Below are positions 1-64,000 of a stretch of 64,000 nucleotides of DNA, piece by piece. The stretch spans positions 310,001-374,000 of the forward strand of contig CAIMFJ010000004.1 in NCBI GenBank assembly GCA_903840355.1. The letters are read 5' to 3'. The first letter of the stretch is position 1. Every line of letters starts with the position of its first letter. The notes under the pieces are model-generated. The model saw only the letters and a program-made list of their open reading frames with translations, was not told where the DNA came from and ran no database searches. This DNA comes from an uncultured Opitutia bacterium. Lineage in GTDB: Bacteria; Verrucomicrobiota; Verrucomicrobiia; Opitutales; UBA953. The translations under genes and the position numbers were made by a program.

Positions 1-1
1 T

Positions 2-196
2 GCGTGGTGTGAAGTCGTTTTTCAACGTAACCCCGAGTATATTAACCCGCAGGTGCCAGCGTGGCAGGATCCGATGGGCGAATTGACTTCGACGATGCCT
101 CCCATGGCCGCTTCGCCGACTTACGTCATCAACGCCGTGTTGGGACGTCGTTTTAAAGTCGTTTCGTTCCGCTGGTTACGACTGGATGAGCTATAA
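2..196 (+). CDS. C-terminal end of an unrecognised protein (partial)
   Basis: An open frame enters from the left edge and runs 64 codons to a TAA at 194-196. The visible tail has many prolines and methionines in the middle and ends in a basic, aromatic stretch (RRFKVVSFRWLRLDEL). No family is recognisable from this fragment and the start lies outside the window. The next gene follows about 40 bases later on the same strand. The uninterrupted frame and the fitting stop support it being real, but function is unknown. Confidence 0.5.
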   Translation, partial: AWCEVVFQRNPEYINPQVPAWQDPMGELTSTMPPMAASPTYVINAVLGRRFKVVSFRWLRLDEL

Positions 197-236
197 ATCT
201 CGGAGGTTAAATTAGGCTGTGTAAGTTAAACTCGCC

Positions 237-1601
237 TTGCCGGTGAAATCGCTACCTTCTGCAATCGTGACCACCGGTTCTACGATACGCTCTGAAATGG
301 GCCCGACAATTCGGTTGGCGGTTCCGATTATGCTCGGAATGTTGGGCTACGGGTTGATGTTTATCATCGATGTCGCCATGGCTGGCCAATTGGGCGAAAC
401 GGCTTTGGCCGCCTCTTCGTTGGCATCGAACTTAAATTACATTCCTTACGTCTTCGGAATTGGCTTAGTGGGGGCGATTCCGGTTTACCAATCTCAAGAA
501 AATGGTGCGGGGGTAGAAGAATCAGCTCCTGCTATTTTGCGCCACGGCATGTGCCTGGCGGTCGGTTACAGCATCGTAGCCGCGGTGGTGACGCACTTGC
601 TCACGCCTCTCTTGCCTTACTTGGGTTCGACGTCCGCGGTGACTCAGGAGGCGCACGACTTTTATATCATCATGGCGTGGGCGATGGTGCCGGGCTTGGC
701 GTTTCACGCTCTCCGGGGTCATCGGGATTCGCAGCATCAGCCGTGGATTTCGTTGGCGTGGCTCAGTGCGGGGATTGTCGCTAATATTATTCTTAATTGG
801 CTATGGATGTACGGCCACTGGGGCTTTCCGGCCTTAGGTTTGGCCGGTGCCGGATGGGCGACCTTGGCTTCGCGTTTCTTGATGCTGATTGGGTTATGGT
901 TCACGCCGGGACGGGGTGAGGTGCGTTGGCACGAGGGGTTACAACGTTCGGTGATTGCTCGGTTATTAAAGACCGCTTTGCCCGCGGGCTTTCACAGCTT
1001 GAGCGAAGTGGGTATCTTTGCGATTGTGCCCGTGTTGGCTGGCTGGATTTCACCTGCCGCCCAAGCCGCCCACCAAGTAGCCATCAGCTTAGCCTCTGCG
1101 GGCTTCATGTTGCCTTTGGGACTTGGCATCGCCTCAGGCATTCGCACGGGAGAAGCGTTTGGAGCGAAGGATGCTACTCGGGTGCGCGCGGTTGGTTATG
1201 GCGCTTTAATTTTGGGAGCCCTGATTATGTCCTGCTATGGACTCATCATCTTCTTTGGCCGTCCGCTCTTTTTGACCCTCTTCGGGGTTAGTGGCACCGA
1301 TACTGGCACCTTAGCGGCGACGCTTATTATTTTTGCCACGGCGTGGGCCCCCTTTGATGGCGTTCAAGTCATTGCCGCCTACCTCTTGCGCTCGGTGAAT
1401 TGTGCGGCCTGGGCTTCATGGGCCGTCTTCTTGATCTATTGGTTCTTTAGTTTACCGATGGCCTTAGTCGGGGCGTTTGTTTTTCACTGGGGTGCCATCG
1501 GGATCTGGGTTGGGCTAATCTCAGGGTTGATTTTAGTCGCCTTGGCCCTCAGTTGGAAATTCTGGCAAGCCGCCCGGCACGTCCCTGAGCCCGTTGCCTA
1601 G
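237..1601 (+). CDS. MATE family efflux transporter
   Basis: A 454-residue integral membrane protein with about twelve hydrophobic segments in two homologous halves, the layout and length of MATE (NorM/DinF-type) exporters, which expel cationic drugs or metabolites in exchange for Na+ or H+. The first helix (LAVPIMLGMLGYGLM) followed by DVAMAGQLG matches the family's first loop, where a D-x-x-x-x-G pattern is typical. The start is uncertain: TTG at 237, GTG at 243 or ATG at 297 all leave the first helix intact, and none has a clear ribosome binding site. The gene ends in a hairpin shared with the convergent rpmA. The substrate cannot be told from sequence. Confidence 0.88.
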   Translation: MPVKSLPSAIVTTGSTIRSEMGPTIRLAVPIMLGMLGYGLMFIIDVAMAGQLGETALAASSLASNLNYIPYVFGIGLVGAIPVYQSQENGAGVEESAPAILRHGMCLAVGYSIVAAVVTHLLTPLLPYLGSTSAVTQEAHDFYIIMAWAMVPGLAFHALRGHRDSQHQPWISLAWLSAGIVANIILNWLWMYGHWGFPALGLAGAGWATLASRFLMLIGLWFTPGRGEVRWHEGLQRSVIARLLKTALPAGFHSLSEVGIFAIVPVLAGWISPAAQAAHQVAISLASAGFMLPLGLGIASGIRTGEAFGAKDATRVRAVGYGALILGALIMSCYGLIIFFGRPLFLTLFGVSGTDTGTLAATLIIFATAWAPFDGVQVIAAYLLRSVNCAAWASWAVFLIYWFFSLPMALVGAFVFHWGAIGIWVGLISGLILVALALSWKFWQAARHVPEPVA

Positions 1602-1609
1602 GCACAAAA

Positions 1610-1633
1610 AAACCGACCTTGGTAGGTCGGTTT
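1610..1633. terminator. Bidirectional hairpin terminator between the MATE gene and rpmA
   Basis: A perfect 9-bp inverted repeat, AAACCGACC at 1610-1618 and GGTCGGTTT at 1625-1633, encloses a 6-base loop. An A-run on the left and T residues on the right allow termination of both converging genes. Confidence 0.85.
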
Positions 1634-1656
1634 CAAAGTTCTCTTAAGGTTAAACC

Positions 1657-1923
1657 TTAGAGGCTGCAGGCCGAAGAGCTCGTAGGAACGACTTCGACTT
1701 TGCGGTGCTCAGAATCCCACTTCACGATGCCATCGGCTTTAGCGAAGAGGGTGTGGTCGCGACCCATGCCTACATTGCGACCCGCGCGCATTTGGGTGCC
1801 GCGCTGACGGATGAGGATGGAACCAGCGGTAGCGAACTCGCCGCTGTAGAGTTTAACGCCGAGGCGCTTGGAGTTGGAGTCGCGGCCGTTGGAAGAAGTC
1901 CCGCCGCCTTTCTTAGTTGCCAT
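1657..1923 (-). CDS. rpmA: 50S ribosomal protein L27
   Basis: 88 residues, the usual L27 length. The N-terminus [19 protein letters not shown] carries the hallmark Gly/Lys/Ser-rich tail that reaches toward the peptidyl transferase centre, followed by the conserved core ([20 protein letters not shown], then RQRGT and GRDHTLFA). The methionine precedes the tail directly, so there is no sign of the cleavable N-terminal extension seen in Firmicutes L27. It lies 19 bases downstream of rplU in the conserved rplU-rpmA order and shares a hairpin terminator with the MATE gene. Confidence 0.97.
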
Positions 1924-1942
1924 AGTAGTGAATCGTTAAGGG

Positions 1943-2257
1943 TTAGCCAGAAATGGAGTCGACCTTGATCACCGCTAATTCTTGGCGGTGGCCGCGACGA
2001 CGGTAGTAACCTTTGCGACGGCGGTGCTTGAAGATACGAATCTTTTCGCCACGCTTGTTTTCCAAGATCGTAGCGGTGACTTTAGCACCAGGGACGGTGG
2101 GCGTGCCAACTTTGGCAGAGGCGCCATCGCCAACGAGGAGGACTTGGTCGAAAGTCAGTACATCGCCTTCGTTCTTACCAGGGTACTGGTTAACGATGAG
2201 GATGTCGCCTTGTTTCACGGTGAATTGGCGACCGGAGGTAATAAATGTGGCCTTCAT
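1943..2257 (-). CDS. rplU: 50S ribosomal protein L21
   Basis: 104 residues, matching the family length of about 103. It begins MKATFITSGRQF (compare the common MYAVIKTGGKQY start) and ends with the basic FKHRRRKGYYRRRGHRQ segment that binds 23S rRNA. An upstream in-frame ATG at 2302 would add 15 residues with no counterpart in L21, so 2257 is preferred. First gene of the rplU-rpmA pair. The roughly 200 bases upstream, up to the divergent carbonic anhydrase gene, should hold its promoter and leader, but I cannot pick a convincing site. Confidence 0.96.
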   Translation of the reverse strand: MKATFITSGRQFTVKQGDILIVNQYPGKNEGDVLTFDQVLLVGDGASAKVGTPTVPGAKVTATILENKRGEKIRIFKHRRRKGYYRRRGHRQELAVIKVDSISG

Positions 2258-2459
2258 GGCTGTCGGAAGGTCGGAGCAAATGAACGTCGGGGTGATTGGC
2301 AAGGGGAATTTGGGTTTTTGGCGGAAAAGAGCCTTAATATTTAGGGCCGAGCCTCCAAGATTAGGTAAAAACGCCTAAAAGTGCCCCTAAACTGACATAA
2401 TAGCCTCTTTGGGGTGGTTCAGTCTTTTCCTGCTAGGACGCCTAGGGTAGTCCTTAGGG

Positions 2460-3026
2460 GTGAATCAATTTCAGCCAAGCGATGACGATAAGTCGGCCGA
2501 CGAGGCTTTGTCTCGAGAATTAACCCGCAACCTGCTCCATGGTCCCAAGGTGCATGCGACGGCCTATGTTCATGCGCGAGCGGTGGTGATGGGGGCCGTG
2601 CAACTGGGTCCGCGTGCCAGCGTGTGGCCTTGCGCCGTGTTGCGTGGGGACATTGCCCCCATCCAAGTAGGGGAGGGGTCGAATATTCAAGATGGAGCGG
2701 TGGTCCACGTGGCGGATGGTTTGCCCGCGGTGATTGGGGCCCGCGTGACGGTGGGGCATTTAGCGATCATTCACGCCTGCACGATTGAGGATGAATGTTT
2801 AATCGGAATGCACGCTACCATCTTGGACGGAGCGGTCATCGGGAAACGTTCCATCATCGGAGCTAATGCTTTGGTAACCAAAGGTACCGTTGTGCCCCCT
2901 GGTTCGTTGGTGATGGGCTCGCCCGCACGTGTGGTGCGGACGCTTTCCGCGGAGGAGCAAGCGAGTTTGCCTGGTTGGGCGGAGAAATATGTTAAGGTCG
3001 CCGCCCACCATCGTCGACTTGAGTGA
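2460..3026 (+). CDS. Gamma-class carbonic anhydrase family protein
   Basis: 188 residues folding as a left-handed beta-helix of hexapeptide repeats. It has the three zinc-ligand histidines expected of gamma-carbonic anhydrases: one in GAVVHVADG and two spaced by five residues in VGHLAIIHAC. It also carries VLRGDIAPIQVGEGSNIQDG, the family's substrate-site strand. The likely role is reversible CO2 hydration or a related metal-dependent function, since many members have no proven activity. The predicted GTG start follows a G-rich stretch; about 25 N-terminal residues precede the conserved domain, so the start could be later. The next gene starts two bases after this stop, suggesting co-transcription. 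Confidence 0.9.
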   Translation: MNQFQPSDDDKSADEALSRELTRNLLHGPKVHATAYVHARAVVMGAVQLGPRASVWPCAVLRGDIAPIQVGEGSNIQDGAVVHVADGLPAVIGARVTVGHLAIIHACTIEDECLIGMHATILDGAVIGKRSIIGANALVTKGTVVPPGSLVMGSPARVVRTLSAEEQASLPGWAEKYVKVAAHHRRLE

Positions 3027-3027
3027 T

Positions 3028-3900
3028 ATGCTTTCAGAGTCGTCCCAGGAAGTTTGGAACCGAGAGGTTTGGTGGGACGCCAAACTGAAGCATGAAGCCT
3101 GTGCCGATGAATTATTGGCGGGTCGGCGAGCTCGGGCAGCCCGAGGTGAAGTCGATCCGGTTGAAGACTTTCTTTTTACTTACTATCCGTTTCGCTTTTC
3201 GGCTCTAAGACAATGGTCGCCCGGTGCGGGGGTGAGGTTGGAAGCGGCGACAGAATTCTTTTTCGATCGGCGCTTTAGAGTGCATGCTGACAGCACGGTT
3301 AGTTTGGCTCCCCCCACTGAAGAAATCCGCCAGCGCTTGACCTTTCATTTAACTCTCTGTCGGGCCGTGGCCCAGCGCCCGGCCTTCTTGGGCTGCTTTG
3401 GTTTACATGAATGGGCGATGGTTTTTGAGAACGCAGAGGAGCGCCGCCATTCGCGTTGGCCCTTGCGTCTAGGCTCGGCTGGTACCGATGCCGTGGTGCG
3501 TAGCCAAGCCTTACGCTGCACGCATTATGACGCTTACCGTTTCTTCACGCCCACCGCTCGCCCCTTGAATCGTCAGGTCCCTACCTTGCCGCAGCGCGTA
3601 GAAAACGAGCAACCCGGTTGCGTGCATGTGACGATGGATCTTTACAAGTGGACGATGAAGTCGGCGCCTTGGGTGCCCGCGACTTTAGCGACGGACACTT
3701 TTGTTTTAGCGCGGGAAGCGCGCGAGATTGATATGCGTGCGAGTCCGTATGATTTTTCGGCGTTAGGCTTAAAGCCTATCTGCATTGAGACGGCAGAAGG
3801 TCGCGTGGAGTATGAAGCTGCCCAGCGAGCACTCACAAAAAAAGCGGCCCCTTTGAGGGACCGCTTAATTGCTGCCTTAGAGCGAGCTTTAAAACCTTAG
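3028..3900 (+). CDS. Conserved protein of the family often labelled 3-methyladenine DNA glycosylase
   Basis: A 290-residue soluble protein with an ATG one base after the carbonic anhydrase stop. The frame is open further upstream, but that part only shadows the previous gene. The segment VEDFLFTYYPFRFSALRQW, followed by SPGAGV, matches a family I remember from actinobacteria and verrucomicrobia that databases call 3-methyladenine DNA glycosylase. I know of no biochemical proof and see no helix-hairpin-helix motif, so the name should be treated as weak. The sequence has several conserved aromatic and arginine positions (HEWAMVFE, RCTHYDAYRFFTP, CVHVTMDLYKW). The gene overlaps the convergent DUF1080 gene by four bases at their stop codons. 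Confidence 0.6.
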   Translation: MLSESSQEVWNREVWWDAKLKHEACADELLAGRRARAARGEVDPVEDFLFTYYPFRFSALRQWSPGAGVRLEAATEFFFDRRFRVHADSTVSLAPPTEEIRQRLTFHLTLCRAVAQRPAFLGCFGLHEWAMVFENAEERRHSRWPLRLGSAGTDAVVRSQALRCTHYDAYRFFTPTARPLNRQVPTLPQRVENEQPGCVHVTMDLYKWTMKSAPWVPATLATDTFVLAREAREIDMRASPYDFSALGLKPICIETAEGRVEYEAAQRALTKKAAPLRDRLIAALERALKP

Positions 3901-4550
3901 GGCAGACGTTCGACGACGAGGTCTTTGTAGTCCGCGCGGCACGTTGGATCGTGGGCTTGGAGGGCAAAAGTACCGCTCCCAATCTTGCGACCAGCCATGC
4001 CTTTGGGAGGCGTCCAGTTGTCAGGCTGCGTCCAATCTACGGTTTGCTTTTTGTCGACCCAAAGTTGGACGTGGTTGCCTTCAACGCGGATGCGGTATTC
4101 GAACCACACATCATCGGGAGCGGCGGGGGTATCCATCACGTCGGACACGTTGTAGAGACCGCCCGTTTTCTTTTTGTCGCCATGGGTCGCGTTGACTTGG
4201 CATTCGAAACCGAGCGAAGGCCAGCCCGCGTCTTGATAGGCGGTGTGGAAGTAAATGCCCGAGTTCGCGCCTTTGTAAGTTTTTACCATCGCTTTAAAGT
4301 CAAAATTTTTGAACTCCGCTTTGCCGTCGGTGCCGACGTAGTAGAGGTGACCTTGGCCGCCGCGGATTTGCAGGATGCCATCGACGACCTTATAGCAATC
4401 GGCCGGCGAGTTCTTCGAAGGCTTCCAGCCCGCGAGGGATTTGCCGTCGAAGAGGCTAATGGTTTCACCAGCGAGACTAAAAGCGGCACTGAGGTAGAGT
4501 GCCGCCGCGGTCCACAACGCATGGCGTAGGGGGGTGGAGGGAGTAAGCAT
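3897..4550 (-). CDS. Secreted DUF1080 (3-keto-disaccharide hydrolase-like) protein
   Basis: 217 residues with an N-terminal signal peptide (hydrophobic segment WTAAALYLSAAFSLAGE). A single DUF1080 beta-sandwich domain follows, recognisable by SLFDGKSLAGW near the start, the central NSGIYFHT strand, and W-x-E-Y-R-I-R-V-E-G-N toward the end. The fold is concanavalin-like; members are abundant in Verrucomicrobiota and Planctomycetota and some act on 3-keto-glycosides. It probably acts in the periplasm or outside the cell on carbohydrate. The 39 bases between its start and the next gene upstream on the strand suggest read-through from the regulator gene, but an operon is not proven. Confidence 0.85.
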   Translation of the reverse strand: MLTPSTPLRHALWTAAALYLSAAFSLAGETISLFDGKSLAGWKPSKNSPADCYKVVDGILQIRGGQGHLYYVGTDGKAEFKNFDFKAMVKTYKGANSGIYFHTAYQDAGWPSLGFECQVNATHGDKKKTGGLYNVSDVMDTPAAPDDVWFEYRIRVEGNHVQLWVDKKQTVDWTQPDNWTPPKGMAGRKIGSGTFALQAHDPTCRADYKDLVVERLP

Positions 4551-4589
4551 ACTCCGCTACCCAAACCCCTTCCTGGCACCTTGCAAAGA

Positions 4590-6086
4590 TTAAGTGAAGA
4601 CTTTGATGCCGGCCTCGCGCATTTCGCTCAAGCGTTTCTTAAGCGTCGAACGGTTAATCCCCAAAATCATCGCAGAGCGCAGTTGGTTGCCACGAGTTTC
4701 TTCCATGGCCCGGCGGATCATCTCGAATTCAATAGTATTTAAAATATTTTTACTATCCCCGGTGCGACAGTGTTGGTAGAGCGAATCGTAGAGCGACAGG
4801 ATAGAGGGGGTGAGGGCTTTTGCGGCTACGGCCGTGCTGATCGGCTCGCTGGGAATGACAATCGGTACTTCCGAGGAAGCCGCTTTCCGAGGGACGAGGA
4901 CATCTTGTGGTAAGTCTTTAGCCAAGATGGTGTCCCCTTTGGCCAAGACGCCCGCCCGTTGGACGACGTTTTCTAATTCACGCACATTGCCTGGCCAATC
5001 ATAAACCAACAACGCATCGAGGGCTTCGTTCGAGAGCCGCTTGGGGCGTTGCTTCTTCGCGGCTGCTTGGCGTTGCAACATGTAATCGACGAGCAAGGGC
5101 AGGTCGGATTTGCGATGACGCAGGGCTGGCAGGCGAATGCGGAAGACGTTTAAGCGGTAGTATAAGTCTTCGCGGAAGAGTCGGGCCGACACCATCGCTT
5201 CGAGGTCTTTATTGGTCGCGGCGACGAGACGGACGCTCACTTTGAGCGTGGTGGTGCCGCCGACGCGTTGAATTTCACCTTCTTGAATCGCCCGAAGTAC
5301 TTTCGTTTGGGTGGGCAGCGACATATCGCCGATTTCATCGAGGAAAATCGTGCCCCCATCGCAGAGCTCAAACTTACCAGGCTTCATGTTCGCTGCTCCA
5401 GTGAAAGCGCCTTTTTCGTGTCCGAAGAGTTCAGACTCGATAAGGTTTTCAGGAATGGCAGCGCAGTTCACGGCTACGAATGGACCCTTGGAGCGCAAAG
5501 AGTGTTGGTGAATACAACGGGCAACTAATTCTTTACCCGTACCACTTTCGCCCGTGATCAGTACCGTGGCTTCGCTCGCGGCGACTTGACCGATGGACTT
5601 CAACACCTCTTGCATCGGTTCGGAACTGCCCACGATACCTTCTTTGTAGTCGGCAGGATTCACGAGTGCGCGCGAAGCTTTGCCAGCACTCGCTAAGTCG
5701 CGTCGGGCAGCGAGGGCTTTATCGATCAGCGCGATAAGTTTCGCTTGGTCGAAGGGCTTCATCACGTAGTCGTACGCCCCAAACTTCATCGCTTCGATAG
5801 CGGTTTGGGTCGTGCCGAAAGCCGTCATCAAAATGATCATTGCTTGGGGCTGTGAGCCGCGAAGCATTTGCAACGTTTCAATCCCTGTCATGCCACCCAT
5901 GCGGTTATCCAGTAGGATCACGTCAGGCTGTTCGCGCTTAGCCGAAACCACTCCGGATTCTCCGCTATCGGCCTCAATGACGTGATGGCCTAAGCCAGAG
6001 AGGGCCCGACGGAGCGAATACCGCAGGTCTTTGTCATCATCGATGACAAGGATTTTGGCCGCTGGACCTGGGGGATTGGAACTCAT
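4590..6086 (-). CDS. NtrC-family sigma54-dependent response regulator
   Basis: 498 residues with three domains. A receiver (about 10-125) has acidic residues in VIDDDKD, phospho-acceptor Asp60 in LLDNRM and Lys in MKPFD. An AAA+ domain (about 150-385) has Walker A GESGTGKE near 179, the sigma54-contacting GAFTGA loop near 228 and Walker [15 protein letters not shown]-terminal Fis-type helix-turn-helix lies at about 455-495. Such proteins bind upstream enhancers and hydrolyse ATP to open sigma54 promoters. No histidine kinase gene is adjacent, so it is an orphan here. A well-spaced -24/-12 sequence directly precedes its own start, implying self-activation, and the same kind of promoter precedes glutamine synthetase III. 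A nitrogen role is inference; NtrC, ZraR-like and motility regulators share this architecture. Confidence 0.93.
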
Positions 6087-6100
6087 AATGAGTAAAAGTA

Positions 6101-6116
6101 GGCAGATTCCGTGCCA
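6101..6116 (-). promoter_or_regulatory. Sigma54 (-24/-12) promoter of the NtrC-like regulator
   Basis: On the minus strand the sequence reads TGGCACG-GAAT-CTGCC. The essential GG (6115-6114) and GC (6103-6102) are exactly 12 bases apart, as in the consensus TGGCACG-N4-TTGC. Transcription would begin near 6090, only about four bases before the ATG at 6086. Placing a sigma54 promoter in front of a sigma54 activator fits autoregulation. Confidence 0.7.
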
Positions 6117-6239
6117 GACCGCATTTTGTAGAAAATATGGCTAAGAACGGCTTTAAGCAAACGGTTTGTGTTTAAATTTAGGCATATGCAGGTGGACTGC
6201 CCCCTTGCCTCTGCTGGGGTTCTGACAAATCTAAGTGGG

Positions 6240-6872
6240 ATGCTGAAAGCCTTTTTCCGCGGGCTGAAGATAACCTTACTGGCTTTGTTGGGCGGCTTGG
6301 CTTTGGCGAATTTGTGGATTTGGTCGGCGGGCTGGGGTCGGATGGCGGCACGCCCAGAGGAAGTTCCTGCGGAGGCGGTGGTGGTGCTCTTAGGGACCAA
6401 TGAGTTCGTCGGTAAAACCAAAGAGCCCACGGGAACTTACCGTCCGCGCCTCGCAGCGGTGGTGCAATTATGCCAGCAGCAAAAAATTAGTTTAGTCGTG
6501 GCTTCCGGCACGCCCGAGCAAGCCAAAGTCATGTCGCAACAATTACGTGCGGCAGGTGTGACCGTTCCAATTGAACAAGATCCCTATGGTTGGCGGACGT
6601 TGGATTCGGTGGTGCGAGCCCAAGCCCAACACGCCGATCGCCCGATTGTTTTTGTTTCACAAGGTTGGCATTGCGTACGTGCGCTTTGGATTGCGGACCA
6701 CCTCGGTTTAAAAGCTTCTGCTTACCCTAGTGGTTTTGGGGTCGGGTTTCGCCCCTGGATAGGTTTTCTGCGTGATTGTTTCGCCAAGCCGAAGGCGATT
6801 TACGACTGGTGTGCGGGGAATCGTTTAGCGACGTCGATGTCGCCTGAAGCAGGAAACACATTGGTACGCTAG
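6240..6872 (+). CDS. DUF218 (SanA/YdcF/ElyC-like) membrane-anchored protein
   Basis: 210 residues from the ATG at 6240. One N-terminal transmembrane segment (about residues 8-30, LKITLLALLGGLALANLWIW) is followed by a soluble domain with the DUF218 pattern: AEAVVVLLGTNEF, a RLAAVVQL helix, LVVASGT and PIVFVSQGWHCVRAL. E. coli relatives SanA and ElyC affect envelope integrity and vancomycin tolerance at low or high temperature. Their biochemical function is unsettled. Upstream in-frame methionines at 6168 and 6186 would place extra residues before the membrane anchor and are less likely. It is divergent from the sigma54 activator and overlaps convergent dprA by four bases. Confidence 0.8.
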   Translation: MLKAFFRGLKITLLALLGGLALANLWIWSAGWGRMAARPEEVPAEAVVVLLGTNEFVGKTKEPTGTYRPRLAAVVQLCQQQKISLVVASGTPEQAKVMSQQLRAAGVTVPIEQDPYGWRTLDSVVRAQAQHADRPIVFVSQGWHCVRALWIADHLGLKASAYPSGFGVGFRPWIGFLRDCFAKPKAIYDWCAGNRLATSMSPEAGNTLVR

Positions 6873-7960
6873 GCTTGCTCGTGTCGCCCATCCGGCCGTC
6901 GACAGAGTCGTCCGCGGATTTCTAAAAGGGTGATGATGGTCGCGGCTTCTACGGTGGTGCATGCCGCGGCGATGGCGAGGGAATCGGCGTCGTGGGGTGT
7001 GCCCCCAGAGAAAAACTTTAACCAGGGAGCAAACTCGGGATTGGGGTCGGTGGGTTGCAGCGGCAAGGTCGTTTGGCTCGTGGGCTCACCTAGCTCCTCC
7101 AAGACTTCTTCGGCGCTGCTGACTAAAGTTGCGCCATCGCGAATCAGCGCATGGCAACCGCGACTCGCTGGGCTGTCGATGCGTCCGGGCACCGCACAAA
7201 TCGTTTTGCCGAGTTCACCCGCAAAGCGAGCCGTGATCATGCTACCTCCATCCACATCGGTTTCGATGACCACGACTGCCCGTGCGAGGCTGGCGACGAG
7301 GCGATTGCGCTGTGGAAACGACTGACGGTCCGCGGTTCGTCCCAAGGGGAATTCGCTGAGTACACATCCTTGTTGTGCCATTTTTTTTCGCAGGGAGTAG
7401 GCTTCGGGTGGGTAAGTTAAATCCAATCCATGTCCTAGCACCGCGGCGGTCTTGCCGCCCGCTTCGATGGCACCTTGATGGGCCCAGGTATCAATCCCAC
7501 GCGCCAGTCCGCTAATAATCCACCACCCTTGGCTGGCTAAAACCTGAGCCATCTTTTTGGCCAGTTGGGCTCCATACGGTGTGCAGTGTCGCGAACCGAT
7601 GATGGCAATGGCTCGTTGGTCTGGCACGGCTTGGCCGTCGACGTAGAGTACGAGCGGTGGATCCCAGAGGGGTGCGAGGGCGAGGGGCCACGTGGCACTC
7701 GTGGTTGTGATGATTTGAAAGCCATGCTGGTCCGTTTGACGGATTTCTTTTTCCCAATCGAAATCCCGTGCCACGATGGAGGCAGCTGCTTTAGCCGAAA
7801 CGCCTTTAATTTTTTCGAGCGTCTTTAAATTGGCACTCAACGCCTTAAAGAGGTTGCCCTCAAAAGCTTCCAGCAGACGTCGTACGGTGACTGGGCCGAC
7901 TTGCTCTAGCCCATTGAGCAAAACTCGTTGGCTGAGTTCATCCTGGGGGATTGCGTGCAT
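6869..7960 (-). CDS. dprA: DNA-processing protein DprA
   Basis: About 363 residues. An N-terminal helix-hairpin-helix region (VGPVTVRRLLEAFEG, IKGVSAKAAASIV) precedes the Rossmann-like DprA core with AIIGSRHCTPYG, ISGLARGIDTWAHQGA and the FPQRNRLVA loop. The C-terminal tail is winged-helix-like. DprA loads RecA onto incoming single-stranded DNA during natural transformation; it is also widespread in species not known to be competent. The ATG at 7960 (MHAIPQDELSQRVL) is preferred to the one at 7975 because homologues start close to this helix. It is last in a leftward series with acpS and pdxJ, separated from acpS by 72 bases containing a hairpin. Confidence 0.95.
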   Translation of the reverse strand: MHAIPQDELSQRVLLNGLEQVGPVTVRRLLEAFEGNLFKALSANLKTLEKIKGVSAKAAASIVARDFDWEKEIRQTDQHGFQIITTTSATWPLALAPLWDPPLVLYVDGQAVPDQRAIAIIGSRHCTPYGAQLAKKMAQVLASQGWWIISGLARGIDTWAHQGAIEAGGKTAAVLGHGLDLTYPPEAYSLRKKMAQQGCVLSEFPLGRTADRQSFPQRNRLVASLARAVVVIETDVDGGSMITARFAGELGKTICAVPGRIDSPASRGCHALIRDGATLVSSAEEVLEELGEPTSQTTLPLQPTDPNPEFAPWLKFFSGGTPHDADSLAIAAACTTVEAATIITLLEIRGRLCRRPDGRHEQA

Positions 7961-7982
7961 CCCGAAGTTACACACGTCTCCG

Positions 7983-7999
7983 CCGTTTTTCCAAAACGG
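7983..7999 (-). promoter_or_regulatory. Hairpin in the leader between acpS and dprA
   Basis: The inverted repeat CCGTTTT (7983-7989) / AAAACGG (7993-7999) with a 3-base loop lies 22 bases upstream of the dprA start. An alternative longer fold pairs TCTCCG with CGGAGA around it. It lacks a run of T on the minus strand, so it may be a weak terminator or a translation-affecting hairpin rather than a full stop. Confidence 0.35.
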
Positions 8000-8032
8000 A
8001 GATTACCTCAGGCCAGCACTGAATCAGTTAGC

Positions 8033-8437
8033 CTAGATGGTTTCGCGAACTAGCACCACGAAGGCTTGGGCTAAGTCGTCGGTGTGCGTGAGGGAGAGTA
8101 GTACTTTAGTCGCTCCTTTGCGCTGTATGCTTGCTTGCGCTTTGGCGTCTAACACCGGCACCGGTTCACCCGTTTCAAGGCTATGCACGGACAAACTTGT
8201 GAGCATAAAATCTTCGCCAATTCCCGTCCCGAGGGCTTTGCTCATGGCTTCTTTCGCGGCGAAGCGTGCGGCTAACGAGGGGTAGGGATTGGCTTTGGCG
8301 AGGCAGTAAGCCTGCTCCGTGGGGGTGAAAATCTTATCTAAGAAAGCGGCCCCGTGTTTTTGGTGGGCGGAACGAATGCGGGCAATCTCGACGAGGTCGA
8401 TTCCCACCGCGATGACTTGTCCACCGTCGATTTTCAT
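8033..8437 (-). CDS. acpS: Holo-[acyl-carrier-protein] synthase
   Basis: 134 residues. The two AcpS signature blocks are clear: VGIDLVEIARI near the N-terminus with the Mg2+-binding Asp, and AARFAAKEAMSKALGTGIG with the catalytic Glu and Lys. The enzyme transfers 4'-phosphopantetheine from CoA to apo-ACP for fatty acid synthesis. The final LSLTHTDDLAQAFVVL is the usual C-terminal strand. Its start overlaps the end of pdxJ by four bases, reproducing the widespread pdxJ-acpS pair and implying translational coupling. Confidence 0.97.
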   Translation of the reverse strand: MKIDGGQVIAVGIDLVEIARIRSAHQKHGAAFLDKIFTPTEQAYCLAKANPYPSLAARFAAKEAMSKALGTGIGEDFMLTSLSVHSLETGEPVPVLDAKAQASIQRKGATKVLLSLTHTDDLAQAFVVLVRETI

Positions 8438-9189
8438 GCTCGAATTTGTAAGTGCTGCTTCATCTCCCGAACGGCACTTTGCACGCCGACGAAGAGTGCT
8501 CGGCTGACAATCGAATGTCCGATGTTCAATTCGTGCAGATGGGGGAGCGTCATGATCCCGCGGATATTATCGTAATTAATGCCGTGGCCCGCGTTGACGA
8601 TGAGACCGAGTTGGTGGGCGAGTTCGGCTCCTTGGTGTAGTTCGTTACGGGCGACCTTTTCGTGTGCAGTGCCCCAAGCGTGAGCAAAGGCCCCCGTATG
8701 CAATTCCACGACTGGTGCCGAGGTGGCCTGGCTGGCTTTAATTTGTTCGGCTTCGGCGTTGATGAAGAGGGAAACCTCAATCTTGGCGCAACCCAGCGCT
8801 TGTACGATGGGCTGGACGCGTTGGAAGTGACCGACGACATCGAGTCCACCTTCGGTAGTTACTTCTTCGCGTGATTCGGGTACTAGGCAAACCGCCGCTG
8901 GTTTGAGTTGTAGTGCAAACTCGAGCATGGCAGGCGTGCAAGCCATCTCAAGGTTGAGACGGACGTTAGGCAGTTGGGCGATGGCTAAGATATCTTCTGC
9001 TTGAATGTGCCGCCGATCCTCGCGCAAGTGTACCGTGATGCCGTCGGTACCAGCGAGCAGGGCTTGGCGGGTAAACTCGAGTGGGCTTGGCTCAGCGAGG
9101 TGGCTCGTGTGTTGCCCACGATACCGTGCTTGGCGGAGCGTGGCGGCGTGGTCGATGTTTACCCCGAGGAGGACGGGACGATGGGTCAT
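8434..9189 (-). CDS. pdxJ: Pyridoxine 5'-phosphate synthase
   Basis: 251 residues, close to the usual length. It starts with LLGVNIDHAATLRQARY, the PdxJ signature with the catalytic His, and continues with ITVHLREDRRHIQ, NLEMA, CLVPE-rich and LHTGAFAHA segments of the TIM barrel, ending in ELNIGHSIVSRALFVGV, the phosphate-binding region. It condenses 1-deoxyxylulose 5-phosphate with 3-amino-2-oxopropyl phosphate to pyridoxine phosphate in the DXP-dependent B6 pathway. It overlaps acpS downstream and the transglutaminase-like gene upstream by four bases each, so the three probably share one transcript from the promoter at 11381-11408. Confidence 0.97.
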   Translation of the reverse strand: MTHRPVLLGVNIDHAATLRQARYRGQHTSHLAEPSPLEFTRQALLAGTDGITVHLREDRRHIQAEDILAIAQLPNVRLNLEMACTPAMLEFALQLKPAAVCLVPESREEVTTEGGLDVVGHFQRVQPIVQALGCAKIEVSLFINAEAEQIKASQATSAPVVELHTGAFAHAWGTAHEKVARNELHQGAELAHQLGLIVNAGHGINYDNIRGIMTLPHLHELNIGHSIVSRALFVGVQSAVREMKQHLQIRA

Positions 9190-11366
9190 TGTTTTTTCAA
9201 CTTATCCAATTCTTTCTGAATCTTATCGGCTTCCTTTTGCAAGCGTTTGCCGCGCTCGACATCGTTACACTTCTCAAAATAACCTTCCATGACATTCAGT
9301 AGGTCGAGGACCGTCTTCATGCGGAAGACGTCACCCGTTCCGTCGAGTCGACGTTTAAACACACGTTCCATCTCGGATAAGAACAAGCGTTCGTTATCGG
9401 GATTACCTTTGACCGATTGATAGTAGCCTTCGAGCAGGGTGCGGAAGCTGGGCAAGTGGGAGGCTAATTCTTCTAAGGACTCGCGATAGAGGGAAGCGAG
9501 TTGGACTCCCGCTTTTTGGGGGTTTGCTTTAAGGACCCGAGTTTCACGTTCGACGGCCTTAACAATTAGGTCGTAGCGGGTTTGATCGTAACCCCCGTGG
9601 CGATTTTTCTTTTCGCTGATGAGTTTATGGTAGGCCGTGCGGCAGCTCATGTAGCGTTCTTCCTCGGTCATCGAGGGGAAGAGGTGCTTTTCTTCGAGTT
9701 CGTCGGCGTAGGCTCGTAAGTCAGGGTACTCGGCAAACGCCCGACGTAAGTCGGCGACGACGGTTTTCCATTCGGCGACTTTGATTTTTTCTCCGAAGAA
9801 CTCTAAGCACTCGGCATAAGCTCGCCAGGCTTCGAGGCAGTGGTTGGCACTTTCACAGGCGAGTTGTAACGCTTCGCGTTGGCCGTCTGCATCGGTATTT
9901 CCTTTATAAATCTCCGCGGCCATCATCAAGCGACGGCATTTATCATAGCGCGTGGTTTTACGTTGGGGGTCGCCGAGGAGTTCGACTTCGAATTCGCCAA
10001 TCGTCTTGCCGGTTTGGGGGTCGCTGGTGTGACCACAGGCGTAGCCATCGTTGTAGCGACCGGTGTTCATATTCCAGTCGTGTTCCTTGGAGAGGTAGGC
10101 AAACCAGGCGTGACCTCCGCGATTACCTTCGCCAGTCACGTAAGCGGCCGGAATGCCAAAAGCGTGAGCGGTGTTGGACGCAAAGTGGGCTTGGTGCATA
10201 CAGATGCCGCCGATTTCCAAAATCTCGGCCAGCGTACCTTCCTTGGGCATCGGCAATTTCGTTTTCTCGCCCGTGACGAAGTCCATGCGGTATTTAATCA
10301 TCCCATAACTCGGGCTCCAGTTGTGATCATTCAAGGAGCGCAGCTTGGTTTGCTCTAAGGCCCAATTCATTTCTTCGATGGTCACGTGCCCACCCACGAC
10401 CCAAACTAATTCGAAGGGACGGAGCTTCGTGATGTCATCCGCCAAGACATGTCGCTCGGCGTTATTACGGTAATATTGGTAACGGGCGAGCGGGTTGGCC
10501 GTGAACGGTTCTTCGCTCGCCCAGCGCGTCCATTGGAGTTTGTGGTCAAACACTAACGCGCAGGCAATTTGCAGGTTTACGTATTTCCCCTTTAATTCTT
10601 TGGGGTCATCGGCAACGAGGTCGGCCCAAACTTGCAGGGCTTTCTCGGCATCGTCTTCATCTTTAATATTAACGACAAAACGTTCCAACGATTCTGGGTT
10701 GGCTAAGAGCTCGCCGAGGAACGCCGCAACTTTGGGGTCGCTGCACGCATTACGTAGTCCCTTAGGGGTGACGCGTTTGACGAAGTTTGCTTGGGTCATG
10801 CCCACCGCAAAGTAATGACTCTCCCATAGGCGATCATAGCGCAGTACGCCGTCGCTCTTGAGTGTGGCTGTGAGCGCAGGGTAGAGGCCGTATTTCAGAC
10901 GATCATAGTGGCTCTCCCATTTCCCATCTTTGATGCGACTTTTGGTGTCGGCGCGTAAGGTCGCTAAGCATTGAGGGTCGCGGAGGTCGGGAGCGTTGAA
11001 CGGGTAAGGGGCGAGGGTGATTTCCGGACCGGTCTCGGCGACGATTTCAGGTTTAGGTTTTTCGACTACGACGGGTTTTTCGGGGACTTCGTTAACCACC
11101 ACTGGTTCTGGTTGCTTATCTTTTTGCACTACGACTTCCGGCGTTGTGGTTGTGGACTGAGGGCGGAAAAGGTCGGCAACGTTATCCATGACGCCGCGTT
11201 CATTGGCCGGACGTGGAGGTTGATGGGCGCGTTGATAAATATCCCAAGAGAACCAAGCCAAACCGATGAGTGCGGGCAGTAGTAAGGCAATCGAGACCTT
11301 GTCGGACGTGCTAAAACCCTCGGGCGGAGTTTGAAAGGAAGGTCGCTTGGGCCTCGGGGTACTCAT
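9186..11366 (-). CDS. Membrane-anchored transglutaminase-like protein
   Basis: 726 residues from the ATG at 11366; an ATG at 11408 would add 14 residues but falls inside the predicted promoter. A single N-terminal transmembrane helix (about 25-45, ALLLPALIGLAWFSWDIY) precedes a Thr/Pro/Val/Lys-rich linker (about 70-115) and a large soluble part. Around residues 385-440 it has a transglutaminase-like core: Cys in GGICMHQAHF, His in GNRGGHAWFAYLS, and an Asp or Asn further on (HDWNMNTGRYND). The C-terminal 250 residues are helical, with TPR-like character, and end in a coiled coil (KADKIQKELDKLKKQ-type). The likely site is the periplasmic face of the inner membrane, perhaps as a protease or peptidoglycan-linked enzyme. 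The exact role is unknown. Confidence 0.7.
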   Translation of the reverse strand: MSTPRPKRPSFQTPPEGFSTSDKVSIALLLPALIGLAWFSWDIYQRAHQPPRPANERGVMDNVADLFRPQSTTTTPEVVVQKDKQPEPVVVNEVPEKPVVVEKPKPEIVAETGPEITLAPYPFNAPDLRDPQCLATLRADTKSRIKDGKWESHYDRLKYGLYPALTATLKSDGVLRYDRLWESHYFAVGMTQANFVKRVTPKGLRNACSDPKVAAFLGELLANPESLERFVVNIKDEDDAEKALQVWADLVADDPKELKGKYVNLQIACALVFDHKLQWTRWASEEPFTANPLARYQYYRNNAERHVLADDITKLRPFELVWVVGGHVTIEEMNWALEQTKLRSLNDHNWSPSYGMIKYRMDFVTGEKTKLPMPKEGTLAEILEIGGICMHQAHFASNTAHAFGIPAAYVTGEGNRGGHAWFAYLSKEHDWNMNTGRYNDGYACGHTSDPQTGKTIGEFEVELLGDPQRKTTRYDKCRRLMMAAEIYKGNTDADGQREALQLACESANHCLEAWRAYAECLEFFGEKIKVAEWKTVVADLRRAFAEYPDLRAYADELEEKHLFPSMTEEERYMSCRTAYHKLISEKKNRHGGYDQTRYDLIVKAVERETRVLKANPQKAGVQLASLYRESLEELASHLPSFRTLLEGYYQSVKGNPDNERLFLSEMERVFKRRLDGTGDVFRMKTVLDLLNVMEGYFEKCNDVERGKRLQKEADKIQKELDKLKKQ

Positions 11367-11380
11367 GGGATTGAACTTTG

Positions 11381-11408
11381 AGCATAAGTAGAATGGGTCT
11401 ACGGTCAA
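11381..11408 (-). promoter_or_regulatory. Sigma70-type promoter for the transglutaminase-pdxJ-acpS series
   Basis: On the minus strand, TTGACC (11408-11403) and TATGCT (11386-11381) are separated by 16 bases. The start point would fall near 11374, only about 8 bases before the ATG at 11366, leaving no room for a normal ribosome binding site. It lies between uvrA's end and this gene. Confidence 0.5.
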
Positions 11409-11442
11409 AGCCCAACCCGACCTCTTTTTCGATGGAAAACCT

Positions 11443-14400
11443 TTATTTAGAGGCTAAACCACGCTGCAAAGTTAGGGCTAAGGCGGAGGCGGTGGGCGAG
11501 TTTTTGTGAGCCGCTAAAGACTCCGGAGTGCCTTCATGCACAAGGCGTCCGCCGCCCTGACCGCCATCGGGCCCGATTTCAATGCACCAGTCGGCTTCGG
11601 CCAGAATGTCGGGATGGTGTTCGATGACGACCACAGTGTGGCCTTGATCGACTAAGGCGTGCAGTAACTCGATGAGCCGTTGGCAGTCGGCTTGGTGGAG
11701 TCCGATGGTGGGTTCTTCCAAAAAATATAAGTTGGGTCGAATGACGCCACGGGCGCGTTCTCGGAACGTTGGCAAGCCCTGGGCTAATTCACTGACTAAC
11801 TTAACGCGTTGCGCTTCCCCGCCAGAGAGCGTGGGACTGCTTTGGCCTAAGGTTAAATAGCCCAGGCCAGTTTTGACCATCAGGTTGCACAGGTCTTGGA
11901 GTTTAACGTCGAACGAGAAAAAGGCCGCCGCTTCTTCAAACGACATCGCCAACAAATCGGCGACGGATTTGCCATTCCACCGGATCGCTTTGGCGGCGGC
12001 ACCATAGCGCGTGCCTTGGCATTCTTCGCACGGGACGTAAGTGTCCGGCAAGAAATTCATTTCCAGTTTCACACGCCCTGCTCCTGAGCAGGCTTCGCAC
12101 CGGCCACCGCTGGTGTTGAAGGAGAAGAACCCTGGGCCGTAGCCCCGAATGTTGGCTTCGGGGAGCGAGGCCAAGCGTTCGCGAATTAAATCCCAAATGC
12201 CCACATACGTCGAAGGGGTCGAGCGGGGGGTTTTGCCAATGGGTTCTTGGTCGACGATGACAAGTTGACGGAAATTTTTTAAGCCCGTGATTTGTTGGAA
12301 GGCGGCTGCCCCGTCTTGTTGTACCACGCTGAGAGCGTCTTTTCCAGCAAGGGAGTCTTTCTTCTTGGCTAAAGCGAGTTGAATCGCGGGAGCGAGGAGG
12401 TCGGTGACGAGCGTGCTTTTACCCGCTCCCGAAACCCCGCACACGACGGTTAGGCGACCTGCGGGAATGGAAACGTCAAAGCCTTGTAAGTTGCGCAGGT
12501 GGGCTTTTTTCAGATGCACCCAATCCTTCGGGGCTTCGGGGCCTTTGACGGCCCGGCGTTTCCCGCGTAACGGGTGCGGAATGGCGGTGCGGAGGAATTT
12601 GCCCGTCACCGAAGCGGGATTTTTTTCGAGTACCTTAGCCGTACCTTGGGCCACAATGCTGCCACCGTGAATCCCGGCTCCCGGCCCCATGTCGATGATG
12701 AGGTCGGCGGCGCGCATGGTGTCCTCGTCGTGTTCCACCACTAAGACTGTGTTGCCTCGATTGCGCAGTGATTCGAGGGAGGCGATGAGGCGATCGTTGT
12801 CGCGTGGGTGAAGGCCGATGCTGGGTTCATCGAGTACGTAAAGTGCGCCCGAGAGCGTTGAACCTAATTGGGCTGCGAGCCGAATGCGTTGTGCTTCGCC
12901 ACCCGAGAGTGTGTCCGCTCCTCGATCTAGTGCTAGGTAGCCCAGACCGACTGAAGTGAGGAATTTAAGCCGGGCGGTGACTTCTGGTAATAAGGCTCCG
13001 ACGATGGCGGCTTCGCGGGTATTTAATTTTAAATCACTTAAAAACTCCCGGGCCTGTTCGGGTTGTAATTTTAATAGTCCGGGAAGCGAGATTTGCTTGC
13101 CTTGACGATGTGTGAGGCGGACGGAACGACCGATGGGACCAAGTCGCTCGCCTTGGCAAGCGGGGCAGACTTGGGTACCGACGCGATCGGCAATGGCGTT
13201 TTCATTGAGTGATTCTTCTTCGTCAGCCGCAAAGGTATCGACTTCAAGCCCGTGACCACGGCAGTCGGGACACCACCCGCGCGGAGAATTCCAAGAGAGG
13301 TGCTTGGGGTCAACCACAGGGTAGGCTTCTCCGGTGGCGGGATCGCTGCGCGCCGTGGATAAGAAGGCGAGTTGTTCGCCTTTAGGGGAGAGGAGTAAGC
13401 AGGAGCCTTTGCCGAGGTTGAGGGCTTCTTTGACTAAAGCTCTTAAAGCTTTTTCGCCGTCGCTCGTGGAGTCGTCAGGGCGGATAATCGTGCCGTCGGG
13501 TTGTACCTTGGCGAGGATGGCATCGACGTCGTGTTCGCGGTAACGATCCAGGCCTTCAAAGCCTTTCACTTCATAAAGTTTTCCGTCGGCCCGGAGTTGT
13601 TGGAGTCCGTGATTTTCAGCCCATTCGGCTAAGGGTCGGTGGTGGCCTTTGCGGGAGCGCACTAAGGGAGCGGCTAAAAGCAGGTGCCCTTTCTTCTGCG
13701 CTTTAACTTTTTTACTCACCAAGCGGACAATCGCGTCTTCCGTCATCTCTTCTAACGGTTCACCGGTGATGGGGCTGTGCAACACGCCCGCTCGCGCAAA
13801 GAGTACTCGTAAGTATTGAGCCACTTCGGTGACGGTGGCTACGGTGGACTTAGTGGAACCGCGCGTGATGCGCTGTTCAATCGCCACCGTGGGAGGCAGG
13901 CCTTCTAAGTTGTCGATGTCAGGCTTGGGAAGTTGTTCGACGAATTGCCGGGCGTAAGCCGAGACGCATTCTAGGAAACGACGTTGCCCTTCAGCGAAGA
14001 GGATGTCGAAAGCGAGTGACGATTTACCTGAGCCCGAGACGCCAGTCATCACGGTTAAGGAGCCGTGCGGGATGGAAAGGGAAACGTCTTTCAGGTTATG
14101 TTCGCGTGCACCTTGCAGGGTAATCGCCGTGGGTCGTTCGCGCGTTACACTAGGTGGCTTGGTGTTAAACGCCATTTCCCCTTGAGCTAAAAATCTTCCC
14201 GTGATGGTGTTGCCTTTGGCTAAGTCCGCGGGAGTTCCCGCTGCGATGAGTTGTCCACCGCCTGGGCCCGCTTCGGGACCGAGTTCCACTAACCAATCGC
14301 AGGCCTTGAGGACGTCGAGTTGGTGTTCGACGACGATGAGCGAGTGACCGGCATTGGTCAGGCGTTGTAAGAGCGTGAGGAGGCGAGACACGTCATCACG

Positions 14401-16953
14401 ATGCAGGCCAGTCGTTGGTTCATCTAAGAGCAATAAGGCCCCAGGCTTCTTGGGGTCGAGTTTCCCAAGGTAGCGAACGAGTTTTAGGCGTTGAGCTTCG
14501 CCCCCCGAAAGCGTCGTGAGTGGTTGGCCCAATGACAGGTAGCCTAAGCCCACTTCTTCTAAGCAGGCCAGTTGTTGGGTCGCGGGTGTGCGGGCCGCAA
14601 AAAATTCACGGGCTTCGGAAACCGACATCGCCAAAAGGTCGGCGACAGATTTACCGTGGAATTGGAAAGCTAAGACTTCATCACGGAAGCGCTTGCCTTG
14701 GCACGATGGACAAGGCAAGGCGACGTCGGAGACGAACTGCATTTCGACCGTTTCCCAGCCAGCTCCGCCGCAACGTTCACAGCGACCATCGCCCGCATTG
14801 AAGGAAAAGTGGCTTGGAGTTAAGCCCGCAACTTTGGCCTCTTCTGAATTACCTAAGAGGTTGCGAATCGCCTCCCAAGCTCCGACGTAAAGGGCGGGAT
14901 TGGAGCGTGGTGTCCGCGTGGCGGGAGATTGATCGATGAGGGCGATTTCAGAAGGCTCTTGGTCGAATTCTAACCATTTAACTTCTAGTTTAGTGTCATC
15001 CGATTCCGCATCTTTGCGGGCTAGGACTTGGTGCAGTAAGGTGGATTTGCCCGAACCCGATACGCCGCATAAGCCTACCAGTCGGCCGAGCGGTAAGTTG
15101 CAGGAGAAGTCTTTAAGATTATTAACTTGGGCGTTTTTGATCCGGAGTTGCGGCGTTTTGCTCGTGACGGGTCGGGCAGGATTCGCGGCAACTTGGCGCC
15201 GGCCGCTGAGCCATTCACCCGTTGCCGAATTCTTAATTTTAAGAATGCCAGCGGGCTTGCCTGCATAAAGTAGATGTCCGCCTTCCGCTCCAGGTTTCGG
15301 TCCGATTTCAACTAACCAGTCCGCGGCGCGCATTACGGTTTCGTCATGTTCAACGACTACTACGGTGTTACCTTGGGCTACGAGTTGGCGCAAAATCCCA
15401 ATCATGCGTGAGAGGTCGCGGGCGTGCATACCGACGCTGGGTTCATCGAGCACGAAAACGGTGTCTGCTAAACACGCCCCGAGGCATGACGTTAAATTAA
15501 CGCGTTGGACTTCACCGCCCGAGAGGGTGCGCGAAAGGCGATCGAGGGTTAAGTAGCCCAAGCCCACCGCTTCGAGGTAACTTAAGCGTGCAAGGATCGC
15601 TTCCAGTGCGTGGTCTGCGGGGTGACGGGAGTCTTGCGGCTTTAGAGGAGCCAGTTTTTGACGTAAGTCGGCAACGCTTAAGCTGTATAAATCTGGCAAG
15701 GTGAGCCTCTGCCACTTCCACCACAGCGTTTCTTCGCGAAAGCGTTTTCCTTGGCACTTGGGGCACTCTTCGTAGCTCCGCCAGCGCGATAAGAACACGC
15801 GTACATGCATTTTATACGTGTTGGACTCTAACCAGCGGAAGAAACCGCGAATGCCGTACCATTTACTTTCCCATTGGCCTTCTTGGTAGGTAGGGTCGCC
15901 GTTCTCGAGGTAGCGCCGATGTGCGGCAGAAAGTTTTTTCCACGGTACATCCAGAGGGATATGTTGCTTGCGACACGCGCGGAGGAGGTCATTTTGGCTC
16001 TCTCCATAGACATTTCCTTGAAACGGAGCGATGACCCCTTCAGCCAAAGTGAGTTCGGGGTTGGGAATAATTTTTTTCCAATCCAACCCGATCACGCGTC
16101 CGAAGCCGCGGCATTCAGGGCAGGCTCCTACGGGGGAGTTGAAGGAGAAAAGTGCTGGGGTGGCCGGGCGAAACTTTCGCCCGTCGACGGGAGATTCTAA
16201 AATCTCACTGTAACGCGCCACCTCTTGACCATTTTCATTTAGCAGGCGCATCCGCCCGCCACCGAGGCGAAACGCCCCGAGGGCCGCTTCATGAAAGCGG
16301 GCTGCGTCTGCCGTCGTCACCGTCAGGCGATCTTGCACGATTAAAATTTCGGACGCCTCATCTGGAATCGGGTCTTCGCCTAAACGGAGGCGTTGGTTGT
16401 TGACGAAGGCCCGCGTGAAACCGGCTTTCGTGAATTCCTGTGTCAGGGCGGCCCACTTAATCTCTTGTGGTTTGTGGAGGGCAAAAGTGACCACCAGCGT
16501 TTGACCAGAAAATTTTTCTAACGCTTCTTTCCAAGCGGCCTCGGGACCACGTGGGGCGATGGGCTGACTTGAAGCGGGGTCGATGAGTTCAGAGCGATGG
16601 GCGAACCAAACTTTAAACCAATCACACAACTCCGTCATCGTGCCTACCGTGGAGCGCGAGGTTTTGACTGCATTGCCTTGTTTGATAGCAATGGAGGGTC
16701 GAATGTTTTCCGCTGACTCTAGGTTAGGGGCGGGCAGGAGTTCGAGGAATTGGCGAACGTAAGGGCTGAACGTTTCTACGTAACGACGTTGGCCTTCGGC
16801 GTGTAAGGTATCGAAGACTAATGAGGATTTGCCAGCGCCGCTGAGGCCCGTGACCACAATCAGTTGCCCGATGGGCAATTCTAAGTCGAAACCTTTGAGG
16901 TTATTTTGGCGAATGCCACGTAAGCGAATAACGTCAGGACGGGCGGCGGGCAT
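11443..16953 (-). CDS. uvrA: Tandem double UvrA (excinuclease ABC subunit A, two fused copies)
   Basis: 1836 residues, about twice a normal UvrA (about 940). The two halves (1 to about 940, and about 945-1836) each contain a full UvrA. Four Walker A motifs occur: GLSGAGKSS near 36, GVSGSGKST near 631, GVSGSGKSS near 973 and GVSGAGKST near 1508. Four LSGGE(V/A)QR signatures lie near 479, 816, 1350 and 1709. Each half also has paired CxxC zinc modules (CPECRGFG/CPKCQGKR and CERCGGAG/CPSCQGKR; CPDCRGHG/CPACQGER and CEACSGAG/CEECQGTR). All nucleotide sites look intact, so both halves may be active. UvrA scans DNA for damage and loads UvrB; a canonical UvrA dimer would here be one polypeptide. Chlamydiae carry the same long form. 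No frameshift is visible at the join. Confidence 0.95.
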   Translation of the reverse strand: MPAARPDVIRLRGIRQNNLKGFDLELPIGQLIVVTGLSGAGKSSLVFDTLHAEGQRRYVETFSPYVRQFLELLPAPNLESAENIRPSIAIKQGNAVKTSRSTVGTMTELCDWFKVWFAHRSELIDPASSQPIAPRGPEAAWKEALEKFSGQTLVVTFALHKPQEIKWAALTQEFTKAGFTRAFVNNQRLRLGEDPIPDEASEILIVQDRLTVTTADAARFHEAALGAFRLGGGRMRLLNENGQEVARYSEILESPVDGRKFRPATPALFSFNSPVGACPECRGFGRVIGLDWKKIIPNPELTLAEGVIAPFQGNVYGESQNDLLRACRKQHIPLDVPWKKLSAAHRRYLENGDPTYQEGQWESKWYGIRGFFRWLESNTYKMHVRVFLSRWRSYEECPKCQGKRFREETLWWKWQRLTLPDLYSLSVADLRQKLAPLKPQDSRHPADHALEAILARLSYLEAVGLGYLTLDRLSRTLSGGEVQRVNLTSCLGACLADTVFVLDEPSVGMHARDLSRMIGILRQLVAQGNTVVVVEHDETVMRAADWLVEIGPKPGAEGGHLLYAGKPAGILKIKNSATGEWLSGRRQVAANPARPVTSKTPQLRIKNAQVNNLKDFSCNLPLGRLVGLCGVSGSGKSTLLHQVLARKDAESDDTKLEVKWLEFDQEPSEIALIDQSPATRTPRSNPALYVGAWEAIRNLLGNSEEAKVAGLTPSHFSFNAGDGRCERCGGAGWETVEMQFVSDVALPCPSCQGKRFRDEVLAFQFHGKSVADLLAMSVSEAREFFAARTPATQQLACLEEVGLGYLSLGQPLTTLSGGEAQRLKLVRYLGKLDPKKPGALLLLDEPTTGLHRDDVSRLLTLLQRLTNAGHSLIVVEHQLDVLKACDWLVELGPEAGPGGGQLIAAGTPADLAKGNTITGRFLAQGEMAFNTKPPSVTRERPTAITLQGAREHNLKDVSLSIPHGSLTVMTGVSGSGKSSLAFDILFAEGQRRFLECVSAYARQFVEQLPKPDIDNLEGLPPTVAIEQRITRGSTKSTVATVTEVAQYLRVLFARAGVLHSPITGEPLEEMTEDAIVRLVSKKVKAQKKGHLLLAAPLVRSRKGHHRPLAEWAENHGLQQLRADGKLYEVKGFEGLDRYREHDVDAILAKVQPDGTIIRPDDSTSDGEKALRALVKEALNLGKGSCLLLSPKGEQLAFLSTARSDPATGEAYPVVDPKHLSWNSPRGWCPDCRGHGLEVDTFAADEEESLNENAIADRVGTQVCPACQGERLGPIGRSVRLTHRQGKQISLPGLLKLQPEQAREFLSDLKLNTREAAIVGALLPEVTARLKFLTSVGLGYLALDRGADTLSGGEAQRIRLAAQLGSTLSGALYVLDEPSIGLHPRDNDRLIASLESLRNRGNTVLVVEHDEDTMRAADLIIDMGPGAGIHGGSIVAQGTAKVLEKNPASVTGKFLRTAIPHPLRGKRRAVKGPEAPKDWVHLKKAHLRNLQGFDVSIPAGRLTVVCGVSGAGKSTLVTDLLAPAIQLALAKKKDSLAGKDALSVVQQDGAAAFQQITGLKNFRQLVIVDQEPIGKTPRSTPSTYVGIWDLIRERLASLPEANIRGYGPGFFSFNTSGGRCEACSGAGRVKLEMNFLPDTYVPCEECQGTRYGAAAKAIRWNGKSVADLLAMSFEEAAAFFSFDVKLQDLCNLMVKTGLGYLTLGQSSPTLSGGEAQRVKLVSELAQGLPTFRERARGVIRPNLYFLEEPTIGLHQADCQRLIELLHALVDQGHTVVVIEHHPDILAEADWCIEIGPDGGQGGGRLVHEGTPESLAAHKNSPTASALALTLQRGLASK

Positions 16954-16996
16954 AATCTCGATTAACGGATTAGAAAGTGGGAGATTAGCAAACGAC

Positions 16997-17578
16997 TTAG
17001 TAGGCCGGGAAGACCGTGATGCCTTGAGGTGTTACGACCGCGTGAATTTTGGCATCGTGAGGTTCGGTTGGGAGCAAAGGCAGAAGTTGAAAGGCATGGG
17101 CGTGACCTAAGCGCCAAGTCGTGGCGGGTAAGTTGGCAAGGAGCCGATCGTAGAAGCCGCCCCCTTGTCCCAGGCGGTGTCCTTGCTGGTCGAACGCCAG
17201 GCCAGGAATGAGGAGGATGTCTAAGCTGGCCGGCAAGACCGTAGGAGCATTCGCCCGTGGTTCTAAAATTCCTTTAGTAGAAGCCTCGAGCTGGTCGAGT
17301 TGGCTAACGTGATGTAAGCTTAGGGTCTGCGTGTCGCTGACGCGTGGGAGGACTAAGGTTTTACCAGCGTCGAGGACGGCCTGACATAAGACTTGGGTTG
17401 CGGGCTCGCCTCGTAGGGCCATGTAAGCTCCAATGGTGCGAGCCTCTTGCCATCGCGGATGGTTTTGTAAGACCTGTAAAATCTCGTGCCCGGCACTTTC
17501 AATAGCTGCGGACGTGAGTGCCTGTCGTTGGGTGCGGAGTTGCTGACGCCATTCGGTTTTCGCAGCAGGCTGCTCCAT
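16997..17578 (-). CDS. 5-formyltetrahydrofolate cyclo-ligase
   Basis: 193 residues with the family's N-terminal helix of basic residues (KTEWRQQLRTQRQAL) and the ATP/folate-binding signature LGQGGGFYDRLLA near residue 140, preceded by LLIPGLAFDQQGHR. It converts 5-formyl-THF to 5,10-methenyl-THF with ATP, recovering stored folate. The last segment (DAKIHAVVTPQG) matches the conserved C-terminal D-x-x-x-x-x-V-x-T pattern. It lies five bases downstream of ctaB and 43 bases upstream of uvrA, likely in the same leftward transcript. Confidence 0.94.
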   Translation of the reverse strand: MEQPAAKTEWRQQLRTQRQALTSAAIESAGHEILQVLQNHPRWQEARTIGAYMALRGEPATQVLCQAVLDAGKTLVLPRVSDTQTLSLHHVSQLDQLEASTKGILEPRANAPTVLPASLDILLIPGLAFDQQGHRLGQGGGFYDRLLANLPATTWRLGHAHAFQLLPLLPTEPHDAKIHAVVTPQGITVFPAY

Positions 17579-17583
17579 GGTTT

Positions 17584-18492
17584 TTAGAAAAGACGGTTCA
17601 ACGTCAGAGTCAATAAGACCAAGGGAAGGTATAAAATCGAAGCGAGGAACAACGGTTTAGCCACTTGGGCACGACGTTGCGGGAAGGTGAATTCGAGGGT
17701 CAGTTTGAAGAACCAAATCCCCGCAATTAATGAAATCCACAAGAACGGGCTCGCGAAGCCGCGGTAGGTCCCTTCGGCCTGCGGGCCAAAGAACATGAGG
17801 ATTATTTGGCTGACGACAAAGAGCATCGGTAGGATGAAGACCATGGCCCAAATGGAGGCCGTGCGACCGGAGGGGTCGGTGACGGTGGCGACTTTTAGTC
17901 CGCCGCGGGCATAGTCGTCGCGCCACATCACGGCCAGTGCCATGAAGTGGGGGATTTGCCAGCAGAAGAGCAGGGCGAAAAGTAACCAACCCATCCTATC
18001 GATATAACCTAACTTGGCGGCGGTGCCGATGATGGGCGGGATGGCCCCCGGAAGTGAGCCCACCAGCGTGCACCAGGTGGTTAAGGATTTGAGCGGCGTG
18101 TAAAGTAGCAGGTAGGAGAAGGCCGTGGCCGCTGTGAGGATGCCGGCGAGTGGGTTAGCACCGATGCTCACGAGGGAAATGCCCAGTACGACGAGAATGC
18201 ATCCAAAGACTAAGGCTTGGGAGGGTTCGATGATTCCAGCGGGCAGGGGGCGGTTTTTCGTCCGCTCCATCTTGGCGTCATTATCCCGTTCCCACCACAT
18301 GTTGATGGCTCCGCAGCCACCCGCTGCGAGTGCTGTCCCTACGGCTAAGGAAAAAATCACGCGCCCCTCAACGGGGGTTTGGGGGGCACTACAGAAATAG
18401 CCTGTGAGGGCCGTGAGTACCGAAAGGAATGACAGCCGGGGCTTGGTGAGCTCCAGGTAAGCGGCGGGTAAAGATCCGGCGCGTTCAGTCAT
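17584..18492 (-). CDS. ctaB: Protoheme IX farnesyltransferase (heme O synthase)
   Basis: 302 residues with about eight to nine membrane helices and the UbiA-type prenyltransferase motifs: LELTKPRLSFLSVLTALTGY at the start, the Mg2+/diphosphate-binding INMWWERDNDAKMERTKNRP near 85-105, and WQIPHFMALAVMWRDDY in the second half. It adds a farnesyl group to heme B to make heme O, the first step toward heme A for cytochrome oxidase. It is paired with ctaA just upstream on the strand (50-base gap). No oxidase subunit genes are in the window. Confidence 0.96.
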   Translation of the reverse strand: MTERAGSLPAAYLELTKPRLSFLSVLTALTGYFCSAPQTPVEGRVIFSLAVGTALAAGGCGAINMWWERDNDAKMERTKNRPLPAGIIEPSQALVFGCILVVLGISLVSIGANPLAGILTAATAFSYLLLYTPLKSLTTWCTLVGSLPGAIPPIIGTAAKLGYIDRMGWLLFALLFCWQIPHFMALAVMWRDDYARGGLKVATVTDPSGRTASIWAMVFILPMLFVVSQIILMFFGPQAEGTYRGFASPFLWISLIAGIWFFKLTLEFTFPQRRAQVAKPLFLASILYLPLVLLTLTLNRLF

Positions 18493-18542
18493 GCACTTGT
18501 CGTGGCCACTTTCGGGTCAGGGTTAAAGGCAAAACCGCTGGA

Positions 18543-19484
18543 TTATAAATTTTGGAAGCATTCAGTACGCCGGTGTGCCAAGGCTACTTGCGCACATAGG
18601 GTCGAGAAAAGGGCAGCGCCTACGACTAAGTGAACCGTGCGTACGTGCGGGTTGAGTGGCAGTTGGATACTCAGAACGCCCAGACCGATTTGCAGTCCAA
18701 GGAGCAGGCCGAGGGGTAACCAGCGTCGGACGGGCGTGTTGCCACTGGTGGCAAACCCGATGACGGCGAGGGCGGCGACGAGGGCGCCGCTGCGATGGGC
18801 CAAATTAATCCACCAGCCTAGACCTACGCCCGCGGGGATGAATAAATCGCTAACTGCACCTTGATTTACCCACGAAGTGAAATGGTTTTGGCGCATGACC
18901 GCTCCCATGAGAATCACGCTGAAAACTGCGAGCAGGGCGAAGCGACCGAGCGTGCGCGTAGGCGAGGGGGCGGAAGCGGTTTCGTTTCGCCAAGTTTTAG
19001 AATGTAATAAAGCCAGCAGGGCTAAGACTGCAATGGTCAGCTGAGCGTTGAGGGCGTGAGCAATCGCAAAGGAAACCGCTTTAAGGTTCCCTTCGCCGCC
19101 AATATTAAGCCGATCGAGGAGCACGCGTAGCCCGCCGAGGCCACCTTGTAAGATCACAAGTCCGAGGAGGACGTAGGCTAATTTACGCACCGTGGGACGC
19201 GTTTCGCAACGCCAGTGCCAAAGTGTGATTGCGATGCAAAAAAGGCCTAGTCCCGAGGCGGCGAGGCGGTGAGAGTGTTCGGCAAATTTATCGATTTCCG
19301 TGAGCCAGCCTGGCGGATTCACCGAACCATTGGAGAGTGGCCAATCCAAGAAGGCCATGCCCGCGTGGATACTGGTCGTGAAGCCACCCGCTTGTAAAAC
19401 GAGCACCGCCCAACCGAGGGTGAGGCAACAGAGGATAAACAAGCCGCGGAGGCGAGGTGGAGTGCTCTCTGGTGACACAGTCAT
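18543..19484 (-). CDS. ctaA: Heme A synthase (COX15/CtaA)
   Basis: 313 residues with about eight membrane helices. The four heme-ligand histidines of CtaA/COX15 can be placed: FAEHSHRLAASG, FAIAHALNAQ, NLAHRSGALVAA and VRTVHLVVGAA. The loop after helix 1 (TTSIHAGMAFLDWPLSNG) resembles the family's substrate-site loop. The enzyme oxidises the methyl group of heme O to the formyl group of heme A. It is directly upstream of ctaB. A weak promoter (TTGATT-18-TACTTT) ends about ten bases before the ATG. Confidence 0.93.
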   Translation of the reverse strand: MTVSPESTPPRLRGLFILCCLTLGWAVLVLQAGGFTTSIHAGMAFLDWPLSNGSVNPPGWLTEIDKFAEHSHRLAASGLGLFCIAITLWHWRCETRPTVRKLAYVLLGLVILQGGLGGLRVLLDRLNIGGEGNLKAVSFAIAHALNAQLTIAVLALLALLHSKTWRNETASAPSPTRTLGRFALLAVFSVILMGAVMRQNHFTSWVNQGAVSDLFIPAGVGLGWWINLAHRSGALVAALAVIGFATSGNTPVRRWLPLGLLLGLQIGLGVLSIQLPLNPHVRTVHLVVGAALFSTLCAQVALAHRRTECFQNL

Positions 19485-19494
19485 GCTGTGATAG

Positions 19495-19524
19495 AAAGTA
19501 GATTTTCTGAAGTCGCAAAATCAA
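19495..19524 (-). promoter_or_regulatory. Possible promoter of ctaA-ctaB
   Basis: Minus-strand TTGATT (19524-19519) and TACTTT (19500-19495) are 18 bases apart. The predicted transcript would start about four bases before the ctaA ATG at 19484. The -35 element lies inside an arm of the 19515-19539 hairpin. Both hexamers are imperfect. Confidence 0.35.
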
Positions 19525-19539
19525 TCCCGTTGATTTTGC
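19515..19539 (-). terminator. Strong hairpin between sufE and ctaA (possible terminator)
   Basis: A perfect 10-bp inverted repeat, GCAAAATCAA (19515-19524) and TTGATTTTGC (19530-19539), has a 5-base loop. It follows the sufE stop by 22 bases on the minus strand. A U-run after the stem is absent, so it may end sufE transcripts weakly or regulate ctaA instead. Confidence 0.45.
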
Positions 19540-19561
19540 AGTATAAGATAAATTATCAGAC

Positions 19562-19978
19562 TCAGGAAGCCGTTGCCGTCCGGCCAAAACCTCTGATTTT
19601 ATTGACGAGATTCGCTAGGCCGTTGCGCCGGTTAGGCGACAAGTGTTGGGTGATGCCCACTTGAGAGAGGAAGTCGGAGTCGGTCGTAGCGACTTCTTCG
19701 GGGGTGGCATCGTTATATAAATCACACACCAGCGTGGCGATGCCTTTGGTAATCAAAGAGTCGGCGTCGCAGCGAAAAAAACATTTTCCGTTTTCAACTT
19801 TGGGCACCAGCCAGAGGTTGGACGTGCAACCCTCGATCAAAAAAATATCTAACTTTAAATCTGCAGGCAGAGCCGGACTGGTTTTAGCCCGATCAATGAT
19901 GTACTGAAACCGTTCGTGGTGATCCGCAAACGGTTCTAACTCTGCCAGCAAGGCTGCCTTTCGTTCCGCCAGACTCAT
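19562..19978 (-). CDS. sufE: SufE family sulfur acceptor
   Basis: 138 residues, the normal SufE size. The active cysteine is Cys51 in FLIEGCTSNLWL, the same position as in E. coli SufE, and it accepts persulfide sulfur from a SufS-type cysteine desulfurase. The downstream segment (FRCDADSLITKGIATLVCDLY) is the second family block. No sufS, sufBCD or iscU lies in the window, so its partners are elsewhere. It starts seven bases after the stop of the exported repeat protein on the same strand, suggesting co-transcription. Confidence 0.93.
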   Translation of the reverse strand: MSLAERKAALLAELEPFADHHERFQYIIDRAKTSPALPADLKLDIFLIEGCTSNLWLVPKVENGKCFFRCDADSLITKGIATLVCDLYNDATPEEVATTDSDFLSQVGITQHLSPNRRNGLANLVNKIRGFGRTATAS

Positions 19979-19985
19979 GGTAGGT

Positions 19986-21812
19986 TTAGCGACCTTCGAG
20001 TGCTTCCGGGTCCAAGTTATTACGAACCAGCGGCGTGATGTTGGCTTCTAACTGACGAGCTTTTTCAACGGTGATTTTGGCTTCCGTGTGGAGCCAGGAA
20101 ATTACTTCAGGCCAAATCGCAGGGGAAGGGCGGCGCATTTGCAGTAAGCCATCAATTTCATCAGCCAAAGGTTTGCGGGTGCCGTAACCTTCCGTCTGAC
20201 CTGCGAGGATGCGGGCACTAATATAATCGGCCCGTAATTGCGAGTGGTGGGGGAAGGCTTGCACGCCCGTTTCTAAAATACGCATGGCCGGATCGCCGGC
20301 GCGGATTTTCTTGAGCAAGCGCCCGACCGAGCGATAAGCTTCTGGACCGAGGTCTTTTGTTTTGAGGAATTCCGCAAGGTAGCGGTCGCCGATGTCGCGG
20401 TCGCGTTTGGTCCCGATGGGGTCTTTTTTATCGCGAGCATAGTAAGCGATGCCGAGGAGGGCTTGGACCACGCCTTTATTGGATTCGAAGAAAGCCCGAT
20501 CCACTGAAGTTACCTGTTGATATTGAATGATGACTTGATCGGGTTGGTGATTATTTAAGAGTGCTTCAAGGTGCAGGGCGGCGAAGGTGGCTCGTTCAAA
20601 GCCATGGCTCGTGGCAATGTTCGCGACGGCGAGACTTAAACCATCGTAGCCTTTTTCGGCGGCGAAATTCGCCAACGCAATCATTGCTCCATAATTGCCA
20701 CCTAGATTATCGAAGCAGTAGCGCAGGTCTTTTTCGTAGTCATCTTTCATGCCCAACTTATCGAGCAGTTGCAGGCGTTGGATGCGAGGGCTCGCGGCCT
20801 TTTCGTCCAGAGCGACGCGTTCTTGGATGACGGAGAGGGCGATACGGGTTTGGCCGAGCAGGATATGGAAGCGGGCTTGTTGGGATAGGATGGCGTCTTT
20901 GGCCGGTCCTTTAAATACGGACGACTTGGATTCCAAGAGGGAGATTGCCTCCTGGGTTTTGCCCCCATCAAACAGGGCCCGAGCCTTTAGCAAAAGCCCT
21001 TCAGGGTATTTATCTAAACTATTGGCCGACACTAGGTTAACTGCATCGGGGTATTTGCCCACCCAGTAGAGGGAGGTGGCGGCGGCGAGCGCTAAGGTTT
21101 CGCGAGTAGACTGGGGGATGACCTTAGACGACTGGAGTAATTTGAGGCTTTGATCGATGACCTCTTGGTCGCGCTCCCGGAGTTGGAGTAAGCGGAAGTA
21201 GAAATCCAAGTATTGGCGACCATTGGCGTCATCAATGTTGATGAATTCCATGCCATAGCGCAGGGACTGGATGGCATCATCGGTGCGACCAAGATTTCTA
21301 TGTAAAACATTGGCGTAAAACAATTTAGCGTCAGAATTGGCGGGGTTGCAACGCACCGCAATTTGGGCCATCTGAATCATGTCGCCCACGCGCTTATCTT
21401 TTTGGGCTTCTTGGGCCTGTTTGAGAAAGTAGTCCGCTAACTTGTTAAGATGTTCTTGGCGGAGTTCGGCAGCCTTCTCGGGTTGATCCTCGATTTTAGC
21501 TAAGGCCATTTTAACCATCTCCCGCAGCAAGGAATCTTTGACCAATCCGGCTTTGATGTAGGTTTGGCGGACGTAACTTAAGGTGGCGTCTTTCCCTTTG
21601 GTCAAGGGGAGCCCAATCATGAAGACGATGTCGGCGTCCGTATCGATTTCAGCCTTATTATTCAAGGTTTTTTCATCGCTCGCTTTGCCGGCAGTAGTGT
21701 TGATATCGCCCGTCGAGGCTGAGGCCGCCGGGGGATTGGCTGGCGCTTGAGCCCAGGCCTGAAGGGAGAGTAAACTGACGAGCAGGGTACTAAACGGACG
21801 CAGTCGAGGCAT
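19986..21812 (-). CDS. Exported tetratricopeptide-repeat-like protein
   Basis: 608 residues from the ATG at 21812, which begins a clean signal peptide (PRLRPFSTLLVSLLSLQAWA, cleavage after AQA likely). The ATG at 21890 would put 26 polar residues in front and is less likely. After a low-complexity Ala/Ser/Asn stretch, most of the protein is helical with repeated 30-40 residue units typical of TPR scaffolds (ANSDAKLFYANVLHRNLGRT, DAVNLVSANSLDKYPEGLLL, RFHILLGQTRIALSVIQERV). It is probably periplasmic and involved in protein-protein contacts. No catalytic motif is seen and the family is not recognised. It is divergent from the ribosomal series. Confidence 0.72.
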   Translation of the reverse strand: MPRLRPFSTLLVSLLSLQAWAQAPANPPAASASTGDINTTAGKASDEKTLNNKAEIDTDADIVFMIGLPLTKGKDATLSYVRQTYIKAGLVKDSLLREMVKMALAKIEDQPEKAAELRQEHLNKLADYFLKQAQEAQKDKRVGDMIQMAQIAVRCNPANSDAKLFYANVLHRNLGRTDDAIQSLRYGMEFINIDDANGRQYLDFYFRLLQLRERDQEVIDQSLKLLQSSKVIPQSTRETLALAAATSLYWVGKYPDAVNLVSANSLDKYPEGLLLKARALFDGGKTQEAISLLESKSSVFKGPAKDAILSQQARFHILLGQTRIALSVIQERVALDEKAASPRIQRLQLLDKLGMKDDYEKDLRYCFDNLGGNYGAMIALANFAAEKGYDGLSLAVANIATSHGFERATFAALHLEALLNNHQPDQVIIQYQQVTSVDRAFFESNKGVVQALLGIAYYARDKKDPIGTKRDRDIGDRYLAEFLKTKDLGPEAYRSVGRLLKKIRAGDPAMRILETGVQAFPHHSQLRADYISARILAGQTEGYGTRKPLADEIDGLLQMRRPSPAIWPEVISWLHTEAKITVEKARQLEANITPLVRNNLDPEALEGR

Positions 21813-21977
21813 GGGAGCGGGATGCTGATGATTTCTGGGGTCGTTGTCTCTCTTAAAAACGAGGCATAATTCGCTAAAGTCGCCTCTCAAGTAACGAAAC
21901 CAACAAATCTAGCACTTTCCGCTTGCATGGGGTGCCTCCAGTCATATGCCACAACCCTCTTTTCCCTATTTAGGTCC

Positions 21978-22361
21978 ATGCCTACCATCAATCAGCTCGT
22001 CCGCAAACCGCGCATTCAACCCAAGGCCAAGTCCAAATCTCCGGCCTTGAACAACTCCCCGTTCCGTCGCGGTGTGTGCGTGCAAGTCATGATCCGCACG
22101 CCGAAGAAACCGAACTCGGCGCAACGCAAGGTTGCCAAGGTGCGTCTGACGAATGGGCAGGAAGTGATTACTTACATTCCTGACGAAGGTCATAAACTCC
22201 AAGAGCACTCGGTGGTGCTCGTGCGTGGCGGGCGCGTGAAGGACCTTCCTGGTGTGCGCTATCACATCGTCCGCGGTCCCCTCGACTGTTCTGGCGTTGA
22301 AAAGCGTCGTCGCTCTCGCTCCAAGTACGGCGTCAAGCGTCCTAAGGAAAAGAAAGCCTAA
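21978..22361 (+). CDS. rpsL: 30S ribosomal protein S12
   Basis: 127 residues beginning [12 protein letters not shown], the standard S12 start; the open frame extends 17 codons upstream without homology. The decoding-centre segments [12 protein letters not shown] and [14 protein letters not shown] are intact, with Lys at the usual streptomycin-resistance position (wild-type, sensitive form). The Gln in NSAQRK is a slight variation on the common Leu or Met. First gene of the str cluster (rpsL-rpsG-fusA), followed by the S10 cluster on the same strand with no strong terminator visible between them. Confidence 0.98.
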
Positions 22362-22380
22362 TTTTTAAACTCTTCTTAAC

Positions 22381-22854
22381 ATGTCACGTCGTCGTAAAGC
22401 AGCTAAGCGCACTCACCTCCCGGACGCTCGTTATGGCAGTCCCTTGGTGAGCCAACTCATCAATGTAGTGATGAAGTCCGGCAAGAAGTCTATTGCTCAG
22501 GCCATCGTCTACGGTGCGATCGAAAAGGTCAGCGAAAAGTTGATGAAGGGTAACCCCGTAGAGCTCCTCTTGGGGGCTCTTGAAAATTGCCGTCCGAAGT
22601 TGGAAGTGAAGAGCCGCCGCGTGGGTGGTGCTACTTACCAAGTTCCTGTGGAAGTCAGCCACGAGCGCCAAAACAGCATCGCCCTTCGCTGGGTCGTCGC
22701 TGCCGCCGCAGGCCGCAAGGGTACTTCGATGGCCGAAGCTTTAGCCGCTGAAGTGGTCGACGCTTACAACAACACCGGCAACGTGGTGAAGAAGCGCGAA
22801 GAAACTCACAAGATGGCACAAGCTAACCGTGCCTTCGCTCACCTCCGCTGGTAA
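22381..22854 (+). CDS. rpsG: 30S ribosomal protein S7
   Basis: 157 residues starting MSRRRKAAKRTHLPDARYGS, with PVEVSHERQNSIALRW and the C-terminal EETHKMAQANRAFAHLRW of S7. It organises the head of the 30S subunit through 16S rRNA helices and is an assembly-initiating protein. The leader (ATTTTTAAACTCTTCTTAAC before the ATG) has no Shine-Dalgarno sequence. It sits between rpsL and fusA in the conserved str order. Confidence 0.98.
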   Translation: MSRRRKAAKRTHLPDARYGSPLVSQLINVVMKSGKKSIAQAIVYGAIEKVSEKLMKGNPVELLLGALENCRPKLEVKSRRVGGATYQVPVEVSHERQNSIALRWVVAAAAGRKGTSMAEALAAEVVDAYNNTGNVVKKREETHKMAQANRAFAHLRW

Positions 22855-22893
22855 TTTTTGTCTTAAACTTTAGGGCTCCTCCTGGTTCCGACC

Positions 22894-25041
22894 ATGTCCA
22901 AATCTCTCTCCAGTCTCAATTCTCCTAATCGCAAGTTCCCTCTGGAACACACGCGTAATATTGGTATCGCCGCGCACATCGACGCTGGTAAGACGACCAC
23001 CACGGAGCGTATTCTCTTCTACACCGGCGTGGTGCACAAGATGGGTGAAGTGCACGACGGTACGGCGACGACCGACTGGATGGAGCAGGAGCGCGAGCGT
23101 GGTATCACAATCACCGCCGCCGCCATTTCCGCTGGTTGGAAAACCAAGGAAGGTCACTTTGCTAACATCGATCACCGTATCAATATCATCGATACGCCTG
23201 GTCACGTAGACTTTACCGCTGAAGTGGAGCGCTCCTTGCGCGTGCTCGACGGCGCGGTTGCCGTGTTCTGCGCGGTGGCCGGGGTTCAACCTCAGTCCGA
23301 AACCGTTTGGCGCCAGATGAACAAGTACGGCGTACCTCGCGTGGCGTTCGTCAATAAGATGGACCGCACGGGTGCTGACTTCTTCGGTGCCGTGGATGAC
23401 ATTCGCCAAAAGTTGAAGGGCAATGCTCACCCCCTCTTTATTCCCGTTGGTCAAGGCGAACACTTCAAAGGCCTCATCGATTTAATCAAGAACGTCGCGT
23501 ACGTTTACGACGAAACCGACCCGAAGGGCATGAAGTACAACACGGTCGACATTCCTGCCGACCAAAAGGACGAAGCTAAGAAGTGGCGCGATGGTTTGAT
23601 TGAAGCCCTCGCTGACTTTGATGACGTCCTCGCCTCGAAGTACCTCGACGGCCAAGAAGTTTCAATCGACGAAATTCGTTCGGGTATCCGTAAGGCCACG
23701 CTCTCGATGAACTTCATCGGCGTGATTCCTGGTTCGGCCTTCAAAAACAAGGGCGTGCAAATGCTCTTGGATTGCGTCGTCGACTTCTTGCCTTCCCCCG
23801 TCGACATGCGCGGCCAACGTGCGTTCACTGACGACGGCGAAAAAGAAATCGCAATCGGTCCTGATGACAGCGCTAAGGTCACCGGCCTTTGCTTCAAACT
23901 TTGGTCTGACCCCTTCGTGGGCCAGTTAGTGTTCTTCCGCGTTTACCGTGGTCAGTTGAAGAAGGGTGAAGCCCTCTACAACCCTCGTACGCGTAAGACC
24001 GAGCGTATCTCTCGCCTCGTGCTCCTCCGCGCGATGGATCGCGAAGAAATCGACGTCGCCTACTCGGGCGATATCTGTGCGATGATTGGTCCTAAGGATA
24101 TCGTCACGGGCGATACCTTGACCCTCGAAGACGACTTAGTCTTAGAGCCTCCTACCTTCGCAGATCCTGTGATCTCGATGTCCATTGAGCCTAACTCCAA
24201 GGCTGACCAAGAGCGCTTGAGCATTGGTTTGCAGCGCTTGGCTCAAGAAGATCCTACCTTCCGTCTTTCTTCTAACCAAGAAACCGGCCAAACGATTATT
24301 TCGGGCATGGGCGAGTTGCACCTCGAAATCATCGTCGACCGTCTGAAGCGCGAATTCAAAGTCGAAGCTAAGTCGGGCAAGCCTCAAATCTCTTATCGCG
24401 AAACCATTAACATCGCCGCTGAAGGCGTTGGTAAATTCATCCGTCAGTCGGGTGGTCGCGGTCAATACGGTCACGTCGAAATCAAATTAGAACCCAATCC
24501 TGGCAAAGGTCAGGAAGTCGTGAACGAAATCGTCGGTGGCGTGATTCCTAAGGAATACATCAAGCCTTCGACCGAAGGTATTTTAGAAGCTGCGAACAAC
24601 GGTACCGTCGCCGGCTACCCTGTAATCGACTTCAAAGCACGCATCGTCTTTGGTTCGTTTCACGAAGTGGACTCGAATGAAATGGCTTTTAAGATGGCTG
24701 GTATCTTCGCCTTCAAGGAAGCGATGAAAGACGCCAAGCCGATCTTGCTGGAGCCTATCATGAAGGTCGAAGTCGTGACCCCTGAAGAATATCAAGGTGA
24801 TATCATGGGCGACTTGAACCGCCGCCGTGGTCAAATCCAAGGCATGGAAACCAAGAACGGTCTCTGCAACATCAACGCTTTGGTGCCTCTCGCTGAAATG
24901 TTTGGTTACGCCACGGACGTGCGTTCGCTCTCGAAGGGCCGCGCCTCGTACACCATGGAACCAAGCAACTTCCAACAAGTTCCTGCCCAAATCCTCAAGC
25001 AAGTCGTCGAGTCCTCCTCTCGCGCACCTGCCCGCACCTAA
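22894..25041 (+). CDS. fusA: Elongation factor G
   Basis: 715 residues. Its GTPase elements are intact: P-loop AHIDAGKTT near 28-36, switch [20 protein letters not shown], and NKMDRTG. The remaining EF-G domains II-V follow, with the usual C-terminal [15 protein letters not shown]. It drives translocation of tRNA and mRNA on the ribosome and, with ribosome recycling factor, subunit splitting. In contrast to the EF-Tu at the end of the window, the switch I sequence here is canonical. It is third in the str cluster, 21 bases ahead of rpsJ. Confidence 0.98.
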
Positions 25042-25062
25042 CCCTCTATCCAATCCTCTCCG

Positions 25063-25371
25063 ATGGCTCGTACTAAAATTCGCATTAAGCTCAAAGGCTT
25101 TGACTACCGCATGGTAGATCAATCGGCCAATGAGATTGTTGATACCGCCAAGCGCACCGGCGCCCGCGTTTCTGGTCCGGTACCTCTCCCTACCGACATT
25201 GAACGCCTTACGGTGAACCGTTCGCCGCACGTGGACAAGAAGTCCATGGATCAGTTCGAAATCCGCACCCACAAGCGCTTAATCGAGATTCTCGAGCCAA
25301 ACTCGCAGACCGTAGATGAGCTAAAGAAGCTTAATTTACCTTCTGGTGTTGACATTAACATCGTAGTCTAA
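25063..25371 (+). CDS. rpsJ: 30S ribosomal protein S10
   Basis: 102 residues: [20 protein letters not shown] at the start, GPVPLPT in the middle, and [19 protein letters not shown], the standard S10 loop, toward the end. S10 is part of the 30S head and also the NusE transcription antitermination factor. It follows fusA by 21 bases but is separated from rplC by 147 bases that contain predicted RNA structure, unlike the tight spacing elsewhere in the cluster. Confidence 0.98.
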
Positions 25372-25467
25372 CTCCTCAACCCTTCCACCTTTCACCTCCA
25401 ACCAACGCAGGCTGCGCCAGCGCCCCTCTTCAGGACCAAGATTCCGCAAGGACATCCTAAGCCTAAT

Positions 25468-25508
25468 GCAGGTCAGCAATGACCAAACGACCTTTACCGG
25501 TCACCTGC
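25468..25508 (+). promoter_or_regulatory. Structured leader ahead of rplC
   Basis: In the rpsJ-rplC spacer, GGTCA (25471-25475) and TGACC (25480-25484) close a GCAA tetraloop, and GACC (25489-25492) pairs with GGTC (25499-25502). A third pairing, GCAGGT (25468-25473) with ACCTGC (25503-25508), encloses both but competes for part of the first stem. The element ends 10 bases before the rplC ATG. It could be an autogenous ribosomal-protein binding site (L3 or L4), by analogy with S10-operon leaders. This is inference. Confidence 0.45.
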
Positions 25509-25518
25509 CTCTTAGAAA

Positions 25519-26148
25519 ATGAAACACCAACTACTCGGTAAAAAAATCGGAATGACCCAGGTATACGACGCGGAGAATAACCTCGTCCCTGTTACGGTCG
25601 TCCAAGCTGGCCCTTGTCCTGTTACCCAGGTCAAGACGGTCGATAAGGATGGTTACAATGCCGTCCAAATTGCTTTTGGTGCCCAAAAGGAAAGCCGCCT
25701 CTCGTCGGCTGAAGTCGGTCACCTTCGCAAAGCCGGCGTGGCTCCTCACAGCCACCTTCACGAAATCCGCGTTAGCGCCGCTTCGGACGCTAAGGTTGGC
25801 GACGTGATCACGGTTGAAAAGTTTTCGGCCGGTCAATTGGTCGACGTCATTGGCACTGTCAAGGGCCGTGGCTTCCAAGGCGTAATGAAGCGCCACAACA
25901 TGGCTGGTCAGCCTGACTCTCACGGTCACATGATGCACCGCCGAAGCGGTTCGATCGGTATGCGTCAAACTCCTGGTCACGTCTTTAAAGGTAAGCGCAT
26001 GCCTGGTCACATGGGTGCCGTGCAACGTACCGTCCAAAACCTTCGCGTCGTGCAAGTGCTCGCCGAGAAGAATCTCCTCCTCATCAAGGGCAGTTTCCCT
26101 GGTGCTAACGGCGAAGTCGTCGTGGTGCGTCCAGCTAAGAAAGCCTAG
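25519..26148 (+). CDS. rplC: 50S ribosomal protein L3
   Basis: 209 residues: GKKIGMTQVYDAENNLVPVT at the start; the central GRGFQGVMKRHNMAGQPDSHG and RQTPGHVFKGKRMPGHMG segments form the long loop that reaches the peptidyl transferase centre, with the Gln that is methylated in E. coli in the same stretch. The start is preceded by CTTAGAAA rather than a ribosome binding site. First gene after the structured spacer in the S10 cluster. Confidence 0.98.
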   Translation: MKHQLLGKKIGMTQVYDAENNLVPVTVVQAGPCPVTQVKTVDKDGYNAVQIAFGAQKESRLSSAEVGHLRKAGVAPHSHLHEIRVSAASDAKVGDVITVEKFSAGQLVDVIGTVKGRGFQGVMKRHNMAGQPDSHGHMMHRRSGSIGMRQTPGHVFKGKRMPGHMGAVQRTVQNLRVVQVLAEKNLLLIKGSFPGANGEVVVVRPAKKA

Positions 26149-26174
26149 TTCTCACTTAAAAAATAGCACGCGAT

Positions 26175-26801
26175 ATGAAGCTCAAAGTTTACAAGCCTGA
26201 CGGTTCGACTTTCACGGAGAAGGAATTTGATATTCCTTCTTTCGAAGGCGACAAGGGCGTGGCCTTGCTCAAGCAAGTCATCGTTTCCTATCAAGCCAAC
26301 AAGCGCCAAGGTACTTCCAAGACGAAGGACTACGGCGAAGTTGCTGGTTCTGGTAAAAAGATTCTCCCTCAAAAGGGTTCCGGCGGTTCCCGTCACGGCG
26401 ACAAGCGCGCCCCTCAATTATTCAAGGGTGGTATCGTCTTCGGTCCTCGCCCTCGCGATTGGTCCAAGACCATCACGGCTCAAGCCAAGAAGATCGCTTT
26501 GCAACGCGCCTTGTTCGAACTCGCTTCCGATGGTGGCCTGTCTGTGATCGAGCGCTTTGAAGTCGCGCAACCTAAGACCAAGCTCTTTGCCAAGGTGCTG
26601 ACGAATGTGAGCCCTGAAGGTAAGCGCCTCCTCGTGGTGGATAGCACCTGGTCCGAGCCCGTGCTCCGTGCGAGCCGCAACCTCGACCGCGCCGTCTTCT
26701 CGAATTCCTCTAACCTCAATGCGTTTGATTTGGTGCGTACGCCTCGCGTGCTCATCACTGAAGCGGGCCTAAAGAAGGTCCTCGAGCGCACCAAGAACTA
26801 A
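26175..26801 (+). CDS. rplD: 50S ribosomal protein L4
   Basis: 208 residues with the internal loop GEVAGSGKKILPQKGSGGSR that lines the polypeptide exit tunnel and the following GGIVFGPRPRDW. L4 also regulates its own S10 operon in E. coli by binding the leader RNA; the structured rpsJ-rplC spacer is a possible target here. Its start lies 26 bases after the rplC stop, with no Shine-Dalgarno motif. Confidence 0.97.
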   Translation: MKLKVYKPDGSTFTEKEFDIPSFEGDKGVALLKQVIVSYQANKRQGTSKTKDYGEVAGSGKKILPQKGSGGSRHGDKRAPQLFKGGIVFGPRPRDWSKTITAQAKKIALQRALFELASDGGLSVIERFEVAQPKTKLFAKVLTNVSPEGKRLLVVDSTWSEPVLRASRNLDRAVFSNSSNLNAFDLVRTPRVLITEAGLKKVLERTKN

Positions 26802-26811
26802 TCCCGATTCC

Positions 26812-27099
26812 ATGAAGCCAGCTTCCGCAATTATCAGCCGTCCCGTCCTGACCGAAAAGGCCTCAGGTTTGGCTGAAGCTAACAAGTACGTCTTTGAAGT
26901 TCTTCCGGGCGCCGACCGCGCTCAGATCAAAGCTGCCATCGAGGCCTCTTTCAAGGTCGCCGTGGTTAAGATCAACATCCTTATCCGCAAGGGTAAGGTG
27001 CGCCGCAGCCGTCTCGGTGGCGGTTCTATCTACCAAGAAACTCCTTCGCGTCGTGCGATTGTGACCCTCAAGAAGGGTGACGTCATCGCTCTCGCCTAA
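26812..27099 (+). CDS. rplW: 50S ribosomal protein L23
   Basis: 95 residues of the L23 fold (IISRPVLTEKASGLAEANKY, ADRAQIKAAIEASFKV, then a short basic loop KGKVRRSRLGG). L23 sits at the tunnel exit and docks trigger factor, SRP and the Sec machinery. It lies ten bases after rplD, in the normal order L4-L23-L2. Confidence 0.96.
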   Translation: MKPASAIISRPVLTEKASGLAEANKYVFEVLPGADRAQIKAAIEASFKVAVVKINILIRKGKVRRSRLGGGSIYQETPSRRAIVTLKKGDVIALA

Positions 27100-27120
27100 T
27101 CCTCTGCGTTCGTCCGTATC

Positions 27121-27981
27121 ATGCCTCTCGAAACTCACCATCCTATCACTCCCGGTCAGCGCTTCTTAGTGCGCGTTAAGACCGAAGGCCTGCACCGTGG
27201 CCGCTCGGAGCGCAGCTTGACCGAAAGCAACCACCGCGCCCGCGGTCGTAATTGCTATGGTCGCATCACTTCCCGCCGTCGTGGGGGAGGTCATAAAAAG
27301 CTTTACCGCAAAATCGACTTCCGTCGCGATCGTATCGACCAACCCGCCACGGTCTTGCGCATGGAGTATGATCCTAACCGCACGTCGCACCTCGCTTTAA
27401 TCGAGTATGCCGACAAGACCCACAGCTACATCTTGGCGCCCGATGGTTTGAAAGTCGGCGACAAGGTGGTCAGCACCAACACGGCTCAAGAGCAATTGAC
27501 CCCTGGTCTCTCGTTGCCTCTCCGCCTGATTCCTCCTGCTACTTTCATTCACTGCATCGAAATCGACCCAGGCAAGGGTGGTCAGCTCGCTCGTTCGGCT
27601 GGCGGCTTTGCTCAGTTGCTCGGTTTAGAAGATAGCCGTGCGATTCTCCGCATGCCCTCGGGCGAACAGCGTTACTTGAACGCTGATTGTCGCGCCACCG
27701 TCGGCATCGTCGGCAACATCGATCACCATAACGCCAGCCTTGGTAAGGCCGGTCGTAATCGTTGGAAGGGTCGTCGTCCTCGCGTTCGTGGTATGTCCAT
27801 GAATCCTGTGGATCACCCCAACGGTGGTGGTGGTGGTAAGTCCAAGGGTGGTGGTGGTCGCCAACACTTGAAGTCTCCTTGGGGTCAACTCGCGAAGGGC
27901 TTCCCAACGCGTACTAAGGCTAAGCCTTCGAACAACCAAATCATCGTTCGCCGTAATGGTCGAAAGGTAAAACAAGTATAA
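27121..27981 (+). CDS. rplB: 50S ribosomal protein L2
   Basis: 286 residues. The conserved ITSRRRGGGHKKLYRKIDFRR block and the C-terminal VRGMSMNPVDHPNGGGGG segment with the functionally essential His of L2 are present. The start MPLETHHPITPGQRFL is somewhat different from the common MGIRKYKPTTPGRR. L2 supports subunit joining and the peptidyl transferase centre. It is flanked by rplW and rpsS as usual. Confidence 0.98.
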   Translation: MPLETHHPITPGQRFLVRVKTEGLHRGRSERSLTESNHRARGRNCYGRITSRRRGGGHKKLYRKIDFRRDRIDQPATVLRMEYDPNRTSHLALIEYADKTHSYILAPDGLKVGDKVVSTNTAQEQLTPGLSLPLRLIPPATFIHCIEIDPGKGGQLARSAGGFAQLLGLEDSRAILRMPSGEQRYLNADCRATVGIVGNIDHHNASLGKAGRNRWKGRRPRVRGMSMNPVDHPNGGGGGKSKGGGGRQHLKSPWGQLAKGFPTRTKAKPSNNQIIVRRNGRKVKQV

Positions 27982-28004
27982 TCTTCCCGCTTTAATTCTT
28001 CACC

Positions 28005-28283
28005 ATGGCACGCTCACGCAAAAAGGGTTTCTTCGTCGACCCACACTTGGTCGACAAGATCACGACGGCTCAAAAGGCCAACAGTCGTAAGCCCATTAAG
28101 ACTTGGTCTCGTCGCTCTACGGTCACCCCTGAGTTCATCGGTTTAAACATCGAAGTTCACAATGGTAAGGCTTTCGTACCTGTTTACGTCACCGAAAACA
28201 TGGTAGGCCATAAGCTCGGAGAGTTCGCTCCTACGCGTACCTTCCGTCAGCACACCCAACCCTCTCGCAAGGAAGCCCAGTAA
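28005..28283 (+). CDS. rpsS: 30S ribosomal protein S19
   Basis: 92 residues: [19 protein letters not shown], then [24 protein letters not shown] and the C-terminal [15 protein letters not shown], all typical of S19, which binds the 16S head together with S13. Normally followed directly by rplV; here a small exported protein gene begins eight bases after its stop. Confidence 0.98.
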
Positions 28284-28291
28284 TCCTTTTC

Positions 28292-28630
28292 ATGCGCTCC
28301 GCTCTCGCCCTTCTTGTCGCCTCCTTCGTCTCCGCTTCTGCGGTAGCCGCTGGGTCGTCGTTGGGTATGGCGGAAGCCGATGGCAAGGCCACGGTTACCA
28401 CGATCCAATCGGCTCGTGCCACTGACTTGGTCATTCTCTCTGCTGGCTACGATCACGGTTTTCGTCCCGGTGCGGTTTGTACGGTGAGTCATGATGGCAA
28501 GCCTTTTGGCTCTGTCGTCATCGCCGAAGCTAATCGTTCTCGTGCCGTTGCCTTGATTCTGAATTTGGACCCTCAAAGCCAAATCCGCCCAGGAGATCTT
28601 GTCTCGCCCCGCGCTAACCCCCGCATCTAA
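28292..28630 (+). CDS. Small exported protein of unknown function inside the S10 cluster
   Basis: 112 residues, 8 bases after rpsS and 16 before rplV, in the same direction and with similar codon use. The N-terminus is a signal peptide (MRSALALLVASFVSASAVAA). The mature part of about 90 residues has the pattern LVILSAGYDHGFRPGAVCTV, then KPFGSVVIAE, then QIRPGDLV. This resembles the small beta-barrel domains with a G-x-x-x-G-x-x-x-x-V core found in periplasmic and rod-shape or flagellar proteins; the resemblance is general, not a family match. No cysteine pair or catalytic motif is seen. Its position implies high expression with the ribosome. Function unknown. Confidence 0.75.
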   Translation: MRSALALLVASFVSASAVAAGSSLGMAEADGKATVTTIQSARATDLVILSAGYDHGFRPGAVCTVSHDGKPFGSVVIAEANRSRAVALILNLDPQSQIRPGDLVSPRANPRI

Positions 28631-28646
28631 TACCCTTTATATCGTC

Positions 28647-28985
28647 ATGGAAGTTCACGCCACCACCCGTTTTGCTCGTATGTCGCCTCAGAAGGTTCGC
28701 GAAGTCGCGCGCCAGATTCAAGGCCTACCCGCTGAAGAAGCCATCCAACTTTTGCGCTTCATCCCTCGTAAGTCGGCTCGCCTCTTGGGCAAGACCCTCG
28801 CGAGCGCGATCGCTAACGCGGAAAACAATCACAACCTTTCCAGCTCTGACCTCGTCGTGGTTTCTGCCACGGTGAATCAAGGGCCGGTGATCAAGCGCTC
28901 GATGCCCGCTGCTCGCGGTTCGGCGCACCCTATCCACAAGTCTATGAGCCACATTCGCGTGGCCTTAGCTTCCCCCACCAAATAA
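28647..28985 (+). CDS. rplV: 50S ribosomal protein L22
   Basis: 112 residues from the ATG at 28647 (MEVHATTRFARMSPQKVREV). The open frame runs 16 codons further upstream, but that part overlaps the preceding gene in another frame. The conserved KSARLLGKTLASAIANAENN and the C-terminal hairpin KRSMPAARGSAHPIHKSMSH reach into the exit tunnel. It is followed 15 bases later by rpsC. Confidence 0.97.
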   Translation: MEVHATTRFARMSPQKVREVARQIQGLPAEEAIQLLRFIPRKSARLLGKTLASAIANAENNHNLSSSDLVVVSATVNQGPVIKRSMPAARGSAHPIHKSMSHIRVALASPTK

Positions 28986-29000
28986 TCCACTTCGCACTCC

Positions 29001-29642
29001 ATGGGCCAGAAAGTAAATCCAACCGGCTTCCGTTTAGCCGTCCGTCGCAACTGGGAATCTCGCTGGTATGCTACCAAGCGTACGTTCCCTGCTAACATCT
29101 TAGAAGATTACCGTATCCGCGCGTGTCTCAAAGAGAAGCTCCGTCAAGCGGCGGTGCCCCGTATTTTCATTGAGCGCGCTGGCCAGAAGGTCCGTGTGCG
29201 CATCTGGACCGCTCGTCCTGGTGTCGTTATCGGCCGTAAGGGAGAAGAACTCGGCAAGTTGCGCCAAGAGATCCAAAAGGTCGCTGGCAAGGCTCGCCTC
29301 GATGACGTCATCCTCGAAGTCAACGAAGTGAAGCACCCTGACTTGGTGGCTCAACTCGTCGCCGAGAACGTTGCTTTACAATTAGAGCGTCGCATTTCGT
29401 TCCGTCGTGCGATGAAGAAAGCCGTACAAACGACCATGACCAATGGTGCCGATGGCATCCGCTTGCGTCTGGCCGGTCGTTTAGGCGGTGCTGAAATCGC
29501 TCGCGTCGAGTCCGCTCGCGTGGGTCGCGTTCCGCTCCACACTTTGCGCGAAAACATCGACTATGGTTTCGCCGAAGCTCGCACCGTTTATGGTAAACTC
29601 GGCATCAAGTGCTGGATTTGCACTAAGGAAAGCGAATTCTAA
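29001..29642 (+). CDS. rpsC: 30S ribosomal protein S3
   Basis: 213 residues: MGQKVNPTGFRLAVRRNWES at the start, the KH domain with VVIGRKGEELGKLRQEI, and the C-terminal domain with MTNGADGIRLRLAGRLGGAE. S3 forms the mRNA entry channel and contributes to helicase activity of the ribosome. Standard order between rplV and rplP. Confidence 0.98.
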   Translation: MGQKVNPTGFRLAVRRNWESRWYATKRTFPANILEDYRIRACLKEKLRQAAVPRIFIERAGQKVRVRIWTARPGVVIGRKGEELGKLRQEIQKVAGKARLDDVILEVNEVKHPDLVAQLVAENVALQLERRISFRRAMKKAVQTTMTNGADGIRLRLAGRLGGAEIARVESARVGRVPLHTLRENIDYGFAEARTVYGKLGIKCWICTKESEF

Positions 29643-29674
29643 ACCAACCCTTAACGACTAAATTTTAAGCTCTC

Positions 29675-30103
29675 ATGGCCAACCTTCAACCAGCCCGCAC
29701 TAAGTGGCGCAAACACCGCAAAGGTAAAATTCGCGGCAAAGCGACGGCGTGCAACACTCTCAGTTTTGGCGACTTTGGTATTCAATCCTTGGATCGGGCT
29801 CGTTTGCCCGCCAACCAGATTGAAGCTGCCCGTATTGCCATCTCCCGTTCGCTGAAGCGTAAGGGCAAGATGTGGATGCGCATCTTCCCTCACACTCCCG
29901 TCACGCGTAAGCCTGCCGAAGTCCGAATGGGCTCTGGTAAAGGTAGCGTCGAGTACTACGTTTCCGTCGTGAAGCCTGGTACCATGCTCTTCGAAGTTGC
30001 CGGCGTGCCTATCAGCACCGCTCGCGAAGCGATGCGCTTGGCCGACACCAAATTGCAAGTTCGCTGCCGCTTCGTGGCTCGCGAAGAACTCGAAAAATTC
30101 TAA
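29675..30103 (+). CDS. rplP: 50S ribosomal protein L16
   Basis: 142 residues containing KWRKHRKGKIRGKATACNT, FGDFGIQSLDRARLPANQIE, RIFPHTPVTRKPAEVRMGSG and the C-terminal AREAMRLADTKLQVRCRFV of L16. The N-terminus starts MANLQPARTKW, where most have MLQPKRTK; the ATG at 29675 is the only close one. L16 lies at the A-site of the large subunit and is needed late in its assembly. Confidence 0.97.
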   Translation: MANLQPARTKWRKHRKGKIRGKATACNTLSFGDFGIQSLDRARLPANQIEAARIAISRSLKRKGKMWMRIFPHTPVTRKPAEVRMGSGKGSVEYYVSVVKPGTMLFEVAGVPISTAREAMRLADTKLQVRCRFVAREELEKF

Positions 30104-30122
30104 TCTCAACTGATCTATTTCT

Positions 30123-30344
30123 ATGGCAACTTTCCGCAAAGATAAACCCTCCGCTGCTTCGGCTCTGCGTCCTTTGGCGACGGCTGAGTTAGAGAAGCGT
30201 GTTCGCGAAGCTCGCGAAGAACTCCTCCAATTGCGCCTCCGTAAGGCCACCGGTGCCGTCGAGAACTCGGCGCGCTTTCGTGCTTTGCGTCGCGACATTG
30301 CTCGCTGCCTGACCGTTCTTGCGGCCCAAGCTAAACAGAAATAA
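30123..30344 (+). CDS. rpmC: 50S ribosomal protein L29
   Basis: 73 residues, two helices. After an N-terminal extension (about 17 residues, ATFRKDKPSAASALRP), the L29 core reads ELEKRVREAREELLQLRLRK, then ENSARFRALRRDIARCLTVL. L29 sits beside L23 at the tunnel exit. It lies between rplP and rpsQ as usual. Confidence 0.94.
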   Translation: MATFRKDKPSAASALRPLATAELEKRVREAREELLQLRLRKATGAVENSARFRALRRDIARCLTVLAAQAKQK

Positions 30345-30368
30345 TCTTAACCCTTCATTCCTTTTCCA

Positions 30369-30653
30369 ATGTCCGAGTCTCGCTCCAATCGTAAAACCCT
30401 TATCGGCCTCGTCGCTTCGCGCTCGGGGGATAAGTCTATCAAGGTCAACTTCCAGTACACGGTACCACACCCTGTGTATGGTAAAGAAGTTAAACGTCGT
30501 ACCGTCTTGCACGCTCACGATGAAAAGAATGAGTGCAAAGTCGGCGACAAAGTCGAAATCATGGAGACCCGCCCTCTTTCCCGCTTGAAGCGCTGGCGCG
30601 TGATTCGCGTGGTCGAAGCCGCTAAAATCGCCGCTCAAACCATCGACGACTAA
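30369..30653 (+). CDS. rpsQ: 30S ribosomal protein S17
   Basis: 94 residues with the OB-fold signature of S17: [39 protein letters not shown] and [21 protein letters not shown] primary 16S rRNA binding protein in the 5' domain. It is followed 38 bases later by rplN, which opens the spc part of the cluster. Confidence 0.97.
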
Positions 30654-30691
30654 GTCCCGTCGTTCCTCCTCCAACCCTTACTCTCTTTTTT

Positions 30692-31057
30692 ATGATTCAA
30701 ATGCTTTCTCGGCTCGATGTAGCCGACAACACCGGCGCCCGCAAGGTCCGCATGATCCGCCGCCTTGGTCAGTTGACTGACACGGCCGGCATTGGTGACG
30801 TCATCATTTGTTCGGTGAAGGATTCCACGCCTGACGCCCAGGTGAAAAAGGGTTCGGTTTGCCGCGCCGTCATCGTGCGTACCGTGGCTCCTATCCGCCG
30901 TGCGGATGGCAGCTACCTGCGCTTTGACAGCAATGCCGTCGTGATCCTCGACGACAATGGTAACCCCAAAGGTACGCGCATCTTCGGGCCTGTGGCTCGC
31001 GAATTGCGCGGTAAGAATTTCATGAAAATCATCTCCCTCGCTCCCGAGGTGCTCTAA
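30692..31057 (+). CDS. rplN: 50S ribosomal protein L14
   Basis: 121 residues: [19 protein letters not shown] at the start, then [20 protein letters not shown] and the C-terminal [20 protein letters not shown]. All L14 landmarks are present. It sits at the subunit interface. The start is preceded by a pyrimidine-rich stretch (CTTACTCTCTTTTTT) and no ribosome binding site. Confidence 0.98.
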
Positions 31058-31062
31058 TTACC

Positions 31063-31332
31063 ATGTCTAAGACTGACATCAAAAAAGGTGACGAAATCGT
31101 CGTCATCGCCGGCTCCGAAAAAGGTAAGCGCGGTAAAGTTCTTTCCTACAGCCGTGCTGAAGAGCGCCTGACCGTTGAAGGACTCAACTTGGTCAAGCGT
31201 CACCTCAAGCGCACGCAAGACGGTCAAGGTGGCATCACCGAACGTGAAGCCCCATTGCATCGTTCGAACGTGATGTTGGCCTCCATTTGGGATGCCCGTC
31301 GTACCAAAAAGCCTGCCAAGGCTGCCAAATAA
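31063..31332 (+). CDS. rplX: 50S ribosomal protein L24
   Basis: 89 residues with the KOW motif ([20 protein letters not shown]) and the continuation [21 protein letters not shown]24 starts 50S assembly by binding the 5' end of 23S rRNA. It begins five bases after rplN and is followed by rplE, the usual order. Confidence 0.96.
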
Positions 31333-31364
31333 TTCCGACGAAACCACCCGAGATTTAAACGTCC

Positions 31365-31961
31365 ATGTCCACGAAGCCCTATCTTAAACAGTTCTACCTC
31401 GAGAAGGTCGTCCCCGAGCTCATTAAGAGCCGCGGTTACAAGAACGTTCACCAGGTTCCTAACCTCAAGAAAATCGTTCTGAACTCTGCTTTCAAGTCCG
31501 ACGCCGACAAAGGTCACATGGCCGAAGTGGTCAAGGAATTGACCAAGCTCTCCGGCCAAAAGCCCGTGATCACGAAGGCCGCGAAGTCGGTCGCTAACTT
31601 CAAAGTTCGTCAAGGCATGCCCTTAGGTTGCATGGTCACCTTGCGTGGAGCCCGCATGTGGGAATTCTTCCTACGCTTAACCGTCGTCGCTCTGCCGATG
31701 ATTCGCGACTTCCGCGGTACCTCGAACCGTCTCGACGGTCGTGGTAACTACTCGCTCGGTATTACCGACCACACCATCTTCCCTGAAACCCAAGCCGACG
31801 GCTCGCAACGGGCGAACATCGGTATGGATGTCGTCATCGTCACCTCGGCGACGAACGACGAAGAAGGTCGCGAATTACTCCGCCTCCTCGGCATGCCCTT
31901 CCGTCGCTCTTCGGCTGCGGATGCTGCCGCCGCTGCCGCGAACGCTGCCACCAAAGCCTAA
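31365..31961 (+). CDS. rplE: 50S ribosomal protein L5
   Basis: 198 residues, about 18 more than the family norm. The core is standard (LKKIVLNSAFKSD, GQKPVITKAAKSVANFKVRQ, RDFRGTSNRLDGRGNYSLGI, then TIFPE). The extra residues form an alanine-rich C-terminal tail (SSAADAAAAAANAATKA). L5 binds 5S rRNA and contacts P-site tRNA and S13. Confidence 0.96.
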   Translation: MSTKPYLKQFYLEKVVPELIKSRGYKNVHQVPNLKKIVLNSAFKSDADKGHMAEVVKELTKLSGQKPVITKAAKSVANFKVRQGMPLGCMVTLRGARMWEFFLRLTVVALPMIRDFRGTSNRLDGRGNYSLGITDHTIFPETQADGSQRANIGMDVVIVTSATNDEEGRELLRLLGMPFRRSSAADAAAAAANAATKA

Positions 31962-31983
31962 CCTCTAATTATTTTATACTAGC

Positions 31984-32289
31984 ATGGCCAAGAAGTCTGT
32001 TATCCAACGCGCCCTTAAGCGCGAACGCCTTGTCAAGAAGTACGCGGCTAAGCGTACCGAGTTGAAGAAGGTCCTCGCTGATCCTAATGTCAGCGAAGAT
32101 GCGTTCTACGCAGCGCAACGCGCTTTGACGAAGTTGCCTCGGAATTCTTCCCTCGTCCGGAAGAAGAACCGTTGTTCCATCTCGGGTCGTCCGCGTGCTT
32201 ACATCCGTAAGTTCGGCTTGTCCCGTATCACCTTCCGCGAACTAGCCCTCAACGGCCAAATTCCTGGCGTCACCAAAGCTTCTTGGTAA
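31984..32289 (+). CDS. rpsN: 30S ribosomal protein S14 (zinc-free type)
   Basis: 101 residues, the long form of S14. The C-terminal [20 protein letters not shown] and [18 protein letters not shown] match S14. The CxxC...CxxC zinc knuckle of the short form is absent: only one Cys, in NRCSISGRP, remains. It is placed between rplE and rpsH as in most bacteria. Confidence 0.97.
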
Positions 32290-32310
32290 TCACCCCCGCA
32301 CTTTATTTAT

Positions 32311-32709
32311 ATGTCCGCTTCAACTGATACTATCGGGGATTTTCTGACCGCGATTCGGAATGCCTCGCAGGCCAATAAGGCCACTGTGATTGTGCAATGG
32401 TCGCGTCTGCGCGAAGGCGTGGCTCGTATTTTAACCGAAGCTGGTTACCTGTCCGGTTCTCGCAAGGGCGAGCGCGACGGTTTGCCCGTTTTAGAAATTA
32501 ACCTTAAGTACGTCGCTGGTGTCCCCGCCATCACGAGCATTGAGCGCGTCTCGACCCCTGGTCGTCGCGTTTATGCAGGTTACACGGCCGTGCCGAGCGT
32601 CATCGGCGGTATGGGCGTTTCGATCCTCACCACCTCTCGTGGCGTCATGACCGACGCCGAAGCACGTCGCCAAAAAGTTGGCGGCGAACTCCTCGCCAAA
32701 GTCTGGTAA
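32311..32709 (+). CDS. rpsH: 30S ribosomal protein S8
   Basis: 132 residues: TDTIGDFLTAIRNASQANK at the start and GVSILTTSRGVMTDAEARRQ, the signature in the C-terminal half, followed by GGELLAKVW. S8 binds the central domain of 16S rRNA and is the spc operon repressor in E. coli; no matching mRNA structure was sought in detail here. It lies between rpsN and rplF. Confidence 0.97.
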   Translation: MSASTDTIGDFLTAIRNASQANKATVIVQWSRLREGVARILTEAGYLSGSRKGERDGLPVLEINLKYVAGVPAITSIERVSTPGRRVYAGYTAVPSVIGGMGVSILTTSRGVMTDAEARRQKVGGELLAKVW

Positions 32710-32739
32710 AACCCTGATTCACTTAAAACCCGTAACGTT

Positions 32740-33300
32740 ATGAGCCGCATCGGCAAACAACCCGTCAATATTCCCGCTGGAGTCAAAGTCGCCGTCGCTG
32801 GCAACGTTGTCTCCGTCGAAGGACCTAAGGGTAAACTTTCGAAACCATTCCCTAAAGAAATCGGTGTCACCGTTGATAAGAACGTGGTCACCGTCTCCGA
32901 CCTCACGGCGAAGAAGGGTAAAGATGGTAAAGATGTTGGTACCGCTGGCGCCTTACACGGCACCATCCGCGCCATCATTCGTAATATGGTAGAGGGTGTG
33001 ACCACGGGTTACACCAAGACCCTTCTCATCGAAGGCGTCGGTTTCAAAGCCATCTTGAAGGGCAATTTGCTCGACTTGGCTTTGGGCTACTCGCACCCCA
33101 TCCAATACAAGATTCCTGCGGGCGTAAACGTGGTCGTCACCGACGGCACGAAGCTCGTGATCTCCGGCGCTGATCGCCACATGGTCGGTCAAGTCGCTTC
33201 CTCCATCAAACTCTATAAGCCTGTCGAGCCTTACAAAGGTAAGGGTGTTCGCGTTGAAGGTGAATACGTCCGCCGTAAGGAAGGCAAGAAGACGGCTTAA
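32740..33300 (+). CDS. rplF: 50S ribosomal protein L6
   Basis: 186 residues: MSRIGKQPVNIPAGVKVAV, then NMVEGVTTGYTKTLLIEGVG and the C-terminal EPYKGKGVRVEGEYVRRKEG signature. The two duplicated alpha/beta domains of L6 are both present. It lies near the factor-binding site of the large subunit. Confidence 0.98.
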   Translation: MSRIGKQPVNIPAGVKVAVAGNVVSVEGPKGKLSKPFPKEIGVTVDKNVVTVSDLTAKKGKDGKDVGTAGALHGTIRAIIRNMVEGVTTGYTKTLLIEGVGFKAILKGNLLDLALGYSHPIQYKIPAGVNVVVTDGTKLVISGADRHMVGQVASSIKLYKPVEPYKGKGVRVEGEYVRRKEGKKTA

Positions 33301-33318
33301 GCCTCTTAACTTTTTAAT

Positions 33319-33681
33319 ATGAAACTGCAGAAGAAGAATCTCTTGGCGCAAAAGCGTCGCTGGCGTATCCGCAAGACTGTGCGTGGTACGGCTGCTCGTC
33401 CTCGCTTGGCTCTGAAGATGACCCACTTGCACCTTTACGCTCAAGCGATTGATGACGATAAGGGCGCAACCTTAGCCTCGTTGTCGACCACTTCGAAAGA
33501 TCTCCGTGGTCAAAAGCTCCGTCCGAACGTCGCTGGTGCGACGACTTTTGGCGAAGCCTTTGGTGCTAAAGCCAAAGCCGCTGGTTTAACCACGGTGGTT
33601 TTCGATCGTGCGGGTCGTCGTTACCATGGCACGGTGAAGGCCTTTGCCGAAGCAGCTCGTAAGGGAGGCTTAATTTTCTAA
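33319..33681 (+). CDS. rplR: 50S ribosomal protein L18
   Basis: 120 residues: basic N-terminus ([20 protein letters not shown]), central [19 protein letters not shown], and C-terminal [20 protein letters not shown] typical of L18, which binds 5S rRNA. It ends four bases before rpsE, so the two are probably translationally coupled. Confidence 0.97.
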
Positions 33682-33685
33682 TTTC

Positions 33686-34315
33686 ATGAGCGAAGAAAAC
33701 AAAAGTCCTGCAGCCGCGCCTGCAGTAGGTGGTCCAAGCCGCTCCGGCGGTGATCGTCGTGGCCCCGGTGGTCAAGGCGGCAACAATCGTCGTGGTGGTC
33801 AAGGCGGTCCCGGCCAAGGTGGTCGTGGTCCTCGTCGCGACAATCGCAACGATGCTCCAGCTTCTGAATACAACGATAAGGTCGTGCACATCAACCGCTG
33901 CTCGAAGGTCGTTAAGGGTGGTCGTCGCTTTAACTTTGCTGCGTTGGTCGTTGCCGGTGACGGCAAGGGTCGCGTGGGTGTTGGCTACGGCAAGGCGAAG
34001 GAAGTGCCTGATGCGATTCGCAAAGGTACCGACCGTGCTCACCGTGCTTTAGTCCACGTCAACTTGCGTGGTAACACGATTCCTCACGAAGTCATCGGTC
34101 ATGCCGATGGTGGCGTGGTGATGCTCCGCCCAGCTGCGCCTGGTACGGGTCTCATCGCCGGTGGTGGCGTGCGTGCCGTGCTCGAAGTGGCTGGCTATAA
34201 AGACGTGCTTTCGAAGTCGATGGGCTCGAACAATCCTCAAGCGATTGTGAAGGCGACCCTCGATGGTCTTTCCAAACTCCGTACGCTTGAACAAATCAAG
34301 TCTCTCCGCGCTTAA
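33686..34315 (+). CDS. rpsE: 30S ribosomal protein S5 with Gly/Arg-rich N-terminal extension
   Basis: 209 residues. From about residue 60 the S5 core is normal ([37 protein letters not shown], then [19 protein letters not shown]). The first 55 residues are low complexity, with alternating Gly, Gln and Arg ([20 protein letters not shown] and similar), resembling RGG-type RNA-binding tails. S5 shapes the mRNA entry and decoding region. rpmD, which usually follows rpsE, is absent: rplO begins 15 bases later. Confidence 0.97.
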
Positions 34316-34330
34316 GCGTATCTCTATACT

Positions 34331-34798
34331 ATGAAACTCCATTCTTTGCCCGAAATTAAGGGCTCCACTCACCGTCACAAGGTACTCGGTCGCGGACGCG
34401 GCACGGGCCATGGTAAAACTTCCGGTCGCGGCCACAAGGGTATGAAAGCCCGTTCTGGCGGCGGTCACCGCCCTGGTTTCGAAGGTGGTCAGATGCCTCT
34501 CTACCGTCGTTTACCTCACCGTGGTTTCAACAACATCAACCGGGTGGATTATGCGGTGGTGAACTTGGCTGAATTACAAGAACTCGAAGGTAAGTCTTTT
34601 GGTATCGAAGAGCTCAAGGCCGCGGGTCTCGTGCGTTCGAAAGAAAAGCTCCTCAAGATTCTCGCTGCTGGCAACCTCACCCGTGCTATCACGGTGAAAG
34701 CGCATCGCTTCTCCACGACGGCTCGTGCTAAGATCGAAGCCGCGGGTGGTAAAGTGGTACTCATCGAGTCCGCCAAAGCAGTTCAAGCTGCTGAATAA
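34331..34798 (+). CDS. rplO: 50S ribosomal protein L15
   Basis: 155 residues: KLHSLPEIKGSTHRHKVLGR, GTGHGKTSGRGHKGMKARSG and GFEGGQMPLYRRLPHRGF are the glycine-rich L15 hallmarks that thread through 23S rRNA, followed by the globular C-terminal half. Located between rpsE and secY, immediately after the place where rpmD would be expected. Confidence 0.97.
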   Translation: MKLHSLPEIKGSTHRHKVLGRGRGTGHGKTSGRGHKGMKARSGGGHRPGFEGGQMPLYRRLPHRGFNNINRVDYAVVNLAELQELEGKSFGIEELKAAGLVRSKEKLLKILAAGNLTRAITVKAHRFSTTARAKIEAAGGKVVLIESAKAVQAAE

Positions 34799-34818
34799 GA
34801 CCTTTATATCCTTCCGCG

Positions 34819-36345
34819 ATGTTCTCGGCCTTCGCCAACTGCTGGAGGATTCCTGAACTCAGGTCTCGGCTACTTGCTACCCTAGCGTTGCTCTTCGTGG
34901 CCCGCATTGGTAGCAATATTCCGTTACCTGGTATCGATCCTAAGGATATTATTGAGTACTACCATTCGATGGCCGACAAGGCTTCGGGTGGGGTAGTGGC
35001 GATGTACAATATGTTTACTGGGGGGGCGTTGCTCAAGGGCGCGATCTTCTCGTTGGGCATCATGCCGTACATCAGCGCCTCGATTATCATGCAGTTAGCA
35101 TCGGCGGTCGTGCCGTCGATTGCTCGTTTGCAACAAGAGGGTGATGTGGGTCGCCAAAAGGTCGCGCAGTACTCGCGCTACCTGACGATTGTCATCGCCG
35201 TGGTGCAGGCGTCTTTGTTGTTAGGTGCCTTCTGTAAGCCTAACCAAGTTGGCCAAGCTTTAGGCTTGGGGAACTTCACGGGCCAAATCGTGGTGATGGA
35301 AAGCAAGACGCTCTTCATCTTCCTCGGGGTGTTCCTATTAACTTCTGGTGCGATTGTGATGCTCTGGTTGGGTGAACAAATCACGCAACGCGGCATTGGT
35401 AATGGCACCTCGATGCTGATCACGGTGGGTATCTTAGCGGATATCCCCGGGGCGTTGACCTCCTTCGTTGACTTAACCTTTGGTGGTAAAGTCGGTTCGG
35501 CCGCGGCCGTGAGCCATGGTTGGGAAAAAGCCGGCGGGATGATTTTACTCTTCGTGGCCGTGACGGCCGCGATGGTGGCGATTAATCAAGCGGTACGTAA
35601 AATTCCGATTCAGTATGCGCAGCGTATGGTGGGTCGTAAGATGTACGGTGCCCAAACGAATTACCTGCCTCTCAAAGTTAATTACGCTGGCGTGATGCCG
35701 GTGATTTTTGCCGGCGCCATTTTAAGTTTCCCTTACTTCTTGTTCCGCGGCTTGAGCACGCTCTCCAAGCAACTCGAGTTCCTCGGTTCCTGGGGTGACA
35801 TCTTCCAGCGTAACAATGCTTGGTACTACGGCATGTACGCGGCCCTCATCTTCGGTTTCAGTTACTTCTGGATTTCCATCATGTTCCGTCCGGTGCAAAT
35901 CGCCGACGACTTAAAGAAGAACAATGGTTACATCTTGGGTGTGCGCCCCGGAGCTCATACGGCGGAGTTCTTAGACTTCGTCATGACGCGGCTGACGTTG
36001 GCTGGGTCAGTCTTCCTTTTGATCATCGCTTTGTTGCCTGATCTCTTCATCTCGCAATTTGGTTTCCCGCCTCGCTTAGCGACCTTCTTGGGCGGCACGG
36101 GTGGCTTGATCACCGTTGGCGTGATGTTGGATACCATGCGCCAAATTGAGACCTTCCTTTTACAACGTAACTACGAAGGCTTCTTGAAGAAGGGCCGGAT
36201 TGGTGGCGTCGCGGTCCCTGCTTCGGGTCTCCGTCCAGAGTTTGAAAATTCGGCCCTCGGTTCTTTAGAGAAAACCTGTTTGGTGCTTTTTGTCCTCGGT
36301 TTGATTGCGTGGGGACTTAATCACTGGGGTTCCTTCGCTCGCTAA
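34819..36345 (+). CDS. secY: Preprotein translocase subunit SecY
   Basis: 508 residues, longer than the roughly 440 of E. coli. The longer loops include the region around GALTSFVDLTFGGKVGSAAA. Ten membrane helices can be placed. Landmarks are the plug-side start RIPELRSRLLATLALLFVAR, GIMPYISASIIMQL (helix 2), the cytosolic NYLPLKVNYAGVMPVIFAGA and the C-terminal GVMLDTMRQIETFLLQRNYE. It forms the SecYEG channel for protein export. Upstream rplO and downstream map are standard neighbours; adk, often between secY and map, is not here. Confidence 0.97.
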   Translation: MFSAFANCWRIPELRSRLLATLALLFVARIGSNIPLPGIDPKDIIEYYHSMADKASGGVVAMYNMFTGGALLKGAIFSLGIMPYISASIIMQLASAVVPSIARLQQEGDVGRQKVAQYSRYLTIVIAVVQASLLLGAFCKPNQVGQALGLGNFTGQIVVMESKTLFIFLGVFLLTSGAIVMLWLGEQITQRGIGNGTSMLITVGILADIPGALTSFVDLTFGGKVGSAAAVSHGWEKAGGMILLFVAVTAAMVAINQAVRKIPIQYAQRMVGRKMYGAQTNYLPLKVNYAGVMPVIFAGAILSFPYFLFRGLSTLSKQLEFLGSWGDIFQRNNAWYYGMYAALIFGFSYFWISIMFRPVQIADDLKKNNGYILGVRPGAHTAEFLDFVMTRLTLAGSVFLLIIALLPDLFISQFGFPPRLATFLGGTGGLITVGVMLDTMRQIETFLLQRNYEGFLKKGRIGGVAVPASGLRPEFENSALGSLEKTCLVLFVLGLIAWGLNHWGSFAR

Positions 36346-36353
36346 TATTTAGC

Positions 36354-37115
36354 ATGATTGATTTAAGGTCGGCTGATGAAGTGAATCGTATGCGGGCGGC
36401 ATGTGCGGCCGCCGCACGCGTGTTAAACGACCTTGCCTCTTTAGTGGTACCCGGAATTTCCACAGCCGGACTAGATGCGGCTGCCCGCGGCCTGATGTTA
36501 CGTCATGGCTGTGAGAGTGCTTGCTATGGTTATGTTGTCGGCCGCTTAACTTATCCTGGCTACGTTTGCATTTCTTTGAACGATGAAGTCGTCCATGGTA
36601 TTGGCGCCTCCGATCGCATCGTCGCGGAGGGTGATTTAGTTTCGTTGGACGTCGTGGTACGCCGCGATGGTTTCATCGGTGACAACGCCCGGACGATTCA
36701 AGTCGGCCAAGTTTCGCCTGACGCGCGTCGCCTCTGCCAAGACACCGAACGGGCGCTGCTGGCTGGCATTGCCGCCGTGAAGCCTGGAAATCGGGTAGGG
36801 GACATCTCGGCCGCCATTCAGGCCTCCCTCACCCCTGGGGGGTACGGCATCGTCCGTGACTTCGTGGGGCATGGCGTCGGGCGTAAAATGCACGAAGAGC
36901 CTCAGATCCCTAACTTTGGAAAAGCGGGAACTGGACCTAAGTTATTGCCTGGTATGGCTTTAGCCATTGAACCGATGGTGAATTTAGGCACCCATAAGAT
37001 TGTTATGGCCGCCGACGGTTGGACCGCTCGGACCCAAGATGGCAAGCCTTCTGCCCACTTTGAACACACCGTTTTGGTGACCGAAAACGGTGCCGAAATA
37101 CTTACCTTAGCTTGA
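36354..37115 (+). CDS. map: Type I methionine aminopeptidase
   Basis: 253 residues of the pita-bread fold. The metal ligands are visible: Asp in [13 protein letters not shown], Asp in [10 protein letters not shown], His in [18 protein letters not shown], Glu in MALAIEPMV and Glu in [10 protein letters not shown]. The substrate-site His is in NDEVVHGI. It removes the initiator Met from new proteins. It starts eight bases after secY. Downstream, 79 bases separate it from rpsM, with no rpmJ or infA between. Confidence 0.97.
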
Positions 37116-37194
37116 CCTGCATTTTTTGCTTTCAAATCCCCGCAAAAGTCTCAAGTTCCGACCTCTTTCCCATCTTCTAAACAGCCCGGACACC

Positions 37195-37575
37195 ATGCCT
37201 CGAATCCTCGGAGTAGACATTCCTAACAACAAAAAAGTGGAGGTATCCCTTCGCTACATCTATGGTATCGGACCTCGCCGTGCCACAGAGATTTGTGAAG
37301 CCCTCGGCTTCGATCCCTCGATGCGCGCTCAGAATTTATCTGAGGAGCAACTCAACAAGATCGTTGAGTACATCGTGCGCATGGGCTACAAGTGCGAAGG
37401 TGATTTGCGCCGCGACATCGCACAGAACTTAAAGCGTCTGCAGGCGATTAAGTGCTACCGCGGTCTCCGCCACTTCCGTGGTCTGCCCGTTCGCGGTCAG
37501 CGCACGCGCACCAACGCTCGTACGCGTAAGGGTAAGCGTAAGACTGTCGGCGTCGCCACGGCTCCTGCTAAATAA
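37195..37575 (+). CDS. rpsM: 30S ribosomal protein S13
   Basis: 126 residues from the ATG at 37195 ([20 protein letters not shown]). An upstream ATG at 37126 opens the frame by 23 unrelated residues and is not used in homologues. Core: [40 protein letters not shown] and the C-terminal [18 protein letters not shown] tail that touches tRNAs. S13 joins the subunits with L5. It begins the alpha part of the cluster. Confidence 0.98.
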
Positions 37576-37597
37576 TTTTCTAATATAACTTTATACG

Positions 37598-38149
37598 ATG
37601 AGCGAAGAAGCCCCCAAGACTCCTAAAGTGCGCAAGCCAAAGGCCCCCGCTGCTGAAGCGGCGGCGGCCCCAGTTGAAGCTGCGGCTCCTGCTGCAGCCC
37701 CTGCTGATTTAGCTTCCACGGAGCGCAAAGAAATTACCGCCAAGGAATTGCTTGGCGAAGAAGTCGGTGAAATCAAAGTCCGTCGTGCGAAAGGTTCGAA
37801 GAACATCACCGCCGGTGTTTGCCATATCTTAGCGACGTTCAATAACACCAAGGTCACGATCACCGATACCAATGGTAATGTGATCTCTTGGGGTAGCGCC
37901 GGTCGTCACCAATTCCGTGGTTCGCGTAAGTCCACGGCTTACGCTGCTCAAGTCGTTTGCCAAGAAGCCGCCAAGTTGGCGATGGCTCACGGTTTGAAGG
38001 ATGTCGCCGTCCGCGTTAAGGGTCCAGGTATGGGTCGCGATAGTGCGATTCGTGCCCTCCAAATTTTAGGTCTCAATGTGACCTCGATCCTCGATACGAC
38101 GCCGATTCCTCACAACGGTTGCCGCCCTCCCAAGCGTCGCCGCGTTTAA
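37598..38149 (+). CDS. rpsK: 30S ribosomal protein S11 with Ala/Pro-rich N-terminal extension
   Basis: 183 residues, about 55 more than E. coli S11 (129). The S11 core starts near residue 64 ([20 protein letters not shown]) and includes [40 protein letters not shown] and [16 protein letters not shown]. The leading part is low complexity, rich in Ala, Pro and Lys ([20 protein letters not shown]). The ATG at 37598 lies 22 bases after rpsM and is the first in frame, so the extension is probably translated. Confidence 0.97.
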
Positions 38150-38165
38150 TCGTTTTTCCGCATCA

Positions 38166-38191
38166 CCGTCCGGCGATGGCAAACCGGGCGG
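38166..38191 (+). promoter_or_regulatory. Hairpin between rpsK and rpsD
   Basis: CCGTCCGG (38166-38173) pairs with CCGGGCGG (38184-38191), 8 bp with one G-U pair and a 10-base loop. It lies 40 bases before the rpsD ATG in an 81-base spacer. No T-run follows. Because S4 represses the alpha operon in other bacteria, an S4-binding role is possible but unproven. Confidence 0.35.
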
Positions 38192-38230
38192 GAACTCTCC
38201 CTCCGCCAACTCTACTAAACAAAAAAAACT

Positions 38231-38839
38231 ATGTCACGTTACACTGGACCAACGACGAAGCTCAACCGACGCTTCCGTCAAAATATTTTCAATACCTCGA
38301 AGGGCGAAGAACGTCGTCCCTATCCTCCAGGTATCCACGGTCAGACGACCCGTCGTAAGGTCTCTGAATACGGCGTCGGCCTCAATGAGAAGCAAAAGCT
38401 TCGCATGATGTACGGCATGACCGAAAAGCAATTCCGCTTGGCCTTTGAAAAAGCGAAGCGCATGGGTGGCGTTGCGGGTGATAATTTCCTCCGCATCCTC
38501 GAAACCCGCCTCGATAACGTGGTCTACCGCCTCGGCTTCGCCAACTCGCGTGCGGCGGCTCGCCAATTGGTTGCCCACGGCCACATCCGCGTCGATGGTC
38601 GTAAGGTAGACGTCGCTAGCTTTGCGACTTCGCCTGGAGAAAAGATTGAAGTCCGCGATCGAACCTCGTCCAAGCAATTGGCCACACGGGCGATTGAGGA
38701 AGGTCAAAGCCGTGCTGCCCCTGCTTGGTTGAATGCGACGCCTGAACAGCTCCAAGGACAAATCGTCCGCGAGCCTGCGAAGGAAGAGCTACCTACTGAC
38801 ATCAATGTACAACTCATCGTTGAGTTCTACAGCCGCTAA
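38231..38839 (+). CDS. rpsD: 30S ribosomal protein S4
   Basis: 202 residues. It has the S4-type RNA-binding domain NVVYRLGFANSRAAARQLVA, HGHIRVDGRKVDVAS, and the N-terminal domain with RYTGPTTKLNRRFRQN and YGVGLNEKQKLRMMYGMTEK. The zinc-type cysteines of some S4 proteins are absent (no CxxC). S4 nucleates 30S assembly and often controls its own operon; a hairpin stands in the spacer upstream. Confidence 0.98.
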   Translation: MSRYTGPTTKLNRRFRQNIFNTSKGEERRPYPPGIHGQTTRRKVSEYGVGLNEKQKLRMMYGMTEKQFRLAFEKAKRMGGVAGDNFLRILETRLDNVVYRLGFANSRAAARQLVAHGHIRVDGRKVDVASFATSPGEKIEVRDRTSSKQLATRAIEEGQSRAAPAWLNATPEQLQGQIVREPAKEELPTDINVQLIVEFYSR

Positions 38840-38873
38840 TCCTCTTAACCACTAACCTAAAAGGAATCCTGCC

Positions 38874-39893
38874 ATGTCTAAGCGCCTCGGTGAATTTCAA
38901 CGCCCCAAGAGCCTCAAGAAAGATGAGGCCTCTGCCACCCCTACGTACGCTAAGTATATCGCTGAGCCCTTTGAAACCGGGTTTGGTCATACGATTGGCA
39001 ATTCGTTGCGTCGCATCCTGCTGAGCTCCATTGAAGGAGCCGCCATCTCTTCGATTACCATCGAAGGCGTGCAACACGAGTTTCAACCGATTGATGGTAT
39101 CGTCGAAGACGTTACCGAAATCGTTTTGAATTTGAAGAAGGTGCGCATCCGCACGGAAGCCAATAAGCGCGAAGCTTTTAAGGGCTCCATCGATGTGACC
39201 AAGGCCGGGCCCGTTAAGGCTTCTGACATTAAGTTCGAAACCAAGGGCTCGACGGTCACGTTGGTCAATCCTGACCAAGTGATTTGCACCATCGACAGCA
39301 AACGTCGTTTCTACGCTGATCTCGAAGTAACCGTGGGTCGCAGTTGGGCCTCGGCTGAAGAAAATAAGAAATCCGACCAAGCGATTGGTAGCATCCCTGT
39401 TGACTCGCTCTACTCCCCGGTGACGCTCGCAAAGTATTCCGTGGAAAGCACCCGCTCGGGTGACAAGACGGACTACGATAAGCTGGTCTTCGAAATTTCG
39501 ACCGATGGTCGGATCACCCCTGACGAAGCTTTGAAAGAAGCCTCGGCTATTCTGCGTCACCACCTCGAAGTCTTTGACACGGTATCGTCTAGCCAGGTCG
39601 ACTTCGACACGGGCCACAAAGAAGTTAACGAGGAATCCAATCGTCTTCGTAAATTGCTCAATATGTCGGTTAACGAAATTGAGCTCTCGGTTCGCGCCGC
39701 TAACTGCTTAAACAATGCCAACATTAATACCGTTGGTGAGTTGGCGATGAAGTCTGAGCAAGAAATGCTCAAGTACCGTAACTTCGGCAAGAAGTCGTTG
39801 AACGAAATCAAAGCGAAGCTCGAGCAATTGGGACTTTCGCTTGGCCAAAAAGTCGACGAACGCTTGCTCGATAATAAGGGCGTGAACGCTTAA
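38874..39893 (+). CDS. rpoA: DNA-directed RNA polymerase subunit alpha
   Basis: 339 residues. The N-terminal dimerisation domain has YAKYIAEPFETGFGHTIGNS and LRRILLSSIEGAAISSITIE. A linker leads to the C-terminal domain (about 255-320) with VNEIELSVRAANCLNNANIN and LKYRNFGKKSLNEIKAKLEQ, which binds UP elements and activators. It is one of the few genes in the cluster with a Shine-Dalgarno-like sequence: AAGGA eight bases before the ATG at 38874. It lies between rpsD and rplQ. Confidence 0.98.
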   Translation: MSKRLGEFQRPKSLKKDEASATPTYAKYIAEPFETGFGHTIGNSLRRILLSSIEGAAISSITIEGVQHEFQPIDGIVEDVTEIVLNLKKVRIRTEANKREAFKGSIDVTKAGPVKASDIKFETKGSTVTLVNPDQVICTIDSKRRFYADLEVTVGRSWASAEENKKSDQAIGSIPVDSLYSPVTLAKYSVESTRSGDKTDYDKLVFEISTDGRITPDEALKEASAILRHHLEVFDTVSSSQVDFDTGHKEVNEESNRLRKLLNMSVNEIELSVRAANCLNNANINTVGELAMKSEQEMLKYRNFGKKSLNEIKAKLEQLGLSLGQKVDERLLDNKGVNA

Positions 39894-39910
39894 CCCTCGC
39901 TTTACCGACC

Positions 39911-40381
39911 ATGCGTCACCGCACTCATCATCACGTCCTCGGCGTTAAGACGGCTCACCGTCGCTCGTTGATGGCTAACCTTGCTTCAGCTTTGTTCATC
40001 AATGCACGCATTACCACGACGCTTTCGCGCGCTCGGGCTTTACGTCCTTATGCTGAAAAGCTGATCACCCTGGCCAAGAAAGCGCAAGCTTCCTCGGACA
40101 AGGCTGTGAAGTTGCACTACTTTCGCTTAGCTTTAGCGAAGTTACGCAATGAAACCGCCTGTGCGCTTTTGTTCAAAGATCGTGCCCCCAACTTTGCAGC
40201 TCGCAATGGAGGTTACACGCGCATCTACAAGCTCGCCGCTCGTAAGGGTGACGCTGCCGAACAAGCCTTGATTGAACTGGTAGCGAAAGAAGACAAGGCC
40301 CCTGCCATGACGCCCAAGGCGAAAACGGCACGCAAGCCTAAGGCGAAAGCTGCTGCTTCCGAAGCTGCCGCTCAAGCTTAA
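39911..40381 (+). CDS. rplQ: 50S ribosomal protein L17
   Basis: 156 residues. The first 120 are typical L17: MRHRTHHHVLGVKTAHRRSL, LMANLASALFINARITTTLS, NGGYTRIYKLAARKGDAAEQ. The last 35 form a Lys/Ala/Pro tail (TPKAKTARKPKAKAAASEAA). L17 lies near the tunnel exit. Last gene of the ribosomal series, followed 22 bases later by a strong terminator. Confidence 0.97.
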   Translation: MRHRTHHHVLGVKTAHRRSLMANLASALFINARITTTLSRARALRPYAEKLITLAKKAQASSDKAVKLHYFRLALAKLRNETACALLFKDRAPNFAARNGGYTRIYKLAARKGDAAEQALIELVAKEDKAPAMTPKAKTARKPKAKAAASEAAAQA

Positions 40382-40403
40382 GGTTTTCTTCCAGCCTTCA
40401 ATC

Positions 40404-40441
40404 GAGACGCGTCAGCACCCGGTGACGCGTCTCGCCTTTTT
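40404..40441 (+). terminator. Rho-independent terminator after rplQ
   Basis: GAGACGCGTCA (40404-40414) and TGACGCGTCTC (40423-40433) form a perfect 11-bp stem with an 8-base loop, followed by GCCTTTTTAG. This is the strongest terminator in the window and closes the rpsL-to-rplQ series. The next gene starts only 18 bases later, leaving no room for its own promoter. Confidence 0.92.
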
Positions 40442-40458
40442 AGAACTCCTCCTCTCTC

Positions 40459-40695
40459 ATGTTTCAACCCGTCGATCTTGGCACCTTCCTCGCCTTTGTG
40501 ACGGGTTTTGTTCTTTTGGTGCTCTTTGGCTTACAAGCCTGGTATGATCGCCGTGACGCTTTATTGGCGGACCACCGTCGGCTGAATTCAGCCTTTTCCT
40601 GTGCACGTTGTGGGTTAGTTTATGTGCGCCCTCGCCGTCGTGAGGAAGCGGCTTGTCCGCAATGTGGTTGGAAGAATGTTCGCCTTAAATTTTAA
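40459..40695 (+). CDS. Small membrane-anchored zinc-ribbon protein
   Basis: 78 residues. An N-terminal transmembrane helix (about 9-27, FLAFVTGFVLLVLFGLQAWY) is followed by a basic stretch (DRRDALLADHRR) and a zinc ribbon with two CxxC pairs: CARCGLVY and CPQCGWKN. The ribbon would face the cytoplasm or periplasm depending on orientation; the positive residues after the helix suggest cytoplasm. No family name comes to mind. It lies between the ribosomal terminator and guaA (22-base gap), likely co-transcribed with guaA. Confidence 0.7.
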   Translation: MFQPVDLGTFLAFVTGFVLLVLFGLQAWYDRRDALLADHRRLNSAFSCARCGLVYVRPRRREEAACPQCGWKNVRLKF

Positions 40696-40716
40696 ACTAA
40701 TTTAAAACTTACTTCT

Positions 40717-42273
40717 ATGGCCCCTCAGTCCATTGCCATTCTCGATTTTGGCTCTCAATTGACCAAGGTTATCGCACGGCGCATTCGCGAATGTAATGTG
40801 CACTCGCGGATTTATCCTTTTGGGGTTTCCCCTGAAGTTCTCCGTGCCGATGGCGTGGTGGGCGTCATCCTGTCCGGTGGTCCGAGCAGCGTCAAAGAAC
40901 CAGGCTCGCCTCACCCCCAAGCCGCAATTTTTGAGATGGGTGTGCCCGTCTTAGGGATTTGCTATGGCGTCCAGTTGATGGGCCAAATGTTGGGCGGCAA
41001 TGTTGCTAGCAGCAAACACCGCGAGTACGGCCATGGGACTTTGTCTTTCCGGAAGGGCTCCGAACTTTTACACGGGTTGAAGTCGCCGCTGCGCATTTGG
41101 AATTCGCACGGGGATAAGGTCACGCGTTTGCCCCGCGGTTTTAAAGCGGTGGCGAGCACGGAAAATTCGGAGTGTGCGGTGGTTGAGGATTCGAGCCGTC
41201 GCTTCTATGGGATTCAATTCCACCCTGAGGTTGCCCACTCGGAACGCGGGATTGATATTTTGCGCAACTTTTTATTCCGCATCTGTCGCTGTAAGCCAAA
41301 TTGGAAGATGGATGATTACTTGGACACCGCCGTGCGCGAAATCCGCGAGAAAGTAGGCTCCTCACAAGTCATCTTGGGGCTTTCTGGCGGCGTTGATTCC
41401 TCGGTAGCGGCCGCTTTAATCCAACGTGCGATTGGCCGGCAGTTAACTTGCGTGTTTGTGGACAATGGTTTGCTGCGCTTAGGTGAGCGTGAGCAAGTCG
41501 AGAAGATGTTCCGCGGCCGCTTTAAGGTCGATTTACGCGTGGTGGATGCCTCGGCCATTTTCTTACGTAAACTTAAAGGCGTGACCGATCCGGAGCAGAA
41601 ACGCAAAATTATCGGCCACGAGTTCGTCAAAGTTTTTGAACGCTCGATTCGGGACGTGCAAAAGAAGAAGCGTGGTAAGGTTGAGTTCTTGGCCCAAGGT
41701 ACGCTTTACCCCGACGTCATTGAATCGCTTTCGCCCAATGGCGGACCAGCGGCGACCATTAAGAGCCACCACAATGTGGGCGGTTTGCCCAAGCACATGA
41801 AGCTCAAGTTGCTCGAGCCACTTCGTGAACTCTTTAAGGACGAAGTGCGGGCTTTAGGGGAGGCTTTAGGCCTGCCGCATGACATGGTCTGGCGCCATCC
41901 TTTCCCGGGCCCTGGACTCGCCGTCCGCGTCTGCGGCGACATCACCAAGGAGCGTTTGGATATCCTCCGCCAAGCGGATCATATTTTTATTAACGAATTG
42001 CATCGCTCCGGTCAGTACCACCAAGTCTGGCAAGCCTTTGCGGTCTTCCTTCCCGTACGCAGCGTCGGCGTGATGGGCGATGGGCGGACTTACGACCACG
42101 TGTGTGCCCTGCGTGCCGTGACGTCGTCGGACGCTATGACGGCCGATTGGGCTCGTTTGCCTTATGACGTCCTCCAACGTGCCTCCACTCGCATTATTAA
42201 CGAAGTGAAGGGCATTAACCGCGTCGTCTACGACATCTCCTCGAAGCCTCCCGCCACGATTGAGTGGGAGTAG
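40717..42273 (+). CDS. guaA: GMP synthase (glutamine-hydrolysing)
   Basis: 518 residues. The N-terminal class I glutaminase domain (about 5-200) has nucleophile Cys82 in [12 protein letters not shown] and the His-Glu pair in [11 protein letters not shown]. The ATP pyrophosphatase domain follows with P-loop [14 protein letters not shown]. The C-terminal dimerisation domain has [20 protein letters not shown] and ends KPPATIEWE, the standard GuaA tail. It aminates XMP to GMP using glutamine. It converges with the acetyltransferase gene, seven bases from its stop. Confidence 0.98.
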
Positions 42274-42280
42274 ACTAGAA

Positions 42281-42781
42281 TTATTTTTGCAGTAGACGCT
42301 GCACTTTAGCAGGGTTTCCGTAAGCTACGGCAAAGGCAGGAATGTCTTTGGTAACGACTGCTCCTGCGCCAATCATGGCTCCCTCGCCGATGGTAATTCC
42401 TGGCAAGATAACCGCACCTCCGCCGATGGAGGCACGGGCTTTAATAATGGTTTTCGGAAAGGTGGCCGGGTAAATTTTAGAGCGCGGCGTTTTGTCGTTG
42501 GTAAATGTCACATTAGGACCAATAAAAACATTATCCTCCAAGGTGATACCATCGAAGAGAGATACTCCATTCTTCACGGTTACTTGATGACCAATGAAGA
42601 CGTCGTTTTCGATAAAGCAATGAGAACAGATATTACAATTCTCGCCAATTTTAGCTTGAGGTAGGACGACGCAATACTGCCAGATTTTGGTGCCATTGCC
42701 GATATGCTGGCTTTGAACGTCAGACAACGGATGGATAAAATAATTTTTATGAGAACTTGAGGGGGAATCGGCAGAACTCAT
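42281..42781 (-). CDS. Hexapeptide-repeat acetyltransferase
   Basis: About 166 residues from the ATG at 42781; another ATG at 42805 adds eight residues but overlaps an inverted repeat. The body is a left-handed beta-helix ([60 protein letters not shown]), ending with [11 protein letters not shown], which is typical of sugar N-acetyltransferases. The order of motifs resembles WbpD/FdtC-type enzymes that acetylate amino sugars for O-antigen or glycoprotein glycans. The substrate cannot be decided. The stretch is more A+T-rich than its neighbours, which may hint at a different history. Confidence 0.75.
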
Positions 42782-42797
42782 GGTGGGAGCAAAAGGA

Positions 42798-42814
42798 AAA
42801 AGCACACTGCTTTT
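42798..42814. repeat. Inverted repeat upstream of the acetyltransferase
   Basis: AAAAGCA (42798-42804) and TGCTTTT (42808-42814) are separated by three bases. The repeat lies between the divergent acetyltransferase and dnaX genes. It may be an operator or a weak hairpin; the T-rich arm reads on the plus strand. Confidence 0.3.
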
Positions 42815-42858
42815 AGGTTTAACTAGGCAGCATCAATCTTATTAATAGGTATGCACAG

Positions 42859-42949
42859 TGGTCGTGAAGTCGACCATTAAGGGTACTACTTGTGTGAATC
42901 CCCAGGCAGGTTAGACGAAACGGTTTTGCTCCGTTGACAGGGGTCTGCC
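42859..42949 (+). ncRNA. Structured leader with a predicted pseudoknot upstream of dnaX
   Basis: A first hairpin, TGGTCG (42859-42864) and CGACCA (42871-42876), is followed by three interleaved pairings. CCCC (42900-42903) pairs with GGGG (42940-42943), GGCAG (42905-42909) with CTGCC (42945-42949), and AACGG (42919-42923) with CCGTT (42931-42935). The first two cross, giving an H-type pseudoknot with an internal hairpin. It ends 20 bases before the likely dnaX start. It matches no riboswitch I know, and it lacks the GGAAGGAAGCA core of SRP RNA, which is often found next to dnaX. The fold is a hand prediction. Confidence 0.4.
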
Positions 42950-42969
42950 GGTTGGTTACTTCGTTTGCA

Positions 42970-44505
42970 GTGTCCGACCCAGGGTTTCAAGTCATTGCAC
43001 GCCGCTGGCGACCACGTCGTTTTGATGAATTGGTCGGGCAAGAACACATCGTAAAAACTTTGCGTAATGCCTTGGCGACGAAACGCCTGGCTCATGCGTA
43101 CTTGTTTGTCGGCCCGCGGGGTACAGGTAAAACGACTACGGCCCGAATTTTAGCCAAAGCGCTCAATTGTGCCGGCGGCCCCAAGCCTGATTTTTCGCTG
43201 GAGGATCCCGTGTGCTTAGCCATCGAGCAGGGGAATTGCCTCGATGTGGTGGAAATCGACGCCGCCTCCAATCGTTCGATTGAAGACGCTAAAAAGATTC
43301 GGGATGAATGCCAATTCGCCCCGACGAGTTGCCCCTTTAAGGTCTTCATCATCGATGAAGTGCACCAGTTAACCAAGGACGCTTTTAATGCGTTGTTGAA
43401 GACGCTGGAGGAGCCGCCACCTTGGGTGAAATTTATTTTAGCGACCACCGAAGCAGATAAGGTGCTACCAACGATTACTTCGCGTTGTCAGCGTTTAGAG
43501 TTTCATCCCATCGCCGAAGAAACCATTGCCGCTCAGTTGGCCCGTATTGTGAAAGCGGATGGGGTCTCGGCAGACCAGGAGGCCTTGGTGGCGATTGCCC
43601 GCTTAGCCGCTGGGGGGATGCGCGATTCGCAGTCCATCCTCGACCAAGTAATTTCCTTCTCGGGTAAGAAAATTACGGAGGCGGAAGTGCTTTCCATTTA
43701 CGGTTTAGCTTCAGCCCAGCAAGTCACGGACCTTTGTACAGGTATTGCTACCGGCGATGCCAAAAAGGTTTTATCATTATGTGATACCTTTCACGTCGAA
43801 GGTCGGGACCTCCTCAAAATTTTGGCTGATCTGCAAATTCGAGTGCGCCAAGCGATCTTGGACTCTGTGAAGCACTCGGGCGTGAGCCAACAACTTGGGG
43901 CACCCCTAGCGACCGAGGCCCTCGTACGTCTTTTAGAATGCTTGCAGTCTGGAGAGTATGGCATCCGCCAAGGCCTTTCGCCTCGAGCGAATTTTGAGGT
44001 GACGATGCTCAAATCGATCGAGCAGAGTCGAATGCGAACGATAGACTCGCTTATCAAAGAAATCACCGCCGCTGCAGCTGGTCTCCCTCGGGAGCCCGGC
44101 CAAAAAAAAATAGAGATTAGCGAAGCGGCACCTCGCGAAGTGGCCGCCCCGATGTCAGTGGCTAAAGCTACGGTGGTGGCTCAGGCTCCCGCCCCTGTGG
44201 ATGTACCGATTGAAGACACGGGTATGCTAGAAGAGGCCTTACCTCCGGCGGTTCGCCAAGCTTCGGCGGGCGAAGAGGAGCTGGAGTTTACCGAACCAAC
44301 GGCGGCGTTTAGTTTTCCCGCTTTAAGTGTCCCCGTTTTGCCGGTGGCTGAAACAGGAAAAACGGTCAGCCCGGGCGATCCTGATTTCCAAAAAGCAGTC
44401 CAATCCTTGCCTTCTGGCTTAAAAGAAAAACTCCGCGAAACTTTAGGTGCGGAGTTTACCGTCCTGCGACCTATTCCCCCCGGTAAACTCCGCCGTCCGC
44501 TCTGA
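42970..44505 (+). CDS. dnaX: DNA polymerase III subunits gamma/tau
   Basis: 511 residues from the GTG at 42970 (VSDPGFQVIARRWRPRRFDE). A TTG at 42934 would add 12 residues and start inside the predicted pseudoknot. The clamp-loader AAA+ core has Walker A GPRGTGKTTTA, FIIDEVHQLTKDAFNALLKT (Walker B and sensor region) and LATTEADKVLPTITSRCQ. The usual four-Cys zinc module is reduced: the middle CxxC is missing. Domain III ends near residue 370. At codons 378-381 lies a run of nine A (44102-44110); -1 and +1 frames stop at 44118-44120 and 44111-44113, which would give a short gamma-type product of about 380 residues alongside full-length tau. The stop overlaps the next gene by one base. Confidence 0.96.
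   Translation: MSDPGFQVIARRWRPRRFDELVGQEHIVKTLRNALATKRLAHAYLFVGPRGTGKTTTARILAKALNCAGGPKPDFSLEDPVCLAIEQGNCLDVVEIDAASNRSIEDAKKIRDECQFAPTSCPFKVFIIDEVHQLTKDAFNALLKTLEEPPPWVKFILATTEADKVLPTITSRCQRLEFHPIAEETIAAQLARIVKADGVSADQEALVAIARLAAGGMRDSQSILDQVISFSGKKITEAEVLSIYGLASAQQVTDLCTGIATGDAKKVLSLCDTFHVEGRDLLKILADLQIRVRQAILDSVKHSGVSQQLGAPLATEALVRLLECLQSGEYGIRQGLSPRANFEVTMLKSIEQSRMRTIDSLIKEITAAAAGLPREPGQKKIEISEAAPREVAAPMSVAKATVVAQAPAPVDVPIEDTGMLEEALPPAVRQASAGEEELEFTEPTAAFSFPALSVPVLPVAETGKTVSPGDPDFQKAVQSLPSGLKEKLRETLGAEFTVLRPIPPGKLRRPL
44102..44120 (+). promoter_or_regulatory. Candidate programmed slippage site in dnaX
   Basis: Nine consecutive A residues (44102-44110) follow a CAA codon start at 44101. 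Slipping by -1 (or adding an A in the transcript) gives Asn-Arg-Asp then TAG at 44118-44120; slipping by +1 (or losing an A) gives TAG at once (44111-44113). A GGGAG motif and a small hairpin (CTCC/GGAG) lie about eight bases upstream, like the stimulators of E. coli dnaX. Thermus dnaX uses a run of nine A for transcriptional slippage. Confidence 0.6.
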
Positions 44506-44966
44506 TGTCTTCCCTGGTTTACGAGTTAGGCGTGATTTCCGATACGCATGGTCGCTTGCGAGCCGAAGCCATCCATGCGCTTGAAGGCTGTGATTATATA
44601 TTTCATGTCGGCGATGTTTGTAGCCCTCTCATTATTCCGCAGTTAGCGGAGCTCGCTCCGTGTTTAGCGGTGCGGGGGAATTGTGATGACGATGAAACGT
44701 TGCCACTGATGGTAGAGCAAGAAATCGGGGGCATTAAAATTTTCATGCACCATGGGCATCGCTTGGTCTATTTGCCTGAACCTACCCCAGCTCTGATTAT
44801 CACGGGGCATACGCACCAGCCCCTGATTGAAATACGTGATGGAGTGGTTTACTTGAATCCCGGTAGTGCCGGGCCGAAGCGTTTTAATTTACCTGTGAGT
44901 GTCGCCCGGGTGACTTTATCCCACGGCAAGGTAAAGGCTCGGCTGATTGAGTTGGACGTTGCATGA
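44505..44966 (+). CDS. YfcE-type metallophosphodiesterase
   Basis: 153 residues with the full metal-binding set of small calcineurin-like phosphoesterases: GVISDTHGR, FHVGDVCS, VRGNCDDD, FMHHGH and IITGHTHQP, then VYLNPGSAGPKR. Such enzymes hydrolyse phosphodiesters with Mn2+; the natural substrate is unknown. Its ATG overlaps the dnaX stop (TGATG) and its end overlaps the hrpB start by four bases, so the three genes are probably translationally coupled. Confidence 0.9.
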   Translation: MSSLVYELGVISDTHGRLRAEAIHALEGCDYIFHVGDVCSPLIIPQLAELAPCLAVRGNCDDDETLPLMVEQEIGGIKIFMHHGHRLVYLPEPTPALIITGHTHQPLIEIRDGVVYLNPGSAGPKRFNLPVSVARVTLSHGKVKARLIELDVA

Positions 44967-47494
44967 GCTTGGTCTTGCCCATTCACACGATTAAAGAACC
45001 TTTGGTCGCCGCGTGTGCCAAAGTTCGCCGTTTAGTTTTAAGAGCGCCGACGGGTTCGGGTAAATCCACGCAGTTGCCGCAGATGTTAGTCGACTTAGGC
45101 CTCGTGCAGGGTCAGATCGTGGTTTTACAGCCGCGGCGTATGGCAGCCCGGTTGTTAGCGGCCCGGATTGCCCAAGAACGCGGCGTAAAACTTGGTGGTG
45201 AAGTTGGGTATCAAATTCGTTTTGATCGGGTAGAGTCGGCCCAAACCCGCATTAAGTTTGTCACCGAGGCCCTTCTCTTGCGGCAGATGGCTAATGACCC
45301 TCAGTTGCAGGGCGTCGGGGCGGTGGTGTTTGATGAATTTCACGAACGTAATTTACATTCCGACGTCGCCCTTGCGTTAGCACGCAGGCTGCAAGAGACG
45401 CACCGACCAGATTTGTTAATCGTGGTCATGTCGGCGACTTTAGACACCGAGGGGGTATCGCGTTGGTTGGGGCAGGCGGAAACCTTGGCGGTCGATGGGC
45501 GGGCGTTTCCGGTCGAAGTTGAATACACCCATCAGCCGCGGAATAGCACCCGCCCCGTGTGGGATTTAGCGACCGAGCAAGTTCGCCATTTATTACAGCA
45601 AGAAGCCGAGGGTGATATTTTAGTTTTTATGCCCGGTGCCTATGAAATCATGCGCACCATGTCGGCGGTAAAAAACTTACCTGAAGCCGGTGGGGTCTTG
45701 GTGTTGCCGTTGCACGGGGAGTTACCTCCCGACGAACAAGACCGGGCGGTGCGACCCGGCGAACAGCGTAAAGTAATCGTGGCCACCAACGTGGCAGAAA
45801 CGTCGCTGACAATTCCTGGGGTGCGCGCGGTCGTGGATGCTGGTTTGGCTCGTATCGCACGCTTTGACCCCCATCGCGGAATTGATACTTTGTTAGTAGA
45901 GCCGATTTCACAGGCCTCGGCGGAGCAACGTGCGGGCCGGGCGGGTCGGACAGGTCCTGGGCGTTGCATTCGACTTTGGTCGCAAACGGATCACCAAAGC
46001 CGACCAGTACGCGAAACGCCCGAGATTAAACGGGTCGATTTAGCAGAGACGATTCTCCTCTTGCTGAGTTCTGGTTGGGGCCAGGCGGCGGAGTTTCCTT
46101 GGTATGAGAAGCCTGATGAAAAAGCGTTAACCCGGGCCCAGAGTTTACTTCAAGATTTAGGAGCTTTGGATGCGAAGGGACAGTTGACGACGCTCGGCCG
46201 ACGGATGTCGGTCTTTCCCGCTCACCCGCGTTATGCTCGAATGTTACTGGCAGGGGCGGAAATTAATTGTGTGGCCGAAGTCGCACGCATTGCGGGCTTA
46301 TCCCAAGGTCGAGATATTTTATTCCGGCAAGTAGACGAACGCACCGAACTAGCCCGCGATGCGGTAGGAACTGCGGAGGGATCGGATTTCTTCCCTCGGC
46401 TCGCTTTATTGCAGAAGGCCGCCCAGCTTAATTATCACCCTGACGCTTGTGATGCGCTCGGTGTGCATGCGTTATCGGCACGTCAAGCCGACCAAGCGGC
46501 CCAACAGTTTCTGCGGCTCGCTCAAGGGCAGGGCTTACCGATTAACTCGGCACCCGCCGATCCTGATGACGTGCGGCGCTGCATTCTTTTAGGCTTTATT
46601 GATCGGTTCGCCGTGCGTTTAGATGCGGGTACACTGCGCTGTGCTTTGGTGCATGGACGCAAAGGAGAGTTACGACGCGAGTCGACGGTTCGCGGCGCTA
46701 AACTTTTAGTCGCGGCGGAGGTGGATGAAATTCAAGCCCGCGGAGAGGTGACGACCTTTTTATCCCTGTGCACGGCGATTGAAGAGGCTTGGCTCTATGA
46801 TCTTTACCCCGAGGATTTTTCCGAGGTCCCAGAAGTACGTTATGATGCCACCCAACGTCGCGTCGTGACCCGGGTTGAGCGCCGCTTTCGCGATTTAGTT
46901 TTGGCCAGTGCGGAACGCTTGGATGCGCCTTCCGATGCCGCCAGCCGAATCTTGGCGGATGAGGTGAGTGCTGGTCGCCTTACTTTAGAAAAGTGGGATG
47001 AGGCCGTAGACCTATGGATTCACCGGGTTAATTTTTTAGCCAAGCATTGTCCCGAATTAGGGATTCCTGTGCTCGATGAAGCGGGGCGCCGTTTAATCGT
47101 TGAAGAGATTTGTGCTGGGGCGACCGCTTACCGGGATATCCGCGACCGACCGGTGATGTCGATTGTCCGGGGTTGGTTGACGCATGAGCAAGCCATGGCC
47201 TTGGAACAGTATTGTCCTGAGCGCATTAACCTGCCTCGCAAGAAACACCCGACGAAGATTGAATACCATGCCGATGGGACGGCTGAAATTGCGGCCACGG
47301 TCCAAGAACTGTATGATTTCCCAGGCAGTAAGCTCCGGGTTTGCCAGGGCAAGGTACCCTTGGTCGTTTGTATTCAATCTCCCGCTCGCCGTACCCAACA
47401 AAGGACTACCGATCTCGATGCTTTTTGGAAAGGTTCCTACGAGGGCGTGAAAAAAGAATTAAAAGGTCGTTATCCCAAACACGAATGGCGTTAA
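44963..47494 (+). CDS. hrpB: ATP-dependent helicase HrpB
   Basis: 843 residues of the DEAH/RHA helicase family. Walker A APTGSGKST near residue 30, motif II as DEFH (VVFDEFHERN) near 123, motif III MSATLD, and motif VI QRAGRAGRTGPG are present. An HA2-like region follows. The C-terminal third, ending EYHADGTAEIAATVQELYDF and PLVVCIQSP, is the HrpB-specific domain. It unwinds RNA or DNA with ATP; the physiological role of HrpB is poorly defined in most species. It overlaps the phosphodiesterase gene by four bases and is followed seven bases later by a GH128 gene. Confidence 0.95.
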   Translation: MSLVLPIHTIKEPLVAACAKVRRLVLRAPTGSGKSTQLPQMLVDLGLVQGQIVVLQPRRMAARLLAARIAQERGVKLGGEVGYQIRFDRVESAQTRIKFVTEALLLRQMANDPQLQGVGAVVFDEFHERNLHSDVALALARRLQETHRPDLLIVVMSATLDTEGVSRWLGQAETLAVDGRAFPVEVEYTHQPRNSTRPVWDLATEQVRHLLQQEAEGDILVFMPGAYEIMRTMSAVKNLPEAGGVLVLPLHGELPPDEQDRAVRPGEQRKVIVATNVAETSLTIPGVRAVVDAGLARIARFDPHRGIDTLLVEPISQASAEQRAGRAGRTGPGRCIRLWSQTDHQSRPVRETPEIKRVDLAETILLLLSSGWGQAAEFPWYEKPDEKALTRAQSLLQDLGALDAKGQLTTLGRRMSVFPAHPRYARMLLAGAEINCVAEVARIAGLSQGRDILFRQVDERTELARDAVGTAEGSDFFPRLALLQKAAQLNYHPDACDALGVHALSARQADQAAQQFLRLAQGQGLPINSAPADPDDVRRCILLGFIDRFAVRLDAGTLRCALVHGRKGELRRESTVRGAKLLVAAEVDEIQARGEVTTFLSLCTAIEEAWLYDLYPEDFSEVPEVRYDATQRRVVTRVERRFRDLVLASAERLDAPSDAASRILADEVSAGRLTLEKWDEAVDLWIHRVNFLAKHCPELGIPVLDEAGRRLIVEEICAGATAYRDIRDRPVMSIVRGWLTHEQAMALEQYCPERINLPRKKHPTKIEYHADGTAEIAATVQELYDFPGSKLRVCQGKVPLVVCIQSPARRTQQRTTDLDAFWKGSYEGVKKELKGRYPKHEWR

Positions 47495-47501
47495 TCAATT
47501 T

Positions 47502-48314
47502 ATGCAGCGCAAAACCTTCCTAACTTTATCCACCGCGTTGTTGGCTGGATCTTTATGGGGTGCAACGAGTGGGCACCCGAGCCGTAAAAAGGGCATCGGC
47601 CTCGCAAACAAAAAACAAGCATCGAATGCCGAGAGTATGAAACTGCTCAATCCTGCCTGGCATTATAATTGGGGTTCCAATCGTCCGGCCGATGAGGCGA
47701 GTAATGTGGATTACGTCCCGATGGTTTGGGGCGGGCGGATTAGTGAGAGCTCCATGAAGCCCTTAATCGAACGCAATAAGTCCCAAGGGGCGAAGGCACT
47801 GTTAGGTTTTAATGAACCCGACGGTAAAGATCAGGCGAACATGTCGGTAACGGAAGCTTTAGATTTATGGCCGCTGTTGATGAAGAGCGGTTTTCGTTTG
47901 GGCAGTCCCGCAGGCGTCCATCCTGATCGCGAGTGGATGATTGAGTTCATGAAGGGCGTGGAAGAACGTAAACTCCGGGTGGATTTTATCTGCATGCATT
48001 CTTACGCTGGACTGGATGTAGATGGTTTAGTCAGTCGTATCCAAAAAGTTTCGAAGCTTTTTAATCGGCCAGTTTGGTTGACGGAGTTTGCCGTGGCGGA
48101 TTGGAGTGCCAAATCCCGCGAACAGAATCGTTATAAGCCCGAACAAATTTTAGAGTTCATGAAGAAAATTTTCTCACGCTTAGAGAACCTCGATTGCTTA
48201 GAGCGTCATGCATGGTTTACGGCGCATGCGGATAGTGCGGCCTTGGGGAGTGCGGCGTTATTAGATCTAAACGGCAAGTTGACGCCTTTGGGTGAATACT
48301 ACGCCCAGTTTTAA
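47502..48314 (+). CDS. Secreted GH128-like glycosyl hydrolase (Asl1 type)
   Basis: 270 residues with an N-terminal signal peptide (LTLSTALLAGSLWGATSG). The catalytic domain has the GH128 / Asl1-like pattern: WHYNWGSNRPADEASNVDYV, VPMVWGG, LLGFNEPDGKDQANMS (acid/base Glu), FICMHSYAGLDVDGL, and VWLTEFAVADWS (nucleophile Glu), ending at GKLTPLGEYYAQF. Members of this family cleave beta-1,3-glucans such as laminarin or fungal wall glucan. It would act outside the cell or in the periplasm. It sits seven bases after hrpB, so it is likely in the same transcript although unrelated in function. Confidence 0.88.
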   Translation: MQRKTFLTLSTALLAGSLWGATSGHPSRKKGIGLANKKQASNAESMKLLNPAWHYNWGSNRPADEASNVDYVPMVWGGRISESSMKPLIERNKSQGAKALLGFNEPDGKDQANMSVTEALDLWPLLMKSGFRLGSPAGVHPDREWMIEFMKGVEERKLRVDFICMHSYAGLDVDGLVSRIQKVSKLFNRPVWLTEFAVADWSAKSREQNRYKPEQILEFMKKIFSRLENLDCLERHAWFTAHADSAALGSAALLDLNGKLTPLGEYYAQF

Positions 48315-48317
48315 GCT

Positions 48318-48998
48318 ATGAGCGGCCTGCCTACCAGTTGGTCACAGTCATTGATTCATGTCATAGACTTTGAAGGTAGTGCACGTACCGGAGTCGTGGA
48401 GTGCGGAGTGGTTTCATTGCAGGAGGGGGAGGTCGTGGTTACGCACACGGCCTTGTTTGCTGCCCGCACGAAAATCTCCGCCTTAGAAACCCAGTGTCAC
48501 GGCTTGTTAGATAAAGATTTGAAAGACCTCCCGCCGTTTGAATCAGTTTGGGAGGAGTGGGTCGGCTTACGTCGTCGAGGGGTGTTGGCGGCGCATAATG
48601 CCACGGTAGAATTTAATTTATTACGCGGTACCTGGCCGCGGCCTCCAGCGGTGCCCTCTTGGGCTGAGCCGGGAAGTTTAGTTGCCGAGTGGGGCCCTTG
48701 GATCGACACCTGTCGCTTGGCCCGGGCGTGGATGCCCAGCTTAGGCGATTATCGTTTGGCCTCGCTGGTTGAGACCTTACAATTAGGTGCACGTTTGGAG
48801 ACGTTAGGGCAACAGCACTGTCCAGCCCGCCGTCGGCGTTACCATTGTGCTCTTTACGATGCTTTGGCTGCCGCCCTCGTGCTCAAGACCTTGGGAGGCC
48901 TAGAGGGGCGTTCTAAAGCCCCCTTAGAGCAGTTGATTCGGGATAGTATGTCTGGGCCAGTTGCGGACGAATGGCAGCAGGGCGAGTTGGAACTTTGA
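48318..48998 (+). CDS. DEDD-family 3'-5' exonuclease (DnaQ-like)
   Basis: 226 residues. Exo motifs: HVIDFEGS (Exo I, Asp and Glu), AAHNATVEFNLL (Exo II region) and RYHCALYDALAAALVLKTL (Exo III with His and Asp). This is the layout of stand-alone DnaQ-like exonucleases that act in proofreading or RNA/DNA trimming. It is not fused to a polymerase or UvrC domain. It lies three bases after the GH128 gene and ends the dnaX series, 44 bases before mdh. Confidence 0.85.
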   Translation: MSGLPTSWSQSLIHVIDFEGSARTGVVECGVVSLQEGEVVVTHTALFAARTKISALETQCHGLLDKDLKDLPPFESVWEEWVGLRRRGVLAAHNATVEFNLLRGTWPRPPAVPSWAEPGSLVAEWGPWIDTCRLARAWMPSLGDYRLASLVETLQLGARLETLGQQHCPARRRRYHCALYDALAAALVLKTLGGLEGRSKAPLEQLIRDSMSGPVADEWQQGELEL

Positions 48999-49042
48999 AT
49001 TTCCCGCTTCACTTTTGCCTCGGTGCTTAACTAGATAAGCCC

Positions 49043-50044
49043 ATGGCATCAAAGACTCCTATTCGCGTCGCTGTAACGGGTGCAGCGGGCAACATCGGTT
49101 ACGCAGCAATTTTCCGCATCGCTTCGGGTGCGGTGTTCGGTCCCGATCAGCCAGTGGCGCTGAACTTGATTGAAGTAGGGCCTGGCTTGAATGCCTTGGC
49201 GGGCGTGGTGATGGAATTGGCAGACTGTGCCTTCCCTTTGCTCACCGACGTGGTGGCCACGGGCGATTTAGATGAAGGCTTTCGCGATGTGGATTGGTGC
49301 TTACTGATTGGTGCAGTGCCTCGTAAGGATGGGATGGAGCGCAAAGACCTTTTAGGCATTAACGCCAAAATTTTCGTAGGCCAAGGCCAAGCCATTGGTC
49401 GTGCCGCTAAGAAGACCGTTAAGGTTCTGGTCGTCGGCAATCCTTGCAATACCAACGCCCTGATCGCTTTACGCTCGGCGGCTCATTTACCAGCCGAGAA
49501 TTTCTTTGCGATGACGCGTCTGGACGAAAACCGTGCGAAGTCTCAGTTGGCGGCTAAAGCGGGTGCCCATGCCTCGGACGTGAAGAACGTTGGTATTTGG
49601 GGTAACCACTCTTCGACGCAGTATCCTGACTTTACGAACGCTACGATCAAGGGTCGTCCGGCGACGGAAGTGATTACGGACCATGCTTGGTTGAAGGAGT
49701 CGTTTGTTTCCGACGTCCAAAAGCGTGGTGCTGTGGTGATTAAAGCCCGCGGTGCTTCTTCGGCTGCCTCGGCTGCTAATGCGGCCTTGGACACCTTGCG
49801 CGCCTTGCATTTCCCTACGCCTGCGGGCGATTGGCATTCGGTAGCCGTGCTTTCCAAGGGTGATTATGGTATCACTCCTGGTATCATGTTTGGTTGCCCC
49901 ATTCGCACCAAGGCCGATGGACAATGGGAAATCGTCCAAGGCTTAACCCTTGACGCTTTTTCGCGCGAGAAGATCGCCATCACCGAAAAAGAATTGCTCG
50001 AAGAGCGCGCGACGGCGGCCGAAGCGCTCGGAATTAAGCTCTAA
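49043..50044 (+). CDS. mdh: Malate dehydrogenase
   Basis: 333 residues, the length of the cytosolic-type NAD-dependent malate dehydrogenases. NAD-binding [17 protein letters not shown], the loop [13 protein letters not shown] with the substrate arginines, [24 protein letters not shown], and the catalytic His in [12 protein letters not shown] are all present. It oxidises malate to oxaloacetate in the TCA cycle. It is convergent with the DUF362 gene, four bases apart. Confidence 0.97.
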
Positions 50045-50048
50045 ACTT

Positions 50049-51056
50049 TTACGGCTCGAGTTGAACGAGCGTAATATCGGTGGCGCGGCAGGAGCCCAGG
50101 TGAACTTCGTTGCTATTCGCGGCGGCGAATACCGGAGGCTCAGGGTGGATGGTGTCCATGTTGCTGGCCGCCCGACCTTTATTAATTTTTTGTAGACCGA
50201 TAAAATCGAGGATAACTGGGTTGGCACTGGCCAAAATCATTTTCTCAGAGCGACACCAATTCGCGTCGAAGTAAGGCCCGCCGAGCACTTGATAGCGTTC
50301 GAGGGAGAGCAGGGTGAGGACGTTCTTTTTAGCTAACTCAGGAATGGCACATACTTCGACCGTTGCTTTAGCCGCATTGAAGGGGTTGTCGGCAAAGCGT
50401 TCACTATTGGCCATGTTGTCGAGCGAGGCACAGGCCATGGCGCCTTGGACTCCGACGGCTTTGCTGTCGCTCAGTACCGGAAGGTTAATCCAGAAATCAA
50501 CGTCATCAAAAAGGGTTTTCGGAAGTACACTGATATGAGGGTCGCCCCAAGGCACCATCGGTGTGTTGGGGCGAGGGAGGACTTGGTTCTCATATTGCAG
50601 GCGTTTTTCATGTGCCCACGAGGCCGCTAATGTACTCCAAGCTAACACCGGAAAGTCTCCGAATTTCTGGGGGGCATCGGCAAGTTGCGGAATGTAGCCT
50701 GCGATGCGGAGATTCTCTAAGTGATTATCACAAATGATAATCCCTTCAGGGGTGAACCCGCGTTGCAGTAGGGCGGTCGCGACGGCACGCGTCAGGCTTT
50801 TAGAGGTTGAGAGTCCAAGGCCGCCCTCGGTCGAAATTTTCAGGGCACATTTTTTAAGCGGGCCTGGACGCAAACTTTTGCCAGTGGTTTTTTCGAATTC
50901 GGCCAAGGTTTTTTCGACGGCGGCCACGTAGTCTTGGTCCGAGAACCCCGCGAGCTTTTGCTGGATGAGTAGCAGTTTAGAATCAAGGGTAGCACCCGTT
51001 GCCTTGGGTGACAGACCGAGGGTTAAAGAGAGGATGAAAAGCCAAAGCCAACGCAT
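50049..51056 (-). CDS. Exported DUF362-like protein
   Basis: 335 residues with a signal peptide (LWLFILSLTLGLSPKATG). The sequence has the DUF362 outline: CALKISTEGGLGLSTSKSLT, a GFTPEGIIICDN segment, FDDVDFWINLPVLSDSKAVG and VLDFIGLQ-type strands. No CxxC ferredoxin clusters follow, unlike many DUF362 proteins, so this is a short, cluster-free member. It is probably periplasmic; its biochemical role is not known. The DUF362 match is by memory of general pattern and should be treated as moderate. Confidence 0.6.
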   Translation of the reverse strand: MRWLWLFILSLTLGLSPKATGATLDSKLLLIQQKLAGFSDQDYVAAVEKTLAEFEKTTGKSLRPGPLKKCALKISTEGGLGLSTSKSLTRAVATALLQRGFTPEGIIICDNHLENLRIAGYIPQLADAPQKFGDFPVLAWSTLAASWAHEKRLQYENQVLPRPNTPMVPWGDPHISVLPKTLFDDVDFWINLPVLSDSKAVGVQGAMACASLDNMANSERFADNPFNAAKATVEVCAIPELAKKNVLTLLSLERYQVLGGPYFDANWCRSEKMILASANPVILDFIGLQKINKGRAASNMDTIHPEPPVFAAANSNEVHLGSCRATDITLVQLEP

Positions 51057-51076
51057 GGCCCGATTGTCGGGGCTTC

Positions 51077-51105
51077 GAGCGTGGGCGCAAGACGCTCTTT
51101 TGTTT
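51077..51105 (+). terminator. Terminator-like hairpin ahead of the MFS gene
   Basis: GAGCGT (51077-51082) and ACGCTC (51092-51097) pair with a 9-base loop, followed by TTTTGTTT. No plus-strand gene lies just upstream, so it could act as an attenuator in the MFS leader or be fortuitous. Confidence 0.3.
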
Positions 51106-51137
51106 GCGAAATCGATTTCTTAGTTCAACGTGAGGGC

Positions 51138-52490
51138 ATGTCAGCCGTTTCACCCCTGCCGCAACGCCGCATTTTAAGCCTCATCTTTCTCACGGTGTTC
51201 ATGGATATTGTGGGCTTCAGTATCATCATCCCGCTTTTTCCACATTTGTTAGAGCATTATATCAAGACAGAGGGGTCGGCGGGCACGTTGATTGGCACTT
51301 TGAGTTCGGCCGCAGAGTGGCTGGGGGGTGATACGGTTTTTAAGAAAACGGTCTTGTTCGGGGGTTTGCTCAGCACCTTATATTCTTTGTTACAATTTAT
51401 CTTCGCTCCGATTTGGGGTTCGTTGTCGGATCGTCTCGGTCGCCGTTCGATTTTAACCCTTACCTTGTTAGGCAGTGCGCTGTCTTATGTGCTGTGGATT
51501 TTTGCCGCCCGTTTTTGGGTTGTGGTGCTTACGCGTTTAATTTGCGGTACTATGGCAGGTAACATCGCGGTCGCCAGTGCGGCGGCGGCGGATGTGACAG
51601 ATGAAAAAGAACGCACCCGGGGGATGGCGGTGGTCGGCATTGCGATTGGCCTCGGTTTTTTATGTGGCCCCGTAATTGGTGGGATTGCCGCTCCGACGGA
51701 TACTGCGACTTCTGAGGTGGTGACTTCGGCTTTTGGTCTGAATCTCTTTTCTCGCCCCGCCATGATTGCGGCCTTCATGGCCGTGAGTAATTTTATTTTA
51801 GTTCTCTGCTTTTTCCCCGAAACGCTGCCGGTTAAAAAACGGGCCAAGGCCGACGCGGCCCGTCCTTCAATTTTTGATTTAGCTACCGTGAAGTCGGCGG
51901 AGGTGCGGAAAACTTCTTTGGCTAATTTAATTTATCAAATCGGGTTCACGGGGATGGAAAATACGATTGTTTTTCTTACCCTCGCTCTTTTCGCCTATGC
52001 ACCGAAAGACAATGCGATGCTTTTCCTGTTTAATGGGATTAGTCTCGTGCTCGCTCAAGGCTTTGCCCGACGGGTCGTCCAGAAAGTAGGTCAACGGCGC
52101 GTGATTCTCGGAGGTTTTATAACGGCGGCGGCGGCATTTCTTTTAGTCGCTTCGATTCCCGCTCCCGTTTCTCCAGGGATGGCGGCAGCGTGGACTAAGC
52201 CCGTTTTCTTTATTGGCATGGCCATGATTTCTTTTGCGACGGGTTTAATCTTACCCAGCGTCTCGGCATTGGTTTCGCTTTATTCTGATGCTACGGAGCA
52301 AGGGCGTAACTTAGGCATTTTACGCTCTGCAGGCTCGCTCGCTCGCGTCGTGGGCCCGATTTCGGCTGCTTTGATTTACTTCCACTTCGGACACCATTTG
52401 TGGGTGTACGTGATTGCTGCACTTTTGATGATTCCGGCTTTTCTCGTCATTAAGAACCTACCCGAGCCGACCTCACATTCGGGATCATAA
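51138..52490 (+). CDS. Major facilitator superfamily exporter (TetA-like)
   Basis: 451 residues from the ATG at 51138 (MSAVSPLPQRRILSLIFLTV); the open frame begins earlier at 51081, but 19 extra residues lack a counterpart. Twelve membrane helices are expected. The motif A region reads GSLSDRLGRRSIL, and the first helix DIVGFSIIIPLFPHLL resembles the tetracycline/drug-proton antiporters. A long insertion between helices 1 and 2 (about residues 40-75) is unusual for TetA. The substrate is not deducible; drug or sugar-phosphate export are both possible. It ends overlapping the convergent hemY gene by six bases. Confidence 0.85.
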   Translation: MSAVSPLPQRRILSLIFLTVFMDIVGFSIIIPLFPHLLEHYIKTEGSAGTLIGTLSSAAEWLGGDTVFKKTVLFGGLLSTLYSLLQFIFAPIWGSLSDRLGRRSILTLTLLGSALSYVLWIFAARFWVVVLTRLICGTMAGNIAVASAAAADVTDEKERTRGMAVVGIAIGLGFLCGPVIGGIAAPTDTATSEVVTSAFGLNLFSRPAMIAAFMAVSNFILVLCFFPETLPVKKRAKADAARPSIFDLATVKSAEVRKTSLANLIYQIGFTGMENTIVFLTLALFAYAPKDNAMLFLFNGISLVLAQGFARRVVQKVGQRRVILGGFITAAAAFLLVASIPAPVSPGMAAAWTKPVFFIGMAMISFATGLILPSVSALVSLYSDATEQGRNLGILRSAGSLARVVGPISAALIYFHFGHHLWVYVIAALLMIPAFLVIKNLPEPTSHSGS

Positions 52491-53828
52491 GTTGGCAAGC
52501 TGCTGGCCGAGGGCGTCACCTGAGCGAATCACTTGCATCAGGGAAATCCCGCCGCGGAAAGCGCCGTGAAAGTGTAGGCCAGGGAAGGCTGCTTCGGCTT
52601 CAGCGAGTGAATTTTCGCGGCGGGCTTGATCGTGGATGTACTGCGGGATAGATCGCTCCCAGCGTTGAATCCATTCTTGCTCGGGCTTGCCAGACACCCC
52701 CAGGGTTTGGGCTAGTTCCTCGTCGACCACCTGTTGTAACGCCTTATCGCTTAGGCGGGCAAGATTTGGGTGGCGGGCTCCGCCGATGAAGCAGCAGAGC
52801 AGGACTTTGCCATCTGGGGTCCGTTGGGGCAGAATCTCGGAAGGAAACAGGCATCCGAGCACTTGACGGTGTTCGACGCCAGCAGTCAGGTAGCCGAAGC
52901 CGTCGAGGGGGTGTTTAATTTGCGAACGATCATAGCCACGTGCCACTACGGTGACGGGTGGTACTTCGGTTCGTTCCCAAGTGCGCAGTTTCGCGATCAG
53001 GGCTTCATCGAGCGGTAAGCTATTCCAATGCCAGTGCGGTACCGTGATGATCAAGTGGCGCGCGGAAGTACCAAAATCCGCTCCCGTCGCATCGCGCCAC
53101 GCCACGTGCCAGCGGCCGCCGTCGTGACGAATCATGGTGCTGATACTACTGAGGGAAATGCTACCCGCTGGTAGCGTTTGAGCCATCGCGTCGGCCAACT
53201 GTTGCATACCTTGAGGGAAGCCCACGACGTCGCGTTTGGCGGACTTACTACGCATCAAGCCCCACAGGATGGAGCGGTGGCTAGATTCCAGTTGTTGAAT
53301 GCGCGGGAAAGCCTTGGCCATCACCAAGCGAGCCGGGTCGCCCGCATGCACGCCTGAGACCACTGGATCCATTAGGTATAAAGCCGCCTCTTCTCCGAAG
53401 CGGCGGGCGATGAAGTCGTGAATCGTTTCTCCTTCATGGCCCCCGCGGGGGACGAACAGTTCGAGCAATAACCGGATTTTCCCCGACCAGGTTAAGAGGT
53501 TAGATTTAAAGAGCGAAAGCGGGTGATTAGTGAGCCCGTGGAGTTGGCCGTGAGCAAAAATGAAACGCTGGGCGGCCTTGCTGTCGGCGAGCTGTAACGA
53601 TTTTTCCAAGCCATAGCTTTCCAGAATTTTAAAATCCTCGGGACCTTCGACTTGTAGCGTATTGGGGCCTACTTCAACGAGCCAGCCGTTCTGCTGAATC
53701 GTCCGAATGCTACCACCCCAGCGATGGGAGGGCTCGATCACTTTGACCGTGCGACCTTGGCGGGCGAGGGCACTCGCCACGGCTAAGCCTGCCGGCCCAG
53801 CTCCCAGAATCACCGCATCGTGGTTCAT
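52485..53828 (-). CDS. hemY: Protoporphyrinogen oxidase (HemY type)
   Basis: 447 residues of the FAD-dependent amine-oxidase fold. It starts with the dinucleotide-binding motif AVILGAGPAGLAVASALARQ and continues with RWGGSIRTI, YLMDPVVSGVHAGDPARLVM (family-typical) and ends LHFHGAFRGGISLMQVIRSG with the C-terminal FAD-binding segment. It oxidises protoporphyrinogen IX to protoporphyrin IX using oxygen, the penultimate heme step. Heme supply links it to ctaA/ctaB at 17.6-19.5 kb. A TATAAT promoter lies directly in front of its start. Confidence 0.88.
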   Translation of the reverse strand: MNHDAVILGAGPAGLAVASALARQGRTVKVIEPSHRWGGSIRTIQQNGWLVEVGPNTLQVEGPEDFKILESYGLEKSLQLADSKAAQRFIFAHGQLHGLTNHPLSLFKSNLLTWSGKIRLLLELFVPRGGHEGETIHDFIARRFGEEAALYLMDPVVSGVHAGDPARLVMAKAFPRIQQLESSHRSILWGLMRSKSAKRDVVGFPQGMQQLADAMAQTLPAGSISLSSISTMIRHDGGRWHVAWRDATGADFGTSARHLIITVPHWHWNSLPLDEALIAKLRTWERTEVPPVTVVARGYDRSQIKHPLDGFGYLTAGVEHRQVLGCLFPSEILPQRTPDGKVLLCCFIGGARHPNLARLSDKALQQVVDEELAQTLGVSGKPEQEWIQRWERSIPQYIHDQARRENSLAEAEAAFPGLHFHGAFRGGISLMQVIRSGDALGQQLANL

Positions 53829-53841
53829 GTTTTAATCGTTT

Positions 53842-53870
53842 ATTATAAAGTCGTGATTGGCAACTCTCAG
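53842..53870 (-). promoter_or_regulatory. Sigma70 promoter of hemY
   Basis: On the minus strand CTGAGA (53870-53865) and a perfect TATAAT (53847-53842) are 17 bases apart. Transcription would start near 53835, some seven bases before the ATG at 53828, so the mRNA would be almost leaderless. Confidence 0.6.
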
Positions 53871-53886
53871 TCCATGGGCTTGTCTG

Positions 53887-54912
53887 ATGAAGCGTATGCG
53901 TCTTGTTTGGTTAAGTTTCCTACCATCGTGTCTCTTGGCCGATACGTTGACCTTTAAGGACGGCAGTTTTCTGCACGGACAAATTGAGCGGGTTGCTGAC
54001 GGTGTCGTTGAAATGTCCGTGCCCACGTTGAAAGCGTTGGCTCCTCTCCAGCATTTTTCGTTGAAGGATGTGGAGTCTTTTCTGACGGATGATCCCGTAG
54101 CGTTGAGTGGGGCGGGCGGGGCGGTGGTCCGGGGTGTGGCGTCGGCGAATGCTGGACGGGCGACGAGTTCGGGTGGCCCAGAGTCATTTGAACTTAATAA
54201 TACTTTTGAACTCTGGCGTGAGCCGCAGAGTCGACCACTAGAAACCAAAGAAGTGCGGAAGTGGACGATGGAAGCGGACGTTGATTTAGTGGGTCGCTCG
54301 GGAGCGGTTTCAGGCAGTAGTTACAGCGCGGGGTTTAAAGCTAAAGGTGTGACGGCGGATGATACTTTTACCGGAAGCATTCGCGGAGTCTACGCGGTCT
54401 CGGGTAATCAAACTTCTGCCGACGACTTACATTTAAATTTGGTTTACGAAACCAATCCGAAGAAAGAAGTCTTTTGGTATGCCCGGACTGATACGGGTTA
54501 TGATTACGTTCGCTACATCGATTTTTTCTCGGTTAATGCAGCCGGGTTAGGGCAGCGCCTCTACACGGATGCGCGGAGTAAATTAGATTTTCATTACGGT
54601 TTGGCGCATCGCTATGAAGAATATACTTTGGTCGGCCAATCGCCCCTTTCTGCTCCCTCAGCAGATACTGGGATCGTCTTTAACCATGAGTTCACCTGGG
54701 CAACTCTTGAGTCGGTGGTGAATTATGTGCCCTCGCTTTTGAACCTGGGTGATTACTACATCCACCATGAGACTACCTTGCATGTCTTAAAAAATAGTGG
54801 GCCGCTTTCACTTAAGTTAGGTATTAGCAATGACTTAAGAAGTAATCCGGTGGGTAATCAGGCTGCGCTCGAGACCACCTATTTCTTGCGGGCGACCTAT
54901 GTGTGGAAATGA
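53887..54912 (+). CDS. DUF481 family outer-membrane-like protein
   Basis: 341 residues from the ATG at 53887, which begins a short signal peptide (MKRMRLVWLSFLPSCLLA). The first mature part, DTLTFKDGSFLHGQIERVAD, is the small domain often found before DUF481 (GDRLTG-type repeats). The rest alternates polar and hydrophobic residues with aromatic ends, as in beta-barrels (EADVDLVGRSGAVSGSSYSA, LDFHYGLAHRYEEYTLVG, and a final LETTYFLRATYVWK strand with terminal Lys). Function in the family is unknown; some members respond to salt or acid. It is divergent from hemY. Confidence 0.78.
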   Translation: MKRMRLVWLSFLPSCLLADTLTFKDGSFLHGQIERVADGVVEMSVPTLKALAPLQHFSLKDVESFLTDDPVALSGAGGAVVRGVASANAGRATSSGGPESFELNNTFELWREPQSRPLETKEVRKWTMEADVDLVGRSGAVSGSSYSAGFKAKGVTADDTFTGSIRGVYAVSGNQTSADDLHLNLVYETNPKKEVFWYARTDTGYDYVRYIDFFSVNAAGLGQRLYTDARSKLDFHYGLAHRYEEYTLVGQSPLSAPSADTGIVFNHEFTWATLESVVNYVPSLLNLGDYYIHHETTLHVLKNSGPLSLKLGISNDLRSNPVGNQAALETTYFLRATYVWK

Positions 54913-54978
54913 GCAGGCTAAGTTTGCTTATTTTTAGTCAAAAAGTATAAAAACCAGCAGATTTACCCTATCGGAGAT

Positions 54979-54991
54979 TGCCTTGAAGGCA
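54979..54991. promoter_or_regulatory. Palindrome next to the sigma54 promoter of glutamine synthetase III
   Basis: TGCCTTGAAGGCA is a perfect 13-base palindrome around a central G. It ends two bases before the -24 element and is flanked by ACCCT (54965-54969) and AGGGT (55001-55005), which can pair around it. It is too close to be a typical NtrC enhancer, so a repressor site or an accessory protein site is more likely. Confidence 0.4.
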
Positions 54992-54992
54992 G

Positions 54993-55008
54993 TGGCACAC
55001 AGGGTGCT
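54993..55008 (+). promoter_or_regulatory. Sigma54 (-24/-12) promoter of glutamine synthetase III
   Basis: The sequence reads TGGCAC-ACAGG-GTGCTT. The invariant GG (54994-54995) and GC (55006-55007) are 12 bases apart, and the -24 hexamer is perfect. It resembles the nitrogen-controlled glnAp2 of E. coli (TGGCAC followed by CGCTT). The transcript would start near 55019, with a leader of about 38 bases before the ATG at 55057. Confidence 0.75.
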
Positions 55009-55056
55009 TAAAAGTTTACGTCTCCCTAGACTTTTCCTCTCAACACTAACCTATCC

Positions 55057-57219
55057 ATGAGTACCAATAAAGCCCGTCGCGAAGCCATTTCGGCCATCGC
55101 TTCCCAGCCCCGATTGAAAGGCACGTTCGACTTTCGTAATGAGAAGATCGACGTAATTTTCGGTCAGAACGTCTTCTCCCTAGAGAAGATGGAAAAGCGT
55201 TTGCCCAAAAACGTTTTCAAGTCCCTCAAGGCTTCGATCGAAACCGGTGCTAAGCTCGACTTGGCCGTGGCCGATGTCGTTGCTTCGGCGATTAAGGATT
55301 GGGCCTTGGAGATGGGCGCGACGCACTACGCTCACGTTTTCTACCCCTTGACTGGTTTCACGGCTGAAAAGCACGACACCTTCTTCGAGCCTAACGGCAC
55401 GGGCACGCTCGCGCAGTTCTCTGGTAAGGCTTTAGTCCAAGCTGAGCCTGATGCCTCTTCCTTCCCTAACGGCGGTCTGCGCTCCACCTTCGAAGCTCGT
55501 GGCTACACGGCTTGGGATGTGACCTCGCCTGCTTACATTTTCGACAACGAAAACGGTTCGACGCTCTGCATTCCGACCGCGTTCGTTTCCTGGAAGGGTG
55601 AAGCCCTCGATAAGAAGACCCCGCTCTTGCGCTCGATGGCTGCCGTTAATCGTGCGGCTTCGCGCGTCTTGTCGCTCTTCAATAACAATAAGAAGCACGG
55701 CTTCATCAGCGCTTCCTGCGGTCCTGAGCAAGAATACTTCTTGGTCGACTCGCGCCTCTATTTCCTCCGTCCCGACCTCTACACCTGTGGTCGCACGCTC
55801 TTTGGTGCAAAGCCTGCGAAGGGCCAGGAGTTCGAAGACCAATACTTCGGTACGATTCCTGAGCGCGTGTTGGCTTGCATGATGGAAACCGAACGCGAGT
55901 GCTTCAAACTCGGGATCCCCGTGAAGACCCGCCACAACGAAGTGGCTCCTGCTCAGTACGAAGTAGCTCCGATTTACGAATCCGCGAACGTCGCTCACGA
56001 CCACCAAATGTTGACGATGACGCTCTTGAAGCACGTCGCCGCTAAGCATGGTTTCGTTTGCTTGCTGATGGAAAAGCCCTTCGCCGGCGTGAACGGTTCG
56101 GGTAAGCACGTGAATTGGTCCATCGGTGGTCCGGGCGTGGGCAACTTGCTCGAGCCTGGCAACGACCCTCACGAAAACGCTCAGTTCTTGGCCTTCTGCA
56201 CGGCCGTGATCCGTGCTATCGACAGCCACCAAGGTTTGGTCCGTGCTTCCGTAGCTTCTGCGGGTAACGACCACCGCTTGGGTGCCAACGAAGCTCCTCC
56301 TGCGATCATCTCCATCTACCTCGGCGACATGTTGAATGAAGTCATCGAGCAAGTGAAGAAGAGCGGTACGGCCTCCACGTCTCGCAAGGGTGGTCATATG
56401 ACCCTCGGCGTCGACACCTTGCCTGTACTGCCTAAGGACGCTGGTGACCGTAATCGTACTAGTCCCTTCGCCTTCACGGGTAACAAGTTCGAGTTCCGCG
56501 CCGTCGGTTCGGCCTTCTCCGTGGCCGGTCCTCTCACGGTGTTGAACACCATCATGGCCGACTCGCTCGACAAGATGGCTGATGAAATCGCTGAAGCCTT
56601 GAAGTCTGAAAAGAACTTCAACGCTGCCTTGCAAAGCGTGCTCAAGGAAATCCTCCAAAAGCATGGCCGTATCATCTTCAATGGTAACGGTTACTCGGAA
56701 GCTTGGCACAAAGAAGCAGCGAAGCGCGGCTTGAAGAACTTGCGCAATACGCCTGAGGCCTTGCCTGAAATCGTCTCGAAGTCTTCGGTTGAAGTCTTTG
56801 AACGCCAAAACGTCTTGAGCAAAGCTGAGTTGGAATCGCGCGAAGAAATCTACACCCACTCCTACGTCCTCACGACCAATACGGAGTCGAAGTTGGTTTC
56901 CGAAATCGCTCGCACCATGATCTTGCCTGCCGCCTTGAAGTTTGCGGCTGACCTGACGAACGTCGAAAAGACCAAGTCTGGTGGCAAGTTGCGCAAGCAG
57001 GTCATCGCCTTGGCTGATGAACTCGCCGAAGCCGCCGACGCCCTCGATACCCTCCGCGAAGTCGCTAAGTCCGACACCCATGCTCAGGCTAAGCACTCCT
57101 GCGATAAGGTTATCCCTGCGATGTTGAAGGTCCGTGCTGCTGCTGACGCCTTGGAAGAAATCGTCTCCGACGAATACTGGCCTCTGCCTTCCTACCAAGA
57201 GTTGCTCTACCTCCGCTAA
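55057..57219 (+). CDS. glnA: Glutamine synthetase type III
   Basis: 720 residues, the size of the type III family (GSIII, often called GlnN) rather than the 470 of type I. Active-site blocks: [78 protein letters not shown] and [20 protein letters not shown]. It makes glutamine from glutamate, ammonia and ATP, and works as a dodecamer with two back-to-back hexamers. There is no adenylylation-site loop as in type I enzymes. It is preceded by a sigma54 promoter, so expression probably rises when nitrogen is limiting, and it is followed by two hairpin terminators. The first codons are preceded by CCTATCC, without a ribosome binding site. Confidence 0.97.
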
Positions 57220-57244
57220 GCCTTACGGCGAGCGAGGTGGTCTC

Positions 57245-57277
57245 AGGGTCGAACCGCAAGGTTCGGCCCTTTTTCTT
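57245..57277 (+). terminator. Rho-independent terminator of glutamine synthetase III
   Basis: AGGGTCGAACC (57245-57255) and GGTTCGGCCCT (57260-57270) form an 11-bp stem with one G-U pair and a GCAA tetraloop, followed by TTTTCTTG. Confidence 0.9.
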
Positions 57278-57301
57278 GCCCGTCTGATCCGGGTAACAAA
57301 A

Positions 57302-57322
57302 AACCCGTCACATGGACGGGTT
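57302..57322. terminator. Bidirectional terminator between glutamine synthetase III and rpsU
   Basis: AACCCGTC (57302-57309) and GACGGGTT (57315-57322) pair with a 5-base loop. An A-run lies before the stem and TTCTTTTTT after it, so it can stop transcripts from both sides and would terminate rpsU. Confidence 0.88.
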
Positions 57323-57346
57323 CTTTTTTGATCTCGGGGGACGAGA

Positions 57347-57547
57347 TTAGGCGTTGTCCCACTTCTTGCGAAGGTAGGCGTTGAAGGCTTTGACCTTCTT
57401 CTTGCGGCGACGACGCTCGGCAGGCTTTTCAAAGTTACGCTTCGCGCGGGCATCTTTGATAATGCCTTCACGGTCGATTTTCTTTTTGAGGCGGCGGAGG
57501 GCCTTATCGACGGTTTCGCCTTTACGAATCTTGATTTCTACGGACAT
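57347..57547 (-). CDS. rpsU: 30S ribosomal protein S21
   Basis: 66 residues, basic, with the S21 pattern: MSVEIKIRKGETVDKALRRL, then EGIIKDARAKRNFEKPAERR and a K/R-rich C-terminus (RRKKKVKAFNAYLRKKWDNA). S21 binds near the 3' end of 16S rRNA, close to the anti-Shine-Dalgarno. In Bacteroidota it helps to hide that sequence, which is relevant here since most genes lack Shine-Dalgarno motifs. The rpsU leader itself (CTCTAAAAAGCCAAC before ATG) also lacks one. It is a single-gene unit divergent from smc. Confidence 0.95.
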   Translation of the reverse strand: MSVEIKIRKGETVDKALRRLKKKIDREGIIKDARAKRNFEKPAERRRRKKKVKAFNAYLRKKWDNA

Positions 57548-57700
57548 GTTGGCTTTTTAGAGGGTCGAAGCAATAAGGCGGAAGGCGTCTCGTCAACCTT
57601 GAAACCAAGGACTTTTTGACCGTGAATAAGTCAGCCCTCGGAAGGGCACTAGACGCTTGCGAAGGGGGGAAGGCGGGGCAATCGTGGATTTCTACCCTCG

Positions 57701-60700
57701 ATGTACCTAAAGGAAATCGTCGCACACGGATTTAAGAGCTTTGCTGACCGGACGCGTATTGACCTCCGCCCGGGGGTAACCGCCGTGGTTGGACCCAATG
57801 GCTGCGGTAAGTCTAATATTGTGGACGCTATTCGCTGGGTGCTCGGCGAGCAGAGCGCTAAGTCGCTTCGTGCTTCCCAGGGCATGCAGGACATGATTTT
57901 CATGGGGACCGATCGGCGGAAACCCCTGCCACAGTGCGAAGTGGAACTGATTTTTGCCGACTGCGAAAAGGAATTGGGCACCGAGTTTGCGGAAGTTTCC
58001 GTCATGCGTCGTTTGCAACGCGAAGGGGCCAGCGACTATTTCATCAACGGTAAGCCCGCCCGTCTAAAGGATATTCAGCGTCTCTTTATGGACACCGGGG
58101 TCGGGCGGATGTCCTACTCGTTCATGGTGCAGGGGCAGATTGACCAAGTGCTTTCGGCCAATCCTGCCGAGCGTCGTTACCTCTTCGAAGAAGCTGCCGG
58201 TATCACGCGTTATAAAATTCAACGCCGCGAAACGCTCAACAAATTGGCAGGCGTAGACAGTAACTTAGCCCGGATTACCGACGTGATTGGTGAAGTGGGT
58301 CGACAAATTGCTACCCTGCGTCGTCAGGCCGCCAAGGCACTCCGTTATCGCCGTTTACGCCACCGCTTTACGCACCTCGATCTCGCTTGGCAGGCCAAGC
58401 AGTTCGTCGACCGCCGGACGCAAATTGTTAAATTAGAAACCGAAGCCACGGCGTGTGGCACGGAAGTCGCCACGTTAAGCGAAAGCTTAAAGCAAGGTGA
58501 GCAAGCTCTCACCGAAAAGCGTTTGCAACGCTCGCAGTTAGCCGAGCAAGTGCAACAAGCCCAGCAGGCTCTTTTTGAAGTCCGGACGCAGCGCGAAAAT
58601 GCTGAATCCGAAGCTCGTACGGCTGATTTACGTGCGGATGACTTGTCGGCTCGACTCGTCGAAATTAAACGCGAACTCGCGGAGGCCGAGCAGGCTTTAG
58701 GTGATTATGAGCAGCGTTTGCAGGGCAGTTCTTCAGCCCGTAATGATGTCGCTGGAACGGTTAGTTCGACCGATGCGACCTTCCGCGATAAAGCGGCTCA
58801 AGCCGAACAGGCTAATCTGGTTTTAATTGAAACCGAAAATCGCCTGCGCCGGGCCCGCCAAGATATCTTGATTGTCGAAGGTGAAATGACCCGCGCCCGT
58901 GGTGATGTGACGAATCTCGAAGTCGACCTCCGTGGTTTCCAAGCTCGCCACGTTGATCTCTCCGCTTCGCTCGCCCAACTTAAGCAAGAACGAGAGCAAC
59001 TCGAAGTGCGCACCAATGAGTGTGCGAAAGTCGTGACCACGCGTCACAGCGAGTTGGAGCAAGTTCGTCAGGTTGAGAGTAGCGTTCAAGAAAAAGGTCG
59101 CACTTTGTTAGTAGAGTTTCGCCAGTTGCAGCAGACGATTTCCGAGCAAGATCGCCGCGTGGCAAAATTGTCGGCCCAGCTTGCTTTGCTGGAGCAAATG
59201 CAAGCCCGCCTCGAAGGTTTCTCCGAAGCAGCGAAAGCCCTTTTGCGTGGCGAATTGGCGGAAGTTATGCCTGCCAACCAAGTTTCGGCTTTGGCCGATT
59301 TGGTGACTTTAACGGATGTCGCTGCCGCCAGTGCGTTAGAAAGTCTCTTAGGGGCCGCCTCGGATGCGGTGACCTTAGATAATGTTGATTACTTGCCAAG
59401 TTTAGTGGCCAAGATGGGCGAGCGCCAACTCGGCCGAGCGGTCTTCCAAGTTTCTGCCCCGCCTGCTTTCCGCCATGGCGTGGCTGCTCCAGAATGGCTT
59501 CGTCCTGCGACTTCGGCTGTGCAAGCCAAGGCGCCGACGCATGCGGTCCTCATTACCAATTTGTTTGATGGTTGTTACCTCTGTCCTTCGCTTAGCGATT
59601 TCGTGACTTGGTGGCGCCAGAACCCCAATTTCGAGTTCTTCCTCGTTGCGACGATGGAAGGCGATTTGGTCGATCGTCGGGGCTTAGTTTTTGCCGGTAA
59701 ACCTCGTAATAAATCCAATAATCAAGCTGGGGCGGGCGTGTTTTCCCGCGAAAGCGAAATTCGCTCCGTCCGGGCTTCGTTGGAAAAAGAAAATGACCAA
59801 CTCACCGCGTTGAATGAACGAGCGATGGCTTTGCAGTCGCAGATGGATGCGACGGAAGGGGAGTTGGGACAAGCTCGTCAGCAGGTTCAATTTGCGGCCC
59901 AAGAACTTTCGGTAGCCCAGGCGGATGAACGCTCGGCTCGCTCAGCTTTAACCTCGGCCGATGACCGTATGGCCCGCGAGCAGCGTCAGTTAAACGAATT
60001 GGAAACCTCGAAGTCGGAAGCGATGCAACGTCGTGACCGGGCCCAAGAGACTTTGACGGCCAAGGATAAACAAGTGGCTGATTTGCGTGCGGCTATTCAG
60101 GCCAACGAATCTTCGGTCGAAGCCGCTCGTGCAGAAGTAGAATTAAAGCGTAATGCCTTAGGCGAAGTACGTTTATCGCTGGCTGAGCAACGTCAGCGTT
60201 TAGAATTAGTGGGTCGCGAAGTGGCTGACTTGCAGTCTCGCCGCAGCGAAACCCAGGCGCGTTTGGGGGCTCGTCGTATTGAGGCCCAACAAAACGAGAA
60301 GCATATTGAAGAACTGCGTAAGACTTCGGTGGCTGCCCGCGCTCAATCCGTGTCGCTTGCGGAAGGGATTGAGAAATCGCAAACCGAGTTGCAGAACCTC
60401 CGCGATGCCTTGGCCGCGATTGATAGCGTTCTCGAAACCGAAGATCGCTCCCTCGGCGTGAGTCGCGAACAATTACGTTTGGCCGATAGCCGCTTAAAAT
60501 CGTTGGAAGTCGGCTTAGCGGAGCAAAATTCGCAGTGTGGGTTTATCATCGAGAAGGTGCAATTGGACTACCAAATCGATGTGGCGACGGTAGATTGGCG
60601 CTTGCAACTCTGGTTATCGGAAGGCGAGCCTGAAGACCTCACTAGCCTTACGGATTTAGACGACAGCGAAGATTCTAAAGAAGACCCTCCGGCGAAGGCC

Positions 60701-61462
60701 GTGGTGAAGCGCGGTGAACCCACCGAAGAAGATTTGGCGGCTTTGATCACGACGGATTGGCCGCCACTGGTGCGCGAGATTTCCGATTTACGCGAGCGCA
60801 TGCAAGGCATGGGCTCCGTGAATTTAGTGGCCGTTGAAGAATACTCCTCGCTGCGTGAGCGCCATGACTTCTTGACGAAGCAGAGTGATGACCTCTGGAA
60901 GTCGAAGGAAGAACTCACCAAGGCGATTGAAGAGTTGAACCAGACCTCATTGGAGCTCTTCACGGCAACTTTTGAGCAGGTTCGGAAGAATTTCAAATTC
61001 ACCTTCGAACGCTTGTTCGAAGGCGGCACCGCGAATTTACAATTAGTCCAAACGGACGACGTCTTAGAGAGCGGCATTGAAATCATTGCCCAGCCTCCCA
61101 GTTCCAAGCTTAGCAGCATCTCGCTCTTGTCGGGTGGCCAGCGAGCCATGACCGCGGTGGCCTTGCTCTTCGCCATTTACATGGTCAAGCCCTCGCCTTT
61201 GTGCGTGCTGGACGAAATTGACGCCCCCTTGGACGATACCAACGTCGGACGCTTCACGGACATTATCCGTGAATTCACCCGATTCTCGCAGTTTATTGTG
61301 ATCACTCACAATAAGCGCACCGTTTCGGCGGCCGATGCGATCTTTGGGGCGACCATGCAGGAGAAAGGCGTCACCCGTCTGTTCTCCATGCGCTTCAATA
61401 AGGACAAGGATGAAGCCGAGCCCACGGCTGGCTCGGGTGCCGGATTCACCATGGCTCGCTGA
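57701..61462 (+). CDS. smc: Chromosome segregation protein SMC
   Basis: 1253 residues. N-terminal ATPase part with Walker A VVGPNGCGKSNIVDAIRWVL near 30-50. A first long coiled coil (about 170-510) is followed by a hinge (about 515-670, including QVSALADLVTLTDVAAASAL) and a second coiled coil. The C-terminal ATPase lobe has the signature LLSGGQRAMTAVALLFA near 1143 and Walker B LCVLDEIDAPLDD near 1168. An acidic insertion (EPEDLTSLTDLDDSEDSKED) lies in the second coiled coil. SMC with ScpA/ScpB compacts and separates chromosomes; scpA and scpB are not in the window. No ribosome binding site precedes the ATG. Confidence 0.97.
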   Translation: MYLKEIVAHGFKSFADRTRIDLRPGVTAVVGPNGCGKSNIVDAIRWVLGEQSAKSLRASQGMQDMIFMGTDRRKPLPQCEVELIFADCEKELGTEFAEVSVMRRLQREGASDYFINGKPARLKDIQRLFMDTGVGRMSYSFMVQGQIDQVLSANPAERRYLFEEAAGITRYKIQRRETLNKLAGVDSNLARITDVIGEVGRQIATLRRQAAKALRYRRLRHRFTHLDLAWQAKQFVDRRTQIVKLETEATACGTEVATLSESLKQGEQALTEKRLQRSQLAEQVQQAQQALFEVRTQRENAESEARTADLRADDLSARLVEIKRELAEAEQALGDYEQRLQGSSSARNDVAGTVSSTDATFRDKAAQAEQANLVLIETENRLRRARQDILIVEGEMTRARGDVTNLEVDLRGFQARHVDLSASLAQLKQEREQLEVRTNECAKVVTTRHSELEQVRQVESSVQEKGRTLLVEFRQLQQTISEQDRRVAKLSAQLALLEQMQARLEGFSEAAKALLRGELAEVMPANQVSALADLVTLTDVAAASALESLLGAASDAVTLDNVDYLPSLVAKMGERQLGRAVFQVSAPPAFRHGVAAPEWLRPATSAVQAKAPTHAVLITNLFDGCYLCPSLSDFVTWWRQNPNFEFFLVATMEGDLVDRRGLVFAGKPRNKSNNQAGAGVFSRESEIRSVRASLEKENDQLTALNERAMALQSQMDATEGELGQARQQVQFAAQELSVAQADERSARSALTSADDRMAREQRQLNELETSKSEAMQRRDRAQETLTAKDKQVADLRAAIQANESSVEAARAEVELKRNALGEVRLSLAEQRQRLELVGREVADLQSRRSETQARLGARRIEAQQNEKHIEELRKTSVAARAQSVSLAEGIEKSQTELQNLRDALAAIDSVLETEDRSLGVSREQLRLADSRLKSLEVGLAEQNSQCGFIIEKVQLDYQIDVATVDWRLQLWLSEGEPEDLTSLTDLDDSEDSKEDPPAKAVVKRGEPTEEDLAALITTDWPPLVREISDLRERMQGMGSVNLVAVEEYSSLRERHDFLTKQSDDLWKSKEELTKAIEELNQTSLELFTATFEQVRKNFKFTFERLFEGGTANLQLVQTDDVLESGIEIIAQPPSSKLSSISLLSGGQRAMTAVALLFAIYMVKPSPLCVLDEIDAPLDDTNVGRFTDIIREFTRFSQFIVITHNKRTVSAADAIFGATMQEKGVTRLFSMRFNKDKDEAEPTAGSGAGFTMAR

Positions 61463-61506
61463 CGGTTGCTTGCGTTTGCTCAGTTTTTTTCTACGTTCGA
61501 GGGCGT

Positions 61507-62616
61507 ATGAGTCGTACGCTTGCTATTCTAGCTTTCTTGCCGGCTTTACTATGGGCTGGCGTCTCATTTGACACCGACCCACGTCCGATTGATCGTACCA
61601 AGGCTGGGGCCAGTTATGCGGATATGCTCACCCGGGTAATGCCCGCGGTGGTCAGTATTCGCACGGCGCAAGTCGTCCCGCCTGCGCTTTTAGCCCGCTT
61701 ACGTGGTCGTATCGATGAATCTGAGCTAAAGCGCGATGCGAAGACGGGCGAGGTCTTGGTGCCGATGGGCTTAGGTTCCGGCACGATTATTAATTCCGAT
61801 GGCTACATCATTACCAATCGCCACGTTGTGATGGTGCCCGAAAGTTCGAAGGTGGCGGAGACGGTGATTGTGCAATTATCGGACCGTCGGGAATTTCGTG
61901 CCAAGGTTTTGGGTGTCGATCCTTCGACTGATATTGCCGTGATTAAAGTCAACGAACGCAATTTGCCTTACGCTAAATTTGCCGACAGCGATAAAGCTCG
62001 CGTGGGTGATGTCGTGTTCGCCATTGGGAATCCGTTGGATGTAGGCATGACGGTCACATCGGGAATTGTTTCCGCCTTAGGGCGCTCGGGGAAACTCGGG
62101 ATGGGCTTGGCTTATGAGGACTTCATTCAAACCGACGCCGCCATCAATCCAGGCAATAGTGGCGGGCCTTTAATTGATTTTGAAGGCCGGTTGTTAGGCA
62201 TGAACACGGCGATTAAATCACCGACGGGCGGCAACGTCGGGATTGGTTATTCCATTCCTTCTAATTTAATTATCAGTGTGGCCCAAGACTTAGCGAACAG
62301 TGGTAAAGTCGTGCGCGGCATGATTGGAATTTACGGCAAAGACCTTTCGTTGGATGATGCCACGAAGCTGGGGGTTACGAAGACCGGTGCAGTGCGCGTG
62401 GATGAAGTCACTGATGGTGGTCCCGCGGCTCGCGCTGGGTTGCGGGTGGGCGATGTGATTGTCGCTTTAGACACCAAGCCCATCGACAATTGGAATGAAT
62501 TACGTTTGGCGATCTCGCGTCGCAAACCTGGCGAAACCGTCACCTTGAATTTCATTCGCGAAGGTCGCGGATCTTTTGCTCGGGTCTACGTAGCGGAACG
62601 CCCGACTGGCAACTAA
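61507..62616 (+). CDS. HtrA/DegP-type periplasmic serine protease
   Basis: 369 residues with a signal peptide (LAILAFLPALLWAGVS). The trypsin-like domain has the catalytic triad: His in YIITNRHVVM (about 106), Asp in DPSTDIAVIK (about 140) and Ser in INPGNSGGPLI (about 217). One PDZ domain follows (about 262-365, with GAVRVDEVTDGGPAARAGL and VGDVIVALDTKPIDNW). A single PDZ places it with DegS/HhoA-type proteins rather than two-PDZ DegP. It degrades or senses misfolded envelope proteins. The next gene begins three bases after its stop. Confidence 0.95.
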   Translation: MSRTLAILAFLPALLWAGVSFDTDPRPIDRTKAGASYADMLTRVMPAVVSIRTAQVVPPALLARLRGRIDESELKRDAKTGEVLVPMGLGSGTIINSDGYIITNRHVVMVPESSKVAETVIVQLSDRREFRAKVLGVDPSTDIAVIKVNERNLPYAKFADSDKARVGDVVFAIGNPLDVGMTVTSGIVSALGRSGKLGMGLAYEDFIQTDAAINPGNSGGPLIDFEGRLLGMNTAIKSPTGGNVGIGYSIPSNLIISVAQDLANSGKVVRGMIGIYGKDLSLDDATKLGVTKTGAVRVDEVTDGGPAARAGLRVGDVIVALDTKPIDNWNELRLAISRRKPGETVTLNFIREGRGSFARVYVAERPTGN

Positions 62617-62618
62617 GG

Positions 62619-63386
62619 GTGAAGGCACTACGCTCCATTCGTAATTTAGCCGGCGGCCGCGTGCCGCCGCTCACCCGCACGGCCTTAATCAGCGGCTGTA
62701 TTGTTTTTCTGACCGCTCTTTGCGTTTTTCACCCGGAGGCAGGAGGGCAGGCCCCTGCGAGCCCTTTAACGAATGGAGTGGTACTCATGCCGAGTGGACA
62801 CCCGTTGACTGAGGGTGTGGTCCTTTTAGACACCTCGGCGCTTTTTCTCCCGACTCAGGCCTATGTCGACAACGTAGGACTCCCCGAGGTCAATCAGCCA
62901 GAGGATAACCCCTTTGGGAATTATAAGCCAAAGCTGCGCTTTGACCCCACTAAGCCCGTTGATTTGCCCTTAGAGGATGCCAAACCCTTAGCTGTTGCCC
63001 CACAAGAGGCCTTACCGCTTTCTCAGTGGGAGCCTTTTGGAACTTTTGGCTCAGTTAGCCTTCGCCAGTATCCAGTGGTGGGGCGAACAGGTTTTTATGA
63101 GGTTTTTTCCCTTAGTGGGGCACGAACGCCCATTATTTATGGGACAATGACCGGATTTAAGGGAACTTTTGACATTAAAAATGCTAAAAACTTAAAAAAA
63201 TCCCCCATTATTGATAAAATCGAAGTCATTGTGGGGGTAGATTCGATGGGATTGCAGGGTGCCGGAAGTCTCATTCGATCGTCTGGCAGTGCGGCTTTAG
63301 ATGCGGTTGTTCTCCAGTGGGTCAAGGGGGTGGACTGGGCCCGGCAACTACCTCCTGGGACCTATCGAATCTCCCTTGGTCCTTAG
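62619..63386 (+). CDS. Predicted envelope protein with a TonB-C-like C-terminus
   Basis: 255 residues starting with GTG three bases after the protease gene. An N-terminal membrane segment (about 23-38, LISGCIVFLTALCVFH) is an anchor or signal peptide. A proline-rich stretch follows (EVNQPEDNPFGNYKPKLRFD, PVDLPLEDAKPLAVAP). The C-terminal 100 residues end SLIRSSGSAALDAVVLQWVK and then LPPGTYRISLGP, reminiscent of the TonB C-terminal fold (SSG...LD followed by an aromatic and G-x-Y strand). The family is not recognised. Its position suggests an envelope role together with the protease. Confidence 0.6.
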   Translation: MKALRSIRNLAGGRVPPLTRTALISGCIVFLTALCVFHPEAGGQAPASPLTNGVVLMPSGHPLTEGVVLLDTSALFLPTQAYVDNVGLPEVNQPEDNPFGNYKPKLRFDPTKPVDLPLEDAKPLAVAPQEALPLSQWEPFGTFGSVSLRQYPVVGRTGFYEVFSLSGARTPIIYGTMTGFKGTFDIKNAKNLKKSPIIDKIEVIVGVDSMGLQGAGSLIRSSGSAALDAVVLQWVKGVDWARQLPPGTYRISLGP

Positions 63387-63424
63387 GGATATTTTGAACC
63401 TGTAAAACGGTTGCAAAAATGCTC

Positions 63425-63453
63425 TTGACGGTAGGCATCAGGAAGTTCATTCA
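63425..63453 (+). promoter_or_regulatory. Possible promoter of tRNA-Thr and tuf
   Basis: A good -35 hexamer, TTGACG (63425-63430), is followed at 17 bases by CATTCA (63448-63453), a weak -10. It lies about 40 bases before the tRNA. The position fits a promoter for a tRNA-tuf transcript. Confidence 0.35.
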
Positions 63454-63490
63454 AACCTTTCCCTACGCGTCCCAAGTACGCCGTCGGAAT

Positions 63491-63566
63491 GCCCCTGTAG
63501 CTCAGTTGGCAGAGCGCGTCCTTGGTAAGGACGAGGTCGCTGGTTCAAATCCAGTCGGGGGCTCCA
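63491..63566 (+). tRNA. tRNA-Thr (anticodon GGT)
   Basis: A complete 76-base cloverleaf. The acceptor stem GCCCCTG pairs with CGGGGGC (one G-U); the D-arm has GCTC and GAGC; the anticodon stem CGTCC/GGACG encloses loop TTGGTAA, giving anticodon GGT (reads ACC and ACT); the T-arm GCTGG-TTCAAAT-CCAGT includes the TTC motif; CCA is encoded. It lies 48 bases before tuf, the same pairing as thrT-tufB in E. coli. Confidence 0.97.
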
Positions 63567-63614
63567 CCACTTTCCACACACAAACAACCTAACACCTCCT
63601 CACCACCTATCACC

Positions 63615-64000
63615 ATGGCCAAAGAGAAGTTCAATCGCACCAAGCCTCACGTCAACGTTGGCACCATCGGCCACATTGACCACGGCAAGTCTACCACGAC
63701 TGCCGCTATCGTTGCGGTTCAAGCCCGTAAGGGTTTGGCTGAAACGAAGTCGTACGCAGAAATCACCAAGGGTGGTACTGTGCGCGACGCTACGAAGACC
63801 GTGACCATTGCGGCCTCGCACGTTGAGTACGAGTCCAACGCTCGTCACTACGCTCACGTGGACTGCCCAGGCCACGCTGACTTCGTGAAGAACATGATTA
63901 CTGGTGCCGCTCAAATGGACGGCGCTATCCTCGTGGTTTCGGCTGCTGACGGCGTGATGCCTCAGACCAAGGAGCACATCCTCCTCGCCCGCCAAGTCGG
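63615..64000 (+). CDS. tuf: Elongation factor Tu (5' part)
   Basis: The first 128 codons run to the window edge. [20 protein letters not shown] at the start, P-loop [29 protein letters not shown] and [13 protein letters not shown] identify EF-Tu, which delivers aminoacyl-tRNA to the ribosome. The switch I region is unusual: where E. coli has ARGITINTSHVEY, this protein has [13 protein letters not shown], lacking the conserved Arg and Gly, and about two extra residues stand before it. The Mg2+-binding Thr is kept. The leader before the ATG (CACCTCCTCACCACCTATCA) has no Shine-Dalgarno motif. Confidence 0.96.

Follow-up and report, generated by a model that had tools for sequence, protein, structure and literature searches.

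FlgT, TsaP, and MreC are three proteins of the periplasm with roles in building or holding larger assemblies. FlgT (PF16538; structures 3w1e and 8z5n) combines a six-stranded barrel with N and M domains, TsaP (3jc8 and 6ve2) is a LysM protein of type IV pili, and MreC (PF04085; 2j5u and 7eft) is a rod-shape scaffold with two barrels. In SecM-type monitors, an exported protein is encoded directly upstream of a gene that it may regulate, and SecM itself contains the sequence RAGP. Furthermore, secY is routinely carried in ribosomal operons. An earlier note on a 64,000-nucleotide (nt) stretch of DNA from an uncultured Opitutia bacterium (order Opitutales, phylum Verrucomicrobiota), here referred to as the window, had pointed to a small open reading frame (ORF), here called gene X, inserted between rpsS and rplV. 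The note described its product as a 112-residue protein with a clear signal peptide and stressed its tight spacing and matching codon use. We found no description of an insertion between rpsS and rplV in the literature that we searched.

The ORF was found exactly as described and proved to be a genuine gene, flanked by the genes for ribosomal proteins S19 and L22 (Table 1), whose identities were both borne out by Pfam and NCBIfam. X is a single-copy gene of a 2.27-Mb source genome comprising 8 contigs. Its spacing is indeed tight, with 8 nt between rpsS and X and 16 nt between X and rplV, all on the plus strand, and its codon log-odds value (0.044) falls inside the range of the ribosomal genes (−0.005 to 0.137), the rest of the window being mostly negative. 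Within the genus, divergence of X at codon positions 1, 2, and 3 amounted to 0.31, 0.22, and 0.51, respectively, and the median dN/dS of unsaturated pairs was 0.38; these substitution patterns indicate that X is under purifying selection. It should be noted that the opposite strand is also open over 111 codons (window 28247-28582, minus strand), so that long open frames do occur at this locus; the sense-strand codon pattern of X indicates that this antisense frame is a by-product. Against the idea that X itself is a chance open frame or an annotation artefact stand its conserved homologues, its synteny, and the selection acting on it, which rule this idea out and leave it a negligible probability.

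Table 1. Gene X, the segments of its predicted protein, and its neighbors (window coordinates)
Feature	Position	Strand	Description and evidence
rpsS (ribosomal protein S19), upstream neighbor	28005..28283	+	PF00203, E value 3.2e-36; TIGR01050, E value 5.8e-41
Gene X	28292..28630	+	ATG start, 112 aa, exported-type protein; ORF, homologues at same junction, purifying selection
Signal-peptide-like N-terminus of X, residues 1-20	28292..28351	+	MR-hydrophobic-AVAA; simple rule and AlphaFold2 helix 5-17
Predicted six-stranded beta-barrel domain of X, residues 31-110	28382..28621	+	AlphaFold2, Foldseek, profile match to long-form domain
rplV (ribosomal protein L22), downstream neighbor	28647..28985	+	PF00237, E value 1.5e-36; most constant partner of X

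No family in Pfam or NCBIfam reached its cut-off for X. A match to FeoA (PF04023) scored 18 bits, below the cut-off of 23, in only 1 of 54 X members and was taken as chance, and YciI-like matches were dismissed likewise. Neither a promoter-like site nor a plus-strand terminator-like site was found around X, and X would probably be carried on the S10 transcript. GGAG, GAGG, or AGGA was found at the usual upstream place neither in X nor in any of the 19 ribosomal genes of the S10/spc series that were checked (window 25063-34315), which suggests that these genes and X start translation without Shine-Dalgarno pairing.

The earlier note had proposed examining the synteny of the junction in Verrucomicrobiota and had held that a lack of homologues in related genomes, combined with a failure to detect a peptide, would point to a chance frame. 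Homologues occupied this junction across the genus and the order, and linkage to rplV extended through much of the phylum. Our first search set consisted of the source genome and 56 relatives, and 47 of these 57 genomes contained X matches. In the 29 same-genus loci that we fetched, as well as in eight from other families, X was flanked by rpsS and rplV, with all three genes in one orientation (named records of the window's genus are Opitutales or Opitutae bacteria, mostly metagenome-assembled). The survey of the order sampled 130 genomes, 119 of which contained both S19 and L22. X adjoined S19/L22 in 65 of these 119, representing 13 families, and essentially every strong match in the order adjoined rplV; two of the 65 are located at contig ends, one (G095) with X split over two contigs and the other (G168) with X beside L22 and S19 on another contig. 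In the order genomes without X, the distance between S19 and L22 was mostly 35 to 165 nt. X was missing from many families whose S10 operons stay intact and is therefore not essential to the operon. Judged from its distribution, X may have been present in the ancestor of the order and lost many times since, or it may have been gained early.

Several loci of the survey deserve separate mention. Two X matches of family f17 (G143:C21:62074-62367 and G153:C1:111452-111757) contain an in-frame TAA and are possibly decaying copies, or else their frame ends were misjudged. Two metagenome-assembled records that bear the names Akkermansia muciniphila and Polynucleobacter meluiroseus (L071 and L089) contain the short X of the Opitutales type, and these genomes therefore look misnamed or mixed. 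Finally, in family f14 a conserved RNA-like element of the form AAGGRYAGGG-hairpin-CTRTCGCC-hairpin-GGAATC was located directly upstream of rplV (L118-L120, L122-L125, L134-L137, and L150-L169). It occurred as one copy per genome in 26 of 61 f14 genomes, while the reversed-pattern control yielded none, and in 20 new loci it always ended 10 to 17 nt before the L22 match. One helix pair of the element covaries perfectly (14 C-G, 12 U-A, and 0 other), and an Rfam search with seven loci gave no match. The element, which is absent from the window and occurs both with and without X, is a candidate rplV leader.

Outside the order, the X profile retrieved weak matches only (E values of 1e-13 to 1e-4), to proteins of about 170 to 300 aa. 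The assumption that these proteins are paralogues at unrelated loci was rejected, since most of them sit at the rpsS-rplV junction. Their architecture combines the barrel of X with a preceding coiled coil and with either a signal peptide or an anchor. As determined from S19 and L22 positions and from reading the DNA, the carriers of this long form at the junction or immediately before rplV comprise 14 families outside the order (f29, f31, f33, f34, f41, f43, f45, f46 in part, f50, f51, f53, f55, f57, and f59). No long form was detected in f30, f32, f42, f44, f47, f48, f49, f52, f54, f56, f58, and f60, for several of which only a short S19-L22 distance was measured. In G173, G209, and G242 and in families f41, f46, f47, f51, f52, and f57, rpsS and rplV were located either on separate contigs or at distant positions of a single contig; in several families the S10 operon thus appears to be interrupted at precisely this junction. 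Among the families in which the two genes were separated in this way, the long form was found directly upstream of rplV (L185, L189, L190, L192-L198, and L200). The view that the rpsS-rplV junction is among the most conserved in bacterial genomes, from which the earlier note had started, consequently fails for this phylum, in which many families carry an insertion and several have rpsS and rplV apart.

True paralogues were also seen away from the junction (L106, L107, L108, L113, and L149:6304-7218). The last of these, on the minus strand, is the only other barrel-domain copy found in the source genome; its 304-aa product comprises an anchor, a coiled coil, and a barrel, and its neighbors, named by eye, are rsmI-like and pgi-like genes. 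To return to the junction, pairwise distances of the X barrel correlated with those of L22 across 74 genomes, none of them from the heavily sampled genus except the window's own (Spearman/Mantel rho of 0.66, reached by 0 of 1,000 matrix permutations). This co-divergence supports common descent of X with the operon over repeated transfer. Collectively, these sequence comparisons indicate that X is an old rplV-linked protein of the exported type that was trimmed in the order and lost repeatedly.

The signal peptide claimed for X was corroborated as a signal-like N-terminus. A simple sequence rule, applied identically to members and controls, required hydrophobic residues at the N-terminus and a small-x-small site after them; it was passed by 54 of 54 aligned X members versus 2 of 20 cytosolic controls (ribosomal proteins and the fusA product), the start codons of distant members having been picked by position, which favors a good fit to the rule. 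In X, cleavage would occur after residue 19 or 20, and the signal peptide would carry the protein across the inner membrane. X as a lipoprotein was ruled out, as no consistent lipobox was found in the members. The operon context, together with the fact that translation proteins also include barrel folds, could instead mark X as a cytoplasmic ribosome-associated factor whose hydrophobic N-terminus is a membrane anchor or an accident. However, the signal-like character and the small-x-small site are retained by every member although the N-terminal sequence is poorly conserved, and the nearest folds and profile matches of X are periplasmic proteins, so that we regard a cytoplasmic factor as very unlikely.

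Structure prediction had also been proposed in the earlier note. AlphaFold2, supplied with 54 sequences, modeled residues 31 to 110 of X as a barrel of six strands with pLDDT values above 90. For the long form (236 aa, 18 sequences), it predicted helices at residues 5 to 143 and six strands at residues 160 to 232, in the same strand order as in X. In agreement, hhalign aligned X with the long form at a probability of 98.9% and with a mixed set of long-form and paralogue domains at 99.3%. Foldseek ranked FlgT (3w1e/8z5n) first for both the short X (E value of 3.7e-3) and the long form (4.5e-5). Upon structural re-ranking of X, FlgT (Z of 9.7 to 10.0) was level with the N-terminal barrels of F1-ATPase (Z of about 10), which dominate the list of fold neighbors and make the absence of other folds from it uninformative. 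Because the barrel is a common fold and the F1-ATPase barrels score equally, the fold alone gives no function for X.

AlphaFold2 was less certain about the final residues of X (window 28604-28627), which include R-A-N-P-R-I and are nearly constant in two genera. Their ending, R-A-N-P-R-[I/L]-stop, recalls the RAGP of SecM, and the exported-type X is encoded immediately upstream of rplV, whose product lines the exit tunnel. By analogy with SecM and secA, a nascent X chain might thus pause the ribosome and tune the translation of rplV. The motif is, however, limited to two genera, the C-termini in other families being unrelated, and no C-terminal arrest sequence conserved across the X family was found. 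Moreover, its variants include RANSRI, RPNPRI, and RVNPRL, the first of which is devoid of the proline that such arrests need, and in contrast to SecM-type monitors, X has a folded, conserved mature domain. We therefore consider a secretion monitor of this kind extremely improbable.

We compared X with the three periplasmic proteins. FlgT, the best Foldseek match of both forms, may share with X a six-stranded barrel and a periplasmic location; X nevertheless lacks the N and M domains, and neither X nor 53 homologues matched PF16538 at an E value of ≤0.1. One true paralogue scored 24.7 bits against PF16538 (cut-off of 27). The flagellar P-ring protein FlgI was absent from the source genome and from 59 of the 65 X genomes; among the 119 order genomes, X was present in 6 of 34 with FlgI and in 59 of 85 without it (Fisher P value of 4e-7, in statistics that ignore kinship). 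A flagellar role of X was rejected, as FlgI is missing from most carriers. The C-terminal part of TsaP matched a profile built from long forms and paralogues (3jc8, E value of 9.8e-5), but no LysM match was found in X or its homologues. Secretins occurred in 125 of the 130 order genomes, with or without X, so that their presence cannot discriminate, and a pilus or secretion role of X is neither supported nor excluded. MreC resembles the long form in its succession of anchor, coiled coil, and barrel. Foldseek ranked it below FlgT (E values: long form, 1.2e-3; X, 2.6e-2), and one long form matched the NCBIfam MreC model below its cut-off (E value of 1e-4). In contrast to MreC, with its two barrels, the long form has one and the short X has no coiled coil; the X locus is the rpsS-rplV junction and does not lie beside mreB, and PF04085 matched neither X nor its homologues nor the long forms.

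Taken together, we consider it probable that X is an old, vertically inherited, rplV-linked envelope-protein gene of the phylum, of the periplasmic scaffold or adaptor type. An older and longer form would have carried a coiled coil before the barrel, the X of the order being trimmed to the signal peptide and the barrel, and the mature protein would be a six-stranded barrel like those of FlgT, TsaP, and MreC. As all three build or hold larger assemblies in the periplasm, the most likely job of X would be to hold other envelope proteins. If X is read from the S10 transcript, its amount would follow ribosome synthesis.

It is also possible, if rather doubtful in our view, that X is an ordinary envelope protein that owes its abundance to a strongly expressed operon and is functionally unconnected with either ribosomes or L22. 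Its repeated loss from operons that stay intact fits this reading, as do the precedent of secY and the lack of a biochemical link between X and L22. Nevertheless, linkage to rplV persists after the separation of rpsS and rplV, which goes beyond random parking, although one ancient insertion followed by inertia could explain it. That X serves as a dedicated connection from ribosome synthesis to the envelope, and has been retained next to rplV through much of the phylum because the pairing matters, appears unlikely to us, whether its export would report ribosome output to the envelope or its synthesis and export would feed back on rplV. The putative regulatory link between translation and the envelope, which the earlier note had suggested as a tie between translation rate and envelope growth, is possible but unsupported, and any such link would be dispensable, since many families with normal S10 operons have lost X.

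An exported-type gene that is retained next to rplV, in families scattered over a single phylum and also after the separation of rpsS from rplV, would not be expected in one of the most studied operons of bacteria, and it appears to be undescribed in the literature that we searched. X is a clear and testable candidate for a mechanism that couples ribosome production to the cell envelope. For at least one relative, Verrucomicrobium spinosum, a transposon library and targeted mutagenesis have been published (PMC12283558).

Follow-up and report, generated by a model that had tools for sequence, protein, structure and literature searches.

The gene for a type III glutamine synthetase (GSIII) in the window, the whole stretch of 64,000 nucleotides analyzed here from an uncultured Opitutia bacterium, very probably belongs to a small self-activating Ntr regulon, in which an RpoN promoter and an NtrC-like activator encoded in the same window, acting via an upstream operator (UAS), would drive GSIII, the activator gene, glnB and probably amtB. 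What is read directly from the DNA comprises the promoter and the operator with their conservation and constant spacing, rpoN, the domains of the activator and the recurrence of the operator-promoter unit at the activator gene and at glnB. Overall, the arrangement looks like a classic nitrogen-starvation switch set on an unusual type of glutamine synthetase. A sequence-only reading of this DNA had proposed the sigma-54 promoter; the conserved operator upstream of it and the activator gene with its own operator and promoter had been missed.

Table 1 Coordinates of the GSIII and activator features within the window.
Feature	Position	Strand	Sequence	Remarks
Predicted UAS1 of GSIII	54925..54940	+	TGCTTATTTTTAGTCA	palindromic; 15/16 positions of genus motif; fixed gap
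Degenerate second copy	54944..54959	+	AGTATAAAAACCAGCA	12/16 (own count), at relatives' UAS2 place; weak in own genome
13-mer palindrome	54979..54991	+	TGCCTTGAAGGCA	6-bp arms, one central base; coincidental
Sigma-54 promoter of GSIII (-24 GG, -12 GC)	54993..55008	+	TGGCACACAGGGTGCT	spacing; genus conservation
GSIII gene (glnN-type glutamine synthetase, 720 aa)	55057..57219	+		GSIII_N, Gln-synt_C-ter, Gln-synt_C matches
NtrC-like enhancer-binding protein, proposed activator (498 aa)	4590..6086	-		REC - AAA+ with GAFTGA - Fis-type HTH
UAS-like site overlapping -12 element and start of activator promoter	6089..6104	-	TGCCTACTTTTACTCA	
Sigma-54 promoter of activator gene	6101..6116	-	TGGCACGGAATCTGCC	promoter and UAS conserved in genus
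Predicted UAS of activator gene	6169..6184	-	TGCCTAAATTTAAACA	52 nt before TGGCAC, same gap as GSIII

Results

The gene had been read as a glutamine synthetase III, and the domain matches of its product agree: GSIII_N (PF12437) scored 244.8 bits against a cut-off of 25, Gln-synt_C-ter 132.8 bits and Gln-synt_C 73 bits, all above their cut-offs. With the GSIII_N domain and a length within about 720-730 aa, the protein has both hallmarks by which a GSIII is recognized; the NCBIfam model gln_synth_III (TIGR03105, 435 positions), which describes a shorter protein, did not match it. PF00120 found a single match genome-wide (2.27 Mb, 99.27% complete), which makes GSIII the sole glutamine synthetase found. 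Its relatives at the protein level come from MAGs titled Opitutales, Opitutae or Verrucomicrobia, many of them lake-derived judging by their isolate names. The sole Rfam match in the window is a tRNA gene at 63491-63563, and the region 54500-57400 contained no Rfam element up to E = 1.

The promoter has the form TGGCAC-N6-TGCT, with TGGCAC at 54993-54998 and TGCT at 55005-55008. Its GG (54994-54995) and GC (55006-55007) lie 12 apart with 10 bases between, and the GSIII ATG is at 55057, so that the T of TGGCAC is 64 bases upstream. The geometry given in the sequence-only reading, GG and GC spaced by 12 and a promoter 49 bases before the ATG, holds when the 49 bases are counted from the end of the GC. 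From this spacing, transcription is predicted to start near 55019. The predicted leader contains an inverted repeat, AAAAGT and ACTTTT (window 55011-55036), without an Rfam match. In comparison to a TGGCAY-N5-TTGCW-like sigma-54 context, the T before TGC is present and a G takes the place of the second T of TTGC. Against the E. coli RpoN consensus TGGCACnnTTnTTGC, as it stands in the available text of PMC8743547, the site agrees in TGGCAC and TGC and not in the Ts between.

By our own arithmetic, TGGCACN6TGC would turn up by chance on the right strand of a single preset 150-nt upstream stretch with a probability of about 0.001. On both strands of the own genome the pattern occurs 40 times versus 32 times when read backward, with no genome-wide enrichment, and a pattern match alone is therefore weak. 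It is the conservation within the genus, rather than the bare match, that argues for a real promoter. We searched 55 same-genus genomes, 49 of which gave an upstream row, and all 49 stretches were distinct; no row came from G038, G044 and G045, which were without a GSIII match, nor from genomes in which the gene start was missing. TGGCA-N8-GC is kept in register in 49/49 rows. Across these rows, TGGCA and TGCT are 100% invariant, while the next 25 columns average 0.59 bits. The site is also found in the four other usable genus-to-family rows (L047, L049, L050, L051). A site of this kind is absent from three far GSIII rows (L060-L062, from G076, G055 and G059), and the conservation count does not include them.

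Conserved -24/-12 elements in orthologous upstream regions were one of the checks proposed in the sequence-only reading, and the 49 genus rows bear the promoter out. The same reading would have given up the promoter in a genome lacking rpoN. The genome does encode RpoN, with the activator-interacting (PF00309), core-binding (PF04963) and DNA-binding (PF04552) domains all above cut-off and an NCBIfam TIGR02395 score of 355.9 versus a cut-off of 277.35.

Upstream of the promoter, the genus carries one or two copies of a 16-bp palindromic operator, TGYYTAWWWWTARRCA. We defined the gap as the distance between the palindrome's end and the T of TGGCAC and counted a UAS at a score of 13/16 or more. 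The gap is 51-53 nt for UAS1 in 48/49 GSIII rows and 31-33 for UAS2, 20 nt nearer to the promoter, in 46/49; the own genome is among the three without UAS2 and has a single strong copy. At least one copy is in register (gap 51-53 or 31-33) in 49/49 rows versus 0.165 rows in shuffles, a count that is partly circular because the motif was read from the same 49 rows. When two mismatches are allowed, the own genome holds at least 50 matches per strand for the pattern and likewise for the backward control, which makes this count uninformative. The stretch from UAS2 to the -24 element (window 54961-54992) is conserved in relatives, with a consensus near TGTGAATGGTTACCTATTGAACC, more than a plain spacer needs. 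UAS-like sequences scoring at least 13 also lie over the predicted GSIII start in 26/49 genus rows, some 23-38 nt past the T of TGGCAC.

The window also encodes a candidate activator. The protein scored 99.6 bits for Response_reg, 246.3 bits for Sigma54_activat and 38 bits for HTH_8, and GAFTGA was read in the translation, so that it combines the REC, GAFTGA-bearing AAA+ and Fis-type HTH domains of NtrC. Its best NCBIfam model is ntrC (TIGR01818), matched over the full length with 483.8 bits, below the equivalog cut-off of 558.6. Only two strong Sigma54_activat proteins are present in the genome, this one and G000:C4:87049. No NtrB-type kinase gene was recognized beside the activator gene, and none of the seven HisKA genes in the genome is adjacent to it.

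The activator gene has an operator-promoter unit, UAS plus sigma-54 promoter, of its own in 36/36 genus rows. This count excludes five of the 41 rows taken, which belong to other genera of the family (L084, L095, L115-L117); in these five the unit was not seen in its genus form. Transcription is predicted to start about 4 nt before the ATG (window 6086-6102, minus strand), and the transcript would thus have almost no leader; most genus rows show a similar spacing. A stretch with the UAS-like TGCCTACTTTTACTCA likewise lies 3' of the activator promoter in most genus rows, and we speculate that it could be a site of negative autoregulation. More generally, the UAS-like copies that overlap predicted starts, in the 26 GSIII rows and at the activator promoter, might mediate negative feedback.

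To locate further units, we scanned 37 same-genus genomes and 20 other genomes of the order for a composite of TGGCA and a UAS at 26-56 nt. Matches were obtained in 35/37 genus genomes and 0/20 others, with one backward-control match in all 57. The own genome gave only two, at GSIII and at the activator gene. Matches were assigned by gene places from the searches and by reading frames: 62 of the 64 genus matches fall at GSIII, the activator gene or glnB (4 at glnB). The other two are at G002:C204 and G015:C74, the latter near a reading frame that we take to be acetolactate-synthase-like.

Glutamine synthetase, PII and AmtB are classic Ntr targets. The sole PII gene of the genome, glnB, has a sigma-54 promoter TGGCACAAGGGTTGCA 68 nt before its ATG and UAS-like sites at gaps of 52 and 31. 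The promoter was found in 34/36 genus rows, with contig ends truncating the remaining two, and a UAS at a gap of 30-32 accompanies it in 30 of the 34. For amtB (PF00909), a sigma-54-type promoter TGGCACATCGGTTGCT lies 30 nt before the ATG, with a weak 13/16 UAS at a gap of 63 and a perfect one 336 nt upstream. Within this target set, GSIII and glnB thus have operator and promoter, whereas amtB has the promoter and only the weak near site. Upstream of the intact amtB lies the tail of a decayed second ammonium transporter (PF00909 positions 347-399; L351:825-1059, G000:C2:230522-230756), and the perfect 16-bp UAS, TGTTTATTTTTAAACA, stands in front of this remnant, to which it may belong.

Beyond the genus, 202/288 genomes of the phylum matched GSIII. 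We assembled 69 distant upstream stretches, 29 with loci returned by the search and 40 from listed matches starting at most 7 residues from the GSIII N-terminus, and scored them with a sigma-54 consensus against mononucleotide shuffles at a threshold of p <=0.02. A sense-strand sigma-54-type site was present in 21/29 and 27/40 genes (48/69 in total), and a site on the other strand in 0/29 and 8/40. Five of the eight loci with an antisense site were opened (L393-L397, from other families of the phylum). In 5/5 the start of the divergent gene resembles that of glutamate synthase, and the gene has a sigma-54-type site of its own; GATase_2 and Glu_syn_central matched in the two of these genes that were scanned. 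A further 31 GSIII loci, taken from named contigs (L233-L263), were scored on the sense strand. Their titles were planctomycete, other verrucomicrobial, deltaproteobacterial and other, their genomes partly overlapped the first set, and 10/31 had such a site at p <=0.02. The operator is another matter. We looked through the 110 nt preceding the promoter in the 50 of the 69 rows that passed the promoter rule, and none of them contained a TG..CA palindrome whose 6-bp arms were perfect. With the promoter widespread and the genus operator absent in distant families, the operator has changed.

Discussion

We propose that upon nitrogen limitation a kinase would phosphorylate the NtrC-like activator, which would bind UAS1 and the weak second site as oligomers. 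The bound activator would then loop to the GSIII promoter and open the RpoN-polymerase complex via its GAFTGA AAA+ domain, allowing RpoN-RNA polymerase to transcribe GSIII. Besides GSIII, the same protein would activate the gene that encodes it, glnB as the sole PII gene and probably amtB, and PII probably feeds back on the kinase, by analogy with enterobacteria as described in the available text of PMC4987338. In this scheme the start sites, the kinase and the nitrogen signal are predicted, as is the recognition of the operator by this activator.

A sigma-54 promoter could be real and yet be served by the other enhancer-binding protein of the genome, G000:C4:87049, which is also of the REC-AAA+-HTH type with GAFTGA. 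It occurs in almost as many genomes of the genus as the window activator does, most of them giving two matches, and phylogenetic profiling is uninformative as to which of them acts, because nearly all genus genomes have both. The window activator is, however, the one whose own gene carries the operator unit in every genus row, whereas inspection showed no such unit at the start of G000:C4:87049, which lies inside the end of hemA. Among the NCBIfam models, AtoC matches this protein best and ntrC comes second with 424.6 bits. We therefore regard G000:C4:87049 as an unlikely activator of GSIII. Less credible still is that the motif is a chance resemblance and that a sigma-70 promoter drives the gene. 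The lack of genome-wide enrichment over the backward pattern would fit such a view, but chance would hardly keep the motif in register throughout the genus rows or place sigma-54-type sites at 48/69 distant GSIII genes versus 8/69 on the other strand. A sigma-70-type site was not found in 54700-55200, and this candidate was rejected.

The sequence-only reading had further described a perfect 13-bp palindrome abutting the -24 element as a second layer of control, i.e., a repressor site. The palindrome is indeed perfect, and 'abuts' is nearly right, since a single base separates it from TGGCAC. Its proposed role fares differently. The arms are intact in the own genome only (1/49 genus rows), at this place the other 48 show 0 to 2 of the 6 arm pairs, and the sequence that the genus does conserve there, roughly TTRCCTRTTGAA, is not palindromic. 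Because it is not conserved, a role in a second layer of control is unsupported; we rejected the palindrome as an operator, consider a repressor site here very improbable and take the palindrome to be coincidental.

Returning to the regulon built on RpoN and the window activator, it is quite possible, though we put it forward tentatively, that sigma-54 control of GSIII is ancestral in the phylum and perhaps reaches the planctomycetes. This would amount to a GSIII-based Ntr system, with a divergent glutamate synthase on a second sigma-54 promoter in some families. This genus would then have a diverged NtrC, its own operator code and a minimal regulon of activator, PII, GSIII and amtB, and maybe also shut its promoters via the start-overlapping operator copies. 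For a large uncultivated group whose only glutamine synthetase is GSIII, a complete and testable circuit can be made out from the sequence: sigma factor, activator, operator and no fewer than three targets. With the operator code, the nitrogen regulon can be located in these MAGs, and a specific footprint and start site follow as predictions.

To our knowledge, transcriptional control of type III glutamine synthetases has been described mainly for cyanobacteria. A full-text search, judged by titles and the starts of abstracts and mostly without subscription journals, returned no published description of sigma-54 control of GSIII in this phylum, and nothing was found there on RpoN and glutamine synthetase in Akkermansia. 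Systems of this kind are already known; the literature searched showed none attached to GSIII in this phylum. According to the available text of PMC6316151, cyanobacterial glnN, which encodes a GSIII, is induced by nitrogen shortage under NtcA, a CRP-family regulator restricted to cyanobacteria. GSIII and nitrogen shortage are thus common to both, whereas control lies with NtcA there and with a sigma-54 promoter and an enhancer-binding protein here. Within the same phylum, Verrucomicrobiota, transcript levels are given for glnA, glnB, glnK, glnD, ntrB and four ntrC-family genes of Methylacidiphilum fumariolicum SolV (PMC3404531, available text); the glutamine synthetase gene there is called glnA and lies next to glnB, and that text shows no promoter or operator for it.

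The closest likeness is to the enterobacterial Ntr system (glnALG, glnK-amtB). Both have a sigma-54 -24/-12 promoter with paired palindromic enhancer sites upstream and a REC-AAA+-HTH activator of the NtrC type that also controls its own gene, as predicted here. The enterobacterial targets are glutamine synthetase, PII and amtB (PMC4987338, available text); here GSIII and glnB are the predicted targets and amtB is a probable one. The operators differ: the enterobacterial site is given as TGCACC(A/T)4TGGTGCA (PMC4987338) or TGCACCAnnnTGGTGCA (PMC8743547) in the available texts, and compared with TGCACC-N5-GGTGCA the genus operator shares the outer TG..CA, whereas the inner bases differ. The enzyme is GSI in enterobacteria and GSIII here and, unlike in enterobacteria, the activator gene has its own promoter, outside any operon with a glutamine synthetase or kinase gene.
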